Positions 1-64,000 of a stretch of 64,000 bases of DNA are shown piece by piece. The number at the start of each line of letters is the position of its first letter. Position 1 is the first letter of the stretch. Under the pieces are notes generated by a model. That model saw only the letters and a list, made by a program, of their open reading frames with translations. It searched no databases and was not told the origin of the DNA. The position numbers were made by a program, and so were the translations under genes. Source of the stretch: an uncultured bacterium. Lineage in GTDB: Bacteria > Cyanobacteriota > Vampirovibrionia > Gastranaerophilales > Gastranaerophilaceae. Location of the stretch: assembly GCA_902798645.1 (NCBI GenBank), contig CADBXV010000001.1, positions 1 through 64,000 of the forward strand, given 5' to 3'.

Positions 1-25
1 ATTAAAATTGAGAGTATTTGCAAGC

Positions 26-871
26 ATGTTAAAAAAATGGACAGGAAAAGGATTAATACATTTAACATTGATAATAACTTCGTTGTTATCAATATTTCCT
101 TTTGTATGGTTGACCTCAACTTCACTAAAAGGAATTAATGAGGATATTTTTGCGTATCCGCCAAAACTTATACCAACCGATTTTACTTTCCAAAACTATG
201 TTGATGTTTGGGGAAGAGTTGATTTTATGGCTTATTTTTGGAATAGCGTAATTGTTGCGGCTCTTACAGTTATTCTTAACCTTATTTTATCTTCGCTTGC
301 AGCGTATCCGCTTGCAAGAATGCAATTTAGAGGTAAAAAATTTGTGTTCTTTTCTATCCTTGCAACGATTATGATTCCATTTCAGGCAATTATGCTTCCT
401 GTGTATATAATTACTTTAAAACTTCATCTTATAGACAGTGTAAATAATGTTATGGGGTATATAGGTCTTGTAATGCCGTTTGCAGTGAGTGCATTCGGGA
501 TATTCTTAATGCGTCAGGCATTCTTAAAAGTGCCAAAAGAAGTTGAAGAAGCAGCTATTGTTGACGGTTGTAATATATTTCAAATGTTCACTCGTGTTGT
601 CCTTCCAATGGTTAAACCGACTTTAGCCGTTCTTGCGGTATTTACGTTTATCGGCTCTTGGGGTGAATTCCTTTGGCCGAGTATTATGCTCACAAAAGAA
701 TCTATGTACACGCTTCCTGTCGGAATAAACAATCTTCAGGGTATGTTTTCTGCTAACTGGAGATTTATAGCTGCAGGCTCAATTATATCAACAATACCTA
801 TAATTATATTTTTCTTAATGATGCAAAGATACTTTATCTCCGGAGAAAACGACGGCGCTGTAAAGGGATAG
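26..871 (+). CDS. Carbohydrate ABC transporter permease (MalG/binding-protein-dependent inner-membrane type)
   Basis: This is one of the two membrane subunits of a sugar importer; it forms the channel and contacts the ATPase. Six hydrophobic segments are visible, beginning about residue 11. The cytoplasmic EAA loop (EEAAIVDG followed by LP about 14 residues later) lies near residues 172-200, the expected place in MalG-type permeases, and the length (about 281 aa) is typical. I prefer the ATG at 26, with GAGAG about 11 nt upstream, over a TTG at 8. The frame is open to the window edge, so a start further upstream cannot be excluded. The sugar-binding protein and MalF-like partner presumably precede the window. 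The substrate cannot be told from this sequence. Confidence 0.9.
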   Translation: MLKKWTGKGLIHLTLIITSLLSIFPFVWLTSTSLKGINEDIFAYPPKLIPTDFTFQNYVDVWGRVDFMAYFWNSVIVAALTVILNLILSSLAAYPLARMQFRGKKFVFFSILATIMIPFQAIMLPVYIITLKLHLIDSVNNVMGYIGLVMPFAVSAFGIFLMRQAFLKVPKEVEEAAIVDGCNIFQMFTRVVLPMVKPTLAVLAVFTFIGSWGEFLWPSIMLTKESMYTLPVGINNLQGMFSANWRFIAAGSIISTIPIIIFFLMMQRYFISGENDGAVKG

Positions 872-879
872 AGGTAGAT

Positions 880-914
880 GTGTAAACATGTCTTTATATT
901 TACTTTGTTTACAC
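880..914. terminator. Inverted repeat after the permease gene
   Basis: GTGTAAACA (880-888) and TGTTTACAC (906-914) form a 9-bp stem with a 17-nt loop just after the permease stop. There is no clean T-tract, so it may be a weak terminator or an operator for the next gene, whose likely promoter TATAAT (920-925) follows directly. Confidence 0.35.
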
Positions 915-950
915 GATTGTATAATATGGCTTGTATTATAGAATACTATT

Positions 951-1601
951 ATGACTACAAATTTTGATTTTTTAAAACGGAATGATAAAGAGCTTTTTAA
1001 GATAATTAATGATGCTGAGGAACTATACAGAAGTGAGTTTTTTGAACAATGTATGACTCAAACAAGAAGGTTTGGTGAAGTAGTCTGTAAAAATGTTTTG
1101 GGTTCAAGAAGAACTACTGAGATTACATTTGATGCAATGCTTGCAACACTCAAAGACTGCACATTGGGAAGTTCTGAGGAAGCAAAAGAATTTGTTGAAG
1201 ATTTGTATTTTTTAAAAAAACATGGCAACGAGGCAGTGCATTCAATTACTGTAAAGCAAGACGGAATGGAGGCTTTAGAGTGTTTGCAAAGAGCGTTTGA
1301 GATTGCTATTAATTATTGTGTGTATTCGTGCAACGAGGACAGGTGTATTTTAAAGCTAAGATATGATACAGAGCTTCTTGTGACCGGCAAAAAATCACGT
1401 AAAAAGTTGTCTGATAAGTATTTGGAAGAAAAAGAAAAAATAACTAAGAAAACTCGGAATTCCAAAACCACAAAACCGAAACCGCAGTATTGTTCAGTAA
1501 AATCACAAACGCAGAACTCTCAACGTCATTATTTTTGGTATTTTGTGGGTGTATCTGCTGTTGTTTCAGCGGTAATGATGATTATTTTAGCGATCATATA
1601 A
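951..1601 (+). CDS. DUF4145-like domain protein with C-terminal membrane anchor
   Basis: The N-terminal ~130 residues (NFDFLK, then RRFGEVVCKNVL, then LKKHGNEAVH) resemble the DUF4145 helical domain found at the N-terminus of HsdR-type proteins and in stand-alone proteins of unknown function. A basic low-complexity linker (about 150-190) is followed by one hydrophobic helix at the extreme C-terminus (about 194-216), so the protein is probably tail-anchored with the domain in the cytosol. No nuclease or helicase domain is attached and no restriction genes are adjacent. There is no Shine-Dalgarno; TAGAAT lies 6 nt before the ATG, possibly another leaderless start. Function unknown. Confidence 0.75.
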   Translation: MTTNFDFLKRNDKELFKIINDAEELYRSEFFEQCMTQTRRFGEVVCKNVLGSRRTTEITFDAMLATLKDCTLGSSEEAKEFVEDLYFLKKHGNEAVHSITVKQDGMEALECLQRAFEIAINYCVYSCNEDRCILKLRYDTELLVTGKKSRKKLSDKYLEEKEKITKKTRNSKTTKPKPQYCSVKSQTQNSQRHYFWYFVGVSAVVSAVMMIILAII

Positions 1602-1641
1602 TTTATTTACATCAAAATAGACAAAATGTTGTAAAAACATT

Positions 1642-2097
1642 TTATTTAAATTTGTGGAATTTCGGATATCTTGTATCAATATAATTAATATTTTCCTGAT
1701 AGCTTCCCGGTTGAGCAAAATTGCTATTTGCCCTTGGTCTTACTATATACGGCGTCCTGGTTTTATAAAAACCGGCAGGTAAATAATTCCCATACCTCGG
1801 GTAATACCGCCCGTTATTACCAAAATACCCCGATCTCCATGTACCTATCGGCATCATATTTTCATCATAAAATGTCCTTGAATACTCTGTCAAAGTTTTC
1901 TGTGCAGGCGCATTTTGTATCAAATTATCAGGATTATCAACTTTTTTATCATAAAAATCATAAAGCTGATAACTTTCACCCTCTTTTCTATATGTACCGA
2001 CACGATTGCCATACTCATCATATACCTTTAGCGCATACGCAAAAGTTTCAGATACTGAGACTAAAATTATTGCAAATAATATAAGTATTTTACGCAT
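1642..2097 (-). CDS. Secreted hypothetical protein with aromatic-rich repeats
   Basis: The start at 2097 is chosen because AGGGG sits just upstream, and it gives a clean signal peptide (MRKILILFAIILVSVSETFA). The mature part is short and rich in Tyr, Arg and Gly, with the theme 'vYDeyGnrvGtYR' recurring as 'FYDENMMPIGTWRSG', i.e. two copies of a beta-strand-like unit. No catalytic motif is visible. It is convergent with the DUF4145 gene and divergent from def. Probably an extracytoplasmic protein; function not recognised. Confidence 0.7.
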   Translation of the reverse strand: MRKILILFAIILVSVSETFAYALKVYDEYGNRVGTYRKEGESYQLYDFYDKKVDNPDNLIQNAPAQKTLTEYSRTFYDENMMPIGTWRSGYFGNNGRYYPRYGNYLPAGFYKTRTPYIVRPRANSNFAQPGSYQENINYIDTRYPKFHKFK

Positions 2098-2188
2098 AAT
2101 TACCCCTTTACACATACAACGACAATTCTACCATTAATGTTCATTTTATGATAAAATATTGTTAACAAAGGGAAGAAAGGATTGCGGA

Positions 2189-2797
2189 ATGTCAATAAGA
2201 AAAGTTGTTAAATACGGTACACCATCACTAAGAGAGCCTTCCAAAGAAGTTCACAAAGTTTCACAAAAAATAAAAGTTCTTGTAGAAGATTTGCTTGACA
2301 CCATGTACGCTCAAAACGGTGTAGGGCTTGCTGCTCCGCAAGTTGGTGAAAACTTAAGAATTTTTGTCATTGATGTTTCAACAGGCGACCAACCGCTTAA
2401 CCCTATGGTATTTATTAATCCTAAAATAATAAAAAAATCCGGTGCCGTAATAAGCCATGAAGGTTGTTTAAGTTTTCCGGAAGCTTTCACTGATGTAAAA
2501 AGATACGCAAATGTTATGGTAAAAGCTATGGATAGAAACGGACGTTCTTTTGTTTTGGAAGCAAAAGACGGAACTCTTTTAGCACGATGCATTCAACACG
2601 AATTTGACCACCTGAACGGTGTCTTATTTATCGACCACGTTATTAACAGGTTTGATGCAGAATCAGAATTATCCAAAAACAATCTTCCGCCTCTCGAAGT
2701 TGATAAAATTCTTGATGAGCCGGAGCTTGAACCTGAAATTCAAAGACTTTTGGAAGAAAGAGTAAAACAAGAAAAATCAGAAGAAAATAATGGATAA
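2189..2797 (+). CDS. def: Peptide deformylase
   Basis: Removes the N-formyl group from nascent proteins in the cytosol, using a metal ion. All three family motifs are present: GVGLAAPQVG (residues 44-53), EGCLSFP with metal ligand C93, and HEFDH with ligands H137 and H141 and catalytic E138. The length (202 aa) is slightly long because of an acidic C-terminal tail. The start at 2189 is supported by GAAAGG about 8 nt upstream; an upstream in-frame TTG at 2159 is less likely. The stop overlaps the start of fmt by 8 nt, the classic def-fmt pairing. Confidence 0.97.
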   Translation: MSIRKVVKYGTPSLREPSKEVHKVSQKIKVLVEDLLDTMYAQNGVGLAAPQVGENLRIFVIDVSTGDQPLNPMVFINPKIIKKSGAVISHEGCLSFPEAFTDVKRYANVMVKAMDRNGRSFVLEAKDGTLLARCIQHEFDHLNGVLFIDHVINRFDAESELSKNNLPPLEVDKILDEPELEPEIQRLLEERVKQEKSEENNG

Positions 2798-3713
2798 AAT
2801 AAGTATTATATATTTTGGTACACCGGATATCGGTCTGCCTTCTTTAGAACACTTTTATAATTCAGACAAGTTTGAAATTCTTGCTGTTGTAACTCAACCT
2901 GACAAACCTTCAGGAAGGGGGCACAAGTTAATTCCTTCACCTATAAAGAACTTTGCATTACAACATAATTTACCGATTTTTCAACCTAAATCAATAAGAA
3001 AAGAACCTGATATTATTAATGAATTAAAAAAACTAAATCCTGATTTTTTTGTTACGTTTGCTTTTGGACAAATACTTTCACAAGAAGTTTTGGACATTCC
3101 TAAATATGAAACAATAAATTTACACGTTTCTCTCCTACCAAAATACAGAGGAGCTAACCCGATTCAAAGAGCAATCATAAACGGCGATAAAAAAACAGGA
3201 ATTTGCACAATGATTACGGAACTGGGGCTTGATTGCGGAGACATATGCATGAAAGAGCCTATTGATATAACTCCAAATATGAATTGTGTTGAGCTTTTTG
3301 AAATATGCGCCTCCCACTCGCCTGAGCTTCTTGAAAAAACATTAATCGGTATAAAAAACGGTACACTCAAACCGGAAAAACAATGCGAAGAAGGTTTGTG
3401 TTTTGCAGATAAGCTTAAAAAAGAAGAATGCCAAATCGACTGGACAAAATCGGCACAAGAAATCCATAACCTTGTAAGAGGTGTATATAAATGCCCCGGA
3501 GCTTTTTTCATTTATCAGGATAAGATTATAAAAGTTATGGAAACAGAACCTCTGGAAGAAGATTTAAACGGAACTTGCGGAGATTTTGTAAGAATATCAA
3601 AGCTTGGTATAGATGTAAAAACAGGTAAAGGAATCTTACGCTTAATCAAAGTTAAGCCGGAAGGCAAAGGAGAGATGTTTGCAAAAGATTGGGCAAACGG
3701 ACTTCGTATATAA
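2790..3713 (+). CDS. fmt: Methionyl-tRNA formyltransferase
   Basis: Transfers a formyl group from 10-formyl-THF to Met-tRNAfMet. The catalytic triad equivalents are N110, H112 and D148, within 'INLHVSLLPKYRG' and 'LGLDCGDI'. The N-terminal Rossmann-like formyltransferase domain is followed by the C-terminal OB-like tRNA-binding domain (from about residue 205). Length 307 aa is normal. It overlaps def by 8 nt, so the two are translated from one message. A second, divergent formyltransferase lies at 19889. Confidence 0.97.
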   Translation: MDKISIIYFGTPDIGLPSLEHFYNSDKFEILAVVTQPDKPSGRGHKLIPSPIKNFALQHNLPIFQPKSIRKEPDIINELKKLNPDFFVTFAFGQILSQEVLDIPKYETINLHVSLLPKYRGANPIQRAIINGDKKTGICTMITELGLDCGDICMKEPIDITPNMNCVELFEICASHSPELLEKTLIGIKNGTLKPEKQCEEGLCFADKLKKEECQIDWTKSAQEIHNLVRGVYKCPGAFFIYQDKIIKVMETEPLEEDLNGTCGDFVRISKLGIDVKTGKGILRLIKVKPEGKGEMFAKDWANGLRI

Positions 3714-3811
3714 TTTTTTGTAACAATTTTTTAACAAAATTTGTTTTGAAATCAAATTTTCATTAATAACATACTTTATATATATGTATGTGTATAGGAA
3801 ATTGGATTTAG

Positions 3812-4093
3812 ATGACCAAAATAAATTTATCAACCTTATTTACAACCCCAGTCAACAGCAATGTGCAAAATAACCCCATAAATTTTAACGGGAAATTTGG
3901 CATAAGCACTTTTAGTAATGACGGACTTGCACCATACAAAGACCAATTTAGTACAAATCCGTTGTATAATCATTTCAAAAGTAAGGCTGAAATAGAACGG
4001 TTGGCTAAATCCAGTCCGAGGATTATGGAACTTTTGAAAGAATATAATTTACCCTTGCGTGTTAATATGGAAGCGCTGGAGGAAATGAGATGA
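3812..4093 (+). CDS. Short protein with N-terminal Phe-basic motif, upstream partner of an HD-GYP-type protein
   Basis: A 93-aa ORF with no catalytic motif. The N-terminus carries PINFNGKF (22-29), matching a motif seen in three other proteins of this window. The C-terminal half (about 45-93) is helical and ends in NMEALEEMR. The stop overlaps the next ATG (ATGA). In related organisms a leader like this and the HD domain may form one protein; here they are two frames, coupled by a GGAGG inside this ORF. It may therefore be an independent partner or the N-terminal half of a split gene. Confidence 0.65.
   Translation: MTKINLSTLFTTPVNSNVQNNPINFNGKFGISTFSNDGLAPYKDQFSTNPLYNHFKSKAEIERLAKSSPRIMELLKEYNLPLRVNMEALEEMR
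4078..4082 (+). promoter_or_regulatory. Strong internal Shine-Dalgarno for the HD-GYP ORF
   Basis: GGAGG lies 7 nt before the ATG at 4090, inside the end of the preceding ORF. It argues that the HD-GYP protein is initiated independently by translational coupling. Such a site can also stimulate -1 frameshifting. Confidence 0.7.
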
Positions 4094-4605
4094 CAAACGG
4101 ACATTTGACGGAAACAAGAATTATTGCGGCAAAAATATATTCATGCCTGCCTGATAATCTAAAATCCGAAATAAACTTATCTGATTTACAGCAGGCAGCA
4201 ATGCTTCACGACTATGGTAAAGTTCTTGTGCCGAAAGAAATTTTAAATAAAAAGGGCGCTCTTACTCCTAAAGAAAAAGAAATTATGGAACTTCACTCAG
4301 AATTCGGATATGAACTTTTAAAACAACAGGGTGTAAATGAACGGGTTTTGAATTTGATTAAATATCACCATCAAAAACCTGACGGAAAAGGTTATCCGAT
4401 TATTGATAATAATTATGAATATGGTATCAGTACACAGGTTTTAGCTGTTGCAGATATGTATTCTGCACTAAGAGAAGACAGATCATATCATAAGGCACGC
4501 ACAAAAAAAGAAGCTTTGGAAATAATTTTTCAAGAAACAGAAAAAGGAGCTATCTCCAAAGACGTATACAAAGCACTAGAAACAGCCGTAATTCAGGGTG
4601 CATAA
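4090..4605 (+). CDS. HD-GYP-type phosphohydrolase domain protein
   Basis: A compact HD domain of the c-di-GMP phosphodiesterase (HD-GYP) type. The metal-binding HD dyad is intact in 'AMLHDYGKVLVPKEIL', and 'HHQKPDGKGYP' matches the HHExxDGxGYP signature closely. It ends with 'VADMYSALREDRSYHKA', also characteristic. Predicted to hydrolyse a cyclic dinucleotide in the cytosol, but the substrate is not proven. It starts at ATGA over the end of the preceding 93-aa ORF. The paralogue convergent with it (4803-6170) has lost these same residues. Confidence 0.85.
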   Translation: MTNGHLTETRIIAAKIYSCLPDNLKSEINLSDLQQAAMLHDYGKVLVPKEILNKKGALTPKEKEIMELHSEFGYELLKQQGVNERVLNLIKYHHQKPDGKGYPIIDNNYEYGISTQVLAVADMYSALREDRSYHKARTKKEALEIIFQETEKGAISKDVYKALETAVIQGA

Positions 4606-4644
4606 CAAACAGATAGTAAAGATACGGAGAGTTAGCGAGTATTT

Positions 4645-4661
4645 GTCAGGTAAAACCTGAC
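4645..4661. repeat. Single REP hairpin (GTCAGGT family)
   Basis: GTCAGGT-AAA-ACCTGAC followed by CTAC. Read on the minus strand this is a GTAG foot plus a 7-bp hairpin, the same unit as the copies flanking the RAYT gene. The preceding AGTATTTG is also shared. A decayed second unit follows (4670-4697). Confidence 0.8.
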
Positions 4662-4750
4662 CTACAATTCCTGACCTATAATTCGGTATGTTAGGTTGTT
4701 TTAATTACTCATCTACTCACCTATTCACTTATTCCACGTTTTGTACTAAT

Positions 4751-4781
4751 GGCGGAGGTGAAGCAATACTTCACCTCCGCC
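4751..4781. terminator. 13-bp GC-rich hairpin between convergent genes
   Basis: GGCGGAGGTGAAG (4751-4763), loop CAATA, then CTTCACCTCCGCC (4769-4781). It is a perfect 13-bp stem between convergent genes. No long T-run follows on either strand, so it may protect transcript 3' ends or be a repeat rather than a canonical terminator. Confidence 0.55.
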
Positions 4782-4802
4782 CAAACTTATTTATATCAAT
4801 AT

Positions 4803-6170
4803 TTAACCGATAACTTCAAATAAAGCATTAACAACATCAGGATCCCACTTTGTTCCTGATTCTTCTTTAATAATATTTAAAGCTTCTTCTTTAGTCATAG
4901 CCTTTCTGTAAGAACGATCTGAAGTCATTGCTGTATAAGCATCTGCTACCGCAATAATTCTTGAACCGAACGGAATAGAATTACCTTTTAAGCCTTCCGG
5001 CTCTCCGCATCCGTTCCAGCGCTCTTTATGATAATGAATATACGGAATTACTTCTGACAAAAAGTTAATATTCATCAGCAAATTAACACCGACATTCGGG
5101 TGGTTTTGCAGCTTTTCCCATTCATCTTTTGATAACTTACCTTGATTTGTAAACAAAGATTCCGGAAGTGTAATCTTTCCTATATTTTGTAACAGACCTG
5201 CATAATAAACCAAATCTGTTGTTTTTTCATTCAATCCTATATGCTTGCAAAGTTTCTTAGCCAAATCCGCAGTATTTTGTGAATGAGCAACTTTGTATTG
5301 ACCTTTTTCATCAACTGCTTTTGCAAGTTTTTCAACAAACGCTTGCTGTTGTGTACCCAAATCACCAATTAACGCTGTTAATTCCGCTCTTTGGTGCTGT
5401 AAAACTTTTTCTGAGATTAAATCATCTGCTATACATAGTTCTGTTTGTTCTATTATCTGCTGAAGATGCATTGATGTGCCAAACAAACAGCCTATTGTTT
5501 CTACAAGCTGAGAATATGCTTTTTTCAACAATTTTTCTTTATAATTTTCTATTACTATTACACCGACTACATAAGCATTGTTATGAATAGGAAATACTGA
5601 TATTGATTTTACCTCGTCTTCTTTTAATTCCTTTTGGGGAATGAAGTTATCAATTTGAGATACGTCTTTTATTTGAATTGTTTCCAATGTTTTAAAAGCA
5701 TCTATAACTACAGAATTATCATCTCCCGTATAGCCCAATTTTTTATTATACATGTCTTCATCAAACTTAATTGAAGAACCAACCAAGCCAAGTAATTTGT
5801 CCTCAAGATTCAAACCTTTTGTATAGTCTTGGGTTAAATATATATGACACGCATCTACATCAAGAATTTGTGTGAGCGTTTTTGCTATTGCATTATAAAC
5901 AACATACTCATCTTGCGAACTAAAACCCAGTACACAAAGTGTGTTATCAAGAGAATATATTGAAATCAATTCTTTTAATTGAGAACGAAGTCTTTCGGTT
6001 TTATTTTTGACATCTTTACCAATTTTATTCGCTAAATCTTCAGATATTAAATATTCAGACACGAAGTCGCCTATATTGAGTGCAAAAAATTCTTCGAGCG
6101 GATCATCTTCAATAAATTCTATTGTTCTTCCGAAGATTGATGCACCTAATTCTTCTTCTTTATCTGTCAT
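4803..6170 (-). CDS. GAF domain protein with degenerate HD-GYP domain
   Basis: The start at 6170 follows AGGAAGG, giving 455 aa. The N-terminal ~80 residues are acidic/helical, a GAF-like sensor spans about 75-240, and an HD-GYP fold spans about 280-455. The key residues are changed: the HD dyad is Q328-N329 (in 'GLLQNIGKI') and the HHExxDGxGYP loop reads 'HKERWNGCGEP' (381-391), losing the second His, the Asp and the Tyr. The later 'VADAYTAMTSDRSYRKA' is conserved. I infer a catalytically dead, possibly ligand-sensing or scaffold protein. It is convergent with an intact HD-GYP gene. Confidence 0.85.
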   Translation of the reverse strand: MTDKEEELGASIFGRTIEFIEDDPLEEFFALNIGDFVSEYLISEDLANKIGKDVKNKTERLRSQLKELISIYSLDNTLCVLGFSSQDEYVVYNAIAKTLTQILDVDACHIYLTQDYTKGLNLEDKLLGLVGSSIKFDEDMYNKKLGYTGDDNSVVIDAFKTLETIQIKDVSQIDNFIPQKELKEDEVKSISVFPIHNNAYVVGVIVIENYKEKLLKKAYSQLVETIGCLFGTSMHLQQIIEQTELCIADDLISEKVLQHQRAELTALIGDLGTQQQAFVEKLAKAVDEKGQYKVAHSQNTADLAKKLCKHIGLNEKTTDLVYYAGLLQNIGKITLPESLFTNQGKLSKDEWEKLQNHPNVGVNLLMNINFLSEVIPYIHYHKERWNGCGEPEGLKGNSIPFGSRIIAVADAYTAMTSDRSYRKAMTKEEALNIIKEESGTKWDPDVVNALFEVIG

Positions 6171-6399
6171 AACTACCTTCCTACAAATTATTTTTTTATT
6201 TCGTAACTCTCTGTAATCTATATAACGGCACAAATTTTAAAAACTTTAGCGTTTTTTACAAAAATTATACTTAAGTTGTAGATTTATTATACTTTTTGTA
6301 TTAAAAACCTGTATTAATAAGATTTTTCCTTCTTTAAATAACTTAATAATTTGTAATAAAAACAGGCAAAAATTTTTATTTTTTGTTTTTTATGATGGT

Positions 6400-7461
6400 A
6401 TGAAGGTAAACATTGTATCGAAAGAAGTTCATACATTTCCTAATCAAATAAATTTTAGAAGCCAAAAAGCCATGCCTGCAAACGATACAGAGCATGACAA
6501 ATTTGTTAAACCACAAAATAAGAATAAAAACAGAACGCTACAAATCATTGGCGGCACTGTTTTTATTGGCATAGGCTTATTTTTACTGAGTAAAATTAAA
6601 CATAAACCTTCAAAGGCTGTTCCTATAATCTCAGAATTCAAAAATGTTAATGATGCAAAAGAATACTTTGAAAAACTCGGAATAGAAATCGATTTTAGAG
6701 GTGCTGCAAAAGAACACTTGCCTATGTTAGAGCGAATTAAAAATAATCTTCAACAGCTTAACAAAATGGGTGTAAAAAAAGATAAACCGGATTCTATCAC
6801 TATTTCTGATTGGAAAAACAGAATAGAATTAGAAGAACTGCAGAGAGCAAAAGGTGTTTCTTCCGATGCATATGAACCGAATTACTTTGCTCAATGCCTT
6901 AGCTCGGAGAATAATAACAAAAGTCATATATTTATTAACAGTAATAAACCTGATTTTGACATGTTCAGACATGAAATGGGGCATGTAAATGATTTTAACC
7001 ATGACAGTTTATGGCACTCTAAAGGTTTTAAGGGACATGACTTTGCAGATAAACAATTGCAAATTTTAGGTAAAGATGAAAAAATTTACCGCAATGCAGG
7101 AAAGTTTAACAATATATTCTATTTTCACCCATCTAAACAGACAACATCATTTACATTTCCAAATAAAAATATGGAAACAAGATATGTACATGCTCAAAAC
7201 ATGATTTCCAAAATGCAGTCAGAAACAGGGTGTTACGCTCCTGAAAATTTGATTGAACAAAAAGCTTATATTTTTGAAAGACTTTTGAAAGGCGACAAAT
7301 TTTCCGACGAAGTAATGCTGTATTACGATTTTGCAGGCGGAGCAAGGATTCCGAATCTTAAAATTGACGATAAATCATACGATGAATATATAGAATCGCT
7401 TTATAATAACAAAGATTTAATAGACAAATTAAAACAAAATATTAAAATAAGTAAATCGTAA
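6400..7461 (+). CDS. Membrane-associated HExxH protein (putative zinc peptidase) with N-terminal Phe-basic motif
   Basis: After an N-terminal tail containing QINFRS (16-21), one transmembrane helix lies at about 49-67. The remaining ~285 residues hold H191-E192-M-G-H195 in 'RHEMGHVND', the zinc-peptidase HExxH motif. A third ligand is not obvious; a Glu in 'NLIEQKAYIFE' is a candidate. The family is not recognised. The first 48 residues would be on one side of the membrane and the peptidase-like part on the other. Spacing from the upstream TATGAT (6391-6396) is only 3 nt, so the start context is unclear. Confidence 0.65.
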   Translation: MKVNIVSKEVHTFPNQINFRSQKAMPANDTEHDKFVKPQNKNKNRTLQIIGGTVFIGIGLFLLSKIKHKPSKAVPIISEFKNVNDAKEYFEKLGIEIDFRGAAKEHLPMLERIKNNLQQLNKMGVKKDKPDSITISDWKNRIELEELQRAKGVSSDAYEPNYFAQCLSSENNNKSHIFINSNKPDFDMFRHEMGHVNDFNHDSLWHSKGFKGHDFADKQLQILGKDEKIYRNAGKFNNIFYFHPSKQTTSFTFPNKNMETRYVHAQNMISKMQSETGCYAPENLIEQKAYIFERLLKGDKFSDEVMLYYDFAGGARIPNLKIDDKSYDEYIESLYNNKDLIDKLKQNIKISKS

Positions 7462-7490
7462 ATGAGTTATTATTGGTATTTGTCAGTATT

Positions 7491-7585
7491 TGTCAGGTGG
7501 AACCTGACCTACTTTGATAAAGTATTATATATTCGACATTGAATAGATTATAGATTTACCCCTGTAAATTAGGTTTCACCTGACA
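7491..7585. repeat. REP pair (BIME) of the GTCAGGT family, partly decayed
   Basis: Left unit GTCAGGTGGAACCTGAC (7492-7508) followed by CTAC. The inverted right unit is TTAGGTTTCACCTGAC (7569-7584), with the hairpin damaged. The two units are separated by an AT-rich spacer containing an ATTCGACATTGAAT motif, similar to the GTTCGATATTGAAC in the other pairs. It lies between the HExxH gene and the end of proB. Confidence 0.8.
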
Positions 7586-7599
7586 ATAACTTTCTTCAT

Positions 7600-8745
7600 C
7601 TATATAAGCTCTGTTATATTATCCCTTGTTACCACGGCATCATAGTTTTTGTACCCGAGAATGTTTTCTATGTCGTTTGAGTGAGAGCCTACTATTCTTC
7701 TGCATTCTGCGGAACTGTAATTTGCCATGCCTCTGGCAAACTCAACATTATTTTCATCCATAATTGAGATAACTTCACCTTGCTTAAACTCGTTTACCAC
7801 GCTTACAATGCCAATCGGTAAGAGACTTGAGAACTGTTCTAAAATTGCTTTTTTAGCACCTTCGTTAACAACAAGACCGCCAAAAATGTTTGTTGCATAT
7901 CCTATCCAGCGTTTTTTATCAGCAAGACTTCCTTCTGCAGGAAGGAACATTGTTCCTAAGTCCTCACCGTTAAAAATTTTATTAATAATATAAGGTGTTT
8001 TACCGTTAGCGATTAAGACTTTTCCGCCAAAACGTGTCACAAGTTTTGCTGCTTCAAGCTTTGTGCGCATGCCCCCTCGCCCGCCTTCTGAAGCATCTGT
8101 ACCGAGTTTCATAATATCTTCTGTTACGGTTTCAACTTCTTTTATTAATTTTGCATCCGGATTTTCTTTAGGATTAGAGGTATAAAGTCCGTCTATGTCA
8201 GTAAGAAGAACAAGTAAATCCGCATCAAGCTCACTTGCAACAAGAGCAGAAAGCTTGTCATTGTCAGAAAAATTAACTTTCATCCCTGAATTAATCGAGC
8301 CGGTTTGTATCGGTGTAACCGTATCGTTTTGGTTTATAATCGGCACAACCCCAAACTCAAGAATTTTATTCATTGTTGTTCTGAGGCTCAAATATTTATG
8401 ACGCAGTGAAAAATCATCTTCGGTCAAAAGAATTTGTGCTATCGGAATATCATATACCCCAAATCCGCTTTCATAAAAAGACATCAAACGGCTTTGACCT
8501 ATTGCGGCACAGGCTTGTTTTACACCTTCACCTTCTGTTGAATCAAGGTTAAGCTTTTTCTTACCTAAACCTACGGCACCAGAGGTTACAAGAATAACTT
8601 CTTTACCTTTTTTTACAAGCTTTGAAATATCCTCTATAAACGAGTAAATACGAGATAAAGCGACTTCTCCGTCTTCGTTACGGATAATGTTTGTTCCCAG
8701 TTTTATAACAATTCTTTTAGCTTTTATAAACTCTTCTCTTTGCAT
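7600..8745 (-). CDS. proB: Glutamate 5-kinase
   Basis: Phosphorylates glutamate to glutamyl-5-phosphate, the first step of proline synthesis. The amino-acid kinase domain starts with 'RIVIKLGTNI' and 'VTSGAVGLG', continues with 'INQNDTV' and 'FSDNDKLSALVA', and spans residues 1-260. A C-terminal PUA domain (about 280-365) follows, giving the normal full length of 381 aa. AAGGTG precedes the ATG. proA is not adjacent, so the pathway is dispersed. It is flanked on both sides by REP pairs. Confidence 0.96.
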   Translation of the reverse strand: MQREEFIKAKRIVIKLGTNIIRNEDGEVALSRIYSFIEDISKLVKKGKEVILVTSGAVGLGKKKLNLDSTEGEGVKQACAAIGQSRLMSFYESGFGVYDIPIAQILLTEDDFSLRHKYLSLRTTMNKILEFGVVPIINQNDTVTPIQTGSINSGMKVNFSDNDKLSALVASELDADLLVLLTDIDGLYTSNPKENPDAKLIKEVETVTEDIMKLGTDASEGGRGGMRTKLEAAKLVTRFGGKVLIANGKTPYIINKIFNGEDLGTMFLPAEGSLADKKRWIGYATNIFGGLVVNEGAKKAILEQFSSLLPIGIVSVVNEFKQGEVISIMDENNVEFARGMANYSSAECRRIVGSHSNDIENILGYKNYDAVVTRDNITELI

Positions 8746-8771
8746 GTTTCACCTTTTTTGTTGTCAGTTAA

Positions 8772-8866
8772 TGTCAGGTGGAACCTGACCTACAAGGACA
8801 GATATAAAATCTGTTCGATATTGAACATATTATTCTTTTTTAAAGTAGGTCAGGTTTCACCTGACA
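8772..8866. repeat. REP pair (BIME) upstream of RAYT
   Basis: GTCAGGTGGAACCTGAC (8773-8789)-CTAC, a ~60-nt spacer with a central GTTCGATATTGAAC palindrome, then GTAG-GTCAGGTTTCACCTGAC (GTAG foot, hairpin 8849-8865). The two units are inverted, each with a GTAG foot pointing inward. It is nearly identical to the pair at 9451-9544. Confidence 0.92.
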
Positions 8867-8875
8867 AATACTTCA

Positions 8876-8884
8876 TGCTATGAT
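8876..8884 (+). promoter_or_regulatory. Extended -10 promoter of the RAYT gene (leaderless type)
   Basis: TGCTATGAT ends 6 nt before the ATG at 8891. There is no Shine-Dalgarno, so the predicted transcript begins at or next to the start codon. Confidence 0.6.
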
Positions 8885-8890
8885 TATACC

Positions 8891-9403
8891 ATGAATTACA
8901 AAAGAATTTTTGTTCCTAATGCTTATATCTTTATTACTTTAGTAACTTACAACAGAAAACAAATTTTGATAGATAATATTGATGTTTTAAGAAATTCAAT
9001 AAAAAACAGTAAACAAAAATATAATTATGAACTAATTGCAATAGTTGTAAATTACGACCACATGCATTTTATTATTAATCCCAATAATATAGATGATTAT
9101 CCCAAAATAATTGCGGAAATTAAAAGATATTTTACAAAACACATAAATCTTAAATATACACTAAATGACAATAAAGAAGCTGATATTTGGCAAAGAAGAT
9201 ATTGGGAACATACGATAATAGATGAAGAAGATTTGTACCGTCACTTGGATTATATACACTACAACCCAATGAAACATTATAATATTGCACCAAAGGATTG
9301 GGAATATTCATCTTTTAAAAAGTTTGTTGAAAAAGGATATTATGAATTAAGTTGGTGTAATTTTGAAGATAAGCACAAAATTCTTAATATGGATTGTGAA
9401 TAA
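8891..9403 (+). CDS. REP-associated tyrosine transposase (RAYT, IS200/IS605-like Y1 HUH family)
   Basis: A single-strand DNA transposase-like protein of 170 aa. The HUH-type metal site is D56-H57-M58-H59 in 'NYDHMHFIINP'. The family motif YIHYNPMKH begins at Y121; Y121 or Y124 is the likely nucleophile. 'WQRRYWEHTI' before it is also typical of RAYTs. The gene stands alone, without the ends of an autonomous IS200/IS605 element, and is bracketed by two nearly identical REP pairs of the family scattered through this window. RAYTs are known to cut and join their cognate REPs, so I infer that it mobilises or mobilised the GTCAGGT family. The reading frame looks intact. Confidence 0.93.
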   Translation: MNYKRIFVPNAYIFITLVTYNRKQILIDNIDVLRNSIKNSKQKYNYELIAIVVNYDHMHFIINPNNIDDYPKIIAEIKRYFTKHINLKYTLNDNKEADIWQRRYWEHTIIDEEDLYRHLDYIHYNPMKHYNIAPKDWEYSSFKKFVEKGYYELSWCNFEDKHKILNMDCE

Positions 9404-9450
9404 TAAAGTATTTGTAAGTAGTTTTCAGTTTTTCAGTATTTGTTAGTTAA

Positions 9451-9544
9451 TGTCAGGTGGAACCTGACCTACAGGGTTGGAATATAATATGTTCGATATT
9501 GAACAGATAATACTTTATTAAAGTAGGTCAGGTTTCACCTGACA
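9451..9544. repeat. REP pair (BIME) downstream of RAYT
   Basis: GTCAGGTGGAACCTGAC (9452-9468)-CTAC, then a spacer with GTTCGATATTGAAC, then GTAG and GTCAGGTTTCACCTGAC (9527-9543). It is a direct copy of the pair at 8772-8866; even the flanking AGTTAATG and ACAAATACTT are shared. Confidence 0.92.
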
Positions 9545-9569
9545 AATACTTTATTATTTACCCCTGCCT

Positions 9570-10628
9570 CTATATTCCCATTGCTTTCAATACGTCATTT
9601 AGGTCTGATGATGTCTTTTTGACGTCTGCATTTGAATACTTAATAGCGTTATCAGGATCTTTTAATCCGTTTCCTGTCAAAATACAAACTATATCAGACC
9701 CTTCTTTAACAAGTCCTTGAGAATGTGCTTGGATTAAACCTGCGACAGATGCAGCACTAGCAGGCTCACATAAAATACCTTCTGATGAAGCTAACATCTT
9801 ATAAGCTTCTACAATTTTCTCATCATTAACGCATCCTATTTTACCATTACTTTCATCTCTTGCGGCTTCTGCTTGTTTCCAGCTTGCAGGATTACCGATA
9901 CGAATAGCGGTTGCAAGAGTTTCAGGGTTCATAATTCTTTCACCTCGGACAATTGCAGCTGCACCTTCTGCCTCAAATCCCATCATCTTAGGTAAATCTT
10001 TTATTACACCAACCTCTTTGTATTCTTTATACCCTTTCCAATAAGCAGTAATATTACCTGCGTTTCCTACAGGGATAAAGTGATAATCAGGAGCTTTGCC
10101 TAAAGCATCACAAATCTCGAAAGCACCTGTTTTTTGACCTTCAATTCTATATGGGTTAACAGAATTAACAAGGGTAATCGGGTGAGTAGCAGAGATTTCC
10201 CTAACACACTCTAGCGCTCTATCAAAATTTCCTTGAATTGCAATAATCTCAGCCCCATACATCATAGCCTGAGATAATTTCCCCAGTGCAATATACCCGT
10301 CAGGGATAAGTACAAAAGTCTTAATCCCTGCTTTTGCACCATAAGCTGCTGCAGAAGCGGAAGTGTTTCCTGTAGAAGCGCAAATTATAGCACCGGCTCC
10401 TTCTTCCTTAGCCTTAGTTACAGCCATTGTCATGCCTCTATCCTTGAAACTTCCCGTTGGGTTGCAACCCTCAAATTTTAAATAAACATTAGCCTCCAAA
10501 CCGATTTTCTTAGCCAAATTATCAGCTTTAATTAATGGTGTATTGCCTTCGTTCAATGTTACAACAGGTGTTGAATCTGTAACCGGCAAATATTTTCTGT
10601 ATTTATTTATAAGTCCTTGATAGTGCAT
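9570..10628 (-). CDS. thrC: Threonine synthase
   Basis: A PLP enzyme converting O-phosphohomoserine to threonine. 'NEGNTPLI' (26-33), the PLP lysine K62 in 'TGSFKDRGM', '[14 protein letters not shown]' and the C-terminal '[12 protein letters not shown]' are all typical of the short (about 350 aa) bacterial threonine synthases. GAGAGGA lies upstream of the ATG. No other threonine genes are nearby. Confidence 0.95.
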
Positions 10629-10693
10629 AATTTTATCCTCTCATTTTCTCTAATAATAGCACAAAAAGGGTAACTGGTCAGCAGAATATAAAA

Positions 10694-10933
10694 TCCCCTC
10701 TCCGGTTGGAGAGGTCGCAGCCGTAGGAACGTTAGTGACGTACGGATGCGGGTGAGGTTCAATAAAAAATCCAGCTAATTATTAACTATTTTTTTATTAA
10801 AATTAGAAATTATTGTTAAGGATTAATTTTTGATAATCTCATGTTCAACCCTCACCCGAAATTCTAAGTTTCGGAATTAAAATGAATATCATTCCTCAAC
10901 TTGAATTTCTTCCCTCTCCCGATTGAGAGGGGA
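10694..10933. repeat. 240-bp palindromic, MITE-like intergenic element
   Basis: The 332-nt gap between thrC and sdaAA is mostly this element. The outer ends are hairpins CCTCTCC-GGTT-GGAGAGG (10697-10714) and CCTCTC-CCGATT-GAGAGG (10913-10930), themselves in inverted arrangement. Inside lie GGGTGAGGTT (10750-10759) and its inverse AACCCTCACCC (about 10847-10857). No ORF is present. The structure suggests a non-autonomous mobile or BIME-like element different from the GTCAGGT family. Confidence 0.75.
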
Positions 10934-10961
10934 ATTGCTGAACTGTTATCAAAGAGATGAA

Positions 10962-11843
10962 TTATGATTTTTTCCTAAATATAACTTTTTCCAGTTCCAT
11001 AGCTGTTTTAGTTTTAGCAAGTCCTCCCTGAGAGGTTTCTTTAAGCATAGGTGACATCAACTGTCCTGTTATTTTCAAAGTATCAACAATCTCATCCAAA
11101 GGAATTTTGCTTTCAACACCGCATCTTGCAAGCTCTGACGCTGTTACTGCGTGTACTGCAAGAAATGCATTTCTTTTTATACAAGGAACTTCAACCAATC
11201 CGCAAACCGGATCACAAGTTAAGCCTAAAATGTTTTTAAGCGCAAGAGCTGATGCTTGTATAACCTTATTCACTCCTCCTCCGAGCATTTCAGTTAAAGC
11301 CCCTGCTGCCATGGCAGAAGCAACACCGCACTCTGCTTGACATCCTGCAACCGCACCTGCAAGCTGAACCTTGTTAGAGATTAATAATCCTATTGTGCCT
11401 GCCGTTAAAAGTCCGTCTATCTGTTTCTTTTCAGGGATTTTTAATTCCTCGGATACAGCAACAATTACAGATGGTACAATTCCGCACGAGCCTGCAGTCG
11501 GGCATGCTACAATTCTTCCCATTCTTAAATTTTCTTCCGCAGTTGCAAGAGCGTATTCGGTAATTTTTTCAAAAACTTTTCCAAAAATGGCTGAATGCTT
11601 TTTATATTGAGTTTGAAGTTTTGCGCAATCATCCCCGCACCAATTACTTATAGATTTTTCCTTGGATTTTAAGCCGTTTTTTATTGCATCCTTCATTGCA
11701 GTAAGGTTTTCCAATGTTCTAAGCCTTATCGTTTCTGTATCAACTTCCGCTATCCTTGCTTCTTCCTCTTGAGCTATTTCATAAATATGCTTGTTTTGTT
11801 CACGACAAGCGCTTGCAAGTTCCGTAAAAGAAAAAATCCCCAT
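10962..11843 (-). CDS. sdaAA: L-serine dehydratase, iron-sulfur-dependent, alpha subunit
   Basis: Deaminates L-serine to pyruvate and ammonia with a [4Fe-4S] cluster, as an alpha/beta complex. Conserved stretches include 'ACPTAGSCGIVPSV', 'GCQAECGVASAMAAG' and 'CDPVCGLVEVPCIKRN', which carry the cluster cysteines. Length 293 aa is normal for the split enzyme. The ATG overlaps the sdaAB stop by one base (TAATG), so the subunits are translationally coupled. It is the last gene of a three-gene operon headed by a response regulator. Confidence 0.96.
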   Translation of the reverse strand: MGIFSFTELASACREQNKHIYEIAQEEEARIAEVDTETIRLRTLENLTAMKDAIKNGLKSKEKSISNWCGDDCAKLQTQYKKHSAIFGKVFEKITEYALATAEENLRMGRIVACPTAGSCGIVPSVIVAVSEELKIPEKKQIDGLLTAGTIGLLISNKVQLAGAVAGCQAECGVASAMAAGALTEMLGGGVNKVIQASALALKNILGLTCDPVCGLVEVPCIKRNAFLAVHAVTASELARCGVESKIPLDEIVDTLKITGQLMSPMLKETSQGGLAKTKTAMELEKVIFRKKS

Positions 11844-12496
11844 TATCTTAACTTCCTAATATTTGCTGTATAAAAAACATCTTTAATTTCTTTTATTTGT
11901 TCAACAACATCACTTCCGACCGGAATATCCAATGCCACATACATTGTTGCAATTCCGCCTTTAGAATCTCTGTCACAATGTAAGGATGCTATATTCACAT
12001 TCTGTTTTTGTATAATATTGCTTACTTTTGATATCATGCCCTGTTTATCTTTGTATGAAATGATTAAGGTATCATAGCTGCCGTCAATATTTGCTGAAAA
12101 TCCGTTTATATTATTAATTCTTATTTGACCGGCACCAACCGAATCACCGGATATTGTCATCTTGTCATCAATAATAAAATCCACAGAGTTGGGATGGCGT
12201 GATATATCCTGACGATATTCATACGAATACTCAATTCCGGAAGCTATGTCAAAAATATTTTTTATCTCGGCATCGTCAACTGCATATCCCAAAATTCCGG
12301 CTAACAAACCTTTGTCCGTACCATGCCCGAAACCTGTTGTTGCAAAAGAATTATAAAGAACAAATTTGACTTTTTTAAATTCTTTATCATATATATTTCT
12401 TGCCATTAAACCAAGTCTTACAGCTCCTGCCGTATGAGAACTCGAAGGGCCGACCATAATTGGGGAAATAACCGAAAAAACAGATTTCTGCTCCAT
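11843..12496 (-). CDS. sdaAB: L-serine dehydratase, iron-sulfur-dependent, beta subunit
   Basis: Beta partner of the following alpha subunit. It opens with 'ISPIMVGPSSSHTAGAVRLG', the signature of this family, and ends with an ACT domain (about 145-217), which usually senses the amino acid. 217 aa is a normal length. It starts 2 nt after the response-regulator gene ends and overlaps sdaAA by 1 nt. Confidence 0.96.
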   Translation of the reverse strand: MEQKSVFSVISPIMVGPSSSHTAGAVRLGLMARNIYDKEFKKVKFVLYNSFATTGFGHGTDKGLLAGILGYAVDDAEIKNIFDIASGIEYSYEYRQDISRHPNSVDFIIDDKMTISGDSVGAGQIRINNINGFSANIDGSYDTLIISYKDKQGMISKVSNIIQKQNVNIASLHCDRDSKGGIATMYVALDIPVGSDVVEQIKEIKDVFYTANIRKLR

Positions 12497-12498
12497 TG

Positions 12499-13101
12499 TT
12501 AGAAGTCTTCCTCTTGCGGTTTTCCTGCATTAATGTATTCTTTCATAACGCTAATAAGAGAAGTCTGCCATTCGTTATTTTTTTCCAAGAAGAAATCTGC
12601 ACCTCTTAAACGGCATTGCTGTTCAATCTCTTTTCGAGGAGATGCCGTTATTACGCCTATTACTGTATCAACATTATTCATAGATGCTAGCTTTTTAAGC
12701 TCTGTTAACAGAATAAATCCTTCTCTTTCTGTCGGAATAAATAAGTCCATAACAACATATTTATATTTTCTCTTTTTGAATTTATTTACCGCATCATAAA
12801 TTTCCTGAGAACAATCAACATCCATCTCAAATTGAGATAAAAGCACCTTTAATTGATAAGTTATAACACCCAAGTCATCAACGACAAGAATTGCAGGTCC
12901 TAAATCTTCTTCCTCAGTATTATTACCGAGCGCCTCACTTTTTACAGGCTTTCTTGAGTTTGCATTAAGCTCTTTTATAATATCAACAATATCTATCAAC
13001 TGCGATTTTAAACTATGCAGATTGACTTCCTTCGGAACTTTGTCATTAGTGATGCTGTAAAATAATTTTAAAAACTCGTCATCTAAATCTATGTTAGGCA
13101 T
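12499..13101 (-). CDS. Single-domain response regulator (REC) with helical N-terminal extension
   Basis: Residues 1-65 are a helical extension of unknown function. Residues 70-190 form a receiver domain with all active-site residues: D75/D76 in 'LVVDD', phospho-acceptor D119 in 'VVMDLF', T152 in 'VITAS' and K174 in 'FLEKN'. No DNA-binding output domain is present, so it probably acts by protein contact. GGGAGAG precedes the ATG. It is the first gene of a tight operon with the serine dehydratase subunits; no histidine kinase is adjacent. A regulatory link to serine catabolism is inferred only from gene order. Confidence 0.88.
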   Translation of the reverse strand: MPNIDLDDEFLKLFYSITNDKVPKEVNLHSLKSQLIDIVDIIKELNANSRKPVKSEALGNNTEEEDLGPAILVVDDLGVITYQLKVLLSQFEMDVDCSQEIYDAVNKFKKRKYKYVVMDLFIPTEREGFILLTELKKLASMNNVDTVIGVITASPRKEIEQQCRLRGADFFLEKNNEWQTSLISVMKEYINAGKPQEEDF

Positions 13102-13193
13102 GTTCTCTCCCTATTTATACTTAAATTATACCATATTTAACTTTAAAAAGTAAGTCGTTTGTTTGTATTATTCAAGTTTAGTTCTTTTTTATG

Positions 13194-13199
13194 TATAAT
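13194..13199 (+). promoter_or_regulatory. -10 box 7 nt before the start codon (leaderless type)
   Basis: TATAAT followed by seven bases and then the ATG at 13207. No Shine-Dalgarno is present. Confidence 0.55.
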
Positions 13200-13206
13200 A
13201 ATTTTT

Positions 13207-14082
13207 ATGAAGAAATTTTTATTAACAATATTATTATTTTTACTGCTTACACCTTCAAGTTTTGCAAGTAACAAAATTTTTAAATCTGATTTATTCAATC
13301 ATAACATTCGAGGTGTAAAATCTTTACTTAACTCACAAATCAAATATGCTAACAAAAATAATTTTGAAAAATTTATAGCAACTTACGATACAAATTATCA
13401 AAACGGTGACGGATATGATTTGGATATCTATTCTAAGCTTGTAAAAGAATTGTGGGGAAATTATAACAACATAAAATATTCAATAAAAATAAAAGATATA
13501 ACCTTTGAAGAAGACGGAACGGCAAAAGTGTCACTAATAGAAACATCTTATGCCGATATACCTGTAACTAAAAAAATGAGCGGTGTTCTTAAAAGTGAAG
13601 CTGACAGCGTATATTACCTAAAAAAAATAAACGGAAAATGGAAAGTAACTTCGGATAAAATTATAGATGAAATAACATCAATGCTATATGGAGATGCAAT
13701 CAATTTAGATATAAAACTTACAGCTCCTCATGAGGTTACACCCGGGTATGAATATACTGCATCTTTAGAGTTTGACCCTCCAAAAGATACTTTTGCTATA
13801 GCTTCTATTGCAAAAGATAAGGTAGAATACCCCCAAAAACAAGCAAAAGAAGTTTTCAGAAAACTTCCGGATGACCATATTCTTGAAAGACTATTTATCG
13901 CAAACTCAGATAACGCAAATGAATATGTTATTGCATCAATAGGTCTTACAAAAGCAGATATTAAAGACATGAGCATAAAATTGAGTTTAACCGGATTCGG
14001 GTATCAAATTATTCGTGTTAACGTCGTTGATGAAGTTAAGAAGGAATCACCGACAGAGGAGAAAAATGTCCAAAAACAGTAA
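13207..14082 (+). CDS. Secreted protein with NTF2-like domain
   Basis: The start at 13207 gives a clear signal peptide (about 19 residues, ending SSFAS). Residues about 40-165 look like an NTF2/ketosteroid-isomerase-like domain: alternating helices, then 'GTAKVSLIETSYADI' and 'VYYLKKINGKWKVTSDKI', typical of its beta strands. A second region (about 175-280) has beta-rich sequence with 'PGYEYTASLEFDPP'. No enzyme residues are visible. The last 17 nt overlap lspA. Probably periplasmic; function unknown. Confidence 0.75.
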   Translation: MKKFLLTILLFLLLTPSSFASNKIFKSDLFNHNIRGVKSLLNSQIKYANKNNFEKFIATYDTNYQNGDGYDLDIYSKLVKELWGNYNNIKYSIKIKDITFEEDGTAKVSLIETSYADIPVTKKMSGVLKSEADSVYYLKKINGKWKVTSDKIIDEITSMLYGDAINLDIKLTAPHEVTPGYEYTASLEFDPPKDTFAIASIAKDKVEYPQKQAKEVFRKLPDDHILERLFIANSDNANEYVIASIGLTKADIKDMSIKLSLTGFGYQIIRVNVVDEVKKESPTEEKNVQKQ

Positions 14083-14527
14083 AATTATTTACCTCTTTCT
14101 TTCAACAATATTTTTTATATTGTGCAACTTTTCTCTATCGGATTTAATTTTGAAAAACGGTTTTAAACTTAAAGAAAACTCTGTTTTGGACATTACTTTT
14201 ATACAAAATCAAGGTGCTGCATTTAACCTTTTTGAAGGTTATAGAATTTTTCTGATAACATTTTCCGTTGCTGCAATTCTTTGGATTATTTTTTACACAA
14301 TTAAACACATATCAAAAGCTCCAGTTTTTGGTTTATTTTTTACATCTTTATTGCTTTCTGGCATTTTTAATAATATGTTTGAAAGAATATATTTCGGATA
14401 TGTAAGAGATTTTATTAAACTTAATTTTATTGATTTTCCTATTTTTAATATTTCTGATATTTTTATAAACATTGGTGTTTTTGGAATAATTTTAATTATT
14501 TTAAAATACAACTATTTAAAAAAATAA
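14066..14527 (+). CDS. lspA: Lipoprotein signal peptidase (signal peptidase II)
   Basis: An inner-membrane aspartyl protease that cleaves prolipoproteins. Four hydrophobic segments, 'NQGAAFNLF' and the catalytic Asp pair in 'YVRDFIKLNF' and 'FNISDIFINIG' identify it. The start at 14066 is set by AGGAG just upstream and by alignment to family N-termini; it overlaps the preceding gene by 17 nt. Length 153 aa is normal. Confidence 0.94.
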   Translation: MSKNSKIIYLFLSTIFFILCNFSLSDLILKNGFKLKENSVLDITFIQNQGAAFNLFEGYRIFLITFSVAAILWIIFYTIKHISKAPVFGLFFTSLLLSGIFNNMFERIYFGYVRDFIKLNFIDFPIFNISDIFINIGVFGIILIILKYNYLKK

Positions 14528-14587
14528 TTCTTATAACTAAACTTTCTGCCAATAGAAAATTTTTATCTTGTATCAAATACTTTAATT

Positions 14588-14977
14588 ATGTTTGATACAA
14601 TTTGGTATGACAATTTAAATAAACCTTTTTTAGCACCACCTGAGTGGATTTTTTCTCCTGTTTGGATAATTCTTTATGCAACGCTGTTAATTTCAATTAT
14701 TTTATATTCAATAAAAATTACTAATAAGAATAAAACCAACGGATATATTTGTTTTATTGTACAAATGATTTTTAATCTTCTATGGAGTCCTGTATTTTTT
14801 ATTCTTCATAAAATAAATATCGCTGTTTTTATTGTCTTAATTATGGATATTACAACAATTGTAATGATAAAAAGATTTTATGATGTATCAAAAATTTCAG
14901 GAATAATTTTATTACCCTATTTGTTTTGGATTCTTTTTGCAACTTATTTAAATATTGCATATCTTTTGCTGAATTAA
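14588..14977 (+). CDS. tspO: TspO/MBR family protein
   Basis: A small five-helix membrane protein of the translocator/tryptophan-rich sensory family, which binds porphyrins. 'LNKPFLAPPEWIFSPVW' matches the family loop, followed by 'LYATLL', 'NLLWSPVFFI', 'WILFATYLNIAYLLLN'. At 129 aa it is shorter than the usual 150-160 but includes both ends. It lies 60 nt after lspA on the same strand. No tetrapyrrole genes are visible nearby. Confidence 0.88.
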   Translation: MFDTIWYDNLNKPFLAPPEWIFSPVWIILYATLLISIILYSIKITNKNKTNGYICFIVQMIFNLLWSPVFFILHKINIAVFIVLIMDITTIVMIKRFYDVSKISGIILLPYLFWILFATYLNIAYLLLN

Positions 14978-15189
14978 ACAAACATAAATGCCCACTTCTC
15001 CTAAAAATCACAGCTGTTAATTTGTTGTATTTTTACCAATTGTTAAGAAATGTAAAATAAGCTAAGTCAAAACTCCTTTGCTTAACATTTGTTACAATTT
15101 TATTATTTTTCTAAAAGCCCTATATCTATTGAGTTTCACTTTTTTATGCATCTCTTTGTTAACTTTTGTAACAAGGACTAATACTTTGC

Positions 15190-15252
15190 ATAAAGTTTCG
15201 GCAAATCGAGCCGATGGAACAAGTATCAAAAGTTGATAACAAAGTTGATTAG
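15190..15252 (+). promoter_or_regulatory. Hairpin-bearing 5' leader of a secreted HExxH protein gene
   Basis: The 285-nt gap after tspO holds no gene. Just before the Shine-Dalgarno, TCGGC-AAATCGA-GCCGA and ATCAA-AAG-TTGAT can form two short hairpins. They could modulate translation; I do not recognise a known riboswitch class. Confidence 0.3.
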
Positions 15253-15262
15253 GAGTAAATGT

Positions 15263-15826
15263 ATGAAAAAAGTTTTAGTATTATTTGCGGCGTTTATGTT
15301 ATTAGCAGTAAACCAAGCGGCATTCGCTTACAGAGCATCTAATTTCTCTGACGATGCAAAAATCGTAGCAGCTATTAACTTATTAGAACAATCAGGTGAA
15401 ACAGATGTATTAAGAAACCTGCAAAAACATGCAATCAGAGTTTCTTTTGATGATTTATCAGCATATACATACAATTCAAGCAAAACTTTTGCAGTAAGTA
15501 CTTACAACAAATACGGAACAAGAGTTATTATGATTAATTCAATCTACAAAAACGCTCCGGTTGAACAAATTGCTTGTTTAGTAGCACACGAAAGTATGCA
15601 CGTAAAAAGAGTTGCTGATTTAGAAGAAGAAACAATTGCCACTCAAAAGGAAGCGGCAACTTGGACAAGATTAAAAGTTGCATCAAGAGCTTATCCTGAC
15701 ACAAGACTTACAAGAAGACTTGATAAATTAAGCAATATGTACCTTGCATCAAGCGCAGGTAACAACATTATACAAAACAAAATCGCATCTAACGGTTTTT
15801 ACAGAGCTCAATTAGGTCTAAACTAA
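15263..15826 (+). CDS. Secreted putative zinc metallopeptidase (HExxH)
   Basis: AGGAG lies 7 nt before the ATG at 15263, and residues 1-23 form a signal peptide ending 'AAFAYRAS'. The mature protein has H109-E110-S-M-H113 in 'LVAHESMHVKRV', followed by an acidic stretch 'DLEEETIATQKEAATW' in which E121, E122 or E129 could be the third zinc ligand (gluzincin-like spacing). Total 187 aa, so a minimal peptidase domain. No cargo or inhibitor gene is adjacent. A strong terminator follows. Confidence 0.75.
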   Translation: MKKVLVLFAAFMLLAVNQAAFAYRASNFSDDAKIVAAINLLEQSGETDVLRNLQKHAIRVSFDDLSAYTYNSSKTFAVSTYNKYGTRVIMINSIYKNAPVEQIACLVAHESMHVKRVADLEEETIATQKEAATWTRLKVASRAYPDTRLTRRLDKLSNMYLASSAGNNIIQNKIASNGFYRAQLGLN

Positions 15827-15966
15827 TAAGCATCATTAAATAAACAAGAGGTCTTTTCCTAAAACCAAAACATATCCCCATTAAGGGGTAACAGCAAAAA
15901 CTTTACCCCGATTTATTTAAAAGAATTTTCCAATCATATATAATTACTTAACCCCAATCAACTTTT

Positions 15967-15995
15967 ACCCCTGCAAGTGCAGGGGTTATTTTTTA
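15967..15995 (+). terminator. Intrinsic terminator
   Basis: ACCCCTGCA-AG-TGCAGGGGT followed by TATTTTTTA. The stem is 8-9 bp and GC-rich with a U-tract; it ends the 15263-15826 transcript. A smaller CCCC-ATTAA-GGGG hairpin lies at about 15876. Confidence 0.88.
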
Positions 15996-16018
15996 TTGAT
16001 GTAATTATTTTTTCAATA

Positions 16019-16027
16019 TGTTATACT
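16019..16027 (+). promoter_or_regulatory. Extended -10 promoter, leaderless type
   Basis: TGTTATACT ends 7 nt before the ATG at 16035. No Shine-Dalgarno is present. Confidence 0.6.
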
Positions 16028-16034
16028 AAATTCA

Positions 16035-17402
16035 ATGACTATTTTTGACGAAAATTTAATACTTGAAACTATTAACATGATAAAGCTTCACAATTTTGAT
16101 GTAAGAACTGTGACACTTTCAATCAGCTTGCGTGATTGTTTATCTGAAGATGTTAATATAGTTTGCGACAAAATTAAGTACAAACTCAATAAATATGCTT
16201 CTAATCTTGTTAAATATGCAAATGAGATTGAAAATGATTATTCTATTCCTATAGTAAACAAGAGAATCGCTGTAACACCTATTTCGTTAGTCGGAGAATC
16301 CTGCAAAGAGAAAGATTATGTAAAAATTGCACATGCACTTGATGAATGCGCACAAAATCTTGGAATAGATTTTATCGGCGGATTTTCTGCGCTTGTAGAA
16401 AAAGGGTTTACTCAAGGAGATACCGCTCTTATTAATTCAATTCCGGAAGCTCTTGCAACTACCGAAAAATTATGTTCTTCGGTTAATGTAGGCACTTCTA
16501 AAGCAGGCATAAACATGGATGCCGTTTTAAAGATGGCAGAAACAATTAAAAAGTCTGCCGAATTAACTGCTGACAAAGACGGCATCGGAGCGGCAAAACT
16601 TGTTGTATTTTGTAACTCTGTCGGAGATAATCCTTTTATGGCAGGTGCTTATTCAGGTTACGGAGAGCCGGAATGCGCACTTAATGTCGGCGTTTCAGGA
16701 CCTGGAGTTGTAAGAGCAGCTATTTTGGATTTAGATAAAAAAGCTGATTTGGGTGTCTTATCAAACAAAATTAAACAAACTGCTTATAAAATCACAGGAA
16801 CGGGTGAATTAATCGGCAGAAGATTAGCAAAGATGTTAGATATTCCGTTTGGTGTTGTTGACTTATCTCTTGCACCGACACCGGAAATCGGAGATAGCGT
16901 TGCACAAATATTTCAAGCAATGGGACTTGAACATGCCGGAGCGCATGGTACAACGGCAGCACTTGCAATGTTAAATGATGCGGTAAAAAAAGGCGGAATT
17001 ATGGCAAGCTCATATGTCGGCGGATTATCCGGAGCTTTTATTCCTGTATCGGAAGATGCCGGAATGATAGAGGCTTCTTCTAAAGGATATTTAACCTTTG
17101 ATAAACTGGAAGCAATGACTTGTGTATGCTCTGTGGGGCTTGATATGATAGCAATACCGGGGAGTGCACCTGTTTCTACGATAGCAGGAATGATAGCTGA
17201 TGAAATGGCTATAGGTATGATTAATAAAAAAACTACGGCAGTTAGAATTATACCCTCGCCAAATAAACAAATTGGTGATAAAATAATATTTGGGGGGCTG
17301 CTTGGTGAAGCCCCAATAATGAAAGTTAGTAATCTTTCATCAGAAAATTTTGTAACAAGAGGCGGTAGAATTCCTGCACCTATACACAGTTTAAATAACT
17401 AA
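16035..17402 (+). CDS. UPF0210 / DUF711 (PFL-like) family protein
   Basis: A conserved cytosolic protein of 455 aa. '[10 protein letters not shown]', '[11 protein letters not shown]', '[13 protein letters not shown]' and '[14 protein letters not shown]' are recognisable family segments; it has a glycyl-radical-enzyme-like fold but no glycyl radical motif is evident. Biochemical function is not established. In many genomes it follows an ACT-domain UPF0237 gene; here an unrelated 115-aa ORF follows by 9 nt. It starts without a Shine-Dalgarno behind a TGTTATACT promoter. Confidence 0.9.
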
Positions 17403-17411
17403 GGATAGAAA

Positions 17412-17759
17412 ATGGCAACATTTAAAGATTTAGAAGACAGTTTAAGAAGCTTTATGATATCAGAACAATCAGACGCCCACAACATTAGAACGGCAAACGT
17501 AGCCAAGTATAATAACTTAAAAGTCTGGATGGACTTAACAAAGCATGCTCAGCCGCACTTTTTTGTAAGAGTTTCAATATCGGAAGCATCTTTTTCTTTA
17601 AATGATTGTACAAAGTTAAACGGTGGTTTAGGTTACGAAGAACGATTTGTTTATAAGTGGTTTGGTAGAATCGGGATTAAGGATAAGCTGACTGAATTAT
17701 GGACTACTGCGCAATTAGAGCGTAATGATTCTTCAGTAGAAGAAACTCAGCAGGGATAA
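17412..17759 (+). CDS. Small hypothetical protein downstream of UPF0210
   Basis: 115 aa, soluble, with no signal or membrane segment. 'NLKVWMDLTKHAQPHFFVRVSISEASFSL' suggests alternating beta strands, followed by 'YEERFVYKWFGR'. It starts 9 nt after the UPF0210 gene with AGGATAG upstream, so the two are probably co-transcribed. The family is not recognised. Confidence 0.65.
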   Translation: MATFKDLEDSLRSFMISEQSDAHNIRTANVAKYNNLKVWMDLTKHAQPHFFVRVSISEASFSLNDCTKLNGGLGYEERFVYKWFGRIGIKDKLTELWTTAQLERNDSSVEETQQG

Positions 17760-17760
17760 T

Positions 17761-18186
17761 TTATTTATCAAAACGCTTTTGCACTTTAGAAAAAACTTCT
17801 TCAAAGCTTTCAACCGGTACCAGTTTATATCCGCAATGTTCTGCGAGCGTTCCGCCCATGCCGAAAAGTTCTTCTTGAGGATATCTTCTGCATATTCCCG
17901 GACGTGATTTATGAATTTTACACTTATTAGTTTCTTTATCAAGATTTGTGCATTCAAAAACGAGTCCTGTTTCATCTTTACCTATAACTTTTAAATATGT
18001 GTAAAAAGAATGCATTTTTTTTAGTCTTTCAAACTCTGCTTCTGTTTGAATTACCTCGGTATGTTTTACATAAATCTTTTGACAACACCTTCCGCAAGCA
18101 TTACAAGAACCTATTCTATAGTATTTCCGTTTCAAAATGTATAAATAATACCATTTTTTTATTTTTCCAAAAAATGTTTTAAGCAT
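17761..18186 (-). CDS. YkgJ-family cysteine cluster protein
   Basis: Eight conserved cysteines: C-N-A-C-G-R-C-C near residue 28, 'CTNLDKETNKCKIHKSRPGICRRYP', and a later Cys in 'EHCGY'. This is the UPF0153/YkgJ pattern, thought to bind zinc or iron-sulfur clusters; the physiological role is unclear. The ATG overlaps the end of the TPR gene by 8 nt, so it is last in a three-gene minus-strand operon. It is convergent, at 1 nt, with the 115-aa ORF. Confidence 0.88.
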   Translation of the reverse strand: MLKTFFGKIKKWYYLYILKRKYYRIGSCNACGRCCQKIYVKHTEVIQTEAEFERLKKMHSFYTYLKVIGKDETGLVFECTNLDKETNKCKIHKSRPGICRRYPQEELFGMGGTLAEHCGYKLVPVESFEEVFSKVQKRFDK

Positions 18187-19360
18187 TTGTAACTCTTGAT
18201 TTTGCTAATTTATATTCTGATGATTCGGGATCGGAAAACTGCATAACTTTTGAAAAATATTTATTTGCACTTTTTTTATCGCCTTCGTTATACAGAGTAT
18301 TTGCCATATCCAGACTTGTTTTAATAATACGATTTTCCGGATTTATGAACATGTTTAGCCGCTCTATTCGTTCAGCAAGCTCCTGTTTCATTTTTTCATT
18401 TAACAGGGTACAATTTTCGTACTCAAATAATGCAAAATGATAATTGTTTTCTCTGTAATAATTATCACCCCATTCTTTATGTCCCAAATAACTTTGCTCA
18501 TCAAATGTGGAATTCAGCTCTTTTATAACCTGCATTGTATTCAAATATTCTTCCTGATCATTAATTACAAGCGGAAGAATTCTCCTTAGTGTACAATAAG
18601 CTGCGGTATAGTCGCCAAGATTTATAAATACGGAAGTAAGCATTTGTAATACTTCTAATGCATTTTTGTTAATACAATATGCCTGTTTTAAATAAATCAT
18701 TGCGTGCATATTGTCATTTTCAGCCAAATATGCAGTACCAAGCATAAAATTAATATCATAACTTGTTGGAATGTTTTTATACGCAAAAGTCAAAAATTCT
18801 ATTGCTGTTTTGTAATCTTTTCGAGATGCAGCCATTTTAGCTTTTTGAAGAAATTCACTTCCTATTTTTGAATATTCATCCAAACTCTTTTTAACTGATA
18901 CATAAGAATTTCCCTTATCTTGTGCATATTTTAGATATTTTTCGTAATAAAAAACTGATTGAAATTTCATTCCGCAAGAAAAATATGAAGTAGCCAAATT
19001 AAGACATACTTGTTCATCTTCCGGTCTGTAAGCAAATGCGCATGCCCAATTGTATATTGCACTTCTGAGATCTTCTCGCTTATATGCAATATTCCCGAGG
19101 TAAATATATGAAGGATTGTTGCCTTTTTCAAGCCCTACGGATTTGTTAAAATTTTCTTCGGCATTTTTCATATCACCCATTTTATAATAACATTTTGCTA
19201 TTCGGTGATAAAGTTTATATGAGATATTAGTATTTACTAAACTCAAATAGAGCTTTAATGCAGCTTGATAATCACCACTCATATAATGATTACGAGCGGC
19301 TTCCAGCTTTTTGTTTTCCATATCCGAGTTATCTGCTATGTAGTAATCCGACGACGCCAT
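18179..19360 (-). CDS. TPR-repeat protein
   Basis: Residues about 15-150 and 180-275 form consecutive tetratricopeptide repeats, e.g. 'ARNHYMSGDYQAALKLYL' and 'HRIAKCYYKMGDMKNAEENF', with two more near the C-terminus. No signal peptide or enzymatic domain, so probably a cytosolic scaffold. 393 aa. The ATG has no Shine-Dalgarno but an extended -10 (TGATAAAAT) 6 nt upstream, so it can be expressed from its own leaderless promoter as well as with the gene 18 nt upstream. Confidence 0.85.
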   Translation of the reverse strand: MASSDYYIADNSDMENKKLEAARNHYMSGDYQAALKLYLSLVNTNISYKLYHRIAKCYYKMGDMKNAEENFNKSVGLEKGNNPSYIYLGNIAYKREDLRSAIYNWACAFAYRPEDEQVCLNLATSYFSCGMKFQSVFYYEKYLKYAQDKGNSYVSVKKSLDEYSKIGSEFLQKAKMAASRKDYKTAIEFLTFAYKNIPTSYDINFMLGTAYLAENDNMHAMIYLKQAYCINKNALEVLQMLTSVFINLGDYTAAYCTLRRILPLVINDQEEYLNTMQVIKELNSTFDEQSYLGHKEWGDNYYRENNYHFALFEYENCTLLNEKMKQELAERIERLNMFINPENRIIKTSLDMANTLYNEGDKKSANKYFSKVMQFSDPESSEYKLAKSRVTNA

Positions 19361-19366
19361 AGTAGT

Positions 19367-19375
19367 ATTTTATCA
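19367..19375 (-). promoter_or_regulatory. Extended -10 promoter, leaderless type
   Basis: On the minus strand TGATAAAAT ends 6 nt before the ATG at 19360. It sits in the 18-nt gap after the upstream gene. Confidence 0.5.
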
Positions 19376-19378
19376 TAT

Positions 19379-19711
19379 TTACGAATTTAGGTCATCCCAC
19401 AATTTAGAATTTGTTACAAGTTCGGATAGTACATCTTCTTCGAAAGGATCAACTACACCTTGAGAAAATAGTTCCTGCATTTGTTCCAAATAAGAAATAT
19501 CCTCAGGATTTTGCGATGCAATTTTTGTAAATTTTTGAATATCTAAATCTTTTTGAAATAGTTTCATTGCATTTGCTGAAATTTCTGTTTTATCAACATA
19601 AGGATTGTTATTGTATCCTTTTTGCAATGCGGTGCGGACATTCGCAAGCTTTATAACATTGCTTGCCGTATTAAGTTGTAATAAATTATTATCATTAATA
19701 TTATTGAACAT
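19379..19711 (-). CDS. Small hypothetical protein, first gene of TPR/YkgJ cluster
   Basis: Helical, Asn-rich protein of about 110 aa without signal or membrane segments. Two in-frame upstream ATGs (19750, 19744) lack a ribosome site; I chose 19711, which has GGGG close upstream, but this is uncertain. The family is not recognised. Gene order suggests that it works with the TPR protein. Confidence 0.55.
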   Translation of the reverse strand: MFNNINDNNLLQLNTASNVIKLANVRTALQKGYNNNPYVDKTEISANAMKLFQKDLDIQKFTKIASQNPEDISYLEQMQELFSQGVVDPFEEDVLSELVTNSKLWDDLNS

Positions 19712-19888
19712 AATGCCCCAATCTCCCCTATTATTTTCTTTCATTATCATACATATTTGTCAATTTCGTATCATCTGTTTAGAGGATATTTTATTAAAAA
19801 ATTAAAGTCACATATAGAAGATATATTGCCTTTGCTTCTTCCATAAAAAGGGATTTAATGATAATATAATAAAAGAGAGTAGGGTTTA

Positions 19889-20830
19889 ATGTTAAACAGA
19901 ACATTATTTAAAAAGAGAATACTTTTTGTCGGAATTCCTGATATGGCTTATATAGGTATTGACGGTTTGTTAATGTCAGGCGTCAACATTGTTGGTGTTC
20001 TCGGCCCTAAAAAAAGCCATGATATGTATAACGATTTTAAAAAATTTATACATACAAGAGGTTTGAATTATATTGATTTTGATGAACTTGATGAACCTCA
20101 ATTAATACAAAAAATTAAAGATTTAGATGTTGATGCTGCAGTAGTCTGCTCATACAATTACAAAATTCCAAAAGTACTTATGGAAGCTACACGTGACGGA
20201 TTTATAAATGTACACCCTTCGTTACTTCCAAAATACAGAGGCGGAAATCCTTATTCAAGAGTGATTATGAACGGAGAATCGGAAACAGGTGTTACTATAC
20301 ATTTTATGGACTCTGAATTTGATACCGGTGATATAATTGCCCAAAAACCTTATCATATTCCTTCAAAAGCAACAATGGGTACTATTTTTAATGAACTGAA
20401 CTATATCGGGATTGAACTGTTACTTCAAGTTCTTCAACTTTATGAAACCCAACCGCTACCGAGAATTCCACAGCCAAAAGGTGAATTTGTTTCGGGAAAC
20501 GGACTTTCAAACAAAGAAATTTTTATTAATTTTGAAAAACCTGCCGAAGAACTTGAGCGTTTTATACGTGCGCTTAATCCGTTTATTCTTGCAAGCACAA
20601 CATTCAGGGGCAATATGATGAAAATTATGAAAGCAGAAGTTGCCTCAGACGCATTCAGCCTTCCGCATCCGGCAGGAACTATTGCAAAAATCGAAGATGA
20701 CAAATTCTTTATCTCAACTTCTAAAGGACTACTTGTTCCGACAGTTTTGCAATTCGGAAGTTTCTTTATGGGCGACAGCAAAGACTTTATCCGAATAGTT
20801 AACCCAAAAATCGGAGAAGAATTCAAATAG
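19889..20830 (+). CDS. Formyltransferase-family protein, second paralogue of Fmt
   Basis: A 10-formyl-THF-dependent transferase fold with the catalytic Asn-His-Asp preserved (N107, H109, D145; 'INVHPSLLPKYRG' and 'FDTGDI'). The C-terminal half (about 205-300) is unlike the tRNA-binding domain of the Fmt at 2790. It therefore probably formylates something else, such as a nucleotide-sugar amine as in ArnA or sugar N-formyltransferases. No sugar-nucleotide genes flank it, so the substrate is open. 313 aa. AGAGAGTAGGG lies upstream of the ATG. Confidence 0.85.
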   Translation: MLNRTLFKKRILFVGIPDMAYIGIDGLLMSGVNIVGVLGPKKSHDMYNDFKKFIHTRGLNYIDFDELDEPQLIQKIKDLDVDAAVVCSYNYKIPKVLMEATRDGFINVHPSLLPKYRGGNPYSRVIMNGESETGVTIHFMDSEFDTGDIIAQKPYHIPSKATMGTIFNELNYIGIELLLQVLQLYETQPLPRIPQPKGEFVSGNGLSNKEIFINFEKPAEELERFIRALNPFILASTTFRGNMMKIMKAEVASDAFSLPHPAGTIAKIEDDKFFISTSKGLLVPTVLQFGSFFMGDSKDFIRIVNPKIGEEFK

Positions 20831-20884
20831 GGGTAAATAGATTTATCATAAAATATAGAGTATAAGCAAAATTAATGTAAGTTT

Positions 20885-20956
20885 GCAGCGTGCACTTTAA
20901 TGCACGAAATTAATATTGAAACAATTTTACTTTTCGTGCGTTAAAACACACGCTAC
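20885..20956. repeat. REP pair, CGTGCA family
   Basis: GCAG foot plus CGTGCA-CTTTAA-TGCACG (20889-20906), then a 28-nt spacer, then the inverse of GTAG plus CGTGTGT-TTTA-ACGCACG (20935-20956). Same architecture as the RAYT-flanking pairs but an unrelated stem sequence. Confidence 0.75.
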
Positions 20957-20979
20957 TTGCTAAATGGATAAATGTTTTT

Positions 20980-21002
20980 GACGGGTTAAAACCCGTCCTA
21001 TT
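20980..21002. repeat. Single REP-like hairpin, GACGGGTT type
   Basis: GACGGGTT-AA-AACCCGTC (20980-20997), an 8-bp stem. On the minus strand it is preceded by ATAG, a variant of the GTAG foot. Confidence 0.6.
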
Positions 21003-21091
21003 CGCTTAAAAAGCTGTAATATCAGCATTTTTATTTTATAGACACATATACTAATGTATTGTAAAATAAAGTTATAAACGATTTAGACATT

Positions 21092-21113
21092 GTAGGTCAG
21101 ATTACACCTGACA
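21092..21113. repeat. Single decayed REP of the GTCAGGT family
   Basis: GTAG foot then GTCAGATTACACCTGAC, with two stem mismatches, and ACAATAAC after it as at 7585. The rest of the 20831-21137 gap shows no gene. Confidence 0.7.
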
Positions 21114-21137
21114 ATAACTGAAAAAATGGAGTGTATA

Positions 21138-21956
21138 TTGGATAAATTGAATTTTATAACAGCGGGTGTTCCGCTAAGAGCAGGAAATAAAGGATATGAA
21201 ACAGGATTTAAAGTCCTTGATGATATGGGATTAGACGGACTTGAACTTGAATTTGTACGAGGTGTAAGAATTAGCGATAAGAGCAGGGAAGTTGTCGGTG
21301 CAACAACTAAAGTTATTACAGCTCACGCACCTTTTTACGTTAATCTTAACGCAAGAGAAGAAGAAAAAGTTGAAGCAAGCATTCAGCGTATAATTGAAAC
21401 CGCACAAACTACTAACGAGCTTGGCGGATACAGCATAACTTTCCATGCCGGATTTTATCTCGGAATGGATAAAGAAAGTGTGTATAAGCAAATTAGAGAT
21501 AAGATTGAGATTATTACTACGGAACTCAAAAAAGTTAATAACAAAATTTGGATAAGACCTGAAACAACAGGAAAAGCAACTCAATGGGGTGATTTAGAAG
21601 AAATTGTAAGACTCTCAAAAGAATTTGAAACAGTTCTTCCTTGTGTTGATTTTTCGCACCTTCACGCTCGTTATAACGGTGGGGTAAATGAATTTAAAGA
21701 TTTTTGTCAAATCTTTGAAACTATAGGTAATGAATTAGGTCAAAATGCATTGGATAACTTTCACGCACATATTGCAGGGATAGAATACGGTGCAAAGGGT
21801 GAAAAGAAACACCTTAACCTCGAAGAATCCGATATGAACTACAAAGACCTCCTCAAAGCATTCAAAGATTTTAATATTAAAGGTGCAATCGTATGTGAAA
21901 GCCCTAATATTGAAGACGATGCAAAATTGATGAAAGAATATTATTTGAGTTTGTAA
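21138..21956 (+). CDS. Endonuclease IV-like TIM-barrel protein (AP endonuclease family 2)
   Basis: A xylose-isomerase-like TIM barrel. 'DGLELEFVRG', 'AHAPFYVNLNA', 'FHAGFYLG', 'IRPETTGK', 'VDFSHLHAR' and 'HAHIAGIEYG' supply the His/Glu/Asp ligands expected for a Zn-dependent endonuclease IV. Predicted role: cleavage at abasic sites in base-excision repair. An ATG at 21126 lacks a ribosome site; GGAG (21128-21131) is 6 nt before an in-frame TTG at 21138, which I take as the start. It ends 3 nt before ribD. Confidence 0.85.
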   Translation: MDKLNFITAGVPLRAGNKGYETGFKVLDDMGLDGLELEFVRGVRISDKSREVVGATTKVITAHAPFYVNLNAREEEKVEASIQRIIETAQTTNELGGYSITFHAGFYLGMDKESVYKQIRDKIEIITTELKKVNNKIWIRPETTGKATQWGDLEEIVRLSKEFETVLPCVDFSHLHARYNGGVNEFKDFCQIFETIGNELGQNALDNFHAHIAGIEYGAKGEKKHLNLEESDMNYKDLLKAFKDFNIKGAIVCESPNIEDDAKLMKEYYLSL

Positions 21957-21959
21957 TTT

Positions 21960-22970
21960 ATGTTAACCCAAGACGAAAAATACATGAAAGAATGTTTTAA
22001 ACTCGCATTGAAGGGCAGGGGCAAAGTTGCACCCAATCCTCTGGTAGGTTGCGTTGTTTTGGATAAATTCGGCAAAGTTATTTCAAAAGGATACCATCAC
22101 AAATACGGTGATAATCACGCTGAACGTGATGCACTTTTGAAGCTTAAAAATAATGAGGCAGAGGGAGGAACACTATACGTAAATCTTGAACCTTGTTCAC
22201 ACTTTGGAAAAACACCTCCATGTACAGATTTAATAATTGAACGTAAGCTTAAAAGAGTTGTTATCGGCATGAAAGATGTTAATCCTAAGGTTGATGGTCT
22301 GACAAAGCTAAAACGGGCAGGAATAGAAGTTACTACAGGAATTTTAGAAAAAGAAGCCGAGTTTTTAAATCGTGTTTTTATAAAAAATATGAAAGACAAA
22401 TTACCGTATGTTGTACTAAAAACCGCAACCACAATTGACGGAAAAATATCAACTTCGACAGGGGATTCAAAATGGATAACATCAGAAGAATCAAGAAAAG
22501 AAGTTTATAAAATGAGAAAAGATTTTGATTGTATTATGACAAGTTCAAATACAGTTATTGCAGATAATCCAAAAATGGAACACAGGGGTAAATGTATATT
22601 AGACACAAACTCTCGTATACCAAAGGATGCACAAATATTTAAACAGGGTGAAGTTTATATTGCTACAAAAGATAATACCCCTTTAAAAAAAGGAAAGCTT
22701 GACATAAAGTACGTTTTATCTGAATTATATAAAAAAGGAATTTATACTGTTTTTGTAGAATGCGGCGGAACACTTGCCGGAGCTATGTTAAGAGAAAACT
22801 TGATTGATGAAGTATACCAGTTTATTGCTCCTAAGATTCTTAATGACAATAAGGGCAAAAGTTGTTTTGACGGTGATAGTTTAAAGAAAATTTCATCGGC
22901 AAAGAATTTAAAATTATATTCGTCAAAGATAGTTGGAACAGATATCTTGCTTAAATATAAAGTTTTGTAA
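21960..22970 (+). CDS. ribD: Bifunctional riboflavin biosynthesis deaminase/reductase
   Basis: N-terminal cytidine-deaminase-like domain (1-145) with the zinc motif 'NHAERDAL' and 'PCSHFGKTPPC'. The C-terminal RibD reductase domain begins at 'PYVVLKTATTIDGKIST' and includes 'FVECGGTLAGAML'. It performs the second and third steps of the riboflavin pathway. 336 aa, a little short but with both domains. No other rib genes are present, so the pathway is not clustered here. It is 3 nt after the endonuclease IV-like gene. Confidence 0.95.
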   Translation: MLTQDEKYMKECFKLALKGRGKVAPNPLVGCVVLDKFGKVISKGYHHKYGDNHAERDALLKLKNNEAEGGTLYVNLEPCSHFGKTPPCTDLIIERKLKRVVIGMKDVNPKVDGLTKLKRAGIEVTTGILEKEAEFLNRVFIKNMKDKLPYVVLKTATTIDGKISTSTGDSKWITSEESRKEVYKMRKDFDCIMTSSNTVIADNPKMEHRGKCILDTNSRIPKDAQIFKQGEVYIATKDNTPLKKGKLDIKYVLSELYKKGIYTVFVECGGTLAGAMLRENLIDEVYQFIAPKILNDNKGKSCFDGDSLKKISSAKNLKLYSSKIVGTDILLKYKVL

Positions 22971-23047
22971 CAAAAATTTCCGGATATAAAATTCTCATTC
23001 TGTGGAATACTTTAAATATATTTAAGTAAGCATAAGGAGAGTTTTAT

Positions 23048-23650
23048 ATGTCAACAAACAGTATAAATAATTTTAGTTTTGATCCTGATAAATACAATGT
23101 TGAGAATTTAAATAATAAAAGCGAAAAAGAGGTTAAGGAGATAATAATAAACTTCTGTAATGATGCAAGTAATTATGCAGATCACGTTTGGGATGACGGA
23201 GAATTGGAAGATGACGGAAGTCTTGATTCCAAAACCGAAACGAATATTTTATATAATTGTATGAAGAAGATAGATAAAATTTTCGGAAGTTCTTCAAACG
23301 CAGTTAAACAATATGCAAGCAAGTTAAAGTCTACTTTTGTTAATCTCGCCAATACAGTTTTGAATACCCGATTCAGCGGTGATAACATAACTTTTGAAAA
23401 CGGAGAAGTAACGGTTAATAAAAAAGTTTCTCAAACAGAAATTGATGCTGAGAAAGCGTACGAATTGTATAAACACTATCAAGGACAAAAGGGGGACGAC
23501 ACAATTGTTGAGGACACGTTAAAAAGAGATGAAGAAAGAACAAAAAACAAACTGCAAGCGCAAGTAGTTGCACATAATGCTGCAAAAAAAGAAGAAGAAG
23601 GTTTTCTCAAACGATACTTTGGTATAGAATTTAATAAGAATAGAAACTAA
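23048..23650 (+). CDS. Hypothetical protein, charged and helical
   Basis: 200 aa, soluble, with no signal or membrane segment. The N-terminus is 'NNFSFDPDKYNVENL', then a helical Asp/Glu-rich part with 'DDGELEDDGSLDSKTE' (EF-hand-like spacing but not a clear Ca site), then a Lys/Glu-rich tail. GGAG precedes the ATG. The family is not recognised; I suspect it is lineage-specific. It is convergent with the UDG gene by 4 nt. Confidence 0.6.
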   Translation: MSTNSINNFSFDPDKYNVENLNNKSEKEVKEIIINFCNDASNYADHVWDDGELEDDGSLDSKTETNILYNCMKKIDKIFGSSSNAVKQYASKLKSTFVNLANTVLNTRFSGDNITFENGEVTVNKKVSQTEIDAEKAYELYKHYQGQKGDDTIVEDTLKRDEERTKNKLQAQVVAHNAAKKEEEGFLKRYFGIEFNKNRN

Positions 23651-23654
23651 ACTT

Positions 23655-24242
23655 TTACTTCAATTCATCGAATGTCTTTTTAATCTCTTGTATATCTTGC
23701 CACATGAGCCATTTTGGACTGCCTTTTTCACGTGAATCATTTCTTAAAAGGTATGAAGGATGAAATATCGGCATGAGCTTTGCTCCATGAACAACATCTC
23801 CACCGTCAAACCATTTTCCTCTTATACGTGTAATTCCGCCTACATTACCTAAGATGGATTGTACTGCTACATTTCCGCACAACAGTATTATCTTTGGTTT
23901 GATTATATCTATCTGCGCCTTCAAATATTCCCAACATGCATCTTTTTCTTGCTGTTCCGGATTACGATTCTCAGGAGGTCTGCATTTAACCGTATTACAT
24001 ATATAAACATCACGTTTACGAGTTAAACCTACGGATTCAAAGATTTTGTCAAGAAGTTGCCCTGCTTTTCCGACAAACGGTTTCCCTTCTTTATCTTCAT
24101 AAAACCCCGGTGCTTCACCTATAAGCATAAGTTTTGAATTCGGAATACCATCTGAAAAAACTATATTATTTCTTGTATTACCTAATTGACATTTATGACA
24201 ATTTAAACATTTTTGACGGATAACTTCTAATTCTTCATACAT
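23655..24242 (-). CDS. Type-4 uracil-DNA glycosylase (Fe-S family)
   Basis: Excises uracil from DNA. 'IGEAPGFYEDKEGKPFVG' and 'HPSYLLRN' are the active-site motifs. The four cluster cysteines are in 'KCLNCHKC' and in 'NTVKCRPP' with a Cys 16 residues later. Length 195 aa is typical. The start at 24242 removes a 6-residue TTG extension; TATAAT lies 6 nt before this ATG and there is no Shine-Dalgarno, pointing to a leaderless message. Confidence 0.92.
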   Translation of the reverse strand: MYEELEVIRQKCLNCHKCQLGNTRNNIVFSDGIPNSKLMLIGEAPGFYEDKEGKPFVGKAGQLLDKIFESVGLTRKRDVYICNTVKCRPPENRNPEQQEKDACWEYLKAQIDIIKPKIILLCGNVAVQSILGNVGGITRIRGKWFDGGDVVHGAKLMPIFHPSYLLRNDSREKGSPKWLMWQDIQEIKKTFDELK

Positions 24243-24248
24243 ATGAAA

Positions 24249-24254
24249 ATTATA
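24249..24254 (-). promoter_or_regulatory. -10 box 6 nt before the UDG start (leaderless type)
   Basis: On the minus strand TATAAT-N6-ATG at 24242. No Shine-Dalgarno is present. Confidence 0.55.
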
Positions 24255-24315
24255 TACCAAATTTCATACATTTAAAGTAGTTATGTTTATAATATAATAT
24301 CTATAAAGAGGAAAA

Positions 24316-25476
24316 ATGTTTATAATAGAAAAACCCTATATATCAGAATATTTAGTCGACACCATCATCAATCACGATTGGGCAGTTTTAGACAATGAAA
24401 CAATTGAAGACTCAGGAATAGAAGAAGGAGCTTTTAATCTTTGGTCTGCGGAAGAAGCTGTAGATTACTATCAAAAGCAGGAATTCCCTCTCATTTATTC
24501 AAATTCAGAAAATGCTATAAGCTGGGTTTATGAAAATTTACCTAAATCAAACCTCGTTTCATATATTAAATTCTTTAAAGATAAAATAGGATTCAGAGAA
24601 AAATTAAAAGATCATTATCCTAATTTTAAGTTTCAATCTATAGAATATTTAGATATAAATTATGTGAACAAGGAAGACTTTTCATATCCTCTTGTAATTA
24701 AACCTTCAGTTGGTTTTCTTGGTTTCGGAGTACATATTATAAAATCTGTAGAAGATTGGGAGCAAGAAGTTAAAAATCTTCATAAAGAAATTGCAACAAC
24801 GAAATCTTTATACTCTCAAAATGTTGTAGACAGCACCAATATTCTCATAGAAGACTTCGTTGAAGGAGAACACTTCTCTATTGATGCATATTTTGACCGA
24901 AATGGCACACCGGTTATTATGAACATTTATAAAGATTTACGTGCTGATGAAAAAGAAGTAAAAGGGAAATTGTATTGCACATCTCCTTCAATAATGGTTC
25001 AATACATGGCTAAATTTACTCAATTATTAAGAGATATTAGCGACATCTCCGGTGTTAAGAATTTTCCTATGCAGTTAGAAGTAAAAATAACACCCAACGG
25101 CGATATTTTCCCTATGGAAGCAAAACCGCTGCAATTTGCATGCTGGTGTTCTTCTGATATTGCAAAATTTGCTTGGGGATTTAATATTTATGAATACTTC
25201 CATTCACAAATACATCCTGACTGGAACGAAATTCTTAGCAATGCAACCAAAGATATTTATTATTACTCTATTTTAAGAGTTCCCGATGATTTCCCCAAAA
25301 GTACAATTCGATCTTTTGACTATGATGAATATTTGAGAAATTTCCCTAATGTAATTGAACTAAGACGTGTAAATTATCAAGATAATTCAGTATTTGGGGT
25401 TGTTTTTGGTAAAGCTGAAGACGAAAAAGCATTACATAGCATTTTAAAAACCGATATCAAAAAATATATTAAATAG
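24316..25476 (+). CDS. ATP-grasp domain protein
   Basis: The ATP-grasp fold is visible in 'YPLVIKPSVGFLGFGVHII' (glycine-rich loop, about 126-144), 'ILIEDFVEGEHFSIDAYF' (hinge) and 'LEVKITPNGDIFPMEAKP' (Mg-binding Glu). Such enzymes ligate a carboxylate to an amine or thiol via an acyl-phosphate. The substrate is not apparent. 386 aa, cytosolic. AGAGGA lies 6 nt before the ATG. It is convergent with the acyltransferase gene. Confidence 0.82.
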   Translation: MFIIEKPYISEYLVDTIINHDWAVLDNETIEDSGIEEGAFNLWSAEEAVDYYQKQEFPLIYSNSENAISWVYENLPKSNLVSYIKFFKDKIGFREKLKDHYPNFKFQSIEYLDINYVNKEDFSYPLVIKPSVGFLGFGVHIIKSVEDWEQEVKNLHKEIATTKSLYSQNVVDSTNILIEDFVEGEHFSIDAYFDRNGTPVIMNIYKDLRADEKEVKGKLYCTSPSIMVQYMAKFTQLLRDISDISGVKNFPMQLEVKITPNGDIFPMEAKPLQFACWCSSDIAKFAWGFNIYEYFHSQIHPDWNEILSNATKDIYYYSILRVPDDFPKSTIRSFDYDEYLRNFPNVIELRRVNYQDNSVFGVVFGKAEDEKALHSILKTDIKKYIK

Positions 25477-25493
25477 TACTTTTTAAAAAAGGC

Positions 25494-26318
25494 TTAAACA
25501 CCCGAATTCCTTCGCTCAATTTTTTTAAGTCTTTGTTCAATCCTTCTGTACCATCTTAATTTACTTTGAAATAAAACTTCATAACCTTTTAATCTTCCAT
25601 GATGAACATCGTCAATTTGTTTGTCACATAAATCTTCTAAGACCTTACCCAAATATTTGGTATATTCTCGTCTGTCAATTTTTTCATCTTTTGTTAAGTG
25701 GAATATATCACCAAACTCTATTAAAACCTCCGGCCTGTTATCTCGCAAAAAATAATAATTTACGGCAACAGGCATAAGAGCAACCTTGCCATACTTTTTG
25801 GCAGCCTTTTCCGCTATATAAGTAGTTCCGGTTTGAAGTTTCAACGGTCTGTGATTTGGCGGTTTTATTATACCTTCAGGGAAAATGTACAAAATATTGT
25901 TTGTGTCACCAACTGCATCAACTGCATATCGTAAAGCAGGCATTGATGCTTGAGGAGATTTTTTATTAACACTAAAAGCTCCGCCACGCCTTATCAAAGG
26001 AAATCTGTTTAATTCCTCAATCATTAGTCGAATTTCTTTTTTGAAAATTCTGTTACATATATTGTATCCGACCATCCCGTCCCACCAATTGTGATGAGGC
26101 GCAAACATAATTATCGGAGTTTCAGGATCTTTTTGAGTATAAAATTTACTCTTACCCTTATAATAAAGTCCATGGAATCTTTTTTCCAACATTCCATAAA
26201 AATATCTGTCCGCAACCCACAACCAAAATGGTGATGTTTGTGCAGGACAAAACTTTTCATCAATATTCCGCAATTTTGTCGGCGGAACTTCTATATATAA
26301 CTCCTCCAGGTTAGCCAT
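25494..26318 (-). CDS. 1-acylglycerol-3-phosphate acyltransferase (PlsC-like)
   Basis: The acyltransferase signature H-x4-D is present in 'APHHNWWDG', followed by 'RRGGAFSVNK' and 'YIFPEGII', the second and third motifs of the PlsC family. It probably acylates a lysophospholipid or another glycerol-phosphate acceptor at the inner membrane, though no strong transmembrane helix is seen. The start at 26318 is preferred because TATCAT lies 6 nt upstream; no Shine-Dalgarno is present. 274 aa. The 26319-26559 gap holds nothing recognisable. Confidence 0.85.
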   Translation of the reverse strand: MANLEELYIEVPPTKLRNIDEKFCPAQTSPFWLWVADRYFYGMLEKRFHGLYYKGKSKFYTQKDPETPIIMFAPHHNWWDGMVGYNICNRIFKKEIRLMIEELNRFPLIRRGGAFSVNKKSPQASMPALRYAVDAVGDTNNILYIFPEGIIKPPNHRPLKLQTGTTYIAEKAAKKYGKVALMPVAVNYYFLRDNRPEVLIEFGDIFHLTKDEKIDRREYTKYLGKVLEDLCDKQIDDVHHGRLKGYEVLFQSKLRWYRRIEQRLKKIERRNSGV

Positions 26319-26324
26319 ACTACT

Positions 26325-26330
26325 ATGATA
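26325..26330 (-). promoter_or_regulatory. -10 box 6 nt before the acyltransferase start
   Basis: On the minus strand TATCAT-N6-ATG at 26318, leaderless type. Confidence 0.45.
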
Positions 26331-26559
26331 CACATTTCTGCTTGAATTGTGAACACTTATAACCCCAAATGTTAAATAAATTTACAATTTAAACCTTATG
26401 AAAAAGTGTATACATGATTTGAATGAGATTCTTTGCCCTAAACTGATACATGGCTCAAAATGACATGAATAAAAGACTTATAGTATATTCGTCATTCTAA
26501 GGCAACAGCATATATAAGCCAAAGAATTCCCTAAAAAAGGATTTATCACTCAAACTCTA

Positions 26560-28080
26560 TTAAATCTCTGTCTTATACTGCAAAGCAAGAGTAACATGCT
26601 CCAACATTATATTTTCCGCTCCTGATAAGTCCGCAACTGTTCTTGCCAGTTTTAAAATTCTGTCAAACTTTCTCCCTGAAAGCTGATATTTTTGCGCTGC
26701 AATCTTTAAAAAATCAGAAGTTTTTTCATCTAATTTACAGTATTTTTTTATTTGTTTACTGCTCAATTCTGAATTTGTAAAAATACCTTCTTCTGCATAT
26801 CGCTTAGCTTGAATTTTTCTTGCCCTCACCACACGCTCTCTTATTTTGGAAGAAGGCTCTGATTCTGACTTTGTATTAATAAGCTCGTCAGTTGTCAGCC
26901 TCGGAACATTAATAACTATGTCAATTCTATCAAGCAAAGGTCCTGATAGTTTTGAACGATATCGCTGAATTTGAAAATCAGAACAAGTACAATTTTTTTC
27001 TTTATCTCCTAAAAAACCGCAAGGACAAGGATTCATCGCACCAACCAACATAAATTTTGACGGATATTTTATAGAATTTTTAGCTCTTGATATTACAACT
27101 TCGCCATCTTCTAAAGGCTGACGAAGCACCTCAAGAACCTGCCTCGGAAATTCGACCATCTCGTCAAGAAATAAAACCCCTCTATGCGCAAGTGTAATTT
27201 CACCGGGTTTTGGGTTTGAGCCCCCACCTATAATACCGTTCTGAGAGGCTGTATGGTGAACAGCTCTGTACGGACGTTTGGTCATCAAAGGTTTGTCATC
27301 TTGCAAAAGTCCGCTTATACTGTATATTTTTGTTAGTTCTAACGCTTCTTGCAGTTCAAGCGGAGGAAGTATTGATGCCAAACATTTTGCCATAAGCGTT
27401 TTTCCTGAACCCGGAGAGCCTGACATTAAAATATTATGTCCGCCGGCAGCAGCTATTTCTAATGCCTTCTTTGCTTTTTGCTGACCTTTTACGTCTTTAA
27501 AATCAAATGTATAATCAGTATTTGCGTTTTCTTCCAAATATTTATTTATATCCACAACTGTTCTTTCAAGTTTAGTGTCTGCAAAATGATTAGCAATATC
27601 ACACAAATGTTTTGCACCATAAACAACAACCCCCTCTACAAGAGCCGCCTCTTTTGCATTTTCTAACGGTACAAATACGGTTGTTACACCATTATTTTTC
27701 AAACCGCTGACAAGCGGCAAAACACCGTTTACTTTTCTTATTGTTCCGTCTAATGAAAGCTCTCCGATAAAAGCGGTTGTCATATCATCCGAAATCTCAA
27801 CACCTTGCTCTTTTAATATTCCGACCGCAATCGCAAGATCAAAATTTGTACCTTCTTTTCTTATATCCGCAGGCGCAAGGTTAACAATTACCTTTCCGGT
27901 AGGAAAAGTAAAACCTGAATTCTTTATTGCGGAATGAACACGCTCCCTTGCTTCTGTAACAGCGCTATCAGGAAGCCCTACTATATTCATTGAAGGAAGA
28001 GAATTTGTTACATCCACTTCAACTTCGATTTTACAAGAATTAATTCCTATATTTGCTGCAGTAATCGCTTTTGTAACCAT
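26560..28080 (-). CDS. comM: ComM/YifB family AAA+ (Mg-chelatase-like) protein
   Basis: N-terminal Lon-protease-like fold (1-170), then an AAA+ Mg-chelatase domain with Walker A 'GSPGSGKTLMAK' and 'LFLDEMVEFPRQVLEVLRQP', and a C-terminal chelatase-type region with a cysteine cluster 'CPCGFLGDKEKNCTCSD'. ComM is known as a branch-migration helicase that aids recombination of incoming DNA in natural transformation. 506 aa is full length. TATAAT lies 6 nt before the ATG, again without a Shine-Dalgarno. No other competence genes are nearby. Confidence 0.92.
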   Translation of the reverse strand: MVTKAITAANIGINSCKIEVEVDVTNSLPSMNIVGLPDSAVTEARERVHSAIKNSGFTFPTGKVIVNLAPADIRKEGTNFDLAIAVGILKEQGVEISDDMTTAFIGELSLDGTIRKVNGVLPLVSGLKNNGVTTVFVPLENAKEAALVEGVVVYGAKHLCDIANHFADTKLERTVVDINKYLEENANTDYTFDFKDVKGQQKAKKALEIAAAGGHNILMSGSPGSGKTLMAKCLASILPPLELQEALELTKIYSISGLLQDDKPLMTKRPYRAVHHTASQNGIIGGGSNPKPGEITLAHRGVLFLDEMVEFPRQVLEVLRQPLEDGEVVISRAKNSIKYPSKFMLVGAMNPCPCGFLGDKEKNCTCSDFQIQRYRSKLSGPLLDRIDIVINVPRLTTDELINTKSESEPSSKIRERVVRARKIQAKRYAEEGIFTNSELSSKQIKKYCKLDEKTSDFLKIAAQKYQLSGRKFDRILKLARTVADLSGAENIMLEHVTLALQYKTEI

Positions 28081-28086
28081 AGATTA

Positions 28087-28092
28087 ATTATA
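28087..28092 (-). promoter_or_regulatory. -10 box 6 nt before the comM start
   Basis: On the minus strand TATAAT-N6-ATG at 28080, leaderless type. Confidence 0.55.
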
Positions 28093-28112
28093 CAATAATT
28101 TATACAAAAAAG

Positions 28113-28140
28113 AAAAAGGCAACATTTATGCCGCCTTTTT
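28113..28140 (-). terminator. Intrinsic terminator of the exoprotein gene
   Basis: AAAAAGGC (28113-28120) pairs with GCCTTTTT (28133-28140), and the inside can extend the stem with G-U pairs. On the minus strand it is followed by CTTTTTTG. It lies downstream of the exoprotein gene and just upstream of comM. Confidence 0.8.
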
Positions 28141-28169
28141 CTGCTATATTCTATTAATTTACCAGTTAA

Positions 28170-30236
28170 TTAGTTAGCCATCGGATATGCTCTGACAACC
28201 GTTACAGAACCGTCTACATTCTTTCTGCAAGGACTCGGATCATCATCATCTAAGTCTGCTGCGTATGCTACCGGTGTGCTTACGACAGGACGCATAGGAT
28301 CTTCAGGAACCCAGTTTCTCAATCTGACATTGTCATCAGAAGGAGGATTTGGATTTTCCTGTGATGGCGGAGGCGGAGGAACAGGAGCTCCCGGACCTAC
28401 CAAGTACGTTGTTTGCGTTCCGTCTGTTTGTTGAAAATCAGGAGAATTGTATCCTGTATTTGGTCTGTTTGTTAAATCATAAGTGATTTCATCATTCGGA
28501 GCTATAGTTTTTACTTCACCGTCTTTAATATTTGTATAATTAGTTGTAAAGTGTCTGCTTGGAAAATCTAATTGCAAAGTACCTGTTCTGCCGCCGACAT
28601 TTATTTCATTAGCATTAACATCTCCTGTAATTGTTATTTTTTTATCAGGAGCTACAAGGTTTATTACATCTGCATTTGCTCCGTTTACAATTAAGTCATT
28701 ATTAGATTTAATATAAACTTGAACATCATTTCCGTTTGGAGATGTTGTAGGTGTGTCTAATTTTGTAATTGTTCCGCCATCAACTGTCATATAATCGTGA
28801 CTTTCAATATCAGCAGGAATGTTAGTATAACTTTCCATTATTGCTATTACTTGATCATCAACAGAAACATTATTCATTTCCTTCAAACCGCCGATATAGC
28901 CGTCTGCCTCAAATTGATATGTATCTGCTTTAAGAACAGCTGTTCCGTCTGTTAAAAGATTTCCGCCGTAATCACGAGTTCCGTCATTATATTTCTCAGC
29001 ATTGTAATTAATATTTTTTGCAGTTGTATCAATTGTTGTGGTAATATGACCTGCCGTAGTATGAGCATTAATATCACCACCAACTTTTACACTGCCCGGT
29101 AATAATGCGCCTGCATCATAATCGTAGTTACCGATATGTATATTTTGAGAAGATTCTATATTTAAATCTCCTTTAATATCATTATCACCCAAAACGTGAA
29201 CATAGTGATTAAATCTGTTTGAATTTAACGGTTCAAAGTTTTCTGTAGTTAAATTTACATCACCGTCAACATTTGCGTTGCCTAAATCTACAAAACCACC
29301 GTCATTGAACAAATTTACATCTTTTTTTGCTTGAATATTTCTGACAATAAGTTCTTCGCCATGACCTTTTACATTAATGTCACCGTCAACAACAAGAGCA
29401 TTACCGTTAGAAGTTTCGTTTACTCTTACCCAGCCTCCTGTTTCAGAAGTTAAATCACCGGTAATATGACCGCCTTCTTCAACAACGAATGCACCGACAT
29501 CATTTGTTATAACAACGTCGCCATTTACGTTCATAGCAGTTAGTTTTGTAGCCATTTTATTTTCTGTAGGAATATTAGTCAGATAATCAGCACCATTTGC
29601 CGTAACCAGCTTAAATGTTCCTGCTGAGACATTTGAATTTGCACCTACAATTTTTGGTGCATATATATTAAAATCTCCGCCTACTGAAAAATCAGAATCT
29701 TTTATTTGTACTTGAATCAAATCTTCAGCACCGTTTGTACCCCAATCAGTACTTCTGAATTTCGTATAATTACCGTTTGTTAAATTATTTACATCAACTC
29801 CGGTCATATCCTTTGTTGTAACCATTACGTCACCTGCGGTAGTAAATTTGGCGCCGTCAAATAAAACACCGTTCGGGTTTGATATAATTAATTGACTTAT
29901 TCCGCTATTTGCATTGATTTGACCGTAAATTTTTGACATATTCTGGTTTACTGTATTTAATACAGTTAAACCGTTTGCACCGTTAATTGCATTGAAATTT
30001 AATGTTTCATTTGAATTAACATTCAATGTATCCCAATTAACGTGAGAATTTCCGGTAAAATTCAATGTTGCTGAATTTACACCGGTATTCATTCCGGCAT
30101 ATCCGCCCGTTGCGTTGTTGATAACAGCACCGCCATTTCCGGCACCTAATCCGGTATCAATTGATGCAATAGAGATTTGCATTGTAGCAAACATTGCACA
30201 CATAACAATCGCTGATAGTTGCTTGAGATTTTTCAT
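28170..30236 (-). CDS. TPS-domain exoprotein (filamentous haemagglutinin-like)
   Basis: A signal peptide (about 27 residues, ending SIAS) is followed by a TPS/haemagglutination-activity domain with 'NFNAINGANGLTVLNTV', 'QINANSGISQLIISNPNG' (NPNG motif) and 'LFDGAKFTTAGD'. Then come beta-helix-like repeats ('GDVNLTTENF', 'GDINVKGHGEEL', 'NVDGDVN'). Residues about 620-640 are proline-rich (PVPPPPP), and the tail is acidic with one Cys. Such proteins are secreted through a TpsB pore; no TpsB lies in the window. 689 aa is small for the family. GAAGG precedes the ATG at 30236. Confidence 0.88.
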   Translation of the reverse strand: MKNLKQLSAIVMCAMFATMQISIASIDTGLGAGNGGAVINNATGGYAGMNTGVNSATLNFTGNSHVNWDTLNVNSNETLNFNAINGANGLTVLNTVNQNMSKIYGQINANSGISQLIISNPNGVLFDGAKFTTAGDVMVTTKDMTGVDVNNLTNGNYTKFRSTDWGTNGAEDLIQVQIKDSDFSVGGDFNIYAPKIVGANSNVSAGTFKLVTANGADYLTNIPTENKMATKLTAMNVNGDVVITNDVGAFVVEEGGHITGDLTSETGGWVRVNETSNGNALVVDGDINVKGHGEELIVRNIQAKKDVNLFNDGGFVDLGNANVDGDVNLTTENFEPLNSNRFNHYVHVLGDNDIKGDLNIESSQNIHIGNYDYDAGALLPGSVKVGGDINAHTTAGHITTTIDTTAKNINYNAEKYNDGTRDYGGNLLTDGTAVLKADTYQFEADGYIGGLKEMNNVSVDDQVIAIMESYTNIPADIESHDYMTVDGGTITKLDTPTTSPNGNDVQVYIKSNNDLIVNGANADVINLVAPDKKITITGDVNANEINVGGRTGTLQLDFPSRHFTTNYTNIKDGEVKTIAPNDEITYDLTNRPNTGYNSPDFQQTDGTQTTYLVGPGAPVPPPPPSQENPNPPSDDNVRLRNWVPEDPMRPVVSTPVAYAADLDDDDPSPCRKNVDGSVTVVRAYPMAN

Positions 30237-30306
30237 ACACAATTTTCCTTCTATTTTCGACTTGTAGTCAACATGACAATTTTACTATTAACAAAAACCA
30301 AAAAGA

Positions 30307-30336
30307 AAATATTTGCCCCAAAAACAGCAAATATTT
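30307..30336 (-). terminator. Terminator of the serine hydrolase gene
   Basis: AAATATTTGC (30307-30316) pairs with GCAAATATTT (30327-30336), a 10-bp AT-rich stem. Read on the minus strand it is followed by TCTTTTTGG. Confidence 0.6.
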
Positions 30337-30388
30337 CCAAAATTGTTACAAAAGTTAATGATTAATCTATTTTTTTTGCAATGTTGGT

Positions 30389-31612
30389 TTATTTTCCTAC
30401 GATACTCTTATATATGAGATTAGATGCTTTAACTATAAAATCTTTACCTTGCGGTGCATTATACGGACGATTTGCAAGTATTACAATTATGTATTTTTTC
30501 CCATTCGGAGCAAAAACTATACCGGCATCCCCAAGCATTTTTCCTATATCACCGGTTTTGTGAATAAATAAAGCTCCTTCACCTAAACCAGCTGCAATAA
30601 GTTTGTTATTTTTAACATGGCTCATGTAATCGATAATATATTCTCTTGAATTTATATTTAGGAATCCGGGATTATCCAGATTGTATAAAATTTTAGCCAA
30701 ATCGCTTGCTGTAGTCTTATTTGTCCCTGTTAAATCAGGAAGCCAAGTTCTTACATAAGTTTTAGAGATTCCCCAATCTCTTAAGCCGATATTTATATCA
30801 TCCATTCCGCCAATTTTTGACATAATCATATTTGTTGCGGAATTGTCTGAATCCTGAATCATGGTTTTTGCAAGAGCATCAAGAGAATACTTACTTCCGG
30901 TGCGCATATATTGCAAATTCCCCGAGCCGGATGCTTTATAATAATCAGTTAAAACCATCTCGTCATATATTGTAATCTGATTTGCTTCAATTGATTTAAA
31001 CATACGAACAAGTACAGGTAATTTTATTATACTTGCAGCGGAAAATTGCTCATCTGCATTAATATTTAAATATTTACCGTTTTCATATTCCCAAACATAA
31101 ATTGCAGGATAAATTTTAGGATATTGTGTCATAAGGTTTTGAATTTGACCTTTTAAAGCGGTCATCTCTGCCGTATGGTACATTGTTGTAACTTCGCTGT
31201 GAGTTTTTTGTTCAGTAGGCGTTACCAGCATCCTATTTAGGAATAAGTCGTTGCTCAAATAATTTGATATAGGATTTGTTATTGAATATAAATCAGCTCC
31301 GCCGATATCGTTCATATTTTTATATGCCATACCGCGCGACATTTCAGTGTTTAATTTGATATCATACGGAAATATAACATTTTTAATCAAATTTCTAAAG
31401 CTTGTCGGAAATACTATAAGTGCAAAAATTAAAAACAATGATGAGATAACACTCAGTCTTATCAAATATGCAAGCAGATTGAATCTTTGTTTTTTAACTT
31501 TTCTGACTTGTTTTTGCGGAATACGATGCGCATAACTTACACGAGGTCTTTCTGGTACAACATATAAATTCGCAGAATTTCTTCTTTGAGGTTGTTGATT
31601 GTATGCGTACAA
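30389..31612 (-). CDS. Membrane-anchored class A beta-lactamase-related serine hydrolase
   Basis: A basic cytosolic N-terminus (1-45), one transmembrane helix (about 47-68), then a penicillin-recognising domain with S194-I-I-K197 (SxxK), S255-D256-N257 and K352-T-G354 (HKTGD). The omega loop reads 'RTWLPDLTG', where class A beta-lactamases have RWEPELN: the Glu166 deacylating base is Leu here. I infer a transpeptidase-, carboxypeptidase- or esterase-like enzyme, or a weak penicillin binder, rather than an efficient beta-lactamase. The start is a TTG with GGAGG 8 nt upstream. 407 aa. Confidence 0.87.
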   Translation of the reverse strand: MYAYNQQPQRRNSANLYVVPERPRVSYAHRIPQKQVRKVKKQRFNLLAYLIRLSVISSLFLIFALIVFPTSFRNLIKNVIFPYDIKLNTEMSRGMAYKNMNDIGGADLYSITNPISNYLSNDLFLNRMLVTPTEQKTHSEVTTMYHTAEMTALKGQIQNLMTQYPKIYPAIYVWEYENGKYLNINADEQFSAASIIKLPVLVRMFKSIEANQITIYDEMVLTDYYKASGSGNLQYMRTGSKYSLDALAKTMIQDSDNSATNMIMSKIGGMDDINIGLRDWGISKTYVRTWLPDLTGTNKTTASDLAKILYNLDNPGFLNINSREYIIDYMSHVKNNKLIAAGLGEGALFIHKTGDIGKMLGDAGIVFAPNGKKYIIVILANRPYNAPQGKDFIVKASNLIYKSIVGK

Positions 31613-31778
31613 ATTATTTTCCTCCGCTATAGCCTTAATTTATCATTCTGAGTAAAATATCTAAATAATTAAATATCTATCTCTCCCCATCAATATATTA
31701 ACATTTTTTTCGTTTTTGACAAATCCTCCGTATGCAGTATTAACATCCTCCTCATCCCTTCTCGCAGTTGTAAATATA

Positions 31779-31787
31779 TGATATAAT
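31779..31787 (+). promoter_or_regulatory. Extended -10 promoter, leaderless type
   Basis: TGATATAAT ends 7 nt before the ATG at 31795. Confidence 0.6.
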
Positions 31788-31794
31788 CTATCTT

Positions 31795-32871
31795 ATGAAA
31801 CGTTTTTTTAAAAAAATATTTTCTTTTTTATTTTTTATTGCCATCCTATTTGGAATATGGTACTTTTTTCACGATAAAATTGAACACCAAATTATGAAAA
31901 CAAAGGGTGTTTATTATATTTACAAAGGTGATCAGGCATATTCGCAGGATAACATGGCAAAAACGCTTGAATATTACAGAAAGGGGCTTGATTTATTCCC
32001 CGGACACTATGAAGCTTGGTATAACTTAGGTAATATATATGCCGTTTATGAGGATTATTACTCTGCAGTTGAGGCATACCAAAATGCAATTAAATATAAT
32101 CCCCGATACGTTATGGCTCGTATGAACCTCGGAATTGTATATTCAGAAGATCTGGGATTCTTTGATGAAGCAATAGAACAGTTTGATGAAATCCCGAAAA
32201 TTAAGCTTTTTAAACTTTGGATACCTTTTGTTTATTCAAACATTAAGAGCATCAGATGGAACAGAGGAATTGCATATTTTAATAAAGGTGTAGCATACAA
32301 GCATAAGGCAATGTTTTTACCGTTAGAACGGAAATACCTTATGAACCGGTTTTTAGGTGATGCAATAGAAGCTTATACAAAATCACTCAAGTTCTTAAAA
32401 AAGAATTATGATGTGTATTACAATCGTGCAGTAGCTTATCATTTAAGAGGCGATTATAAACCTGCAGGACTTGATTATTGCAAAGCAATAGAGCTTCAAC
32501 CGACAAAATTCGAAGCGCATTACAATTTAGCTGTCTTACTCAGAGGAATGAGCAAATACAGAGAATCCATAAGCGAACTTGAAAAAGCGGCTATTTTAAT
32601 ATCTGAATCCCCTGACAGCACCGATGTCCAAACTGCGTATATTTTCAACCTTCTTAATGAAGTTTCAAGAAAGTTCATTAACAGTGATGAATACGGTGTG
32701 GAAAAACTTACGAACAAACCAACCGGAAGCATAAGCTATACATATGTAAACGGAAAAATAGTTGCGGATGATGATTTTGATAAAGCAATGGCAAAAAATT
32801 TCAAAACCTGCGTCGGTTTTGATATATTTAATGCAAAAGATGAAGTTGAAGAAGAAAGAGATTGGTTTTAA
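31795..32871 (+). CDS. Membrane-anchored TPR protein
   Basis: An N-terminal transmembrane helix (about 7-25) is followed by TPR units, clearest at 'GDQAYSQDNMAKTLEYYRKGLDLFP', 'AWYNLGNIYAVYEDYYSAVEAY' and 'NRAVAYHLRGDYKPAGLDY' plus one more. The body is probably extracytoplasmic. No Shine-Dalgarno: the TGATATAAT box is 7 nt upstream. The stop overlaps the GGDEF gene start by 1 nt (TAATG), so both are made together and may function together. Confidence 0.85.
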   Translation: MKRFFKKIFSFLFFIAILFGIWYFFHDKIEHQIMKTKGVYYIYKGDQAYSQDNMAKTLEYYRKGLDLFPGHYEAWYNLGNIYAVYEDYYSAVEAYQNAIKYNPRYVMARMNLGIVYSEDLGFFDEAIEQFDEIPKIKLFKLWIPFVYSNIKSIRWNRGIAYFNKGVAYKHKAMFLPLERKYLMNRFLGDAIEAYTKSLKFLKKNYDVYYNRAVAYHLRGDYKPAGLDYCKAIELQPTKFEAHYNLAVLLRGMSKYRESISELEKAAILISESPDSTDVQTAYIFNLLNEVSRKFINSDEYGVEKLTNKPTGSISYTYVNGKIVADDDFDKAMAKNFKTCVGFDIFNAKDEVEEERDWF

Positions 32872-34280
32872 TGTCAAAAGATAAATTACACTTTTTATCA
32901 AAAACAGCAGATATATTAACACGTGAGATTGATACATCGGAATTGGCACGTGAACTTAAAACTTTGCTTAACGATTTTGCCGGATTAAACAATTTAAATA
33001 TCTTTGTATATGACACCGTAACAAATACTATGCGTGATTGTGTAAACAGCTGGAGCATTGTAGAAGATGACAGTGAAGTTTATAAATTTTTTGAAAATAT
33101 AAAAGGATATGACTTTGTTATCAATTCAAAAGCATATAAATTACCGGCTGTCATAAGTGATATTACATTAAAAATAACTTCGCTTTGCATGCCGATTGTT
33201 AAAAACGAAAAAGATTTCGGTATTATAGAACTTAATTTTGAAGAAAATACATCTGTTAATATGGAATTTTTATTCCTTATGAAAATTTTTGCTTCTCAGG
33301 TTTCTTTAAAACTGCAAAATATTGTTCTTAATGAACAGTCAAAAATTAATGTTGAATTTCATGATTCCATGAAAAATATTGCAAAGATTATTGAAACTCA
33401 ATATGAGCTTAATTACATAGTACCTATTATTGGTGAAATGTTGGACAGATTTATAACAGACCACCTGATTTATGTATTTTTGAAACAAGACGGCGACTTT
33501 TCTCTCGTATGGCCAAAAGCTTGCAAAGATGAGAGAATTTATGAAGTTTTAAATCAACTCACACCGGAAACAGATTATATTTTAACAAACAATGACAAAA
33601 TCGGTGCGTTCCCTCTTATATCCGAAGATGGAGAAATAACCGGTTGTATTGTTGCAAGAAGCACTCTGGATGTTTTATCAAAACGTGATATAAGTTATTT
33701 GGAACAATTAACAAGGCAGTCTGCAATTACTATAAACAGAGCAAATTCTTATTCAAAAATATTGCAATACGCAACAATTGATGCTCTGACAAACTTAAAC
33801 AACCGCAGACAATTTGAACTTCGTTTGGGACAAGAAATTGCAACTACCAAACGTCAAAATAATCCGCTTTGTGCAATGATGATTGATATAGACTTTTTTA
33901 AAAAAGTTAATGATACTTATGGACATGCAAGCGGTGATGCCGTACTAAGAGGGGTTGCATCAATTATTAAATCTGCTTTGCGTGAATCTGATATCCCATC
34001 AAGGTATGGCGGAGAAGAATTTGCAGTACTTTTACCATATACCCACATAGAAGAAGCACAAATTGTCGGAGAACGTCTTAGAAAAGCTGTTGAGTCCTCA
34101 CCGATTCCGATTAATGATGAAAATTCTGATATAAAATCAATCAGCGTAACTATCAGCATGGGACTTGCCGAATTCAATAATAAAGAAACCGGAGAAGAAC
34201 TCTTTGAGCGTGCAGACAAAGCTTTATATGAAGCTAAAGAAAGCGGAAGAAACAGAGTTTGCTTAAATAAAAGTATTTAA
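32871..34280 (+). CDS. GAF-GGDEF diguanylate cyclase
   Basis: GAF-like sensory regions occupy about residues 1-295. The C-terminal GGDEF domain (about 300-465) starts with 'YATIDALTNLNNRRQF' and has the catalytic signature GGEEF near residue 380, so cyclase activity is expected. An inhibitory I-site RxxD (RESD) precedes it by exactly five residues, allowing product inhibition by c-di-GMP. No membrane helices. Translation is coupled by TAATG to the upstream TPR gene. It is one of three c-di-GMP-related genes here. Confidence 0.93.
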   Translation: MSKDKLHFLSKTADILTREIDTSELARELKTLLNDFAGLNNLNIFVYDTVTNTMRDCVNSWSIVEDDSEVYKFFENIKGYDFVINSKAYKLPAVISDITLKITSLCMPIVKNEKDFGIIELNFEENTSVNMEFLFLMKIFASQVSLKLQNIVLNEQSKINVEFHDSMKNIAKIIETQYELNYIVPIIGEMLDRFITDHLIYVFLKQDGDFSLVWPKACKDERIYEVLNQLTPETDYILTNNDKIGAFPLISEDGEITGCIVARSTLDVLSKRDISYLEQLTRQSAITINRANSYSKILQYATIDALTNLNNRRQFELRLGQEIATTKRQNNPLCAMMIDIDFFKKVNDTYGHASGDAVLRGVASIIKSALRESDIPSRYGGEEFAVLLPYTHIEEAQIVGERLRKAVESSPIPINDENSDIKSISVTISMGLAEFNNKETGEELFERADKALYEAKESGRNRVCLNKSI

Positions 34281-34406
34281 GTTTATATAAGATTTCTCCT
34301 GAAAAATTTTATTATATTCTCTTTTTAAAATTTTTCAATTAACTTAGTTATTTATTTGCATACTGTTTTATAATTTGTTATATTTTTGTTAGGATTGGAG
34401 AGATTT

Positions 34407-35840
34407 ATGATAACATTTATCATCGGATTTTTTATATTAATTTTTGGTTATATTTTTTATTCAAGATTTGTGGAAAGAACTTTTTCACCGGATGAGAGAG
34501 AAACACCAGCGCATCAAGCTCAAGACGGCATAGACTTTGTTCCCATGTCTAAAAATAGGAATGCGCTTATTCACCTTTTGAATATTGCAGGTATGGGACC
34601 TATTATTGGTGCAATACAAGGAATTTTATTCGGCCCGATTGCCTTTATTCTAATCCCTTTAGGCTGTATATTTGCCGGCGGTGTTCACGATTATTTTGCA
34701 GGAATGCTTTCTATGAGAAATAACGGAGCGCAGATAACAGGACTCATACATAAGTATTTGGGAAATAAAGCGTTCCATATTTTTATGATTATTGTTTCAA
34801 TAATGCTCTTACTTCTCGCAACTGTTTTTGTGTATACTGCAGGAGATTTATTTGTTGAAAGATTTTTCGGAATAAAAGAATTTGTTATAACAAATCCGTT
34901 AGTACTTGGAAGTTATATTGTTATTCTTTGTTATTTTATTTTAGCAACTCTTTTCCCTATTGATAAAATTATCGGCAAATTTTATCCTATTTTAGGCTTA
35001 ATGCTGATTTTGGGAACAGGAATGGTATTAATAGGATTTTTTATAAACGGGGTAAATTTGCAAAACTTTTCTTTGACAAATTATAATATCCATCCTAATC
35101 ATTTACCCATTATTCCGATGTTTTTTATGACTGTAAGCTGCGGTTTATTATCAGGATTTCATTCTACTCAGGCAACCATTATCTCAAGAACAGTCAATCA
35201 CGAAAAAGACGGAAGGCGAATTTTTTACGGAATGATGTGTCTGGAATCATTAATTGCAATTATTTGGGCAGCCGCAGCAATGGATGTCTACAGTCTTAAT
35301 CAAGTTCCGCAAAATATTATAGGAACAGTAAATGTTGTCAATATTATTGCAAATAAATTTGTACCTTTAAATCTGGCATTTCTTGTTACTCTTGCAATAA
35401 TAATTCTGCCAATTACTTCCGGTGACACAGCACTTAGAGGATTAAGGATTACTATTGCTGATGCACTACATTTAGAACAAAAGAAAATAATTAATCGTTT
35501 GATAATTGTTATTCCAATCGTAATTGGTGTTTTATCAATACTTATTTGGGCAAAAACAAATGCTGACAGTTTTTCTATGATTTGGAGATATTTTACTTTC
35601 TTTAATCAATTAATTGCCATTCCGACTTTGTGTTGTGCGACTGTTTATTTGGCAAATAAAGGTAAGAATTATTGGATAACTCTTATTCCTGCACTTTTTT
35701 ATGTATTTATTACTATGTCGTTTATATTTTCGGAAAAAATCGGATTTAACTTATCTCTAAAATATGCAGAAATAATTGGTTTAGTTTTAACTGCAGTTGT
35801 TTTAATTTACTTACTGAAAAAAATAAAACAAACAAAGTAG
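34407..35840 (+). CDS. cstA: CstA family carbon starvation/pyruvate-peptide transporter
   Basis: A polytopic membrane protein with about 13 hydrophobic segments and the CstA core 'IAGMGPIIGAIQGILFGP', 'IFAGGVHDYFAGMLSMRN', 'SGFHSTQATIISRTV' and 'LPITSGDTALRGLRI'. 477 aa, shorter than E. coli CstA (about 700), as in many other bacteria. The start at 34407 has GGAG 6 nt upstream. It probably imports pyruvate or small peptides. Confidence 0.9.
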   Translation: MITFIIGFFILIFGYIFYSRFVERTFSPDERETPAHQAQDGIDFVPMSKNRNALIHLLNIAGMGPIIGAIQGILFGPIAFILIPLGCIFAGGVHDYFAGMLSMRNNGAQITGLIHKYLGNKAFHIFMIIVSIMLLLLATVFVYTAGDLFVERFFGIKEFVITNPLVLGSYIVILCYFILATLFPIDKIIGKFYPILGLMLILGTGMVLIGFFINGVNLQNFSLTNYNIHPNHLPIIPMFFMTVSCGLLSGFHSTQATIISRTVNHEKDGRRIFYGMMCLESLIAIIWAAAAMDVYSLNQVPQNIIGTVNVVNIIANKFVPLNLAFLVTLAIIILPITSGDTALRGLRITIADALHLEQKKIINRLIIVIPIVIGVLSILIWAKTNADSFSMIWRYFTFFNQLIAIPTLCCATVYLANKGKNYWITLIPALFYVFITMSFIFSEKIGFNLSLKYAEIIGLVLTAVVLIYLLKKIKQTK

Positions 35841-35871
35841 CAAAATATTTTTTTACAATTTTTCAATTAGT

Positions 35872-36645
35872 ATGAATATAAATTTTCAAACGACATATTA
35901 CAATCCGCAATTTAAAGCAATACCGCTTGCAAAATACGGTTATCTTAACGATAAAGCAAAAGATGTTATTGTCTATCAGCTTGAGAAAAAAGATGCGGAC
36001 TATCTTAAATATATTTCTAAAAACATGGAAAAGTTCTATCAAAAACACGAAATAGAGGACGATTCGACAAAGCAAGTTGCAAAAGAAGCGATAGATGCCG
36101 GCATAGAGATATTATCCGAAACAAAATATAAGGAAATAAAAGCAAAAGTTTTACTTGCATTATCCAATGAAGAGCCGAGCGCAATTTTAATAGGTAACAC
36201 TTTGAAAATTGATAAAAACGGTAATTTTCATTATTCCAGCAGGAAAAATCATTCAAAAGATGAAACGGAATTGGATTGGCTTGCAACCTGGAATAAGAAA
36301 ATTTTGGGAGAGGGTAAAGTTATTGTGTGTGAATTTTTCCATTCTCTTTTAAAAGATGGTTTTAAACAATGTTATGTTCGTTCTGAAATACCGGAAAAAT
36401 CGTTTGCAATGAAATTTTATCAAAAAATGGGATTTGAGCCATTATCAAGCAAACAAAGAAGAATTCAAAGAAAAAACGATAATAATTATGTAATAGGGAA
36501 TTTTGATGCACCTAAAGATATGATTATACCGATGAAAGCAACTACAAGGAATATCGTTCGTACTCTCAAAAAGCGCAGTCAGGAACTTGTCAGACGTGAA
36601 TGCAAAAATAAATTCAGCGCTGATTTGCCTATGAAAACATTGTAA
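35872..36645 (+). CDS. GNAT-like protein with N-terminal Phe-basic motif
   Basis: The N-terminus 'MNINFQTTYYNPQFKAI' contains the NPQFKA motif (11-16) shared with other proteins of this window. The C-terminal half contains 'CYVRSEIPEKSFAMKFYQKMGFEPL', which resembles motif B of GNAT acyltransferases. The acetyl-CoA loop (R/QxxGxG/A) is not clear, so catalytic competence is uncertain. 257 aa with a basic C-terminal tail; no membrane segment. Convergent with ldh by 4 nt. Confidence 0.6.
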   Translation: MNINFQTTYYNPQFKAIPLAKYGYLNDKAKDVIVYQLEKKDADYLKYISKNMEKFYQKHEIEDDSTKQVAKEAIDAGIEILSETKYKEIKAKVLLALSNEEPSAILIGNTLKIDKNGNFHYSSRKNHSKDETELDWLATWNKKILGEGKVIVCEFFHSLLKDGFKQCYVRSEIPEKSFAMKFYQKMGFEPLSSKQRRIQRKNDNNYVIGNFDAPKDMIIPMKATTRNIVRTLKKRSQELVRRECKNKFSADLPMKTL

Positions 36646-36649
36646 ATAT

Positions 36650-37618
36650 TTATATTTCATTTTGATCAAGTATATTTTTTAATGTCATAGCAGAATTTTT
36701 TAAAGCAATTATTTCCTGTTCATCTAACTGAATCGGAACGTGCGTTTCAAATCCGTCTTTCCCGACAATAGCCGGCATAGACAAAGAAATACCTTCTATT
36801 CCGTATTCACCATTCATTACAGAAGATATCGGAAGTATAGATTTTTCATCACGTATTATTGCTTCACATATACGCTTAACCGCCATTGCAACACCGTAGT
36901 ACGTAGCTTTTTTCTTACTAATTATTTCATAAGCACTATTTTTAACATCTTCCGCAATTTTTTTCATTGTTTCTTGATGGTCACCGCAAAAACCTCGCAT
37001 TTCACAAAATTTATCCAACGGAACACCGGATATATTTACACTTGACCATGCCGGAATTTCAGAATCTCCATGCTCACCGATAATAAATGCATGTACGCTT
37101 CGGGAATCAACATTAAGATGCTTACCAAGCTCATATTTTAATCTTGCTGTATCAAGAACAGTGCCGGAGCCTAAAACTCGATTTTTCGGAAAGCCTGAAA
37201 GTTTTAATGCAACTGTGGTAAGAATATCAACAGGATTTGCTACTATTAGTAAAATACCATTAAATTTGCGTTTTTTTATTTCCGGAATTATGGATTTAAA
37301 AATAGAAATATTCTTTTTTACCAAATCCAATCTTGTTTCGCCCTCTTTTTGATTGGCACCTGCGGTAATAATCACGAGAGAAGCATTTTTTATATCGTCG
37401 TAATCTCCTGCATATATTTTCATAGGCTTTGCAAACGGAACACCATGGCTTATATCCATAGCTTCGCCCTCAGCTTTTGCTATATCCGAATCAATAAGAA
37501 CCATTTCTGAAAAAAGTCCGGATTGCATAAGACTAAATGCGCATGCCGAGCCGACAAAACCGCATCCTATAATAACAACTTTTCTGACATTTGTGCAGTT
37601 TAAACAATTATTTTCCAT
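36650..37618 (-). CDS. ldh: L-lactate dehydrogenase
   Basis: NAD-dependent reduction of pyruvate to L-lactate. Rossmann motif 'VVIIGCGFVGSACAFSLM', 'ANPVDILTTVALKLSG', the catalytic His in 'IGEHGDSEIPAWS' (H183) and 'YYGVAMAVKRI' are typical. 'AGANQKEGETR' is the substrate loop, with Gln at the lactate-specifying position rather than Arg of malate dehydrogenases. 322 aa, full length. AAGGA precedes the ATG. It indicates fermentative metabolism. Confidence 0.95.
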   Translation of the reverse strand: MENNCLNCTNVRKVVIIGCGFVGSACAFSLMQSGLFSEMVLIDSDIAKAEGEAMDISHGVPFAKPMKIYAGDYDDIKNASLVIITAGANQKEGETRLDLVKKNISIFKSIIPEIKKRKFNGILLIVANPVDILTTVALKLSGFPKNRVLGSGTVLDTARLKYELGKHLNVDSRSVHAFIIGEHGDSEIPAWSSVNISGVPLDKFCEMRGFCGDHQETMKKIAEDVKNSAYEIISKKKATYYGVAMAVKRICEAIIRDEKSILPISSVMNGEYGIEGISLSMPAIVGKDGFETHVPIQLDEQEIIALKNSAMTLKNILDQNEI

Positions 37619-37664
37619 AGTGAAAATCCTTACTAATAATTATATTTTTAAAGTTTTTATTATA

Positions 37665-39143
37665 CTATTGCTTAACAGGCGGAACTACATAAATTGATAC
37701 TGTATATTCTCTCGGCATTTTTAGAGCATTATGTACAAAAAATTTATATTCTGCAGGCTCTATAACATAATCCTCTGATAAATACGGACATGCTTGTCTT
37801 GTTTCTTTTATAACATTATCAGAATCTCTGTCTATAATTATAGCTCCGGATTTTTTCAAATCTTCTTCATCTATCCAAGGATTTTTGTATCCAAAAGTAT
37901 CCATAATATTAATAGGATGTGTATCTCCGTATATTGATATCGGAAAGCTCCATTCCGAATCTCCGCCTATATATTTTAGCGGTGTATCATACTTTGCCGC
38001 CCAAATACTTTTTAAATCACCAAAAACTTTTGCAACAGGATATCTGCTTCTGTAATTCTTTTCTACGGTTAAGATTGTTCCCAATGATAAAAAGACTATT
38101 AACATTACCAAATAAGAAGATTTAAGAATAAACTTAAATTCCTCTTTCTCTGTTTTTGCAGGGAAAAAGTAGAATAACATTATTCCAAGCATATACCAAA
38201 AAACATATCCCCAACGAGGTCTTATATCGCTTCCGTAGCATAAACCGATTAGAGTGTGAATCAAACACGGAGCAAATGTTATAATAAGCAAAAACCAAAA
38301 TTGTTTTTTGTTATATTCCTTTATAAAATCCAGCTTTCTTGCAAATTTTAATCTGTAAAGAAAATAAATTGTCAGTGTGCCGATTATACAAACAATTTGC
38401 ATTCCTACAAACATTAACGGTGATGTCAAATGATTGTATCCGTTAATTATATTTAATTCTCTGTCATAGTATAAAAAGGGGAAAAATTCATATTTGATTA
38501 ACCAAAAAAGGTGAGGAGAAAATATTAAAAATGCAATAAGTACAGAAGCATAAAAGAATTTGTTTCTATATGTTTTCGGATTAAATATTACCGCCCAAAT
38601 TGCCATTGCTACAACAAGCAAAATAGTTTGATACTTATTTAGAAGGCTGAGTCCGACTAATATACCCATTTTTAACCAATCAGAGCCTTTATTATCTTTC
38701 ATACAATTATAAAAATAAAATGTTATAGCAGGCAGGGTAAACATCAAAACAACGTCAGGGTTAAATCCGTAATAGCCTGTAATATAGCTGTATATCCAAC
38801 AGCCTTCAAGTACAATTACTGAAAGCATTGATTGATTTTCATCTAAGAAATATCTTGCAAGCCTATATGTATAAACAAAACCTGCAACAATAAATAATTG
38901 GCTTATAAAATAAATTGACCAATCCGCCTTAAAAGGAAGATAAGAAAAATATGTAATCCACGCAGCAAGCGGAGGATGTTTTGGAGAACCGAAATCTAAA
39001 AGAGATCCCCAATAAATTCCTTCTAACGAATCTGCCGGTAATACTGCCCTTATTAAGGCAACACCAAACCAAACAACAAAATGTACTAAAAGAAATGTCA
39101 AAAACCATTTCTTTTCTGTTTTTATATTTTTCCAAATCTCCAT
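37665..39143 (-). CDS. GT39/ArnT-like membrane glycosyltransferase
   Basis: About ten hydrophobic helices, with an acidic first extracytoplasmic loop 'PADSLEGIYWGSLLDFGSP' followed by HPP, the usual placement of the catalytic Asp in polyprenol-linked PMT/ArnT enzymes. The C-terminal ~150 residues are an extracytoplasmic domain. It probably moves a sugar from a lipid carrier to a surface molecule or protein. 492 aa. AAGAAG precedes the ATG. The acceptor cannot be told. Confidence 0.85.
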   Translation of the reverse strand: MEIWKNIKTEKKWFLTFLLVHFVVWFGVALIRAVLPADSLEGIYWGSLLDFGSPKHPPLAAWITYFSYLPFKADWSIYFISQLFIVAGFVYTYRLARYFLDENQSMLSVIVLEGCWIYSYITGYYGFNPDVVLMFTLPAITFYFYNCMKDNKGSDWLKMGILVGLSLLNKYQTILLVVAMAIWAVIFNPKTYRNKFFYASVLIAFLIFSPHLFWLIKYEFFPFLYYDRELNIINGYNHLTSPLMFVGMQIVCIIGTLTIYFLYRLKFARKLDFIKEYNKKQFWFLLIITFAPCLIHTLIGLCYGSDIRPRWGYVFWYMLGIMLFYFFPAKTEKEEFKFILKSSYLVMLIVFLSLGTILTVEKNYRSRYPVAKVFGDLKSIWAAKYDTPLKYIGGDSEWSFPISIYGDTHPINIMDTFGYKNPWIDEEDLKKSGAIIIDRDSDNVIKETRQACPYLSEDYVIEPAEYKFFVHNALKMPREYTVSIYVVPPVKQ

Positions 39144-39163
39144 TTTACTTCTTCTTAACCTAT

Positions 39164-41920
39164 TTATATTAATCTTATATCTAATTTGCTTCCCGACTGA
39201 GTTTTTGTAACAACAATTTTTTTATCTATTTTTTCTCTTAATTCTGTTACATGTGATATTATACCAATTAAATTTTTATTGTCAGTTAATTCATTAAGAA
39301 CTTTCATAGTTTGTTCCAATGATTCTGAATCAAGTGAACCGAAACCTTCATCAATAAACATTGTTTCTATTTGTATTCCGCCGGCTTGTTGTTGAATTAT
39401 ATCTGATAAACCGAGAGAAAGCGCCAGTGCAGCTTTAAACTTTTCTCCGCCGGATAAACTGTTAACCGTTCGAACTTTTGTCGTATATGCATCAAATACA
39501 TCCAAATCCAAACCTGTTTGACCTCCACCTGATTTTTCAAGATTTCTGCGAAGTTCATACTGGTAATACGTAATCTCTTTAAACCTTTGATTTGCTGCAT
39601 TAATAATTTCTTCAAAGTACGTTGCTAAAATATAATTTTCAAAAGATATTTTTTGTTTTCCGCCGGTTAATGTTCCGCTTGCCGTTCTGTATAAATTATC
39701 CAGCAGTTCTACTCTTTTTGATTTTTCGTCCAGTTCTTTTTGTGATTTTTTAATATTTGATAGCGTTAAACTATTTGTTTTATATCTGGTAACAACTTCT
39801 GTATTTGTTTTTTGAATATTATCGAATGAATATTGTAAGTCTTCTCTCTGTTTTACTAATTTGTTTATATCAACAGATTTCTTTTTGGGTATTTTCTTCT
39901 CTAATTCTTCTATACTTCCTTTTGTCTGGGACAATCTTTGCACGCTTTCATTCTTGACTTTCTCAGCATATTCCAAAGCTTTTTTCAATTGTAACAGAGC
40001 TGTTTCTTTTTCCTGCAAAATATTTTCTGCCTCGCTTGCTGTTTTATATTCAAGTTTACTCTCTTTTTCGGCTAACAAAACACTGCAGGCAGTAATTGAT
40101 TTATTCAAATCAAATAATATTGCTTTTTCTTTTTCTATCGTTTCTTCCACTGAAGATTTGTTTATTTCATAATTTTTAATATTATTTTCAAGAATATTTT
40201 TTTCTTTTTTTGCATTTATCAGTTCTTTTTCTTCACTTTGCAGTTTGCTTTGTTCTGCCTGATTTGCATCAAGTTCTTGTTCAATTTTTTCTTCCAAACC
40301 TTCTATAACATTTAGTTTAAATTCTGTTTTTGAGATTTTAAGAAGATTTCCTTCAAGATTTTTAACTATTGTTTCAGCTTTTGCTTTTATTTGAACTGCT
40401 TGCGTACATTCATTTTGAGCGTTATCTGCAATCTGTTTTGCTTTCTCACACTCACTTTGTGTTACTGCATTTTTAGAAAGCTCCGCCGGATGCGGATGTT
40501 TTGTTGCTCCGCATACAGGACAAGGCATGTCCTTTTTTAAATCTTTTGCCAAATATCCTGCCTGATTTATGATAAATTTATTATAGAGTTCATCCGCCTC
40601 TGCCCTTTTTTGATTGTATTCAACCTGTTTTAATAATACATTCGCAATTTGTTCTTCCAAAACTTGTTTTTCTTTTTTGTAATCTTTTATATCACTTAAA
40701 TAAATTCCTAATCTTTCTTTTTTTTCTTTACTTTTTTCAAGTTTTGCCGTTAATCTTTCCAGCTTTATATCTGTATCTTTTAATTTTTCAAGTCTTTTTT
40801 TATTTTGAGTATTTTCTGTTTCAAGTTTTTTTAAACCTTCCGTTAAATTCTTTAAACTCTTTTCTGTATCTTCTTTTTTTACTATATTTGCATTTAATTC
40901 CGCTTTTTTTAAATCCAGTTCTTTGTATTCTTTTAAATCGGATTTAAGCTTTTCGATATTAACTATAAGTTTTTCTCTTTCTTTATCCTTTCCCTTTTCC
41001 TGTTTGTATAATTTCTCACTTTCTTTGACAGTTTCTTTTAATTCCGGCAGATTTTTCTTTAAACTCTCCAAATTTTTTTTGTCAGTATCAATAATTTGAG
41101 CTTCTTTAATTTTTTGATTTAAATTCCCAAGCTCCTCCTGCAACTTAGAAGATTTTTTCTCATATTGCGCTAACTCTTTCTTATCTTCCGATATAACTTG
41201 TTCAAGTTTTAATAAAACTTCACCTAAATCATAAATATTCTTTTCCTGCCAAAATACGTTCAAATCTTCTTCCGGCAGAATAATGCTTTCTATTTCTTTA
41301 TTTAAGATTAATTCTACGTCTTTTTTTTCTCCAAATGCTTTATCAGATAATTCTTTTAGCTTTGTTTGAAATCCGTCATACAAATATGTCTTAAATATTT
41401 TTCTGAAAATTTCTTTTCTTTCTTTTGTCGGCGCCAGTAAAAATTTTTCAAATTCTCCCTGTGCAATCATAACAATTTGTCCAAATTGATTTTTGTCTAT
41501 ACCTAAAATATTTTTTACTTCTTCATTGACTTCAGCCAATACGGAAATAACTTGCTTATTCGGCTTTATTAACACCGCTTTCTCAGAAACCGGAGTATAT
41601 TTTCCGTTACGATTTAATTTTTTGTATCCGCATTCTCGTTTTATATAATATTTTTCACCATGACTTAAAAATTCCAATTCTACAAAAGTTAAATTGTCAT
41701 CTTTTGCAAAATCACTTCTTAATGACTGTGAGTTATTCCTTGCGCTTCCGCTCGCTTCACCGTACAGTGCAAAACTCAGAGCATCGAAAATAGTAGTTTT
41801 TCCCGCTCCGGTATCACCTGTTATCAAATATAAACCGCTGTCACCAAACTGAGTAAAATCTATTTCTGTCCTTTCCACATACGGACCAAAAGCATTTATA
41901 ACTAATTTTAGAGGTTTCAT
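39164..41920 (-). CDS. sbcC: Exonuclease subunit SbcC (Rad50-like SMC ATPase)
   Basis: Walker A GDTGAGKT (35-42), two long antiparallel coiled coils, a zinc hook C467-P-V-C470, and the C-terminal ABC signature 'LSGGEKFKAALALSLGLSD' with Walker B 'MFIDEGFGSLD'. With SbcD it cleaves hairpins and DNA ends during replication and repair. 918 aa is normal. The start overlaps the sbcD stop by 1 nt. The abundance of REP hairpins in this genome makes this nuclease a plausible counterpart. Confidence 0.96.
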   Translation of the reverse strand: MKPLKLVINAFGPYVERTEIDFTQFGDSGLYLITGDTGAGKTTIFDALSFALYGEASGSARNNSQSLRSDFAKDDNLTFVELEFLSHGEKYYIKRECGYKKLNRNGKYTPVSEKAVLIKPNKQVISVLAEVNEEVKNILGIDKNQFGQIVMIAQGEFEKFLLAPTKERKEIFRKIFKTYLYDGFQTKLKELSDKAFGEKKDVELILNKEIESIILPEEDLNVFWQEKNIYDLGEVLLKLEQVISEDKKELAQYEKKSSKLQEELGNLNQKIKEAQIIDTDKKNLESLKKNLPELKETVKESEKLYKQEKGKDKEREKLIVNIEKLKSDLKEYKELDLKKAELNANIVKKEDTEKSLKNLTEGLKKLETENTQNKKRLEKLKDTDIKLERLTAKLEKSKEKKERLGIYLSDIKDYKKEKQVLEEQIANVLLKQVEYNQKRAEADELYNKFIINQAGYLAKDLKKDMPCPVCGATKHPHPAELSKNAVTQSECEKAKQIADNAQNECTQAVQIKAKAETIVKNLEGNLLKISKTEFKLNVIEGLEEKIEQELDANQAEQSKLQSEEKELINAKKEKNILENNIKNYEINKSSVEETIEKEKAILFDLNKSITACSVLLAEKESKLEYKTASEAENILQEKETALLQLKKALEYAEKVKNESVQRLSQTKGSIEELEKKIPKKKSVDINKLVKQREDLQYSFDNIQKTNTEVVTRYKTNSLTLSNIKKSQKELDEKSKRVELLDNLYRTASGTLTGGKQKISFENYILATYFEEIINAANQRFKEITYYQYELRRNLEKSGGGQTGLDLDVFDAYTTKVRTVNSLSGGEKFKAALALSLGLSDIIQQQAGGIQIETMFIDEGFGSLDSESLEQTMKVLNELTDNKNLIGIISHVTELREKIDKKIVVTKTQSGSKLDIRLI

Positions 41921-43038
41921 TATAGGGCGCCCTCCAAATCTTCAAATACTTTTTCTACAATTTTTTTCTGTTCTGAATTTAGTTTTTTATTATTTTGCAA
42001 CTCATAAAAAATTCCGAACAATTCCTGCGGTGTTTGTTTTTCTATCAATTCCGCTTTTTTTATATGCTTATTTTCCCTTGTATACAAATTGTCATAAACT
42101 ATCTCCATAATATTGGTAAAATTTGTTTCAAGTTTTTGTTTTACATCTACAATATAATTTTCATCTTGCAATACAATTCTTGCATAGTCATCTGTTTTTG
42201 GAAGTTTTACAAGATCTTCAAATTTTCCTGCAAACTCTTTCATATCCCTAATTGGTTTAAAAGAAACATAATCAAGGCTGATTTTTTTCTTTAAACAATC
42301 TATAATTACCATCGATTTTTTGTCATTTTTTTCCGAAAAAGAGTACTTTAAAGGAGAACCTGCATATCTTACTGTTTCCCTGCCCATTGATTGAGGTTTA
42401 TGAATGTGACCTAACGCAACATAATCAAATTTATCAAAATTAGAAAAATCTATATTATCCAATGTTCCGAGAGAAACTGTTTCAGAATCACTTGTTTGGG
42501 GTGATACGCCTGACTTGGTAATAAATTGATGTGCAACTAAAATATTCGTTTTTTTAGGATTTATTTTTAAATTTCCTATGACTGTACGCATCATATCTTC
42601 ATAACTTCCGACCTCAAAATCGGAATGGTATTCTCTTACATCAACCGGACGTATGAACGGCAAAAGCCAGATATTTGTTTCTTTATCTGCTTCTATCGGC
42701 GTAATTAATCCTGAATATTTTTTTGCAAAATATATTTTTTCTTTTGCCATAATATTTGAACCAAAAGCAACTCTTGATACACTATCATGATTTCCGCTTA
42801 CGACATAACACGATATTCCGAGAGAATGAATTTCGGAAATAAATTCATCAAAGCAATTTACGGCTTCGCCGGAAGGCATTGATGTGTCATAAATATCCCC
42901 TGCAATTATTATACCGTCAACATCTTTTGCTTTTGCTGTATTAATAATTTGTTTCAGTACATGTATTTGATCTTCATATAATGAAAAACCCTTAACTTTT
43001 TTACCTATATGTAAATCACTTACATGTAAAAATCTCAT
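41920..43038 (-). CDS. sbcD: Exonuclease subunit SbcD (Mre11-like)
   Basis: A manganese-dependent nuclease with the phosphoesterase motifs 'HVSDLHIGKK', 'IIAGDIYDTSMPSG', 'VVSGNHDS' and 'YVALGHIHKPQ'. 372 aa. The start at 43038 is set by GAGG upstream and by the family N-terminus 'MRFLHVSDLH'. It is coupled to sbcC by TAATG, forming the usual two-gene operon. Confidence 0.95.
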   Translation of the reverse strand: MRFLHVSDLHIGKKVKGFSLYEDQIHVLKQIINTAKAKDVDGIIIAGDIYDTSMPSGEAVNCFDEFISEIHSLGISCYVVSGNHDSVSRVAFGSNIMAKEKIYFAKKYSGLITPIEADKETNIWLLPFIRPVDVREYHSDFEVGSYEDMMRTVIGNLKINPKKTNILVAHQFITKSGVSPQTSDSETVSLGTLDNIDFSNFDKFDYVALGHIHKPQSMGRETVRYAGSPLKYSFSEKNDKKSMVIIDCLKKKISLDYVSFKPIRDMKEFAGKFEDLVKLPKTDDYARIVLQDENYIVDVKQKLETNFTNIMEIVYDNLYTRENKHIKKAELIEKQTPQELFGIFYELQNNKKLNSEQKKIVEKVFEDLEGAL

Positions 43039-43180
43039 TCTTAACCTCAAATCTTATATTATATTTTATGTTTAAAATAAGCTTGTGTCAAAGTAATTAA
43101 ACAGTATTTGCTTGCACATGAAAAAATTTCGTGCTATGTTATGTCTGATGTATTTAGTTTTTTAAGAAAGTAGGGTAATT

Positions 43181-43621
43181 ATGGCAGAGTATTTAATTTT
43201 AGCGGAAAATATAACATTTAAAAACAATAAACTTAGTTGTATAAATATTTATGATAAGCTTTCTACAATTGCTATGCCGGCAGAGTTCAGATTTGATATG
43301 GCAGTAATGTGCGGTCCTAATTGGTCTGAAGGCGAACACAAGTTGACAGTAAAAGCAAGAGCCAATAACGGCAAAGAAATAGAACTCGGTAATTTAACGG
43401 TTAATATTCCAAATTCAAATTTTGTATATAATGCATTTGCATCAGATTTGAAAATGGTTATGGATTATAGCGTTGAAGAATTAACACTGGTAGTTTTTGA
43501 TAATGACAAAGAAATTATCTCAAGAACATACCCTGTAGTGTCAATGCTTATTCCTCAAAAAACAACAGAAACAGAAAATAAAGAAGAAGATAAAGACCAA
43601 AAAAATAAAAAGAAAAAATAA
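43181..43621 (+). CDS. Small beta-rich cytosolic protein (DUF6941-like)
   Basis: 146 aa with no signal. The pattern 'KLSCINIYDKLSTIAMP' followed by 'FRFDMAVMCGPNWSEGEHKL' resembles the DUF6941 family, which has a C2/beta-sandwich-like layout and unknown role. The last ~25 residues are a Lys/Glu tail. AGTAGGG precedes the ATG. The assignment is by resemblance only. Confidence 0.6.
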   Translation: MAEYLILAENITFKNNKLSCINIYDKLSTIAMPAEFRFDMAVMCGPNWSEGEHKLTVKARANNGKEIELGNLTVNIPNSNFVYNAFASDLKMVMDYSVEELTLVVFDNDKEIISRTYPVVSMLIPQKTTETENKEEDKDQKNKKKK

Positions 43622-43689
43622 AAACAATTTAAATTAAGCAATTAATATACAAATTGCCGTAAAAAAGTTTTAATAAGAATTTGTATCTG

Positions 43690-44103
43690 TTATTTGTTGA
43701 CCGATAGCGGAGTTCCTTTTTCTCCGATATAAAAAACAATTAGCTCAACCGGCTCACTTCCGGTATTTTTGCCATAATGATATTTACCTATTAATTCAGG
43801 TAAAACTTCTCCTTCGTGAATTGTTATTGCTTTATTATCATCAGTAATAACAGTTAGGATACCTTTTTTTACATAAGCAATATTAACTAAATCGTGTTTA
43901 TGCATAGGTAATTCTTCATTGACGTTTATAATTATCTTTAATACAGTAATTTCCGGTTTTTTTATTTTTAATTTTTTATATTCCGCATTATCCCAAGTGT
44001 GAGTTGTTTTTAATAATGCTTCTTTTTCTGCTGAATATGATGAAATTGTTGTACATAAAATCATTATAAAAAGCATAATTACTAATTTTGTCACTTTTCT
44101 CAT
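43690..44103 (-). CDS. Secreted cupin domain protein
   Basis: A signal peptide (about 24 residues) is followed by a small cupin barrel: 'ELPMHKHDLVNIAYVKKG' carries the first motif with HKH metal ligands, and 'EVLPELIGKYHYGKNTGSEP' the second with its His. 137 aa. Probably periplasmic, possibly binding a metal and a small ligand; no enzyme assignment is possible. Confidence 0.78.
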   Translation of the reverse strand: MRKVTKLVIMLFIMILCTTISSYSAEKEALLKTTHTWDNAEYKKLKIKKPEITVLKIIINVNEELPMHKHDLVNIAYVKKGILTVITDDNKAITIHEGEVLPELIGKYHYGKNTGSEPVELIVFYIGEKGTPLSVNK

Positions 44104-44227
44104 ACCATTAAATCCTTATAACTCAAATATAATAATTAAATACCCGTATACTGTTAATATTATACTAAAAAAATTTTTATGTTAGTATTTAAAAATCGAA
44201 ATGCATGAAATGTAAGGAGTTCATAAT

Positions 44228-45406
44228 ATGGCAACATTAAAAACCTCAATATTGGGCATAGAATTTGAAAATCCGTTTTTGCTGGCATCAGCTCCGCCAA
44301 CAGCAGCAATAGATAGTATTGATAAAGCTTTTGAGATGGGTTGGGGAGGTGCTGTCTTAAAAACCATAACCCCTGATGATTTGGAGATGATTGAAGCAAG
44401 TCCCAGATATGCAACAATAAAAGAAAAAGGGAAAGTAATATGCCTTCAAAATATAGAATTATTGAGTCATAAAACAATTCAATATTGGGTTGACGGTATA
44501 AAATATCTTAAGAAAAAACACCCCTCTAAAGTTATAATCGCAAGTATTATGGCACCTGTACAACGTGAAGAATGGCAGAAACTTATAAAAACTTTGAATG
44601 AAACACCCATAGATGCTTTTGAACTCAATTTTTCTTGTCCGCACGGAATGCCGGAAAGAAATATCGGTATGGCAATAGGAACAAGTGCAGAAGTTTCAAT
44701 ACTTATTACCTCTTGGGTAAAAGCTGTTGCAAAAAAGCCCGTTTTTGTAAAATTAACGCCAAATGTGACTAATATTAACTGGATTGCAAATGCAGTCGAA
44801 AGAGCCGGTGCTGACGGATTTTCCGCAATTAATACAGTACAAAGTTTTATGGGAATAAATCTTGACACATTACAACCTATTCTGAATATTGACGGTTATT
44901 CAACCTTTGGAGGATTGTCAGGTGAAGCCGTTAAACCTATAGGATTTAGATGTGTTGCTCAATTAAGACAAAATTCTGATTTGCCTATTTTGGGTATGGG
45001 CGGAATATCCGGCTGGGAAGATGCAGCACAATATATAGCATTGGGTTCTGATGCCGTTCAAGTTTGTACAGAAGTTATGATAAACGGTTATGGAATCATT
45101 AACGGACTGAAGTCAGGGTTGCTTAATTATTTGGAAACAAAAGGTTTCAATAATATATCAGAATTAAAAAATATTGCAATTTCTAAGATTACATCACATG
45201 AAAAATTAAATAAAAAATCACATCTTTATCCTGCTATAGATAAAGAGAAGTGCGTATCTTGCGGAAAGTGTGCAAAAATATGTTCAGAATCAGAATATAA
45301 TGCACTGAATCTTGATAAAGACTGCTTGAAATTGAATAAAGAATCTTGCGCAGGATGCTCACTATGCAGTCATGTTTGCCCGAAAGAAGCAATAAAAATG
45401 TGTTAA
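44228..45406 (+). CDS. preA: Dihydropyrimidine dehydrogenase PreA-like subunit (FMN + 2[4Fe-4S])
   Basis: A TIM-barrel FMN domain (1-310) of the dihydroorotate-dehydrogenase superfamily with the catalytic cysteine in 'NFSCPHGMPERNIGMAIG'. Two ferredoxin clusters follow at the C-terminus: 'CVSCGKCAKIC' and 'CAGCSLCSHVCP'. In other bacteria PreA works with PreT to reduce uracil/thymine; no PreT or hydantoinase gene is adjacent, so the substrate and electron partner are inferred. AAGGAG precedes the ATG. 392 aa. Confidence 0.9.
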   Translation: MATLKTSILGIEFENPFLLASAPPTAAIDSIDKAFEMGWGGAVLKTITPDDLEMIEASPRYATIKEKGKVICLQNIELLSHKTIQYWVDGIKYLKKKHPSKVIIASIMAPVQREEWQKLIKTLNETPIDAFELNFSCPHGMPERNIGMAIGTSAEVSILITSWVKAVAKKPVFVKLTPNVTNINWIANAVERAGADGFSAINTVQSFMGINLDTLQPILNIDGYSTFGGLSGEAVKPIGFRCVAQLRQNSDLPILGMGGISGWEDAAQYIALGSDAVQVCTEVMINGYGIINGLKSGLLNYLETKGFNNISELKNIAISKITSHEKLNKKSHLYPAIDKEKCVSCGKCAKICSESEYNALNLDKDCLKLNKESCAGCSLCSHVCPKEAIKMC

Positions 45407-45527
45407 TTAAAAGACCGTTTGCGAAAGAACTTGAAATTAAAATTCTGATTTTTCGTTAGATAATAAGTTGAACAATAAGCATGTTTAATGTATGATTTGT
45501 TTGGTCTAAAAGTTAATAGGAGGAAAT

Positions 45528-46592
45528 ATGATAAGATTATTTAATAATGAAATTCCCGTTAACACCATTCTTTTTGGGTTTTTCATTATACTTTGTTTGT
45601 TTTTTATGTTTACAAATGTCGATGTAGCAATAATGCTATTTATCTCATTAGTATTTGCATGTTCATTAAATCCGATTGTTGACAAATTGGAAAAGAAGAT
45701 GCCAAGACCGGTTGCAACATGTATTGTATTATTTGGCGCATTATCTATTTTGGGTATATTACTTGCATTTATATTTATGCTGGGCGCATACCAAATTAGT
45801 GAATTAATTAAAGAATACCCTAATTATGTCAAAAACTTAAATGAAGCCATTAAAGGCAGTGCTTTATTTCAAGCAATGGGCATAACAAAAATAGACATAG
45901 ACGGAATGACTGCTTCTATGGCAAATTCTACAGAAGGGGCAATAGATTATGTTGTAGGGTTAATGAAAGGCATGGGCTCAAGTTTTGCTTATTGCTTAAC
46001 CGGTTTAATCTTTCTGTTTTTCTTTATGCAAGATAAAAAGAACATTAAAGAAACTGTTTTGAAATATTTTCCTTTAAATATAAAAGAAAGAACTGAAGAA
46101 ATCATTGACAGTATATCCTCAAAAATGGGCGGATATGTATTTGCTCAAACAATGGCTGTGTTAAGCGTTTTTGTTGTAAATGCAGTCGGCTTATTAATCT
46201 TACAAAACCCATATGCAATTTCTATTGCAATAATAGCCGCAATTTTGGACATAGTTCCTGTTGTCGGGCCTGCTATTGCAATGGTAATTTGTTTAATAGG
46301 TGTTTATGAATTTGGAGCAAAAGTTCTTATTACAACACTTGTTGTTATGGTTTTAGCACAACTTATAGAAAATAATTTGGTTAGACCTTATGCTTTCAGC
46401 AAATTAATGGATTTGCATCCGACAATTATTTTCTTGTCATTAATCTTAGGCGGAAAATATTTCGGATTTATAGGTGTCCTTTTCGGACCTGCAATGGCAG
46501 CAACAATCTGTGTTTTACTTGATGAACTATATGTAAGAAACATAAAAGAAAAAGAAGAAAATGTTGAATTAATAACAAAGGAGAACAACTAA
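45528..46592 (+). CDS. AI-2E family transporter
   Basis: About seven to eight hydrophobic helices in the PerM/YdiK arrangement, with 'SLVFACSLNPIVDKLEKKMPR' near the start, 'FLFFFMQDKKNIKETVLKYFP' in the middle and 'DIVPVVGPAIAMV', 'LIENNLVRPYAFSKLMDLHP', 'GKYFGFIGVLFGPAMAA' at the end. Members export autoinducer-2 or act as Na+/H+ antiporters. 354 aa. GGAGG precedes the ATG. It is followed after 1 nt by a secreted protein gene. Confidence 0.9.
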   Translation: MIRLFNNEIPVNTILFGFFIILCLFFMFTNVDVAIMLFISLVFACSLNPIVDKLEKKMPRPVATCIVLFGALSILGILLAFIFMLGAYQISELIKEYPNYVKNLNEAIKGSALFQAMGITKIDIDGMTASMANSTEGAIDYVVGLMKGMGSSFAYCLTGLIFLFFFMQDKKNIKETVLKYFPLNIKERTEEIIDSISSKMGGYVFAQTMAVLSVFVVNAVGLLILQNPYAISIAIIAAILDIVPVVGPAIAMVICLIGVYEFGAKVLITTLVVMVLAQLIENNLVRPYAFSKLMDLHPTIIFLSLILGGKYFGFIGVLFGPAMAATICVLLDELYVRNIKEKEENVELITKENN

Positions 46593-46593
46593 T

Positions 46594-47619
46594 ATGAAAA
46601 AAATACTAAAGGGTCTTTGTGTATTATCCATACTTGTCCTTTTTTCTGCAACTGCAAATGCAGCCGGCATGATTAAAGACTATCATGCATACAGAATAAA
46701 AGATCAAAATATAAGAACAGTAATTCCTGTTGTGGATAACATTTTAGGTAATGAAGTGGAAGTTAAGAAGCTTGCAAGAAATGCATATTATGCAACATAC
46801 AATGACGAACACTATTATATGAAATTCTATCCTGCTTTGCACGATACAGATGTATACATCGTTACAGATGCAGAATACGACAAAGAAAAGAACGACGTTA
46901 CAGAATTCTTCAAAAGTCAAAATTACAAATATGAAACATTAGAAGATGCTGAGGCTTATAAAGAATACAAATTTGATTTTGTAGATTATGCTAGATCAGG
47001 TGCTTTAGATGGTTTATTTACACTTCCTGACGGATTAAAACCGCTTAAAAAAGGTATGAGCAAATTAAATGATAAAATGTCAAAAGGAAATGAAAAAACT
47101 TCTGCTATTCCGTATTCTGAAGATAACGATCCGATTGATTTGACTTGTATTGATTCGCAAGAATTTTATAATACAGAGGCTGACGTTACGGTTACAGTTA
47201 ATGAGTATCGTTTGAAAAACAAAGAAAATAAATATGTTCACGCATTTGAATACATTGTAAAAAATAATTCAAATTCAGATATAAAAGTAGAAAAAGTATA
47301 CTCAGAAAGACTTGCAGGATTAAAAGATGTAACAACATCAACATTTGTAGATTTGGATAAATTAGATCTTGCAGATAATTTGGCTGTTCCTCTTGCTGTT
47401 GCTACCGGAGGTTTGTCATTCGGTTTTACTATTGCGAACAATGTTAGACTTGGAATGGTTATTAAGGAAGCTACAAGATATTCTCATTCATTACCTGAAA
47501 ACTATGACTTAAAGGCAAATTCTTCAATGAGAATACTTTGTTTGAAGTTTAAAGAAGATCCACAACCTCTTCAATTTACAATTAACAAACTTGGACAAAC
47601 TTACCAGTTTACATATTAA
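46594..47619 (+). CDS. Secreted hypothetical protein co-transcribed with AI-2E family gene
   Basis: A signal peptide (about 23 residues, ending NANAA) is followed by a mature protein with a helical middle (about 125-180, 'KKGMSKLNDKMSKGNEK') and beta-rich regions on either side ('VTVTVNEYRLKN', 'HAFEYIVKNNSNSDIKVEKV'). A glycine-rich hydrophobic stretch near 265-285 could insert in a membrane. The family is not recognised. It lies 1 nt after the transporter stop, with AAAGGAG upstream, and is closed by a strong terminator. Confidence 0.72.
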   Translation: MKKILKGLCVLSILVLFSATANAAGMIKDYHAYRIKDQNIRTVIPVVDNILGNEVEVKKLARNAYYATYNDEHYYMKFYPALHDTDVYIVTDAEYDKEKNDVTEFFKSQNYKYETLEDAEAYKEYKFDFVDYARSGALDGLFTLPDGLKPLKKGMSKLNDKMSKGNEKTSAIPYSEDNDPIDLTCIDSQEFYNTEADVTVTVNEYRLKNKENKYVHAFEYIVKNNSNSDIKVEKVYSERLAGLKDVTTSTFVDLDKLDLADNLAVPLAVATGGLSFGFTIANNVRLGMVIKEATRYSHSLPENYDLKANSSMRILCLKFKEDPQPLQFTINKLGQTYQFTY

Positions 47620-47640
47620 TAAAATAATAAATACTTACAA

Positions 47641-47677
47641 AAATCGGGTTGAATATAAATATTCAACCCGATTTTTT
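47641..47677 (+). terminator. Strong intrinsic terminator
   Basis: ATCGGGTTGAATAT-AA-ATATTCAACCCGAT followed by TTTTTATTTTTT; the stem reaches 16 bp including flanking A-T pairs. It ends the AI-2E/secreted-protein operon and marks the left edge of the accessory region. Confidence 0.92.
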
Positions 47678-47681
47678 ATTT

Positions 47682-47813
47682 TTTAAACGTATTTGGCTAC
47701 AAAAAGTTATTGTAGTATATAAAATTGCAGGTGGAGAAAAACATTTTGCTAATAATTATTTAAAAGAGTTAAAAGAGAAGATTTTGACGTATTTTGAGAA
47801 TGAGAAAATATAG
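47682..47813 (+). pseudogene. Coding remnant (C-terminal fragment)
   Basis: An open frame without a start ends at TAG 47811-47813. From 47712 it reads VVYKIAGGEKHFANNYLKEL, continuing with a Lys/Glu-rich helix. Composition and codon use look protein-coding, but only about 35-44 residues remain. It begins inside the terminator U-tract. The parent family is not recognised. Confidence 0.35.
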
Positions 47814-47880
47814 GTTGGCATTACTATGCCAACAAAATGGGTAAATAAATAATTATTGTCGGTTTGGTAAAACCGACCAA
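47811..47880. repeat. REP pair, GTTGGCAT family
   Basis: (AT)AG foot, then GTTGGCAT-TACT-ATGCCAAC (47814-47833), then a 24-nt spacer, then GTCGGTTT-GGTA-AAACCGAC (47858-47877), with outer AGGTTGG/CCAACTT symmetry. It has the same two-hairpin architecture as the other pairs with different stems. Confidence 0.7.
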
Positions 47881-47881
47881 C

Positions 47882-47983
47882 TTACTGTGTAATCCCTTTT
47901 GATAACATATCAATTGTTTCAAAATCTAATTTCGTATTCATAATTTACTCTCTCCTTTTTTGAAAAGAAATTATTTTTCAAAT
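47882..47983 (-). pseudogene. Truncated duplicate of the 98-aa gene at 49180-49476
   Basis: About 94 nt (roughly 47889-47982) match 49425-49518 with only about four differences. The copy keeps the upstream hairpin, the ribosome site and the start codon (47941), but after 19 codons (MNTKLDFETIDMLSKGITQ) hits TAA at 47882-47884. It is wedged exactly between two different REP pairs. Confidence 0.88.
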
Positions 47984-47991
47984 AAAACAGC

Positions 47992-48051
47992 AGGTAGGGT
48001 AGACTTCAGTCTACCGAAATATTTTGGTTGACTAAAGTCAACCCTACTTAT
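47992..48051. repeat. REP pair, GGTAGAC/GGTTGACT family
   Basis: GTAG foot plus GGTAGAC-TTCA-GTCTACC (47998-48015), then the inverse of GTAG plus GGTTGACT-TT-AGTCAACC (48026-48047). Both units have the exact GTAG foot. Confidence 0.8.
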
Positions 48052-48258
48052 GAGTGCAAATATGTGCAAATAGGATGCAAAAAAGTAGACATTTTTGTTA
48101 CTAAAATCGGACTTTTCGGACATTTCAACTTAACCAATTTCCGACCTTATAAAATCGCTATGTTTTACTAAAATTAACACTTTTGCCGATTGTTTTTTTA
48201 CCCCTTCCAACCAAATGTCCTATTAAAAGGTAGGAATTCTCATACCTAACACTGCAAA
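48052..48258. other. Non-coding stretch of accessory region
   Basis: No convincing ORF, RNA or repeat is seen. It contains short decayed-looking sequence such as GTCCTATTAAAAGGTAGGA (48220-48238, an imperfect inverted repeat). It may be what remains of a mobile element end. Confidence 0.4.
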
Positions 48259-48302
48259 ATAAAATACAGAACAACAAATGTCGTTCTGTATTTTATGGTG
48301 GA
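48259..48302. other. Copy of the tRNA-Ala downstream hairpin plus CCA-end (att-like)
   Basis: ATAAAATACAGAAC pairs with GTTCTGTATTTTAT (14 bp) and is followed by GGTGGA. The same outer arms and the same CTGTATTTTATGGTGGA (48286-48302) occur at the 3' end of tRNA-Ala (51970-51986), where TGGTGGA is the CCA end and acceptor stem. After 48302 the similarity stops and no tRNA body follows. It could be the second attachment site of an integrated element or the scar of a deleted tRNA. Confidence 0.55.
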
Positions 48303-48409
48303 CCTTCACATACGACATAACACCATATTTTCACCAAAGCGTTGCGTAGTCTAGGATTAAGACCTATCAAAAAATCGAAAAATTTATTACAAAATGTTGC
48401 AGAAATTTT

Positions 48410-48452
48410 TTGAATTTGGCTCTATATTCGTTATAATGCATCATAGAGCCAA
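48410..48452 (+). promoter_or_regulatory. Orphan promoter with palindromic operator
   Basis: TTGAAT (48410-48415), 16 nt, TATAAT (48432-48437). The inverted repeat TTGGCTCTA (48416-48424)/TAGAGCCAA (48444-48452) brackets the -10, an operator-like layout. It points rightwards, into the 3' end of the toxin-antitoxin genes, with no gene of its own downstream. Confidence 0.45.
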
Positions 48453-48498
48453 TTTTAGTAAATATGAGCTTTTATATACTTTTTCGATACCAAAAATC

Positions 48499-48834
48499 TT
48501 AAATTCTCTGTGCTGATATTTTCAAATCATATCCTAAACCTAAGAATATTTTATGCAATATTTCTATACTTGGAATCATTTTACGTGAAAATATTTTATA
48601 TAAAGTTATTCTATGAATTCCAATTAATTTTGCAAATTCACAAATAGTATATTTTGCCTCAATTAATGGTTTAAGATTATAGATTAAATCATTTACATCC
48701 TTAGTTTCTGAATAATCTTCTAGCAGACTATCAAGCCACATTTGAGCATATTCATTATCATTCTTTAATTGTTCTTTTAAGTTATCATTATGTTTTGGAA
48801 AACTATTTAATAATGTTTGTTCTTTTTTATTCAT
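48499..48834 (-). CDS. Antitoxin with HTH domain (HI1420/HigA-like)
   Basis: 111 aa. The C-terminal half 'TICEFAKLIGIHRITLYKIFSRKMIPSIEILHKIFLGLG' (shown in full only by position, about 67-105) is a helix-turn-helix of the HI1420-type antidote family. The N-terminus with 'NDNEYAQMWLDSLLED' is likewise typical. Expected to neutralise the upstream toxin and repress the operon. Its start overlaps the toxin stop by 1 nt. Confidence 0.85.
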   Translation of the reverse strand: MNKKEQTLLNSFPKHNDNLKEQLKNDNEYAQMWLDSLLEDYSETKDVNDLIYNLKPLIEAKYTICEFAKLIGIHRITLYKIFSRKMIPSIEILHKIFLGLGYDLKISAQRI

Positions 48835-49148
48835 TATTGTTTCCTTTCGTTATAATCATTCAGATATTTTGTAGCAGTTTCAATATCTTTACTTTGTTTT
48901 GATTTATTACCACCCGTAAATAACAAAACTATTGTGTTATCTATTTCTGTATAATAAATTCTTAAACCATTGTCGAATTTTATTTCGTAAAGTTCTTCGG
49001 AAAGTCGTCTTATTTTACCATACAAACCTCGTTCAATTTTTGACAATCGTTTATCGACAATAAGTTTTAAACTTTTATCTAGCGAGTTGTACCATTCCAA
49101 ATACGGAATTTTGTTATCTTTTGTTTGGTAATAGATAATTTCTTTCAT
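48834..49148 (-). CDS. RelE/HigB-type toxin (HI1419 addiction-module killer family)
   Basis: 104 aa. 'YLEWYNSLDKSLKLIVDKRL', 'ELYEIKFDNGLRIYYTEI' and 'IVLLFTGGNKSKQSKDIETA' match the HI1419 family, a RelE-superfamily ribosome-dependent mRNA interferase. The toxin gene comes first, as in higBA-type modules. An extended -10 (TGCTACAAT) lies 6 nt before the ATG and there is no Shine-Dalgarno, so the pair can be transcribed as a leaderless message independent of the gene 31 nt upstream. Confidence 0.88.
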   Translation of the reverse strand: MKEIIYYQTKDNKIPYLEWYNSLDKSLKLIVDKRLSKIERGLYGKIRRLSEELYEIKFDNGLRIYYTEIDNTIVLLFTGGNKSKQSKDIETATKYLNDYNERKQ

Positions 49149-49154
49149 GGTTAT

Positions 49155-49163
49155 ATTGTAGCA
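49155..49163 (-). promoter_or_regulatory. Extended -10 promoter of the toxin-antitoxin pair (leaderless type)
   Basis: On the minus strand TGCTACAAT-N6-ATG (49148). Confidence 0.55.
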
Positions 49164-49179
49164 TATCGGCTACAAATAT

Positions 49180-49476
49180 TCAAGAGTAAATATCACGCAT
49201 ATAGAATTCCTCGACATCTGGTTTGCAAGAGTCCCAATCAGATGAAAGTGAAGCATAGAATGTTAGGACTTTGAGGACGCTTGAGATATCCCCTTTAGAG
49301 ATTGCTGTCAATAATCCTGCAATACGGTTTGCCATAAACTTATTCAAAGTTTTCATGTCCTTTTGCGTCAGCTTGCCTTTTGAGTGCATTTCCTCAATCG
49401 GTCCACTGCGGAATGTAAATTGCGTAATCCCTTTTGATAACATATCTATTGTTTCAAAATCTAATTTTGTATTCAT
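49180..49476 (-). CDS. Small hypothetical protein next to the toxin-antitoxin pair
   Basis: 98 aa, helical, acidic at the end ('KPDVEEFYMRDIYS'), no membrane segment. 'KGKLTQKDMKTLNKFMANRIAGLLTAI' suggests a helical bundle. GGAG lies 6-7 nt before the ATG and a TTGAAAA...TTTTCAA hairpin just upstream. The first 19 codons and upstream region are duplicated at 47882-47983. The family is not recognised; being minus-strand and 31 nt before the toxin it may be a third operon member. Confidence 0.65.
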   Translation of the reverse strand: MNTKLDFETIDMLSKGITQFTFRSGPIEEMHSKGKLTQKDMKTLNKFMANRIAGLLTAISKGDISSVLKVLTFYASLSSDWDSCKPDVEEFYMRDIYS

Positions 49477-49575
49477 AATTTACTCCATCCTTTTTTGAAA
49501 AGAAATTATTTTTCAAATAGTGGAAAAAGTAAATATGCAAAAGACAAATGGTTTAATTTATGATAGTATTTCTGT

Positions 49576-51429
49576 ATGGCTTCACTTTATGACTATTGCA
49601 AACAAAATGGCAAAGAGTACTTACTGCAAGAATGGGATTATGAATTAAACAAGAATATTAATCCTCAAACAATTCGTGCATATAGCCATAAAAAAGGTTG
49701 GTGGAAATGTTCTAAATGTGGATATAAATGGGAAACTAAAGTCATCAATAGAACTCACCAACATACAGGTTGTCCTGCTTGTGCAGGTTCAATTTTACTT
49801 GTTGGCAAAAATGATTTGGCAACAAAATATCCTGAAATAGCAAACGAATGGAATTATGAGAAAAATGTCGATATACTACCACAAAATATAAGACCTGGTT
49901 CTCATAAAAAATATTGGTGGAAATGTTCCAAATGTGAAAATGAATGGTTAGCTAGTCCAAATAATAGAACTAGCCATAATTCAAAGTGCCCTGCATGTAC
50001 TCATAATAATGGACAAGGATGGCAAGCTAGTCCAAATAACAAAACCGATAATAAATCAAGAAGACCAATTCTCACTCATTCTTGTAAGCATATCAGTGGG
50101 AAAACTGATTTAGTCACTAGTCATCCTGAATTAATAAAAGAGTGGCATCCTACCAAAAATGGAGATTGTAAACCATCAGATGTTACATATGGAAGTGGTA
50201 AAAAAGTATGGTGGATTTGTTCTACCTGTGGAAAAGAATGGCAAGCTTCGATATATAGTCGTGTAAAAGGTGGTAATTGTCCTCAATGCTGGCGTTCAAA
50301 CCATACATCATTTCCAGAGCAAGCAATCTATTACTATATTCAAATGTTATACCCTGATGCATTAAATAGTTATAAAGCAGAATTTTTAGGAAGAATGGAA
50401 CTTGATATTTATATTCCAACTTTAAAGTTGGCTATTGAATATGATGGTAAAATTTGGCACAAAGAGGATAAACGTAAAAGTGAACAGAAAAAATATAAAC
50501 TTTGTAAAAAGGCAGGAATTAAACTTATAAGAATTAGGGAGCAAATGGCTCCTCTTGGTTCAGATATTTCAGATGAAGAATTTGGTATAATAAAATTCAA
50601 TGGTAAAGAAAGCTTAGAAGAAACCATTAAAGATTTAATTAAAAGAATACCTTTTAAACATAAAAAAATTGATATTAATCTTAATAGAGATGAAAATAAA
50701 ATACGTTCATTGTATCAAGGAAAAATTAAAGACTCTTTGAAAGATTTATATCCAGATGTTGCAGATGAATGGCACCCAACTAAAAATGGACTATTAAAAC
50801 CAGAAAATTTTTATGCTGGTTCAGAGTATAAGGCTTGGTGGCTTTGTCATACATGTGGATATGAGTGGGAAACTACAATAAAACAGAGAACCGGAAAAAA
50901 ATTACATAATTGTCCTCAATGTTCACACCAAACCGTTGTGGTAGGAAAGAATGATTTAGCAACTACGCATCCTAACTTAGCTGCCGAATGGCATCCAACT
51001 AGAAATGGTAGCCTGACTCCCAAAGATGTTATAACAGCAATGGGGAAAAAGTTTTGGTGGAAATGTGCTAAATGTGGTTATGAATGGCAGGCAACTATCA
51101 ATCATAGAAAAGCATCCCATTCGGGTTGTCCATTATGTGCAAATAGAGTGGTTGTAGCAGGAATTAATGATTTAAAAACAAAGTTCCCACACATAGCAAA
51201 AGAATGGGATTATGAAAAAAATGCTCCATTAATGCCAAGTCAAATTTTTGCAGGTTCAAGTAAGAAAGTATGGTGGATTTGTTCTATTTGTGGCAAATCT
51301 TGGCAAGCAACGATTAGCAGCAGGACACATTATAACCGAACGGCTTGTCATAGTTGCAATTTGACAAAAGGTAGAAAAAGAATACCAAAAAATGAAAATC
51401 AATTGCATTTTGAATTTGATAATAATTAA
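49576..51429 (+). CDS. DUF4379 zinc-ribbon array with embedded Vsr/PD-(D/E)XK-like nuclease domain
   Basis: 617 aa. Six zinc ribbons of the DUF4379 type, each 'xWWxCxxCG.eW....RT......CPxC': C45/C48/C66/C69, C117/C120/C138/C141, C215/C218/C235/C238, C424/C427/C446/C449, C497/C500/C518/C521 and C569/C572/C591/C594. Residues about 145-170 are a decayed partial repeat without cysteines. Between ribbons 3 and 4, about 250-330, lies a nuclease-like core: 'MELDIYIPTLKLAIEYDGK' (D277, E288) followed by 'KLCKKAGIKLIRIRE', as in Vsr/DUF559 endonucleases. Probably a DNA-binding endonuclease of the accessory island; biological role unknown. It overlaps the next, convergent gene by 4 nt. Confidence 0.88.
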   Translation: MASLYDYCKQNGKEYLLQEWDYELNKNINPQTIRAYSHKKGWWKCSKCGYKWETKVINRTHQHTGCPACAGSILLVGKNDLATKYPEIANEWNYEKNVDILPQNIRPGSHKKYWWKCSKCENEWLASPNNRTSHNSKCPACTHNNGQGWQASPNNKTDNKSRRPILTHSCKHISGKTDLVTSHPELIKEWHPTKNGDCKPSDVTYGSGKKVWWICSTCGKEWQASIYSRVKGGNCPQCWRSNHTSFPEQAIYYYIQMLYPDALNSYKAEFLGRMELDIYIPTLKLAIEYDGKIWHKEDKRKSEQKKYKLCKKAGIKLIRIREQMAPLGSDISDEEFGIIKFNGKESLEETIKDLIKRIPFKHKKIDINLNRDENKIRSLYQGKIKDSLKDLYPDVADEWHPTKNGLLKPENFYAGSEYKAWWLCHTCGYEWETTIKQRTGKKLHNCPQCSHQTVVVGKNDLATTHPNLAAEWHPTRNGSLTPKDVITAMGKKFWWKCAKCGYEWQATINHRKASHSGCPLCANRVVVAGINDLKTKFPHIAKEWDYEKNAPLMPSQIFAGSSKKVWWICSICGKSWQATISSRTHYNRTACHSCNLTKGRKRIPKNENQLHFEFDNN

Positions 51430-51668
51430 TAATTTCGATTTTGTTCCTTATAAGAAAGTGCTAAGCATAAAGCAATAAACCATGTTATACCGGCAAAAAG
51501 TCCGCACCAAGTTAAGATTTTAATTGTAGTAATTTCGTTATGTGCAAGATTTTTATTATTTGCAATGTTAATTGGTAAAGTAAAAATCTTAATTACAATA
51601 AACAGAATCAAAACGATTGCCAATATTGGCAAAATGATTTCAATGAAATTTGTATTAATATTTTCCAT
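51426..51668 (-). CDS. Small membrane protein resembling superinfection immunity proteins
   Basis: 80 aa with two transmembrane helices (about 10-32 and 52-72). 'LPINIANNKNLAHNEITTIK' followed by 'WCGLFAGITWFIALCLALSYK' resembles the phage T4 Imm/superinfection-immunity family, whose members block injection of a second phage's DNA. It is convergent with the zinc-ribbon nuclease, overlapping 4 nt. Assignment by pattern only; the family signature is short. Confidence 0.65.
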   Translation of the reverse strand: MENINTNFIEIILPILAIVLILFIVIKIFTLPINIANNKNLAHNEITTIKILTWCGLFAGITWFIALCLALSYKEQNRNY

Positions 51669-51942
51669 ACTAACTCCAATTACTTATTCATAAGAAAAAC
51701 TTATGACTGTTTTCTAATACTTTACCATGAAAATACAAAACCCAGTAAAATAGGCACTTTTTGTATAAACCCCGAATTTCTTTTATGGTTAAAAGTCTTG
51801 TTACATGCTTGTTTATAACCTTCGTAGACATCGAACTTTTGATGAAAATTTGAGCAAGTGAAATGGCTAAAACCCAGTAATAACTGAGAACATATTTTTC
51901 ATCCAATCCAGCGAGCGAATCACCAAGATATAATCAAGCATA
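51669..51942. other. Gap between membrane protein and tRNA-Ala terminator
   Basis: No supported gene. A 72-codon minus-strand open stretch (51688-51906) has unlikely composition and no start signals; it may be decayed coding DNA. Confidence 0.4.
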
Positions 51943-51980
51943 ATAAAATACAGGAATGATGCATCATTCCTGTATTTTAT
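51943..51980 (-). terminator. Perfect 19-bp palindrome downstream of tRNA-Ala
   Basis: ATAAAATACAGGAATGATG followed directly by its inverse. It abuts the CCA end of the tRNA and likely ends its transcript. Its outer arm sequence is repeated at 48259-48296. Confidence 0.8.
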
Positions 51981-52055
51981 GGTGGAGGTTAGGAGATTCG
52001 AACTCCTGACCCTCTGCGTGCAAAGCAGATGCTCTACCAGCTGAGCTAAACCCCC
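51980..52055 (-). tRNA. tRNA-Ala (anticodon TGC)
   Basis: 76 nt including an encoded CCA. The acceptor GGGGGTT pairs with AACCTCC (one G-U pair). 'TAGCTCAGCTGGTAGAGC' is the D arm, the anticodon loop TTTGCAC carries TGC (52020-52022 complement), and the T arm is 'AGGAGTTCGAATCTCCT'. All canonical bases are present. Confidence 0.97.
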
Positions 52056-52077
52056 ACAAGGTTCGTCAACATTATTA

Positions 52078-52105
52078 ATAATACATGCTGATTTTTTTTT
52101 GTAAA
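52078..52105 (-). promoter_or_regulatory. Promoter of tRNA-Ala
   Basis: On the minus strand TTTACA (52105-52100), 16 nt, TATTAT (52083-52078), about 22 nt before the mature 5' end. Confidence 0.6.
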
Positions 52106-52256
52106 GGGGGGTATTTATTACTTATTAAAATATAAATTGTAACAATTTGTTAAGCTGATTCACATATTAGTAAATTTCTGTTCTTCACATGTTTTACATG
52201 GGTATATTTGTGTGAAGTTCTATATAATATTTTATAAAAATAAGAAAGGAAAGTTT

Positions 52257-53702
52257 ATGAACATTACCCCTAATTACAACATCAATTATTTAAGATTTAA
52301 TCAAAGAATTAGTAATCAATCCAATCAAACCGAGCCGGTTGAAATTAAGAATCCTGCATTCAAAATGAATTCCAAAACTATACAAGCCGGAGCTGTTGCT
52401 GCTGCCATTAGCGCAGCTGTCACAGGAGGGCTTGAAGCTACTAAAAATTTAAATAATAAAAAAGAAGAAAAAATTCCTACAAGAGAAGAATTTGAAACAA
52501 CATTGGATGAAAATACAAAACTTAAAAATCACAAAAAGAAATATTGGTTAAAAGCGTTTGATAAAAATCCTAAAAACACTCTTGCCTTTTATTATTTAGA
52601 AGATGACAAAGGAAATCGTTTTGTTGATGATAAAAAGTGTTACTTTGATATTGATGACATCGCAAATTCTGAAAAAGTATTTAATAATCCAGAGTTAGTC
52701 AGAGAAATTATTAACAAAGAAGATGAAAATGGTATTAAGTTATTTAGCTTTGGACAGGCGATAAAAGTAGCAGAAAATATAGCAGATTATCCTAACGGTT
52801 TTAAACTTATGATGTCTATTAAAGACAAGGATGGTGATTTCAGATTCAGAAACGTCTATAAAGATTTTGAGCATGTGAATATTTTTGAAGAAAAACCTGA
52901 ACTTGCCGTAAAATATGCCAATATGAAAAATGAAACTGGATACCCCAGATTTGATATGGAAGCAATCAATAGGCTGGTTGAATTAAACAATACATTTGAC
53001 GCAGCGGATATTGATAACGCTTTAGAGCTTAAACGTGATAACGGTGATTATTTATTTGATGATGCTCCGCAAGATGTCGCATTGGATGCATTGAAAGAAA
53101 ACCCAAAAGAATTTTTAGAATTATGTAATATCAAAGTTCCTAACAGATACAAATACATTCAACCTGACGTATATACAAGTGCAAGGACTCTGCATGCATA
53201 TAAGAATTATCCGGAAGAAACTAAAACATTATTACAAATGCCTCATCAAAATATATACAACCAAACCAGATTTGAACAGCCTGATATTAATATTGACATA
53301 TCTAAAGCTTTTAAATATGCACCAAAATCTTTCCTTGCTCTTTCAAAAATACAAGACGAAAAAGGTAATTACAGATTTAGTGCGTATGACATTCACAATT
53401 TTTTAGAAGATCTAAAAGAATTGGACAAAGAAACAATAAAAGCTATAAACGAACTGTCAAAAATTGAATACCAAAGAGACGGTGAAAGAGGAAGATGGAC
53501 AGAGCTCGACAATAACCAAATAAAAGAAGGAATTGAAGCGTATAAAAAATATCCTGAAGAAACAGAATACATAATACAACACTACCTTAGAACTACCCCT
53601 AAATACGAAGAGGAACCATACATTCCAACAATAAAACAAGTTGAACGATTCATAAATGACAGGCAAAATTTTGAATTTGGTTTGACAAAAGTTGAGTTAT
53701 AA
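52257..53702 (+). CDS. Repeat protein with N-terminal Phe-basic motif
   Basis: 481 aa, started at 52257 behind AGGAAAG. The N-terminal region contains NPAFKM (32-37), followed at once by an Ala/Gly-rich hydrophobic helix (about 43-58). The rest is about six loosely repeated units of 40-50 residues, each ending near '[D/N]-x-x-G-x-[Y/F]-x-F' (KDKDGDFRF, KNETGYPRF, KRDNGDYLF, QDEKGNYRF) with 'AFKYAPKSFLALSKI'-type helices between. Resembles a helical-repeat scaffold. Not recognised in any known family. Possibly envelope-associated. Confidence 0.68.
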   Translation: MNITPNYNINYLRFNQRISNQSNQTEPVEIKNPAFKMNSKTIQAGAVAAAISAAVTGGLEATKNLNNKKEEKIPTREEFETTLDENTKLKNHKKKYWLKAFDKNPKNTLAFYYLEDDKGNRFVDDKKCYFDIDDIANSEKVFNNPELVREIINKEDENGIKLFSFGQAIKVAENIADYPNGFKLMMSIKDKDGDFRFRNVYKDFEHVNIFEEKPELAVKYANMKNETGYPRFDMEAINRLVELNNTFDAADIDNALELKRDNGDYLFDDAPQDVALDALKENPKEFLELCNIKVPNRYKYIQPDVYTSARTLHAYKNYPEETKTLLQMPHQNIYNQTRFEQPDINIDISKAFKYAPKSFLALSKIQDEKGNYRFSAYDIHNFLEDLKELDKETIKAINELSKIEYQRDGERGRWTELDNNQIKEGIEAYKKYPEETEYIIQHYLRTTPKYEEEPYIPTIKQVERFINDRQNFEFGLTKVEL

Positions 53703-54920
53703 CTTTTTAACCATCTCTTCCAAGCAAATTTTAACATGAGCATAGTTTAGACCGCCTTGCATATAAGCTGCATAAGGCGGTCTAATCGGACCGTCAGCAG
53801 AAAGTTCAATAGTAGAACCTTCAATAAAAGTTCCGCCTGCCATAATTACCTGATCCTCATACCCCGGAATATATTCAGGAATGGGTGTTACATAACCGTT
53901 TACAGGCGAAAGCGACTGAATTGTTCTACAAAATTCCTCCAACTTTTCTTGCTCGCCAAAAATAATATTCTGTATAATATCCGTTCTTTTTTCGTCGTGT
54001 CTTGGAATTGAATTAAATCCGATATCTTCAAAAACCTTTGCGGCTAAAACTGCACCCTTAACTGCTTCCGATACAACAGAAGGTGCCATAAACAATCCTT
54101 GAAAAATAAGTCTGTGCTGATTAAACATCGCACCGCCTTCCGAGCCAATTCCCGGAGCAGTTAATCTTGTAGCAGCACGTTCAACCAATTTACATTTACC
54201 CCCTATATAACCACCTGCCTCAACAATTCCGCCCCCCGGATTTTTAATTAGTGAACCGCCGATTAAATCCGCTCCAACTTCCAACGGCTCACGTTTATCA
54301 ACAAATTCACCGTAGCAGTTATCCACAAAACAAATACAATTTGGATTTTTAGATTTAACTATCTTACAAATTCTTTCAATATCATCAATTGACAGTGATT
54401 TTCTTGTTGAATACCCTTTAGAGCGCTGAATTAACACCATCGTGACTGTTTCATCAATCATTTTTTCTAATGTTTCATAATCAACATCAGAACCGTTCAA
54501 AAGCGGAACTTCATCATACAAAACACCTTGTCCGATAAGTGAAGAACGCTTTGTTTCTTCATCACCTGCCGTTCCGATAACCTCCTGCATCGTATCATAA
54601 GGAGCACCTGCAACAGAAATTAATTTGTCGCCGTACCTTAAGTTACCAAACAAAGCGCAAGCAAGCGTATGAGTTCCGGATGCAAAATGAATTCGGACTA
54701 ATGCTTTTTCTGCCTTAAAAACCTGAGCAAAAGTTTTATCTAAGACTTCTCGCCCCAAATCATCATGCCCATATCCTGAAACGGTATAAAAATGTTCCGG
54801 CGCAACTCTATTGTCATAAAATGCCTCTAAAACTTTTCTTTGGTTATAATCCCTAACTTCATTTATATAATCAAATTCTTTTTCTAATTCTTTTTCCGCT
54901 TTTTTAAAATCGTAAAACAT
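53697..54920 (-). CDS. Methionine gamma-lyase/aluminium resistance family PLP enzyme
   Basis: A PLP fold type I enzyme. 'HFASGTHTLACALFG', 'LVDNCYGEFVD'-like 'CFVDNCYGEFVD', and the PLP lysine in 'IGGSLIKNPGGG' match the Alum_res (YnbB) family, annotated as methionine gamma-lyase-like or cystathionine lyase-like. AGGTGA lies 6 nt before the ATG at 54920. 407 aa. It is convergent with the repeat protein, overlapping 6 nt. The true substrate is not established for the family. Confidence 0.88.
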   Translation of the reverse strand: MFYDFKKAEKELEKEFDYINEVRDYNQRKVLEAFYDNRVAPEHFYTVSGYGHDDLGREVLDKTFAQVFKAEKALVRIHFASGTHTLACALFGNLRYGDKLISVAGAPYDTMQEVIGTAGDEETKRSSLIGQGVLYDEVPLLNGSDVDYETLEKMIDETVTMVLIQRSKGYSTRKSLSIDDIERICKIVKSKNPNCICFVDNCYGEFVDKREPLEVGADLIGGSLIKNPGGGIVEAGGYIGGKCKLVERAATRLTAPGIGSEGGAMFNQHRLIFQGLFMAPSVVSEAVKGAVLAAKVFEDIGFNSIPRHDEKRTDIIQNIIFGEQEKLEEFCRTIQSLSPVNGYVTPIPEYIPGYEDQVIMAGGTFIEGSTIELSADGPIRPPYAAYMQGGLNYAHVKICLEEMVKKL

Positions 54921-55120
54921 AAGTATCACCTGCAAGTTAATAACAGTCGCAACTCTCACTAATTAGAGAGAAAAAGTTCGCTAAACCATTGTAATACAAA
55001 AATTAAATTAAAACTAAAAACCTAATCAGTTTTTATATAAATAAACACCTAATACTGCCATACAGAGCAATATAAAAATTCTTCTTTAATTATTTAATAT
55101 TCATAGAAAGAGAGGATTTT

Positions 55121-55678
55121 ATGTATCGTGTGTTTGCATTATTTTTATTATTAATTTTATCCATGCCGGTTTTTGCATCAAGAACTGTTGTAACTCAAAC
55201 CCCTTTATACAATCATTATTACAATCCGCAAGCATACTACGGAGGAGATTATATACCAAACAGAAGATATCAAAGAAATACATCTGTTTTTCGTGATATT
55301 AATGACTTAGAAAGGTATGCTCTTAACAGAAATTTTACCAAAGACAGCGACCGTACTCGTCTGGAGCGTTTAGAAATGCTCGCATTCGGCGCTGTCCAGC
55401 AAGGAGATATTTATACTCGCTACGATAACGCAAGAAATGCGATTCTTTCTCGTCCGAAACAAAATTACAAAACTTCCGTTCTTAAAAATTTAAGCGACTA
55501 TTTTAGCGGTCAACTGACCGGCTTCACCCCTTCGCTGACTTCAACAACAAACCCGAATATTTATTCATCGGATTACGGTCATACTTCCGCAACCGAATAC
55601 ATAACACCTTGGGGCAGAGGATACAGAACAAACAATTATGGCATTGGCTCAGGTTCAGGAATTCATATTCTGGATTAA
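55121..55678 (+). CDS. Small secreted hypothetical protein
   Basis: A signal peptide (about 19 residues, ending PVFAS) is followed by a Tyr/Asn-rich segment and then a helical unit 'INDLERYALNRNF' ... 'RLERLEMLAFGAVQQGDIYTRYDNA', a pattern I recognise from secreted proteins of this lineage (LE..fG/RLeRLE). The C-terminus is Gly/Ser/Tyr-rich and disordered. AGAGAGGA precedes the ATG. 185 aa. Function unknown. Confidence 0.65.
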   Translation: MYRVFALFLLLILSMPVFASRTVVTQTPLYNHYYNPQAYYGGDYIPNRRYQRNTSVFRDINDLERYALNRNFTKDSDRTRLERLEMLAFGAVQQGDIYTRYDNARNAILSRPKQNYKTSVLKNLSDYFSGQLTGFTPSLTSTTNPNIYSSDYGHTSATEYITPWGRGYRTNNYGIGSGSGIHILD

Positions 55679-55784
55679 TTTGTAACAATATCTTAATATT
55701 TGTTATCAAAATAGCAATTTCTTCAAAAAAATTGTTTTCATGTATATAAGGGAAATAGGAACACTAAAAAATGGAGGACAGAAT

Positions 55785-56018
55785 ATGGCTGTCGGAGCAA
55801 GGGATTATATTGATAAATTATTGGTCAAAAAATATGCGGATGAAAAAGTTGATAACCACGAAGCAGTGGAATCAATGGTTGACCCTCAAAAAATGTTAGA
55901 AGCAATGAATGATGTTGCTGAGATTCAGAAAAATATGTTTTTGCTTTCACAAAGACTTTATGCAACTTGTTATGCAATTAATGCAAAAGCAAGATATAAA
56001 TCAAAAGAAAGCGCTTAA
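55785..56018 (+). CDS. Small helical hypothetical protein
   Basis: 77 aa from the ATG at 55785, which has GGAGG about 7 nt upstream; a longer frame from 55740 lacks support. Alpha-helical, charged, 'VDPQKMLEAMNDVAEIQKNMF'. No membrane or known domain. A terminator follows closely. Not recognised. Confidence 0.6.
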   Translation: MAVGARDYIDKLLVKKYADEKVDNHEAVESMVDPQKMLEAMNDVAEIQKNMFLLSQRLYATCYAINAKARYKSKESA

Positions 56019-56035
56019 TGGGGTAATGTAAATTG

Positions 56036-56080
56036 GCAAAAGAACCGGTTTGATATCAAGCCGGCTCTTTTTGGTTTTTT
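56036..56080 (+). terminator. Intrinsic terminator between convergent genes
   Basis: CCGGTTTGAT and ATCAAGCCGG form a 10-bp stem (one G-U) and flanking AGA/TCT can extend it; the plus strand continues with TTTTTGGTTTTTT. It may act on both convergent transcripts. Confidence 0.78.
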
Positions 56081-57155
56081 AAATACTGTCTTTAACAACC
56101 TTGTGCAATCCTTTTGGATGGTCGACGTTTCTTTTTAATTTCAACGCAACCTCTAAAGCAATCTGCTGGCATATTAGAACATTTGCAAACATCTGTTGAA
56201 TTTCATTTTCGCACTCGATATACAAATGATAGTCCGGTTTTATTCTGTCATCCGATGCACCTATTACAACAAGTTTCGGGCTGTAATCAGCCATTATCTT
56301 ATTCAAATTTGAAACCGAACGCTCAGATATTTTATCAACAGCTATATACATTAAGACTGATTTATTATTCAAAACTGCAACATGTCCGTGCATAAATTCT
56401 CCCAATATCGCTGCGCTTATATTTTTATAGGATGTTTCTTTAATCTTTAATGCAGCCTCTTTTGCAAGTGAATAAGAAATTCCGTCTGCTGTTATTATAA
56501 TATTATTTTCTTTTGCTAAAACTTTTGCCAATTTTTTTATATCATCACGTTTTGCAAGAGCTTTTTCAAGTATTATAGGCAAATGAATTAAGGATTCTTT
56601 ATAATGTTTTGTAGCCTCGCTTCCATGGACATTTTCAACCAACTTTAGAGAAATTAAAATTAAACAAAGCATTTGAGATGTGAAAGATTTTGTTGCCGCA
56701 ATCCCGTTTTCTGTTCCTGCAAAACAGGCAACTTGATAATCACACATTTTCCATATCGTTGACTGCTCATTGTTTGTTATACACAAAGTCGAAAGAGAAG
56801 TCAAAGACTTAACCTTTTCTACTGATTTAATAGTATCACTTGTTTCACCTGACTGCGTAATAAAAATATAAAGAGTATTCTCATCATGCGGAATAACACT
56901 CTTTAGTAAAAACTCACTGGAATAGATTGCTCTTGATTCTATTCCTGAAAATTTTTCAAGCAAATCAACCGCAAACCTTGCACAATGGTATGAAGAACCA
57001 CTTGCAACAAGAATTATTTTTCTTATATTTTGCGGTAAATCAAGCTTTATCTCGCCAGTTTCAGGATTAATATATTTCATTAAAATATATGGGATTATCT
57101 TCTTTTGCTCGATAATTTCCAATTCCATATTAGTTTTTTCTTTTTTCCAAAACAT
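56079..57155 (-). CDS. Double-SIS sugar-phosphate isomerase/deaminase (GlmS C-terminal-like)
   Basis: Two SIS domains: the first (about 45-175) with 'LVASGSSYHCARFAVDLL' and 'FITQSGETSDTIKSVE'; the second (about 205-340) with 'GISYSLAKEAALKIKE' and 'ILGEFMHGHVAVLN'. The C-terminal tail 'DHPKGLHKVVKDSI' matches the DxPxxLxKxV ending of GlmS. The glutaminase domain is missing, so it cannot use glutamine like GlmS. More likely a glucosamine-6-phosphate deaminase or fructosamine-phosphate deglycase type (AgaS/FrlB/NagB-II). GAGAG precedes the ATG. 358 aa. Confidence 0.85.
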   Translation of the reverse strand: MFWKKEKTNMELEIIEQKKIIPYILMKYINPETGEIKLDLPQNIRKIILVASGSSYHCARFAVDLLEKFSGIESRAIYSSEFLLKSVIPHDENTLYIFITQSGETSDTIKSVEKVKSLTSLSTLCITNNEQSTIWKMCDYQVACFAGTENGIAATKSFTSQMLCLILISLKLVENVHGSEATKHYKESLIHLPIILEKALAKRDDIKKLAKVLAKENNIIITADGISYSLAKEAALKIKETSYKNISAAILGEFMHGHVAVLNNKSVLMYIAVDKISERSVSNLNKIMADYSPKLVVIGASDDRIKPDYHLYIECENEIQQMFANVLICQQIALEVALKLKRNVDHPKGLHKVVKDSI

Positions 57156-57172
57156 ACAAACTCTCTTTTATA

Positions 57173-57485
57173 TTAATCTATTTTAAAACCTATCTTAACA
57201 GGTTTTGTTCTATCCATAAGTAAATCTATCGCCTCATATATTTTTTGTTTATCTTTTTCATTATCTTTGCAATATTGAATAAAATATTGCTCAAATTCTG
57301 TAAAACGCTTAGTTAAGTCTTTGTTTTCAAGAACAAATCTTTTGGAAATAGTTCAATATTACACTTCACTGCCTTGTTTAATTTTTTTGTCAGAACACCA
57401 TAAAGCTTCGCCAAATAACTGTCTAACATAACTTTGTATCCGCGTATTTATATATGAGATTCTGAATCTGAACTAACTCACTCAT
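57173..57485 (-). pseudogene. ORF6N (KilA-N-like) domain protein, frameshifted and internally deleted
   Basis: On the minus strand ATG 57485 begins MSELVQIQNLIYKYADTKL, then a frame change gives LDSYLAKLYGVLTKKLNKAV and KCNIELFPKDLF, the ORF6N signature (LDSDLAxLYGV, KRNxxRFPxDF). A further frame change joins FVLENKDLTKRFTEFEQYF and a C-terminus ending KPVKIGFKID, like the conserved KxxIGF end of these proteins. At least two frameshifts and a large internal deletion are present. ORF6N proteins are phage-type antirepressor/regulatory proteins. Confidence 0.82.
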
Positions 57486-57525
57486 AGGTTTATTTTACTA
57501 TATTTTCAAAATTGTGTCTATTTAG

Positions 57526-58284
57526 TTATTTTTCAAGGATAACTATCTCCGGAACATCATTAAACCGAACCCCTAAAATACTTGTTCCAAGCCCTTTTGT
57601 AACAATCATTCTGTTCTGTGTTTCCCTATAATCACCGCAAGCAAATTTGTTACCGTATTTGGATGGAACAAGAAGTGCGCCATAGAAAGGAACTCTAACC
57701 TGACCGCCATGAACATGTCCTGCCAGTATCAAATCCACATCTTGTTTAACATCATAATAAATATCCGGTGTATGCGATATCAAAATCCTCGGGAAATCCG
57801 TATTTTCAAGCGCAGATTCTGCATTCGGAATACCTGTCTGCATATCTTCTACACCTGCAATATAAATATCATCTATTTTTGTACTTGTATTATGAAGAAC
57901 TTTTATTCCGTTATCCTCCAGTGCTTTTTTTACCGCATACTTATCATACCAGCCGTCATGATTACCTAAAACAGATACTACCGGAGCTTTTATTTTTGCC
58001 AACTCTGCCGCTTGTTCCTCAATAGAAAGAGTATTTTTTCCTGTATGACCTTTTATATAATCTCCTCCGCATAACACAATATCAGGATTAATCTTATTAA
58101 TTTTTCTCACTATTCTTTTTAAACGCCATTTTTCATATTTACCTATATGTAAATCGCTTATAAAAACTATTTTTTCCCCTTTTAAAAAGTCAATTTTGTA
58201 TTGCTTAATCAAGATTAGGTTTGGCTCAATAAAAAATCCCCAAATAACTAACATAAAACATAATAAAATAATACATTTATACAT
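57526..58284 (-). CDS. Membrane-anchored metallophosphoesterase (YkuE-like)
   Basis: N-terminal hydrophobic anchor (1-20), then the calcineurin-like motifs 'VFISDLHIGKYE', 'VLCGGDYIKGH', 'VLGNHDGWYD' and 'LILAGHVHGGQVRVP'. Two-metal phosphoesterase, probably facing the periplasm; YkuE-like proteins act on nucleotide or lipid-linked substrates, but the substrate here is unknown. 252 aa. The start overlaps the end of the TPR gene by one base (TAATG), so the two are coupled. Confidence 0.88.
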   Translation of the reverse strand: MYKCIILLCFMLVIWGFFIEPNLILIKQYKIDFLKGEKIVFISDLHIGKYEKWRLKRIVRKINKINPDIVLCGGDYIKGHTGKNTLSIEEQAAELAKIKAPVVSVLGNHDGWYDKYAVKKALEDNGIKVLHNTSTKIDDIYIAGVEDMQTGIPNAESALENTDFPRILISHTPDIYYDVKQDVDLILAGHVHGGQVRVPFYGALLVPSKYGNKFACGDYRETQNRMIVTKGLGTSILGVRFNDVPEIVILEK

Positions 58285-58853
58285 TATTGATTTTCCGTTA
58301 ACTTATTATAATTATCCAAATATGTCTGAGCCATTTTATCTTTTTTAAGCTGTTTATAAACATAAGCTAAATTATAATGAAACTCGGGAACTTTTGAATT
58401 AAACATAATCGCTTTATTGAAATTTGTTTTAGCCTTATTCAAATCTCCCTGCTTCAAATTTATACAACCCATATTGTAATATATATAAGGATTTTCATTC
58501 TGAATTTTTGATGCCTTTACATAATTATTCATAGCTTCTTCATATTTACCACGCTCATAATAATAATTGCCAAGATTATAATATGCTCTGTAACATTTTT
58601 TGTCTTTTTCAATCGCCTTTTGATACATATATACAGCATCTTCCATTCTTAACGAATCTGCCATAACATTCCCTAATAAAAGCCAATCTTGCCCTGTTCT
58701 GTCTTTTTCATTTATCTGTAAGATTAAATCCATTGTCCTTACTTGATTATTATCACTATAAAAAGCAGTTGCCTGCTTAGACAACTCTGAACTGTCCGCA
58801 AAACAAACAGTATAGCTAAAAATCAATACTAATAACAAAATTGCTTTTTTCAT
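58284..58853 (-). CDS. Secreted TPR protein
   Basis: The start at 58853 gives a signal peptide (about 19 residues, ending VCFA). Three or four TPR units follow, e.g. 'YYNLGNYYYERGKYEEAMNNYVKAS' (two fragments around 85-110) and 'YNMGCINLKQGDLNKAKTNFNKA'. 189 aa. Periplasmic scaffold coupled to the metallophosphoesterase. TATAAT lies 6 nt before the ATG and no Shine-Dalgarno is present. Confidence 0.82.
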   Translation of the reverse strand: MKKAILLLVLIFSYTVCFADSSELSKQATAFYSDNNQVRTMDLILQINEKDRTGQDWLLLGNVMADSLRMEDAVYMYQKAIEKDKKCYRAYYNLGNYYYERGKYEEAMNNYVKASKIQNENPYIYYNMGCINLKQGDLNKAKTNFNKAIMFNSKVPEFHYNLAYVYKQLKKDKMAQTYLDNYNKLTENQ

Positions 58854-58859
58854 ACCAAA

Positions 58860-58865
58860 ATTATA
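58860..58865 (-). promoter_or_regulatory. -10 box 6 nt before the TPR start (leaderless type)
   Basis: On the minus strand TATAAT-N6-ATG (58853), preceded by GTG. Confidence 0.55.
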
Positions 58866-58890
58866 CACTAAAAAAATTTTTTACCACAAA

Positions 58891-58924
58891 AAAAAAGAAC
58901 TGTCCCGTTTGACAGTTCTTTTTT
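58891..58924 (-). terminator. Intrinsic terminator of the HEAT-repeat gene
   Basis: AAAAAAGAACTGTC (58891-58904), loop CCGTTT, GACAGTTCTTTTTT (58911-58924): a 14-bp stem with a T-rich tail on the minus strand, 17 nt after the gene end. It may also stop transcription from the right. Confidence 0.92.
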
Positions 58925-58940
58925 CTTATTTTTTAAATCC

Positions 58941-59795
58941 CTATACAGCAGCCGGTTTCTTTTGTTGAGTTGCACCCGGAATAGCTTGCCAATTTGCTGC
59001 CATAATTTTCTTAAATGATTTAAGAGCTGTATCTTCAAGTTCTCCAAGTTCTTCAGCTTCCATAATCAATTCTCTTAAAGGAAGTAATGCCCTTTGATCA
59101 CGAAGAACACCTAAAGCAGCAGCTGCTCCTGCTCTAACCAAATCATTTTCCGAACGGTTTTTCATAACATCAATTAATGCAGGAACTGCTTTTGTATCAT
59201 TTAATTTGCCCAAAGATGTTACTGCATAAATTCTGACATTAACCCATTCGTCATATAACATGTTAATAATCTTATCAACACATTTTTTATTTCCGATTTC
59301 ACCCAATGCTCTTGTTGCATCACATCTTACATTAACTTTTTCGTGATCTAAAGATTTCATCAAAGCATCAGTTGCAACAACACCGATTTCAATAAGAGCA
59401 TCAGTTGCTGTAATACAAACTTGTGAATTCTCATCGTTTAAAGCTTCAACAAGCGGTTCAACAACAATCTTACCGCCCAATCTGCCTAATGCACGAGCAG
59501 CACGAACTCTTACATCTACGTTTCTGTCTTCACGCAATGATTCGATTAAGTGTTCAGTTGCTTTTGAATCGCCCAACTCGCCCAATGCACGAGCAGCGTA
59601 TAAACGAACAGAACCGTTTTTGTCATTCTTCAAAACATTAATTAACGGTTCAACAGCTTTTGAGTCACCCATTTCGCCAAGAATGCGAGCAGCATTATAA
59701 CGAACTTTCTCTGAACTTGAACCCATAAGGTCATTAATTAGTTCTTGAAAAGTTTTCTTTACTTGTTTCTTCTTGCTGTTTACTGTAATTGTCAT
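58941..59795 (-). CDS. HEAT-repeat protein (PBS-lyase-like repeats)
   Basis: About seven 31-residue HEAT units, e.g. 'NAARILGEMGDSKAVEPLIN', 'YAARALGELGDSKATEHLIE', 'RAARALGRLGGKIVVEPLVE'. The sequence is of the phycocyanobilin-lyase-like type common in cyanobacteria, but is used here as a general protein-interaction scaffold; no phycobiliprotein genes are seen. The start at 59795 is fixed by GGAGG 8 nt upstream. 284 aa with a short basic N-terminus and a Pro/Lys tail. Codon use is noticeably richer in GC, suggesting high expression. Confidence 0.88.
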   Translation of the reverse strand: MTITVNSKKKQVKKTFQELINDLMGSSSEKVRYNAARILGEMGDSKAVEPLINVLKNDKNGSVRLYAARALGELGDSKATEHLIESLREDRNVDVRVRAARALGRLGGKIVVEPLVEALNDENSQVCITATDALIEIGVVATDALMKSLDHEKVNVRCDATRALGEIGNKKCVDKIINMLYDEWVNVRIYAVTSLGKLNDTKAVPALIDVMKNRSENDLVRAGAAAALGVLRDQRALLPLRELIMEAEELGELEDTALKSFKKIMAANWQAIPGATQQKKPAAV

Positions 59796-60086
59796 ACACT
59801 TTACCTCCAAATGTAAACATGGTTATCTAACTTCTACACAGTTATATAAAGTATTATTGTTTTTAAAAATTGCTTTATTTTTCGGATTTGTTAAGTTTTT
59901 GTTACATACCTGTTGAATTAGGGTATTTTTTACACTTAATCTTTGCTTTATTAATATATCATATTTTTACATTTTTGTGTCTGGTCTTCTATATATTTTT
60001 ACAAAAGTTAATTATTTTTTGAATTGTGATTTATCTATAATTTAATTATACTCTGAAATTTCCAGATTTACAAATTTTAATATTTA
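59796..60086. other. AT-rich intergenic region
   Basis: No ORF, RNA or repeat recognised. It must hold the HEAT gene promoter and the histidine kinase terminator, but neither is distinct. Confidence 0.4.
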
Positions 60087-61742
60087 TTACTCACCAGGGA
60101 TAGTAATAATAAACTCGCTTCCTTTATTTATTTTTGTTTTTACTTCTATTTTCCCTTTGTGTTTTTCTATAATTTTTTGTGAAATTGCAAGCCCCCAGCC
60201 AGTTCCGACACCAACACCTTTTGTTGTATAACCTATGTCAAAAATTTTGTCAGGCTCCTTTATCCCACAGCCGGTATCTTTTATTTTCACTATAAGGTTC
60301 TTTTTTTTGAATCCTGTGTCAATAGTTATTGTTCCTTCATCTTCTATTGCGTGAGTTGCATTTACAAGTATATTCATAAAAACCTGATTTAACATATTTG
60401 GGTAACATTTTACCGGAGGAATTTTTCCGTATTTTTTGATAATATTTATTCTATTTTTTGTTTCGTGGCGAATCAAATCTAATGTTAAGTCTATTTCTTT
60501 ATTAATATCCGCTTCCTGCAAATCTGCTTCATCAAGTCTTACAAACTTTCTCAATGATACAACCAAGCGATTAATTTTATCTATCGCCAACGTATCAATA
60601 TTATTAGTTTCACTTAATAATTCAAACAAATCCTTATCTTCTATTTGTTTTATAAGTTTTTTTGTTATCTCGTTATTTGATTTAATAGAAGCAAGCGGTG
60701 TGTTAATCTCATGTGCCACACCTGCCACAAGCTGACCTAACGATGCCATCTTCTCTGAATTTATAAGTTGAAGCTGGGTTTCTTTTAATTCCTTTAGCGC
60801 TTTTGTTAAATCTTCTACCATCTGTTCATTTTTCTTATACAATTCTGCCTGAATAATAGCATTACCGAGTTGTGATGAAACACCTTCCAATACCTCTAAT
60901 GTATCATCCAATTTTATTTTCTGCTTTGTAGAAAGAACTATTACACCTATTAACTTGTTTAAGTGATATATAGGCATAACAATTCTTTGAACATTTTCTT
61001 TAAACGGCTCTGCTTCATTATATTCTTTTCTGCAAGTTATACAAGAAACTTTACCGTTTCTTATAAAATCATTAACGCTTTTATCAAAAGATATTAAATT
61101 TTTAACATCTTTTTTGGATAATGATTCTTTTATTTTGAATTTTAAGTCCTCATTTTCAGCATAATATGCTCTAAAAGCTCCGAACATGCCGGACAGCTCT
61201 TTTAGTGCAGATTTTAGTATTACTGATGTATTTATTGAACTTCTTATTATATTAGATATATTGTTCAATAACAAAAGCTTCATTGCCTGAGATTGAGCTT
61301 GGAGCTGGATTTTTGACATTGATTTGTTTTCTTCTTTTAATAAATCCAGCTGCTTTTTATATTCATAATTTTGCTGATTTAAATTCTCCGAACTGATTTT
61401 TGCAGTAACATCTGTTAAAATAATTACTGTATATTTCCCTCTTTTAGTAGAATTCATGTCAAAATACATAGAAGTTAAAACATTGTTGTTATAAGATCTA
61501 TAAATAACATGCGCAGATAAATCCACACAGGAATTTAATGCTTGCAAAATCGGAGAAAGCACTGTCATATCGTTACTTTCAAGCGGATATATATTGCAGT
61601 CTAATTTATGCGAAAACTTTTTAATATTTTCATAATCTTTAAAAATTCGTTTAAATACATTGTTAGTGAAAACCGTTTCTTTATTTTCACCAATAATAAC
61701 AACCGCACTGTTGAATTTATTAAATAAATCAAACTTCCCCAT
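60087..61742 (-). CDS. PAS/GAF sensor histidine kinase
   Basis: 551 aa, no membrane helix. A PAS-like N-terminus (1-115), coiled coil (about 120-160), GAF (about 165-300) with a cysteine pair in 'SCITCRKE', coiled coil, HisKA with H344 in 'GVAHEINTPLAS', and HATPase_c with N-box 'NILVNATHAIED', G1 'DTGCGI' and G2 'GTGWGLAIS'. It autophosphorylates at H344 in response to a cytosolic cue. No partner regulator is adjacent; the solitary REC protein at 12499 is one candidate. TGATATAAT lies 6 nt before the ATG in the 21-nt gap after the FkbM gene. Confidence 0.9.
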   Translation of the reverse strand: MGKFDLFNKFNSAVVIIGENKETVFTNNVFKRIFKDYENIKKFSHKLDCNIYPLESNDMTVLSPILQALNSCVDLSAHVIYRSYNNNVLTSMYFDMNSTKRGKYTVIILTDVTAKISSENLNQQNYEYKKQLDLLKEENKSMSKIQLQAQSQAMKLLLLNNISNIIRSSINTSVILKSALKELSGMFGAFRAYYAENEDLKFKIKESLSKKDVKNLISFDKSVNDFIRNGKVSCITCRKEYNEAEPFKENVQRIVMPIYHLNKLIGVIVLSTKQKIKLDDTLEVLEGVSSQLGNAIIQAELYKKNEQMVEDLTKALKELKETQLQLINSEKMASLGQLVAGVAHEINTPLASIKSNNEITKKLIKQIEDKDLFELLSETNNIDTLAIDKINRLVVSLRKFVRLDEADLQEADINKEIDLTLDLIRHETKNRINIIKKYGKIPPVKCYPNMLNQVFMNILVNATHAIEDEGTITIDTGFKKKNLIVKIKDTGCGIKEPDKIFDIGYTTKGVGVGTGWGLAISQKIIEKHKGKIEVKTKINKGSEFIITIPGE

Positions 61743-61748
61743 AAATAT

Positions 61749-61757
61749 ATTATATCA
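61749..61757 (-). promoter_or_regulatory. Extended -10 promoter of the histidine kinase (leaderless type)
   Basis: On the minus strand TGATATAAT-N6-ATG (61742), within the 21-nt gap after the FkbM stop. Confidence 0.6.
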
Positions 61758-61763
61758 CACGTT

Positions 61764-62792
61764 TTATTCATTGAGGTTAAGTTTTTTTACGCATTCCAGT
61801 AAAGGTAAATTGAATCCGTGCTGCTGTACTTCCTTGCATTCATAACCGTATTGGGATAATATTTTGATTACGCCATCTTTTGTATTTTTTGTTTGTTCCA
61901 TATCTACATAGTGGCATTCAATAATAATTTTTGGAGAATATTTTTCAAAAAATGATTTGTCTTTAAATATTTCAGCTTCTGCTCCTTCAATATCACATTT
62001 TATAAAATCCACATGCGTTAGATTATATTTTTTCGCAATATCACTAAGCGTTATCGTTTTAACACTGATTTCTTTTCCGCGATTACACCCTACGTGGTTT
62101 AACGACGCACCCATATAACCTTGACTTGCAAAAAGCAGTGTTGTACGTTCTTTCCATACAGCATATGGTAAAAACTCTATTTTTCTGCCGGTTTTTTTAT
62201 TATATTCCGCAAGATTATACCTGATTGATTTGATATTTTTCGGATCAGCTTCTACTGCAATTACAATACCTGAAGAATTTGCAGATTGTTTTCCGATATT
62301 ATTATCAAAAATAAGGCTTGCAAGACCGCAATAAGCACCTAAATCAATTACGACAGAATCTTCTTTTAATTCTGCAAACTGCAAATATTGAAGTAACGGT
62401 TGTATCGACTCAGTAAAAGACGGAAGCATTATTTTATGTAAATCATATCCTTTTACTTTATGAATTTTATTATTTCTATAGTCTACAGTGTAATATTTTC
62501 CGTCAAATTTCGGTTCCACTGCATCAAAATATAACTCAAAATCATTTTTTAAATCATAAATATATACTTCCAGATATTTTGGAATAATAATCTTTTTGTT
62601 ATTTTTAAAAACTTCTATTTTAGTAAATTTTTTATCTATTAAAAAGTCACCCTCTATCGAATAATCAACTTCAACAAAATTAAGGTATTTTTGCTTTATT
62701 GGTTTAATAAGAATAATTATTGATAATAATTTTAAAATATTACTCAATATTTTACGAAAAAATATTAAACATGTTTTTAATTTTGAGAACAT
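61764..62792 (-). CDS. FkbM family methyltransferase
   Basis: SAM-dependent methyltransferase. Motif I 'VVIDLGAYCGLASLIF' (about 139-154), 'VIAVEADPKNIKSIRYN' and the FkbM hallmark 'VDFIKCDIEGAEAEIF' with 'SPKIIIECHY' are present. An N-terminal ~125-residue extension begins with a hydrophobic helix (about 13-28) and may anchor it at the membrane. FkbM enzymes methylate sugars or polysaccharides, so a surface glycan is a reasonable target. 342 aa. GGAG lies 11 nt before the ATG. Confidence 0.9.
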   Translation of the reverse strand: MFSKLKTCLIFFRKILSNILKLLSIIILIKPIKQKYLNFVEVDYSIEGDFLIDKKFTKIEVFKNNKKIIIPKYLEVYIYDLKNDFELYFDAVEPKFDGKYYTVDYRNNKIHKVKGYDLHKIMLPSFTESIQPLLQYLQFAELKEDSVVIDLGAYCGLASLIFDNNIGKQSANSSGIVIAVEADPKNIKSIRYNLAEYNKKTGRKIEFLPYAVWKERTTLLFASQGYMGASLNHVGCNRGKEISVKTITLSDIAKKYNLTHVDFIKCDIEGAEAEIFKDKSFFEKYSPKIIIECHYVDMEQTKNTKDGVIKILSQYGYECKEVQQHGFNLPLLECVKKLNLNE

Positions 62793-62989
62793 ATTAACGC
62801 ATCTCCGAAGATTACAACACTCTTTTTCTTTAGATTATATAATAAAAATTTTTTACTTATATAACTTATCTGCATGACTTTAAAAAAAATATCATTAAAT
62901 AAATATCATCTAAACGGATGAATTTCAGAGTAATAAGTCAAGAACATTAATAATATACCGATATTATTAAAGGAAGGACGGTACCAAAA

Positions 62990-64000
62990 GTGTTTAACAC
63001 AATGAATACTATTCGCCCTCGCTATCCTCAGCAACCACAGGGCTATCAGGCAAAGCAAAATGCGACCGATCAAGACGGTCACAATCAGAATGCTCATGAT
63101 CAGCAGCAACAAAGACAAGAAGTGATTGCAAGAGGCAGAGCTAAAGATGTTCAAAATCAGGAACAACAACCTGTTGAACAACGCAAAGCGATATATTCTC
63201 CTGCAGCAAACGCATATCCTCAAGCATCATTTCAAGGTCAACGCCAAACATATGCAGTAAATACACCGCCGATTATTCGTCACAATACACCAACACCTTT
63301 GCAGTACCAAGCTTACCAGCAAAACGGATATCAACCTATAAATCAGCCTGTTGAACAACCAAATCATAATACACAGCCGGTAAGAAGCAACAGAATTAAT
63401 ATTGCTCAAATCTTAAAAGATTTTAGAAATACAATGAAAGCAATTGCCACTCCTTCTGAAATTGAGGAACAGGTAAATAAATATTTGGAAACTGTTAATG
63501 AACAAGTACATTCCGCTCATCCACAGGTTAATTTAATTCAAAGTAATTTAAAAGTTGCAGCATCTTTATTGGACAAATATATTTCAGAAACTCTTAATAA
63601 AGAATCTAAAGTTGTTCAAAATTGGCTTGATGCTTTATTTTTACAAAGAATAGACTACAGCTATAACGAAGAAGATATTAACCCGAGTTTTCTTGTTAAG
63701 TTTCCCGATGAAAACAACACAAAGCAACCGGAACAAAAAGAAGAACAAGAAGAAATTACAGCAGAAGAACAGGAACAACCTGCTCAAGAACCAGAACTTG
63801 AATTTCCGGACATAAAAGACGGAATAGAAATTCAACCGGAAGAATTAAGTCTGGAAGAAGAATTCACTCAGGCACAAAAAACAATTTCTCAAAAGCCAAA
63901 TATAACTATTGTTCCTCAAGATACAAGATTAAAATCTTTATTTGTAGAAGCAAAAAAACAAGCTTTCAACAACAATCCTCAAAGAGCTATGGCAATGTTC
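62990..64000 (+). CDS. Gln/Glu/Pro-rich protein, 3' end beyond window
   Basis: An uninterrupted frame from GTG 62990 (AAGGAAGGA 11 nt upstream) or ATG 63002 to the window end, at least 337 codons. The first ~135 residues are disordered and rich in Gln, Asn and Pro. About 140-235 are helical ('ILKDFRNTMKAIATPSEIEE', 'LIQSNLKVAASLLDKYISET'), then an acidic Glu/Gln linker, then 'LKSLFVEAKKQAFNNNPQRA', which looks like the start of TPR-like helices. No signal peptide. Function unknown. Open frames on the opposite strand here are shadows of its Gln-rich codons. Confidence 0.8.
   Translation, partial: MFNTMNTIRPRYPQQPQGYQAKQNATDQDGHNQNAHDQQQQRQEVIARGRAKDVQNQEQQPVEQRKAIYSPAANAYPQASFQGQRQTYAVNTPPIIRHNTPTPLQYQAYQQNGYQPINQPVEQPNHNTQPVRSNRINIAQILKDFRNTMKAIATPSEIEEQVNKYLETVNEQVHSAHPQVNLIQSNLKVAASLLDKYISETLNKESKVVQNWLDALFLQRIDYSYNEEDINPSFLVKFPDENNTKQPEQKEEQEEITAEEQEQPAQEPELEFPDIKDGIEIQPEELSLEEEFTQAQKTISQKPNITIVPQDTRLKSLFVEAKKQAFNNNPQRAMAMF

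Follow-up and report, generated by a model that had tools for sequence, protein, structure and literature searches.

The gene at positions 49576-51429 of the window (the 64,000-nucleotide stretch that was analysed, positions 1-64,000 of contig CADBXV010000001.1, from an uncultured bacterium of the Gastranaerophilaceae) probably encodes a homing endonuclease of the free-standing EDxHD/Vsr type, which would read DNA through an individualised array of zinc fingers. This reading was preferred because the core profile matched 3r3p, the core gave VIA Z scores of 8.4-8.8 with 3r3p and Vsr and its key residues were invariant, and also because of the empty site of relative L021, the relocation of the window cassette, phage AR9 g146, the neighbour of relative L018, the phage enzymes of PMC12350094 and the in-register agreement of modules. 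The Vsr/EDxHD-like PD-(D/E)XK core would make the DNA cut, and six DUF4379 zinc modules, three per side, would anchor the enzyme along an extended DNA site and give it its specificity, with a different but fixed set of variable residues in every module. Cutting of an allele without the gene would lead repair to copy the gene in, and the gene would thus spread on its own, settling between host genes or within other mobile elements. We infer the cleavage of DNA, its contact with the modules and the homing reaction, in which the cut allele receives the gene, from the comparisons given below. The relatives appear to behave as selfish single-gene elements that enter cleanly between host genes; the gene would be a bacterial homing-endonuclease version, and is not a proven defence gene. 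This would tie the many unannotated bacterial 'zinc-ribbon domain-containing proteins', a large family, to homing-type mobility.

The protein was delimited from its open reading frame, Pfam matches and profile and model comparisons, as follows (window coordinates, strand, feature):

49576..51429, plus: 617-aa protein, three DUF4379 fingers, a Vsr/EDxHD-like nuclease core and three further DUF4379 fingers
49621..49788, plus: DUF4379 module N1, aa 16-71 (E 2.1e-20)
49837..50004, plus: DUF4379 module N2, aa 88-143 (E 2.6e-20)
50131..50295, plus: DUF4379 module N3, aa 186-240 (E 1.2e-23)
50296..50760, plus: predicted nuclease core, aa 241-395, PD-(D/E)XK/Vsr-like (residue invariance, profile and model comparisons)
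50761..50928, plus: DUF4379 module C1, aa 396-451 (E 4.0e-20)
50977..51147, plus: DUF4379 module C2, aa 468-524 (E 2.4e-21)
51193..51360, plus: DUF4379 module C3, aa 540-595 (E 1.6e-20)

PF14311 (DUF4379) matched the protein with 391.6 bits (Pfam gathering threshold 24.5) in six full copies, split 3+3 around aa 241-395, which confirms the six ribbons that the first-pass annotation had placed on the two sides of a core. Pfam describes the domain as 'probable treble clef zinc finger'; the fingers of the full-length AlphaFold model gave a VIA Z of 11.9 with mt-SAF33. The window gene is the single DUF4379 gene of its own genome (2.07 Mb), and only 10 of the 288 sampled genomes of the family carry the domain, which is therefore accessory. 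In the homologue set, a linker of exactly 18 aa separates most neighbouring modules, bacterial (N,C) module numbers include (3,3), (5,5) and up to (4,8) or (8,3), and arrays reach up to 12 modules. The core is C-terminal in most viral homologues; one human-gut phage record has a homologue with an embedded core.

Seventy homologous cores, 27-74% identical to the window core, were compared. E248, D277, E288, D290, G291, H295 and K306 are invariant in all 70, and R319, E322 and others are nearly so; D277 and E288 had already been singled out in the first-pass annotation, together with a KLIRIRE strand that is also present. Searched against PDB sequences, the profile of the 70 cores gave a single match (E 3.4e-5), to 3r3p ('Mobile intron protein'), which is the catalytic domain of I-Bth0305I, an EDxHD homing endonuclease. 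The region of E288 and K306 aligns with 3r3p, with D290 facing N and H295 facing A in the crystallised chain; the catalytic set is therefore not identical, and the equivalence to I-Bth0305I is incomplete. Pfam models matched among the 70 cores were the MTES_1575 Vsr-type REase (57/70), DUF2726 (36/70) and DUF559 (19/70).

The AF2 model of the core (pLDDT 87.5, pTM 0.82) was re-aligned with VIA to VC1899 (Z 9.2), I-Bth0305I (3r3p, Z 8.6, 94/97 residues), Can2 (Z 8.5) and Vsr (1cw0, Z 8.4), and the core inside the full-length model to Vsr (Z 8.8) and I-Bth0305I (Z 8.7). Foldseek of the core model against the PDB found no match at E <= 0.001, and the fold was assigned from the VIA re-alignment and the sequence profile. 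The best structure matches among viral models were named endonuclease, treble clef zinc finger protein and homing endonuclease. The refuting condition of the first-pass annotation, lack of a PD-(D/E)XK fold in segment 250-330, thus did not hold, and the Vsr-like character of the core was borne out by the 3r3p profile match and VIA (Z 8.4-8.8). Profile and model together support a Vsr/PD-(D/E)XK-like core, and the 617-aa protein is a probable DNA-cutting enzyme.

The comparison with known systems separates shared parts from differing arrangements. I-Bth0305I shares the Vsr-like core and is, as predicted for the window protein, a long multi-domain DNA binder, but it is intron-encoded, whereas the window core is embedded between two zinc arrays and has D290 and H295, which the crystallised chain lacks. 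The Vsr mismatch endonuclease (1CW0) shares the core fold and differs in being a small repair enzyme, linked to Dcm, with no zinc array. The trypanosome mitoribosome proteins mS66 and mt-SAF33 share the treble-clef module but have no nuclease, and are mitoribosome components or assembly factors. The same domain content occurs in phage proteins: CapR/DUF4379-like repeats followed by an EDxHD/Vsr-like domain were reported in phage group II introns in 2025, and were proposed to be a large unrecognised outgroup of EDxHD/Vsr homing endonucleases (PMC12350094). The statement of the first-pass annotation that the function of DUF4379 arrays was not established is thus partly outdated. These phage enzymes have the same two building blocks as the window protein; however, they carry 3-5 repeats before a C-terminal core and lie in a phage intron, whereas the window protein is 3+3 and is encoded on a bacterial chromosome, outside any intron. 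The domain pairing was therefore already known from these phage cousins, and the embedded-core bacterial form is a variant of it.

Protein g146 of phage AR9, annotated 'Hef-like homing endonuclease' and encoded in an intron inside a three-piece (split) RNA-polymerase beta' gene, has DUF4379-like fingers (finger HMM E 1e-14) and a homologous core (core HMM E 6.4e-20, hhalign 98%). Its core alignment ends at aa 281-315 and is followed by another C-terminal region (aa 316-494), with no C-terminal finger array, whereas the window protein continues with DUF4379 modules. Hef itself is described as an active endonuclease that cleaves near the gene encoding it and resembles none of the known homing endonucleases (PMC3322345).

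A base-level empty site was found for one relative, the (5,5) homologue L021, whose gene is flanked by Melibiase and SpoU methylase genes. These two genes adjoin without a nuclease in 20 of the 22 genomes of the genus: the gap is 14 bp in L162 (SpoU protein 96% identical), and some other genomes have a longer gap, still nuclease-free. The nuclease is present in G330 and G331 alone, at one and the same position, and the two proteins are sisters (100/92). The site holds no integrase and no passenger gene, and the L021-type nuclease is a precise insertion into an otherwise empty gap between housekeeping genes. Free-standing homing endonucleases occupy intergenic regions between conserved genes (PMC2988022), and the presence/absence pattern at L021 resembles theirs, although vertical descent with many losses could also have left it. 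L021 is the one relative with a clean empty site between housekeeping genes; at L009 and L014 the neighbouring genes are themselves accessory. The L021 locus is where the target should be looked for.

The window gene lies in an island next to a tRNA gene, with the following features:

48286..48302, plus: 17-bp direct repeat CTGTATTTTATGGTGGA, left copy, island boundary (repeat search and congener comparison)
48499..48834, minus: HTH antitoxin (HTH_3; Pfam/PHROG match)
48834..49148, minus: HigB/Gp49-like toxin of the linked toxin-antitoxin pair (phrog_3445 'toxin', E 1.7e-17)
49180..49476, minus: 98-aa gene of unknown kind, bordering a variable cargo slot (G274 has this part of the island at 90% identity but no nuclease there)
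49556..51682, plus: cassette common to the window and contig C47 of congener G274 (79% DNA identity; outside flanks differ; 5' junction sharp)
51426..51668, minus: 80-aa small membrane protein, DUF3302-like (below cut-off), convergent with the nuclease
51970..51986, plus: right copy of the same repeat, overlapping the 3' end of tRNA-Ala
51980..52055, minus: tRNA-Ala (TGC), integration hotspot (tyrosine-integrase element at the same tRNA in G244)

The accessory island of the first-pass annotation is real: it spans 48303-51969 between the two copies of CTGTATTTTATGGTGGA (starting at 48286 and 51970), and in G128 both of its sides are joined at tRNA-Ala. The toxin-antitoxin pair is supported as well. 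The 'immunity-like' label of the membrane protein traces to one weak match (phrog_1039, E 0.0015); the gene stands beside the nuclease in the window and G274 only, and elsewhere by a CoiA-like gene or, as homologues, in other contexts, and an obligate nuclease/immunity pair was set aside.

Contig C79 of G274 carries the window tRNA-Ala island at 90% identity (48336-49557) with a 308-aa gene replacing the nuclease, and the breakpoint 49556/49557 is visible in the alignment; other congeners have different cargo beside the 98-aa gene. On contig C47 of the same genome, DNA homology to the window is limited to 49556-51682, in unrelated surroundings; it begins 20 bp ahead of the nuclease start codon and takes in the nuclease and the small membrane gene convergent with it. 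The cassette has thus relocated between congeners. The two nuclease copies are at different sites, and simple homing into one allele therefore does not explain both. At the window's own site, the congeners compared offered no clean empty allele: the two cassette flanks were never directly joined and had other cargo between them. The window copy, with the small membrane gene as passenger, is cargo in a variable slot of the tRNA-Ala island. No group I or II intron was found near the gene, and tRNA-Ala was the only Rfam match in the window.

Further rearrangements were seen around this tRNA. A segment of about 100 bp from the 5' end of the 98-aa gene has a second copy at a distance of 1.5 kb (47883-47987 and 49421-49525, 95% identity), and copies of the segment precede different cargo genes in several congeners (L148, L149, L151 and L152); it is possibly a recombination seam of the island. 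At the same tRNA-Ala in G327 (L131, 6650-9565) there are part of a serine recombinase, the small membrane gene and a gene for a CoiA_N-like protein. In the window, a 496-aa gene with no Pfam match (52212-53702) separates tRNA-Ala from the conserved gene that follows; in G128, G286 and G261, which have no such gene, the tRNA and the conserved gene are far closer.

The first-pass annotation had considered a defence or mobile-element role plausible and proposed a neighbourhood survey of homologues. The mobile context holds; the defence part found no recurrent partner, linked methylase or known defence family, and the survey itself revealed no clear defence or mobile bias. Among 235 near genes of relatives, no gene family recurs as a partner of the DUF4379 nucleases, and the neighbourhoods favour a stand-alone gene. 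The main rival explanation, which we consider unlikely, is a single-gene defence nuclease: the array would recognise phage or plasmid sequences, the core would cut them and the island would be a defence hotspot. The tRNA-Ala island of the window copy does contain a toxin-antitoxin pair as well as a variable cargo slot, and conflict systems include relatives of the core that are of the MTES_1575 Vsr type (PMC3710099). Some neighbours of relatives also match defence models (type II/III methylases, DRT/AbiP2, PtuA and SoFic), and the DUF4379 gene of G277 has type I restriction-like genes around it. Matches to defence models are more frequent for near than for far genes (as raw family counts, not distinct genes), but far control genes match them too, and the window protein had no confident match among the PADLOC anti-phage families (only PDC-S69, E 0.0074 over 48 aa). 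Neither a protection partner nor a linked methylase recurs, so that a specific cutter would need a target absent from the host, and a relative inserts cleanly between housekeeping genes, as selfish genes do. Restriction-modification was likewise set aside, with no linked or recurring methylase: methylase models were matched by about 3 of the 235 near neighbours, and no annotated methylase was found among the island genes scanned.

Less likely still, the protein could be a weapon between mobile elements, carried by integrative elements (serine recombinase, Mob_Pre) and cutting competitors or protecting an occupied slot. Serine recombinases (8/235 near genes) are among the commonest neighbours, as are HTH regulators and Mob_Pre relaxases, and relatives occur on plasmids and phages. 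A fusion in L046 (1119-5297, 1393 aa) joins a large serine recombinase (Resolvase, Recombinase, Zn_ribbon_recom) in frame with a ten-finger DUF4379 nuclease. However, the excess of mobile genes (12/235 near genes against 2/104 in the far control) is not significant (p 0.24), and the L021 site lacks any element. A nucleic-acid binder without nuclease action (a regulator or RNA-binding scaffold), like the trypanosome mitoribosome DUF4379 proteins, is highly improbable: the solved DUF4379 structures found are mitoribosomal proteins only (mt-SAF33 and mS66) and core-less homologues exist in family relatives, but the acidic, His and Lys core residues, needless for a non-catalytic scaffold, are invariant across 70 divergent proteins.

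Two observations concern homing-type domains near relatives. In L018, a NUMOD4-HNH-3xNUMOD1 homing endonuclease (9788-11017) lies 5 bp downstream of the DUF4379 nuclease. The NUMOD1 tail of L130 is suggestive, but was set aside as falling below the Pfam cut-offs.

The modules of the arrays were compared with each other (658 distinct modules, 53 columns). Sixteen of the 53 columns are hypervariable. Modules within one protein agree at 70-75% of framework columns as against 12-17% of variable columns. Between the window protein and its nearest homologue, from G274, in-register modules agree at 61% of the variable columns; out of register the figure is 11-20%, and none of the 720 permutations does better than the true register. 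The modules are thus individualised, as expected of a fixed-sequence reader with putative DNA contacts, and the suggestion in the first-pass annotation that the array sets DNA specificity modularly gains indirect support from each module keeping its own variable residues. In a test of change after a shift of insertion site, variable-residue differences tracked overall divergence.

The arrays (up to 12 modules, usually with the exact linker) are a candidate modular DNA-reading code around a cutting core. Doubtful as we hold it to be, a stronger proposal is that the DUF4379 modules form a rule-based reading array in which each ~74-aa unit (56-aa finger and 18-aa linker) would read a fixed number of bases, through contacts by about 16 variable positions, and the central core would be re-aimed by gain and loss of modules on both sides. 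If true, zinc fingers and TALEs would be joined by a further natural class of proteins, new to science, that recognise DNA in a modular way.

The turnover of modules was examined from the stretch between N2 and N3, which the first-pass annotation had read as a decayed repeat (aa 145-170) showing module duplication and loss:

50005..50097, plus: stretch in which part of N2 is duplicated in tandem, net gain 75 bp (not present in the nearest homologue; disorder predicted)

The sequence 49944-49984 is copied in frame at 50019-50059 (local score 42, shuffle maximum 32), the window has an additional 75 bp between N2 and N3 relative to the G274 homologue (73% identical overall), and aa 143-170 are disordered in the AlphaFold model. 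The stretch is a partial duplication of N2, not a lost or worn-out module. It is no sign of module loss, but the wider claim that arrays gain and lose modules stands on other proteins. Modules C5-C7 of the twelve-finger array of L086 (8580-10694) are 89-94% identical to each other, a recent whole-module amplification, and the number of modules varies between sister proteins (L013 3+4 and L017 3+3; L034 6+4 and L061 7+3). Array-only DUF4379 proteins with 7-11 modules and no evident nuclease core were also seen in family relatives (L136, 5536-8280; L135, 5917-7827; L137, 6698-9232).
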